DNA of 8,452 bases from Candidatus Atribacteria bacterium (GTDB lineage Bacteria > Atribacterota > JALVIU01). The stretch lies in contig JALVIU010000315.1 of NCBI GenBank assembly GCA_027028665.1, positions 1 through 8,452 on the forward strand, given 5' to 3'. Positions 1 to 8,452 of the stretch are shown here, in pieces. The stretch's first letter is position 1. The number at the start of each line of letters is the position of its first letter. The notes beneath the pieces were generated by a model. That model was not told where the DNA came from. It worked only from the letters and a program-made list of their open reading frames with translations, and searched no databases. Made by a program: the position numbers and the translations under genes.

Positions 1-1181
1 AATGTTGCCCGTGCCACTCGTTCAAAAGAGATCTTTGCAACATTTGCTGTAACATAAAGTACTACACCTATAGGAGGGGTAATAGTACCAATCATGAGAT
101 TAAGGATTATAATAAGGCCAAACTGAATAGGAGATATACCAAGAGAATGAGAGATGGGTAAAAGAATAGGAACAAGGATCATCATAGCTGCAATAGCCTC
201 CATAAATAGTCCTACAAATAAAAGAAACAGATCTATAATAAGTAAGATAACTAAAGGACTTGAAGAGATAGATGTAAGCATTCTACCCATCGTCTGCGGA
301 ACTTGAGCCACAGAGAGATTCCATCCAAAAAGCACGGCAGTCATTACAAGAGCAAGGACTACACCATTTGTCTCCACTGTGGAAAGAATCATCTTAGGAA
401 GGTCACGAAATGTAATTTCCTTGTATATAAATATACCAAGGATAAGGGCATAAAATGCAGCAACCACAGCTGCCTCTGTAGGGGTAAATACGCCAGAAAG
501 GATACCAAAAAGCAGTATAATAGGAGCCAATAGGGCCCAAAAGGCCTCCTTAAAACTCTTCCAGAGCTCTTTTGGGGCAGGAAACTTCCTCTTTGGATAA
601 TTCCTTTTCTTTGCTATAAAATATACCATTAACATAAGCGAAAGTCCCATAAGGAGACCAGGGATTATTCCACCTATAAAAAGACCTCCTACAGAAGTGT
701 CTGCAAGGACACCATATATGATCATGGGAAGACTGGGGGGAATAATAGGACCAATAGTTGCAGATGCTGCTGTAACTGCACAAGAAAAATCCACATCATA
801 CCCCTTTTCCTTCATTGCCTCTATCTCAATAGTACCAAGCCCTCCTGCATCTGCAACAGCTGCACCGCTCATACCTGCAAATATAATACTTGCCACAATA
901 TTGGCATGACCAAGACCTCCTGTTACCCAGCCAGATAATGTATCTGCAAAATCAAATATTCGCCTTGTCACCCCCGAATGATTCATTATATTACCCATAA
1001 GAATAAAAAAGGGTGCGGCAAGTAAAGGAAAGGAGTTTGCAGCCATGGCAATCTTCTGAGGCACAATAAGAGGCATAAAATCCCTCATAAATACATAAAG
1101 TAATGAAGAAAATCCCAAAGTTACATATATAGGCATCCCAGAAAGTAGAAGTATTACCCATATTATAAGTATAAATATCAT
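1..1181 (-). CDS. dctM: TRAP transporter large permease DctM (C-terminus cut by window edge)
   Basis: This is the large membrane subunit of a tripartite ATP-independent periplasmic (TRAP) transporter. It forms the ion-coupled transport channel in the inner membrane and works with DctQ and DctP. I translated the frame from the ATG at 1181 to the left edge and found 393 codons with no stop. The protein is a chain of hydrophobic segments with hallmark family motifs: GGLGHAN at residues 88-94, FAGMSGAAVADAGGLG at 101-116 and GPIIPPS at 144-150, then YGVLADTSVGGLFIGGIIPG. Family members usually have about 425-430 residues, so roughly 30 C-terminal residues are missing. The start overlaps the dctQ stop as ATGA, preceded by AAAGGAG at normal spacing, so the two genes are translationally coupled. 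Family assignment is secure; substrate is unknown. Confidence 0.96.
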   Translation of the reverse strand, partial: MIFILIIWVILLLSGMPIYVTLGFSSLLYVFMRDFMPLIVPQKIAMAANSFPLLAAPFFILMGNIMNHSGVTRRIFDFADTLSGWVTGGLGHANIVASIIFAGMSGAAVADAGGLGTIEIEAMKEKGYDVDFSCAVTAASATIGPIIPPSLPMIIYGVLADTSVGGLFIGGIIPGLLMGLSLMLMVYFIAKKRNYPKRKFPAPKELWKSFKEAFWALLAPIILLFGILSGVFTPTEAAVVAAFYALILGIFIYKEITFRDLPKMILSTVETNGVVLALVMTAVLFGWNLSVAQVPQTMGRMLTSISSSPLVILLIIDLFLLFVGLFMEAIAAMMILVPILLPISHSLGISPIQFGLIIILNLMIGTITPPIGVVLYVTANVAKISFERVARAT

Positions 1182-1663
1182 CTTACTTGCTCCTTTTTTC
1201 TAAACATCTCTATAAAGTCTAAAATAGTATAAAAAAGGATAATAGCACTGGCTATAGGAACTATTGCATATATATAGGCATAGGTAAAGAAAAGAGTTAC
1301 AGTAGGTACATCTACGCTTCGTGCAGCCATCCTTATACCCAGGTATATAAGCATACTTATAAAGAAAATGACAATAAGGTGTGTTATTATCTCTATAATA
1401 AATTTTATACTTTTAGGTAAGCTTTTCAAGAGAAACTCTACCCTTATATGCGTATTATGTCTTGTCGCTAATGTCCAACCCAAAAAAGATACCCATATAA
1501 ATATATAGCGAGATAACTCCTCTGACCACACAAGGGGAGAATTTAGTACATACCTAAAAAAGATCTGCATAAGGACTACGGCAAAAAGGATAATGAATAA
1601 CACTATTATTACAAAATCTACAAATCTATCAAGAACCTTTCTTATCTTTTTTGCTTTCTCCAT
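1178..1663 (-). CDS. dctQ: TRAP transporter small permease DctQ
   Basis: This is the small membrane subunit of a TRAP transporter, which pairs with DctM in the inner membrane. It has 161 residues, normal for the family. Four hydrophobic segments can be seen, at about residues 15-37, 49-67, 87-110 and 125-150. The conserved loop after the first segment reads RYVLNSPLVWSEELSRYIF, with the typical W-S-E-E-L-x-R core. The ATG at 1663 is preceded by AGAAAGGAAAAGGT, an acceptable ribosome site. The gene is separated from dctP by 131 nt holding an inverted-repeat element whose G-rich part ends only a few bases before this ribosome site, so its translation may be affected by RNA structure. The 3' end overlaps dctM by 4 nt. 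Confidence 0.94.
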   Translation of the reverse strand: MEKAKKIRKVLDRFVDFVIIVLFIILFAVVLMQIFFRYVLNSPLVWSEELSRYIFIWVSFLGWTLATRHNTHIRVEFLLKSLPKSIKFIIEIITHLIVIFFISMLIYLGIRMAARSVDVPTVTLFFTYAYIYAIVPIASAIILFYTILDFIEMFRKKEQVR

Positions 1664-1680
1664 ACCTTTTCCTTTCTAAT

Positions 1681-1779
1681 CCCCTTAACCACCCTCCCCC
1701 AACCCCTTCCTAACCAGGGAGGAGAAATGTATAGGATCTACTCTTCCCCTTTTGAAGGGGAGGTTGGGAGGGGCTGGCC
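1681..1779. repeat. G/C-rich inverted-repeat element between dctP and dctQ
   Basis: The dctP-dctQ spacer holds two related, inverted, strongly C-rich/G-rich arms in an otherwise AT-rich region (left about 1681-1726, right about 1742-1779). Each arm has its own small hairpin: 1705-1711 with 1716-1722 (loop AACC, one G-U), and 1743-1751 with 1755-1763 (core CCCCTT/AAGGGG, loop TTG). The arms can also pair with each other: by hand, about 20 of 24 positions pair, counting three G-U wobbles. The mRNA (minus) strand of the left arm carries four G-runs at 1703-1706, 1696-1700, 1692-1694 and 1681-1684, with loops of 2, 1 and 7 nt, which is a canonical G-quadruplex pattern. It looks like a dispersed REP- or MITE-type element, but that cannot be shown from one copy. 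No open frame inside it is credible. Confidence 0.75.
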
Positions 1780-1794
1780 TTACCTATGTATCAA

Positions 1795-2778
1795 TTATTT
1801 GATCTCTTCGATCTTTTCCCACATACCTTTTCCCCATTTCTTTTCAAACATTTTAGGCACAACCTTTAATACAGCAGCTCTAAACTCTTCTACATTAGGT
1901 TTAATTATAATCATGCCTTTTTCTTTAAATTTATTTAATAAGGACTTCTCTTTATCTAATATCTGTTCATTATTCCACTTAATTCCATTTTGTACCGCAG
2001 CTTCTACAATTTTCTGATCCTCTGGGGAAAGTTTTTTCCAGAATTTTTCATTTATAACTACAAGTCTCGGAGTAATAATATGTCCTGTAAGTACCAGATA
2101 CTTCTGTACTTCATAGAATTTTGCAGCATCTATGGTAGGAAGTGGGTTTTCCTGGCCATCTACTACATGCTGTTTAAGAGCCAAATAAAGTTCATTGAAG
2201 TTCATTGGTGTAGGTTTTGCACCCCAGGATTTGGCCATAGCCATAAACACCTCATTTTCTGGAACTCTTAGTTTAAACCCCTTCATATCAGCAACTGATC
2301 TTACTTCTTTATCTGTTGTGGTGAGCTGCCTTACACCATAATATGTGGTACCAAGGATTCTCATGCCTCTCTTCTTAATAAGCTGGGCATTGAAATCTTG
2401 ACCAATAGGACCATTCATAGCTTTCATAAGGTGATCCACGCCACGCCATATATATGGTGCCTCAATTATAGATATGGAAGGTACCCACTGACCAAAGTTT
2501 GCAGCACCTTCTGTAACCATCTCTTGCATACCATTTGCCACTGCCTCAATCATATCACGGGAGCCACCAAGCTGTCCCCCAGGATATGCCTGTATCTCAA
2601 TTCTACCATTTGTCTTTTCTTTTACCTCTTTAGCAATAATGCTAATCATCTGAACTGATGGATGGTTTGGTCCAAGTACATCACCCCATCTAATTACGAT
2701 CTTTCCCCCTGCCAATGCAGCAACTGAAAATAGGCTAAATACAAAAACAACCAAAAGCAAAAGAATAAATCTCTTCAT
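1795..2778 (-). CDS. dctP: TRAP transporter solute-binding protein, DctP family
   Basis: This is the extracytoplasmic binding protein that captures the substrate and delivers it to DctQM. It has 327 residues, the usual length. A Sec signal peptide covers residues 1-23 (MKR, hydrophobic core, ALA cleavage site before Gly24). The mature part has the DctP signature: YPGGQLGG at 65-72, GVRQLTT at 148-154, FKLRVPEN at 168-175 and VDGQENPLPTI at 206-216. Arg150, Arg171 and Asn211 sit where this family binds the substrate carboxylate, so an organic acid or sugar acid is likely; the exact ligand cannot be read. The ATG at 2778 follows a strong AAGGAGGG site. Only 28 nt separate it from the upstream regulator gene, with no promoter between, so they are probably cotranscribed. 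The inverted-repeat element follows the stop. Confidence 0.96.
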   Translation of the reverse strand: MKRFILLLLVVFVFSLFSVAALAGGKIVIRWGDVLGPNHPSVQMISIIAKEVKEKTNGRIEIQAYPGGQLGGSRDMIEAVANGMQEMVTEGAANFGQWVPSISIIEAPYIWRGVDHLMKAMNGPIGQDFNAQLIKKRGMRILGTTYYGVRQLTTTDKEVRSVADMKGFKLRVPENEVFMAMAKSWGAKPTPMNFNELYLALKQHVVDGQENPLPTIDAAKFYEVQKYLVLTGHIITPRLVVINEKFWKKLSPEDQKIVEAAVQNGIKWNNEQILDKEKSLLNKFKEKGMIIIKPNVEEFRAAVLKVVPKMFEKKWGKGMWEKIEEIK

Positions 2779-2806
2779 TTTAAATCCCTCCTTTTTTATC
2801 CTTCTA

Positions 2807-3535
2807 CTACTCTACCGAGGTAATAGTAGTAGATCTATTCTTTTCCCTCAAATTAAAATATTCTATAAGCTTCTGTTTTGAGGTATCTATATGTTCTGTT
2901 AAGATCTTTTTTGCTTTATTTTTATCTCTCTTCAATAGGGCATCAAGAATGGCCTCATGATGAGGAATAGCGGTTTTACTTGAGGGAAACCGTGAGGTAA
3001 TACGCTGTACTTTAAGGAGTGCAACACCTACTATATCCATAAGCTTATGTAAAAGAAAGTTCTCTGTAGCTTTTATAAGCTCTAAGTGAAAATTAAAATC
3101 ATTTAATGCAAATACCTCTGGATCATCTATATTTTCTTTCATAATTTCTATATATCTTTTGAGGTTTTCTGCATGTTCTGGTGTGAGTTTATCGATTACT
3201 ATATCCACTGCACCAATTTCAAGGATCTTCCTGAGTTCCATAAGGTCGATAAATTCATCCTTATCTATTACCATAAACATCCTGAGGGCATCTAAGAATC
3301 TCTCAAGATTCAAGGTACTTACTCTGGGTCTTTCCCCATGAGAGATATCCACTATACCCATAGTCTCAAGTCTCCTTAGAGCCTCCCTCACCGTGGAACG
3401 ACTTACATTAAGCGCCTGCGCCATTTCTATCTCTGAGGGTAAGTAGTCATTAGGTTTTAGGGCATTCTGAATAATAAGGTCTTGTATTTGTTCCATTACA
3501 TATTCTTGTCTGCTTTTTCTTTTAAGAGGCTTCAT
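2807..3535 (-). CDS. FadR/GntR-family transcriptional regulator with FCD domain
   Basis: This is a cytoplasmic DNA-binding regulator, probably controlling its own TRAP operon. With numbering from the longest frame (254 residues from 3571), a GntR winged helix spans about 15-88, with core LPSEIEMAQALNVSRSTVRE at 45-64. A C-terminal all-helical FCD ligand domain follows at about 105-240. The FCD metal/ligand residues appear intact: Asp158, His162, His205 and His227. I prefer the ATG at 3535 (MKPLKRKS, 242 residues). It has GGTGAT properly placed for the anti-Shine-Dalgarno, and family members usually begin just before the winged helix. The ATG at 3571 would leave only about 4 nt of leader after the predicted transcription start. 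The C-terminal tail is polar and variable. The ligand is likely the TRAP substrate or a metabolite of it, by inference. Confidence 0.92.
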   Translation of the reverse strand: MKPLKRKSRQEYVMEQIQDLIIQNALKPNDYLPSEIEMAQALNVSRSTVREALRRLETMGIVDISHGERPRVSTLNLERFLDALRMFMVIDKDEFIDLMELRKILEIGAVDIVIDKLTPEHAENLKRYIEIMKENIDDPEVFALNDFNFHLELIKATENFLLHKLMDIVGVALLKVQRITSRFPSSKTAIPHHEAILDALLKRDKNKAKKILTEHIDTSKQKLIEYFNLREKNRSTTITSVE

Positions 3536-3546
3536 AACATCACCAA

Positions 3547-3590
3547 TGATATGATTTCGGATATCGGACATCTTATCTTAAATTATATCA
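3547..3590. promoter_or_regulatory. Candidate operator: inverted repeat over the -10 region
   Basis: On the minus strand, arm TGATATAATTT (3580-3590) and arm AAATCATATCA (3547-3557) form an 11-base inverted repeat with one mismatch and a 22-nt spacer. The first arm overlaps the extended -10 element and the second falls in the leader of the regulator gene. A further related half-site, TGATAA on the plus strand, lies at 3613-3618 just upstream of the -35. The arrangement fits repression by a dimeric GntR protein acting on its own promoter. It does not match the short TNGTNNNACNA-type site known for some FadR members, so the assignment is tentative. Confidence 0.4.
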
Positions 3591-3609
3591 TTTTTTTCAA
3601 AAAAGTCAA
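3582..3609 (-). promoter_or_regulatory. Sigma70-type promoter of the regulator-TRAP operon
   Basis: On the minus strand a -35 box TTGACT (3604-3609, 5 of 6 consensus bases) and a perfect -10 box TATAAT (3582-3587) are separated by 16 nt. The -10 is preceded by TG one base away (TGATATAAT), giving an extended -10. The DNA upstream of the -35 is almost pure A/T up to about 3650, including a 14-nt palindrome at 3632-3645, and could act as an UP element. The predicted transcription start is near 3575. It lies in the 90-nt gap after the histidine kinase gene, so the TRAP operon has its own promoter. Confidence 0.78.
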
Positions 3610-3661
3610 CAGTGATAATTTATTTTAAGTAAATTTTTAAAAATTAAATCTCTGGGGATAG

Positions 3662-5566
3662 CTATGAAAGAAGTTTCTCCAATACATATGAGAGTTCCTT
3701 TGCCCTATAAGGTTTAAACATCACTTCTTTGACAAAGGGAAACTCTTTTCTCAAGGCATCTATCTGGATATCTGTAAACCCTGTAGATATAAGAACCCAA
3801 GGTGGATTATCAAATAAGGAAAGTCTTCTAAGCACCCCTTTTCCATCAAGTCGAGGCATTATCATATCCAGGATAACAAGATCTACATTTTCTTTTTTCA
3901 ATATCTCTAATGCTTCAATACCGTCTTTTGCCACTTCTACACTGTAGCCCATACCGTTTAATATCATGCTCCACATTTTTCTTAACTGATCTTCATCATC
4001 AACGAAGAGAATTTTTCCATTTCCCTTTTTTAAGGACTCTATTTTCTCCTCTTTTGGAGGCATTCCTTTGGCAGGTACCTCTGCCTTTGGTAGGGAAATA
4101 GTAAATACTGTACCCTTCCCCTTTTCTGAAGATACCTTTATTTCGCCACCCATATATGTTATTACACTGTGCACTATAGCAAGCCCCAGACCTGTACCTT
4201 TCTTATTCTTGTGTTTTTTGGTAGTAAAGAAAGGTTCGAATATTTTTTTCATTATGTCCTTATCCATTCCACATCCGGTATCTTTTACATCTATTATGTA
4301 TTCATCATCTTTTTCTCTAAGGATTATCTCTATACTTCCTTCATTTTCTCCTATAGCATCTCTGGCATTTAATAAAAGATTTAAAAATACTTGTGCAAGA
4401 TATGCCTCAGAACCCTTTACATAGGCGACATCTGGCTCATGTATAAATTTTAAGGAGATCGTCTTTGGAAAAGTTCTACTTGCCATATTAATAACATTTT
4501 CTATTATAGAAACAATATCTACCACAGCATTCTTTACATGGGGATCTCTTCTTGCAAATAAAAGAACTTCTTTCGTAAGCGCCTTCCCATTCTCTATGAT
4601 ATCTACAATTTTATCTATATATTCTTCTCGTTTCTTTGGATCAGGAGTAAATCTATAAAGATCAATATATCCAATCATAGCACTTAATAGATTATTAAAA
4701 TCGTGAACAAGGCCACTTACTAAGGACCCTATGGTTTCCATTTTTTGCAACCTTACAAGCTGATCCTGGAGTTTCTTTTTCTCTCTCATATCACGAGCAA
4801 TAACTATTACTTCTCTTTCTCCGTTTACATCTACACTACCTATGCTTACCTCAACTGGCACTCTTGTCCCATCTTTCCTTATATTTTCTGTAATAACCAT
4901 ATATTTTTTCTTTCTCAAAATGCTATCTTTTATATCATCCATTTGCTTTTTTATAAACTCTTCTGGCACAAGTTTATAGGCACTCATGCCAATAAGCTCA
5001 TCCTTTGTATATCCTAAAAGTTCACATGCTGCTTTGTTTACATCTATTATCCTACCATCTGAGCATTTTTCGAAAAAAATGGCATCATATGCATTATTAA
5101 AAAGTTTGTTAAATCTTTCTTCTTTTTCTTCAAGCTCTTTTTGAATTTCTACCTCGCGGGTTCTATCGAGTGCAAAATCCAAAAAAACAGGGAGATTTTC
5201 AATATAAACAAGTTTTGCCTTTATTTCCAAGTATTTCCTTGTTCCATCTGGTAAGAGGATCTCATGTATAACAGATACTCCTCTTGTAAAACCTCTATCA
5301 AGTGCTATATTTATCTCAGAAACTAATTTATCCCTGTTTTCAGGGGGAACAAAGTCAAGTATATTCCTCCCTACAAACTCATTTTCAGTGAAAAATCCCA
5401 TTATCTTTAACATTTCTTTATTTGCATAAACCACCTTAAAATCTACATATGCAAATAAGCCTATGGGGATTTTATCTATAAGTTCTCCAAATTTTTTCTT
5501 TATTTTTTCCTGAAACTTTTCAATAAATACCTTATCCTCTATATCGAAAGAGACTTTCTTTTTCAC
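3662..5566 (-). CDS. Soluble hybrid sensor histidine kinase, PAS-PAS-HisKA-HATPase-REC
   Basis: This is a two-component sensor kinase with its own receiver domain, 634 residues. I see two PAS domains (about 22-137 and 150-262), each with its C-terminal strand motif (LPDGTRKYLEIKAKL; KDGTRVPVEVSIGSV), joined by a short coiled linker. The HisKA region follows, with phospho-acceptor His288 in VHDFNNLLSAMIGY. The HATPase domain has the N box at Asn400, G1 box DTGCGM at 429-434, F box FEPFFTT and G2 box GTGLGLA at 457-463. The receiver has acidic Asp523/Asp524, phospho-site Asp567, Thr595 and Lys618. All catalytic residues are present. No membrane segment or signal peptide is seen, so it senses a cytoplasmic signal. 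The start is GTG at 5566, supported by GGGAGGAG; the first 35 nt overlap the tyrA end. No DNA-binding response regulator is seen nearby. The PAS ligand is unknown. Confidence 0.93.
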   Translation of the reverse strand: MKKKVSFDIEDKVFIEKFQEKIKKKFGELIDKIPIGLFAYVDFKVVYANKEMLKIMGFFTENEFVGRNILDFVPPENRDKLVSEINIALDRGFTRGVSVIHEILLPDGTRKYLEIKAKLVYIENLPVFLDFALDRTREVEIQKELEEKEERFNKLFNNAYDAIFFEKCSDGRIIDVNKAACELLGYTKDELIGMSAYKLVPEEFIKKQMDDIKDSILRKKKYMVITENIRKDGTRVPVEVSIGSVDVNGEREVIVIARDMREKKKLQDQLVRLQKMETIGSLVSGLVHDFNNLLSAMIGYIDLYRFTPDPKKREEYIDKIVDIIENGKALTKEVLLFARRDPHVKNAVVDIVSIIENVINMASRTFPKTISLKFIHEPDVAYVKGSEAYLAQVFLNLLLNARDAIGENEGSIEIILREKDDEYIIDVKDTGCGMDKDIMKKIFEPFFTTKKHKNKKGTGLGLAIVHSVITYMGGEIKVSSEKGKGTVFTISLPKAEVPAKGMPPKEEKIESLKKGNGKILFVDDEDQLRKMWSMILNGMGYSVEVAKDGIEALEILKKENVDLVILDMIMPRLDGKGVLRRLSLFDNPPWVLISTGFTDIQIDALRKEFPFVKEVMFKPYRAKELSYVLEKLLS

Positions 5567-6299
5567 GAAGCTCCTCCCAAAGTCCTATACATATATCTTT
5601 TAGTTTATCTCTCACAGAAGAGGCATAAGGATTATAAAGCTCAATTGCCTCAAACAAGAGGTCAGAATCCTCACCTAACATTTTATAAAGTTCTAACAAA
5701 AGTTCATATGAGGGTAAAGAAAGTTCCTCTTCTTTTATATCAAGATGTTTTATTACTCGAGCAATAAATTGTGTAATTACTTGTGTCCTGCTCATCGCCT
5801 TATCATGTTCCTCTGGACTCATAATAAAAACCTTTAATCTAAGCTCTTCTTCTAAAAATTTTCTAATGATCTCTATTTTTTCATTTCTAACCCTTACAGG
5901 GGTAAGTACCATCTTCAACCCCTCTATGCCGTATCTTCCACTTTGAGGCCCAAATAAGGGATGGGTACCTAATATTTCTATATTATCAGGTAACCTGGAA
6001 AGCATTACTTTAGTGGGATATATCTTCACAGAGGCTACATCCATGATTAGAGTCCCAGGCTTTAAATGACCTTTTATATCTTCAATAATCTGTGGAATTA
6101 CAGGGATAGCAACTGAAATAATAACAATATTAGACTCAGCGAGGAGCTCTGAAAGAGAAACAAATTCACCTCCCAGTTCTTTCGCAAGTGCTACTCTCTC
6201 AGTTCTGCTTGTGACCTTGACATCAAAATAGGGAGATAAATGCTTTAACATAAATTGACCAAAGGGTCCAAACCCTATTATGCCGATCTTCTTAATCAT
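5532..6299 (-). CDS. tyrA: Prephenate/arogenate dehydrogenase (TyrA)
   Basis: This enzyme oxidatively decarboxylates prephenate (or arogenate) in tyrosine synthesis, in the cytoplasm. The 255-residue protein has an N-terminal Rossmann fold with GFGPFG at 9-14, then the TyrA signature GTHPLFGPQSG at 111-121 (catalytic His113) and the helical dimerisation part with EEHDKAMSRTQVITQFIAR (His165, Gln173). Ser31-Arg32 at the end of the second strand, in place of an Asp, suggests NADP+ rather than NAD+, and resembles the arogenate-type enzymes; this is inference. No chorismate mutase or ACT domain is fused, and the protein is somewhat shorter than many TyrA proteins. The ATG at 6299 follows AAAGGAA, which sits across the stop of the preceding gene (2-nt gap). 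No other aromatic amino acid gene is visible, which is odd for its setting. Confidence 0.88.
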   Translation of the reverse strand: MIKKIGIIGFGPFGQFMLKHLSPYFDVKVTSRTERVALAKELGGEFVSLSELLAESNIVIISVAIPVIPQIIEDIKGHLKPGTLIMDVASVKIYPTKVMLSRLPDNIEILGTHPLFGPQSGRYGIEGLKMVLTPVRVRNEKIEIIRKFLEEELRLKVFIMSPEEHDKAMSRTQVITQFIARVIKHLDIKEEELSLPSYELLLELYKMLGEDSDLLFEAIELYNPYASSVRDKLKDICIGLWEELREKESLFRYRG

Positions 6300-6301
6300 T
6301 A

Positions 6302-6664
6302 CTATTCCTTTACGGTTTTTGTAGCTAAAATATCTACTCCGAGCCCTAAAACATTCTTTATAATAACATCCCCTCTGGCTATTGGTGGCTCTACTGTAAC
6401 TTTTTCTATCTCTCGCATTACATCAAATAGTTTTTCCTTGGGGATAGGCTTTTCTGTTTTTACAGGAAGACGTCTCTCTTTTTTAGATATTATTTTACAT
6501 GTGGTGGTAAGTATCCTCTCTGGACTCTGTACTTCTTTTACAGCATAATCCTGTCCCCGAGGGCATTTATTACCAAAAACCTTTACATTGTCTCCATCTA
6601 TAATAATCTCAAGATCACATCCTACAGGACATGCGATGCAAGTAAGTGTAATAACCCTGGGCAC
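6302..6664 (-). CDS. DUF1667 iron-sulfur protein
   Basis: This 120-residue protein belongs to the DUF1667 family, which usually sits beside GlpA-like and GlpB-like flavoproteins. Cys9, Cys12, Cys16 and Cys34 form a C-x2-C-x3-C-x17-C pattern ending in CPRGQDYA. It resembles the N-terminal [4Fe-4S] motif of molybdopterin oxidoreductases, so a 4Fe-4S cluster is likely, but no molybdopterin domain is present. The second half has the family's LPVKTEKPIPKEKLFDVM segment (66-83). No signal peptide or membrane segment is seen. The start is GTG at 6664, one base after the upstream stop, with GGAGGT 8 nt before it. It most likely passes electrons between the flavoproteins and an external carrier; this is inference, as the family's function is not established. 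Confidence 0.9.
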   Translation of the reverse strand: MPRVITLTCIACPVGCDLEIIIDGDNVKVFGNKCPRGQDYAVKEVQSPERILTTTCKIISKKERRLPVKTEKPIPKEKLFDVMREIEKVTVEPPIARGDVIIKNVLGLGVDILATKTVKE

Positions 6665-6665
6665 C

Positions 6666-7886
6666 TTATTCTACCTCCACCTTAATTTCTCCTTTTATCT
6701 CTTCAAGCATAGATGGTGTTATCTCTATCTCTACCATTTCTGCAGGTCTTAATGCAGGATATGTACGCTTAAATACCGTTTTATTTTGATCATGTATTAT
6801 CACTTTTGCACCTACAGAGGGTTTAGCTACACGCACATAAAGTGTAAAAGGTTCATCAAAGTAATCCATATTTATCCTCTGAGGTATCAGTACCCTTACA
6901 TCCTTTCCAGGAAGTATAGGTATAAATTTACCATGAGGTTTATACCCCCTATCAATAGCCTTTGATACTACCATGGAACTCTTTACAGCATTATCCACAA
7001 GGTCAAATATAGCTGCCCCATTTCCCACTGCATAAAATCCAGGAATAGGAGTAGAAAAGTATTGATCCACTATAGGTCCACGGGTGGATTCAAGTATAGG
7101 GATTTCTGCTTTTTTAAGAAGTTCTACCTCAGGCAAAAGGCCTACCGAGAAAAGTACCGTATCTACATTATATGTGTAGTCTGTACCCTCTATAAATTCC
7201 CCATTTTCATCTACCTTTGCTACAACAACCTCTTTTACCCTATTATCCCCCTGAATAGTCTTTACCCCATAAGAGGTGAGAAGAGGGATATCAAAGTCTC
7301 TAAGACACTGATTTATATTACGGGAAATTCCTCCCGCATAAGGCATTATCTCTATTACTGCCTTTACATCTACACCCTCCAACTTGAGTCTTCTTGCCAT
7401 TATAAGCCCTATATCTCCAGAGCCTACTATCAGGGCACTTGTACCGATCTTAAATCCTTGAATATTTGTCATATACTGTGCCTGTCCTGCTACATATTCA
7501 CCAGGGAGCCTCTTTCCAGGGATACCTACAGCACCACGAGGTTTTTCTCTTGCACCTACTGCAAAAACTACGGCATCCGGGGTAAGTCTCTTATAACCAC
7601 CCTCTCCTGCAACAATAACCTCTCTTTCCTTTGTTACATCCACCACCATACTGTTTAACTGTACATCTACACCAAGCTCATATATCTTTTCTTCAAGCAT
7701 CTCAGAGAATTCAGGGCCTGTCAATTCAAGCCCAAAGTAATGAAGCCCAAATCCGTTATGGATACACTGGGGAAGTACTCCTCCAAGCCTCTCTGCACGC
7801 TCTATTAAAGTAACATCTTTTCCCTTTTTCTTTAGCTCAATAGCAGCCATCATACCGGAAGGTCCACCACCTATTACCACTATCAT
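6666..7886 (-). CDS. FAD/NAD(P)-dependent oxidoreductase, GlpB-like partner subunit
   Basis: This is a cytoplasmic pyridine-nucleotide-disulfide-type flavoprotein of 406 residues. The FAD-binding GGGPSG lies at 6-11 with Glu29 closing the second strand. It is followed by the family segment GGVLPQCIHNGFGLHYFG (35-52), the GIPG turn at 121-124, and a second dinucleotide site GSGDIG at 155-160 for NAD(P). The C-terminal FAD motif is FYAVGNGAAIFDLVDNAV (284-301). A C-terminal domain of about 80 residues, predicted as beta-rich, completes it. The gene overlaps the GlpA-like gene as ATGA, with AAGGAGAT before the ATG, and is followed one base later by the DUF1667 gene. In known sets of this kind it acts with the GlpA-like and DUF1667 proteins as a dehydrogenase complex. 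It is not close to E. coli GlpB in sequence features I recognise, so I give no gene symbol. Confidence 0.9.
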   Translation of the reverse strand: MIVVIGGGPSGMMAAIELKKKGKDVTLIERAERLGGVLPQCIHNGFGLHYFGLELTGPEFSEMLEEKIYELGVDVQLNSMVVDVTKEREVIVAGEGGYKRLTPDAVVFAVGAREKPRGAVGIPGKRLPGEYVAGQAQYMTNIQGFKIGTSALIVGSGDIGLIMARRLKLEGVDVKAVIEIMPYAGGISRNINQCLRDFDIPLLTSYGVKTIQGDNRVKEVVVAKVDENGEFIEGTDYTYNVDTVLFSVGLLPEVELLKKAEIPILESTRGPIVDQYFSTPIPGFYAVGNGAAIFDLVDNAVKSSMVVSKAIDRGYKPHGKFIPILPGKDVRVLIPQRINMDYFDEPFTLYVRVAKPSVGAKVIIHDQNKTVFKRTYPALRPAEMVEIEITPSMLEEIKGEIKVEVE

Positions 7887-8452
7887 CTTTTATCTCCTTC
7901 CTTTGTATAACCTACGATATAGTTGGATTTCTTTCCAAACTTGGTTACCTCATGTGGAGGTATCCCTAATTCCTTTGCCATTATATCTATAATCCTCGGA
8001 AGACAAAAACCCCCCTGGCATCTTCCAGCAGTTACTTTAATCCTCCTCTTTAGGGCATCTACATCCCTTGCCCCAGGGGTCATATGGATAGCATCTATAA
8101 TCTCCTTCTCACTTATATGCTCACACCTACACACAATATGCCCATACCTCGGATCCTGCTTTATAAGAGCATCTCTCTCCTCTATGGGAAGATACCTCAG
8201 TGTAGGAGGAAATTTGTATGTAGGGTCCCAATCCTCTTTTTCCTTAAGCTCGATAAGTTCTCCCGTAAGATCTCTTACCATTTCTGCAATAGCAGGTGCT
8301 GCTGCAAAACCAGGAGATTCAATCCCTGCCACATTTATCATACCCTTTAGGGTTTGGGAATGGGCAATATGGAAATCCCCTGTAGGGCCAGATGCCCTAA
8401 GACCTGCAAAACTCATTATTGTATATTTCTCAAAGGGAAAATCAAACAATTT
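7883..8452 (-). CDS. GlpA-like FAD-dependent dehydrogenase with BFD [2Fe-2S] domain (N-terminus cut by window edge)
   Basis: Only the C-terminal 189 residues or so are visible; the frame stays open to the right edge, and the first visible codons (AAA, TTG) are internal, not a start. The first part, with FAGLRASGPTGDFHI and NVAGIESPGFAAAPAIAEMV, is the end of a DAO-type FAD domain as in GlpA and L-2-hydroxyglutarate oxidase. It is followed by a BFD-like domain holding a [2Fe-2S] site: Cys-x-Cys in VCRCEH, then Cys-x4-Cys in GRCQGGFC, 34 residues later. Proteins of this build oxidise sn-glycerol-3-phosphate to dihydroxyacetone phosphate, or act on related hydroxy acids. The substrate-binding region lies outside the window, so glycerol-3-phosphate is the likeliest but unproven substrate. 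The stop overlaps the next gene's start (ATGA). Confidence 0.9.
   Translation of the reverse strand, partial: KLFDFPFEKYTIMSFAGLRASGPTGDFHIAHSQTLKGMINVAGIESPGFAAAPAIAEMVRDLTGELIELKEKEDWDPTYKFPPTLRYLPIEERDALIKQDPRYGHIVCRCEHISEKEIIDAIHMTPGARDVDALKRRIKVTAGRCQGGFCLPRIIDIMAKELGIPPHEVTKFGKKSNYIVGYTKEGDKR

Follow-up and report, generated by a model that had tools for sequence, protein, structure and literature searches.

A head-to-head pair of triplex-type repeats as a candidate RNA hairpin between dctP and dctQ in a TRAP transporter operon of Candidatus Atribacteria

Genes and G-runs at the dctP-dctQ gap

The window, an 8,452-nucleotide stretch of Candidatus Atribacteria DNA (contig JALVIU010000315.1), carries a TRAP transporter operon on its minus strand. 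The gene for the solute-binding protein, dctP (1795..2778; PF03480, E = 3e-86), is followed by dctQ, which encodes the small membrane subunit (1178..1663; PF04290, E = 7e-32). The end of dctQ is overlapped by an open reading frame (3..1181, minus strand) that runs off the window and that, by its dctM position, would encode the large membrane subunit. Between the dctP stop codon at 1795 and the dctQ ATG at 1663 lies an intercistronic gap, 134 nt long as RNA, with a Shine-Dalgarno (SD)-like AGAAAGG for dctQ at 1677-1671 on the same strand.

The minus strand of this gap contains four G-runs, GGGGTTGGGGGAGGGTGGTTAAGGGG (1706-1681), which an earlier note on this DNA had read as a potential quadruplex beside the dctQ ribosome-binding site. 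Direct reading of the strand confirmed the runs of 4, 5, 3, and 4 G's and the loops of 2, 1, and 7 nt (TT, A, and TGGTTAA), the final G at 1681 standing three bases ahead of the SD-like sequence. The runs thus have the make-up expected of a regulatory mRNA G-quadruplex (four runs of at least three G's with loops of 1 to 7 nt), and the G4Hunter maximum is 2.44. By themselves, however, they are only mildly unusual, because 37 of 500 dinucleotide shuffles of the window (∼7%) also gave a G3+N1-7 quadruplex motif.

Two diverged triplex-type repeats in inverted orientation

Most of the gap is taken up by an element (1687..1779) that consists of two triplex-type copies in inverted orientation, as seen with a triplex-motif search, shuffled controls, and a sequence model. 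The search looked for three segments (a pyrimidine [Y] stem, a purine [R] stem, and a mirror R strand) with at most two mismatches and at least five G-G-C triplets. One copy lies on the mRNA strand (1724-1692) and is composed of the Y stem CTCCTCCC (1724-1717), a loop of 6, the R stem GGAAGGGG (1710-1703), a loop of 3, and the third strand GGGGAGGG (1699-1692), with two of its eight triplets mismatched. The other copy, on the opposite (plus) strand (1743-1775), is composed of the Y stem CTTCCCCTT (1743-1751), a loop of 3, the R stem AAGGGGAGG (1755-1763), a loop of 3, and the third strand GGAGGGGCT (1767-1775), with two mismatched triplets of nine. Since none of 200 dinucleotide shuffles of the window held even one such motif, the paired organization is not a chance product. 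The model (A1/R1, built from eight copies) matched the mRNA-strand copy at an E value of 4.3e-7 and the plus-strand copy at 3.6e-8, values given, like those below, by a model whose training included some of the same copies.

A pyrimidine stem, a complementary purine stem, a mirror purine third strand, and short loops, here present on both strands, characterize the intrastrand-triplex repeats known as TM (earlier "PIT"), on which earlier work was reportedly done by Hoyne and Maher. The published general pattern is CCCTCNCCC N3-6 GGGNGAGGG N3 GGGNGAGGG, and TM copies lie between genes, where some are paired in inverted orientation, one type with another (Holder et al. 2015, PMC4666352). The window element resembles them in the order of its parts (Y stem, short loop, R stem, 3-nt loop, and G-rich third strand), in its dispersed intergenic copies, and in combining two copies that differ in type and are inverted, an arrangement that five E. 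coli pairs also show. The G-rich part of TM repeats could likewise form a quadruplex in principle, although NMR on single strands showed a triplex (PMC4666352). The window stems differ in being 8 to 9 long with two mismatched triplets and in having a base sequence unlike the E. coli consensus. As the published TM finder, ITxF, allows one mismatched triplet (PMC4666352) and each window copy has two, the copies are diverged relatives rather than strict members of the family. With this qualification, sequence comparison supports well the identity of the element as two diverged, head-to-head, G/C-rich class-II intrastrand-triplex repeat copies, and on the same basis the element is a diverged member of a repeat kind that is already known; a search of Rfam gave no match in the window. 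Recurrent potential quadruplexes of methanogens (PMC8044849) are also dispersed, intergenic, and G-rich, with hairpin, triplex, and quadruplex all possible, but these are archaeal and have their C-rich tract on the opposite side of the G-runs.

Seen against this layout, the four-G-run pattern is, on sequence grounds, a by-product of the repeat. The runs comprise the purine arm and third strand of one copy plus one flanking GGGG, the fourth run lying outside the repeat core.

BLAST of the element returned diverged pieces at further places in its own genome. Model R1 matched eight places there, including the two in the window, at E values of up to 0.0026, with weaker ones beyond. The copies are mostly intergenic and lie beside unrelated genes, short and probably spurious open reading frames overlapping a few of them. 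Against relatives, DNA BLAST reached only 2 of 61 genomes because the copies are too diverged, and model R1 was therefore needed. Among the matches listed for R1, at least ∼140 each fell in G017 and G029, both genomes from the phylum of the window. Their typical repeat, CCTCTCCCTTAGAAGGGAGAGGTTAGGTGAGGGTGA, has the layout CCTCTCCC-N6-GGGAGAGG-TTA-GGTGAGGG, which is close to the published TM pattern, and a genome from another phylum (G054) has the same triplex layout with zero mismatches.

Some repeat copies in G017 and G029 stand in direct series ∼300 bases apart (e.g., G029:C46:79604, 79947, and 80260). Two copies in G054 (L018 and L019) directly adjoin near-identical flanks (GGCAAATGCTTTAAAATC...), hinting from sequence that some copies lie inside a longer duplicated stretch. 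A REP element mobilized by a RAYT was considered as well and rejected, as no REP-associated tyrosine transposase (PF01797, Y1) was found in the element's own genome (G000, 90% complete); the domain scored above the cutoff in 33 of the 50 genomes of the set.

Stem-loops in the gap and at other dctP-dctQ junctions

RNA folding predicted a stem-loop of the C-rich and G-rich arms (1773-1681, minus strand), in which an outer stem pairs 1773-1769 with 1685-1681 and encloses inner hairpins. The C-rich arm and the inverted repeat described in the earlier note are both present, by sequence and by folding, the C-rich arm with a local hairpin upstream of the G-runs. For the whole 134-nt gap with G4 energies switched on, ViennaRNA, in which G4 parameters are approximate and triplexes fall outside the model, preferred the C-arm/G-arm hairpin at −46.5 kcal/mol. 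The stem is not followed by a U-tract, and no terminator-like site was found on the mRNA strand at the element. The folding energy of the gap was no better than that of its own shuffles (z = −0.2 to −0.5), since good folding is to be expected of any sequence with many C-runs and G-runs, and selection for pairing can therefore not be claimed for the window copy.

We compared 57 dctP-dctQ junctions including that of the window, a non-independent set of paralogues and homologues, none of them a close orthologue, nearly all from the window's phylum. Of the 56 gaps long enough to fold, 47 had a z of less than −1.5 (median, −3.7); the stems were long and near perfect, and most were unrelated in sequence. 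Among the 44 gaps of 40 to 300 nt, z was below −2 in 34 (median, −3.6), and 37 had an uninterrupted stem of at least 10 bp; in only 6 of the 44 did the eight bases behind the stem hold at least five T's. In a small control of other co-directional gaps, z was below −2 in 4 of 20, compared with the 34 of 44 (P = 2e-5 by Fisher's test). Related junction stems carried compensatory changes on both sides, amounting to up to two pairs per group in groups that are small. Folding thus predicts that a stem-loop recurs at the dctP-dctQ junctions of the phylum; unlike the other junctions, the window gap only equals its shuffles.

Several stems were common to more than one junction. The stem GAGGGCAAAGC/GCTTTGCCCTC, with a variable loop, was found in five gaps (L072, L079, L080, L083, and L086). 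G005, G015, G017, and G029 each contain its exact pattern a single time, always in the dctP-dctQ gap, which suggests a conserved, operon-specific element of RNA (or DNA). Two more stems, AGATGCCCTAT...ATAGGGCATCT and GTGGGCAAGGG...CCCTTGCCCAC, are common to several genomes (L030, L035, L037 and L029, L040), the latter with compensatory changes. In other phyla (∼20 loci), the dctP-dctQ gap is mostly shorter than 25 nt or the genes overlap, so hairpins there are not comparable. Our literature search found no paper on dctP-dctQ stem-loops.

The nearest relative of the window's dctP (L021; 64% identical) lies on a contig, JAISQQ010000221.1, that ends before any dctQ. This contig is binned as Accumulibacter and has a much higher G+C content; the bin may be mislabeled, or the dctP gene may have been transferred.

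Proposed role and alternatives

The identity of the repeat being well supported, we infer a function for it in the dctP-dctQ gap. If the element has any action, it is most likely that of an ordinary RNA hairpin behind dctP and not that of a four-stranded switch. We consider it reasonably probable that the triplex-repeat pair protects the 3′ end of the dctP mRNA, letting DctP accumulate over DctQM, with the quadruplex playing a minor part at most. In the transcript, the two repeat copies would pair with each other into a long stem-loop behind dctP, which would fill the slot that another stem-loop occupies at most of the phylum's dctP-dctQ junctions. After cleavage within dctQM, this stem-loop would block 3′-5′ decay, so that dctP mRNA and protein would be in excess over DctQM, as at malE-malF.

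The malE-malF intercistronic stem-loop is described in PMC5927463 as 3′ protecting, as are those behind other binding-protein genes. As portrayed there, it shares with the window element a stable palindromic structure lacking a U-tract between genes for a binding protein and a membrane subunit, although the stability of the window structure only equals that of its shuffles. The transporter is of the ABC type there and of the TRAP type here, and protection of dctP is predicted by analogy. On this analogy, the best-supported reading is that the palindromic repeat serves, or is tolerated, as a 3′-protecting hairpin. The earlier proposal that a structure at this junction favors DctP over DctQM thus fits the strong stem-loops at most comparable junctions and the known precedents, but not by way of a quadruplex.

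It is also conceivable, if more speculative, that TRAP operons of this phylum have an expanded dctP-dctQ gap (median, ∼120 nt) with a selected stem-loop that sets the DctP excess, and that a triplex-type repeat was recruited here in place of the ordinary stem-loop. The stem-loops found across the phylum make binding-protein excess, an old question, testable for TRAP transporters, and this junction pattern is a more useful lead than the quadruplex reading.

Alternatively, the repeat may be selfish or instability-promoting DNA that was passively inserted where the intercistronic gap tolerates it and that leaves the operon unaffected, a reading that we regard as rather unlikely. The scatter of its copies, which mostly lie between genes and have unrelated neighbors, and a folding energy matched by shuffles would suit such an insertion. 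So would the published work, in which E. coli TM/PIT repeats acted neither as promoters nor as terminators and showed no relation between position and expression and in which TM repeats are linked to genome instability (Holder et al. 2015, PMC4666352). However, a hairpin of 46 kcal/mol is unlikely to be without effect, because most operons of the phylum hold some strong stem-loop at this place.

The main idea of the earlier note was that an mRNA G-quadruplex beside the SD sequence lowers dctQ translation. This we consider improbable, even though the motif itself is real. Adding G4 energies left the predicted structure the same and shifted the ensemble energy by 0.001 kcal/mol for the gap and by 0.15 kcal/mol in longer context; a G4-containing fold won when the C-rich arm was removed (−26.7 versus −20.8 and −22.8 versus −13.3). 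The folding model therefore does not support a quadruplex over the hairpin, which stays the predicted minimum in full context, and allows the quadruplex as a minor alternative fold at most, when the C-rich arm is absent. In the hairpin state, the SD bases (1677-1671) are predicted to be open, with a pairing probability of less than 0.1. The motif was not found in any other of the 57 dctP-dctQ gaps, which are those of homologues rather than close orthologues, and it occurs in only 2 of the 12 repeat copies checked in the element's own genome, being absent from 10. Together with the preferred hairpin and the open SD bases, this speaks against the quadruplex as a working part and leaves the suggested K+ or temperature switch unsupported. 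Bacterial G4 effects on translation depend on distance and are inhibitory close to the SD sequence (PMC11087576); a G4 ∼20 nt before the start codon lowers translation in E. coli (work cited therein). As 5′ untranslated region G4s further upstream raised translation in the same account, the sign of any such effect is uncertain. G4 surveys that use sequence only can thus be misled, since what looks like a striking quadruplex leader can be one half of a palindrome that is common and dispersed.

Partial RNA polymerase termination at the stem-loop, yielding excess dctP transcript, is very improbable by the usual intrinsic route since no U-tract follows and few junction stems have one. In clostridial ABC importers, internal terminators with few U's, in stem-loops directly behind substrate-binding protein genes, do set the transporter ratios (PMC9045158).

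The TRAP operon and an FCD/GntR regulator are adjoined by a gene for a hybrid histidine kinase that has PAS domains and, at its C terminus, a receiver (3662-5566, minus strand; Pfam), which possibly controls the neighboring transporter.
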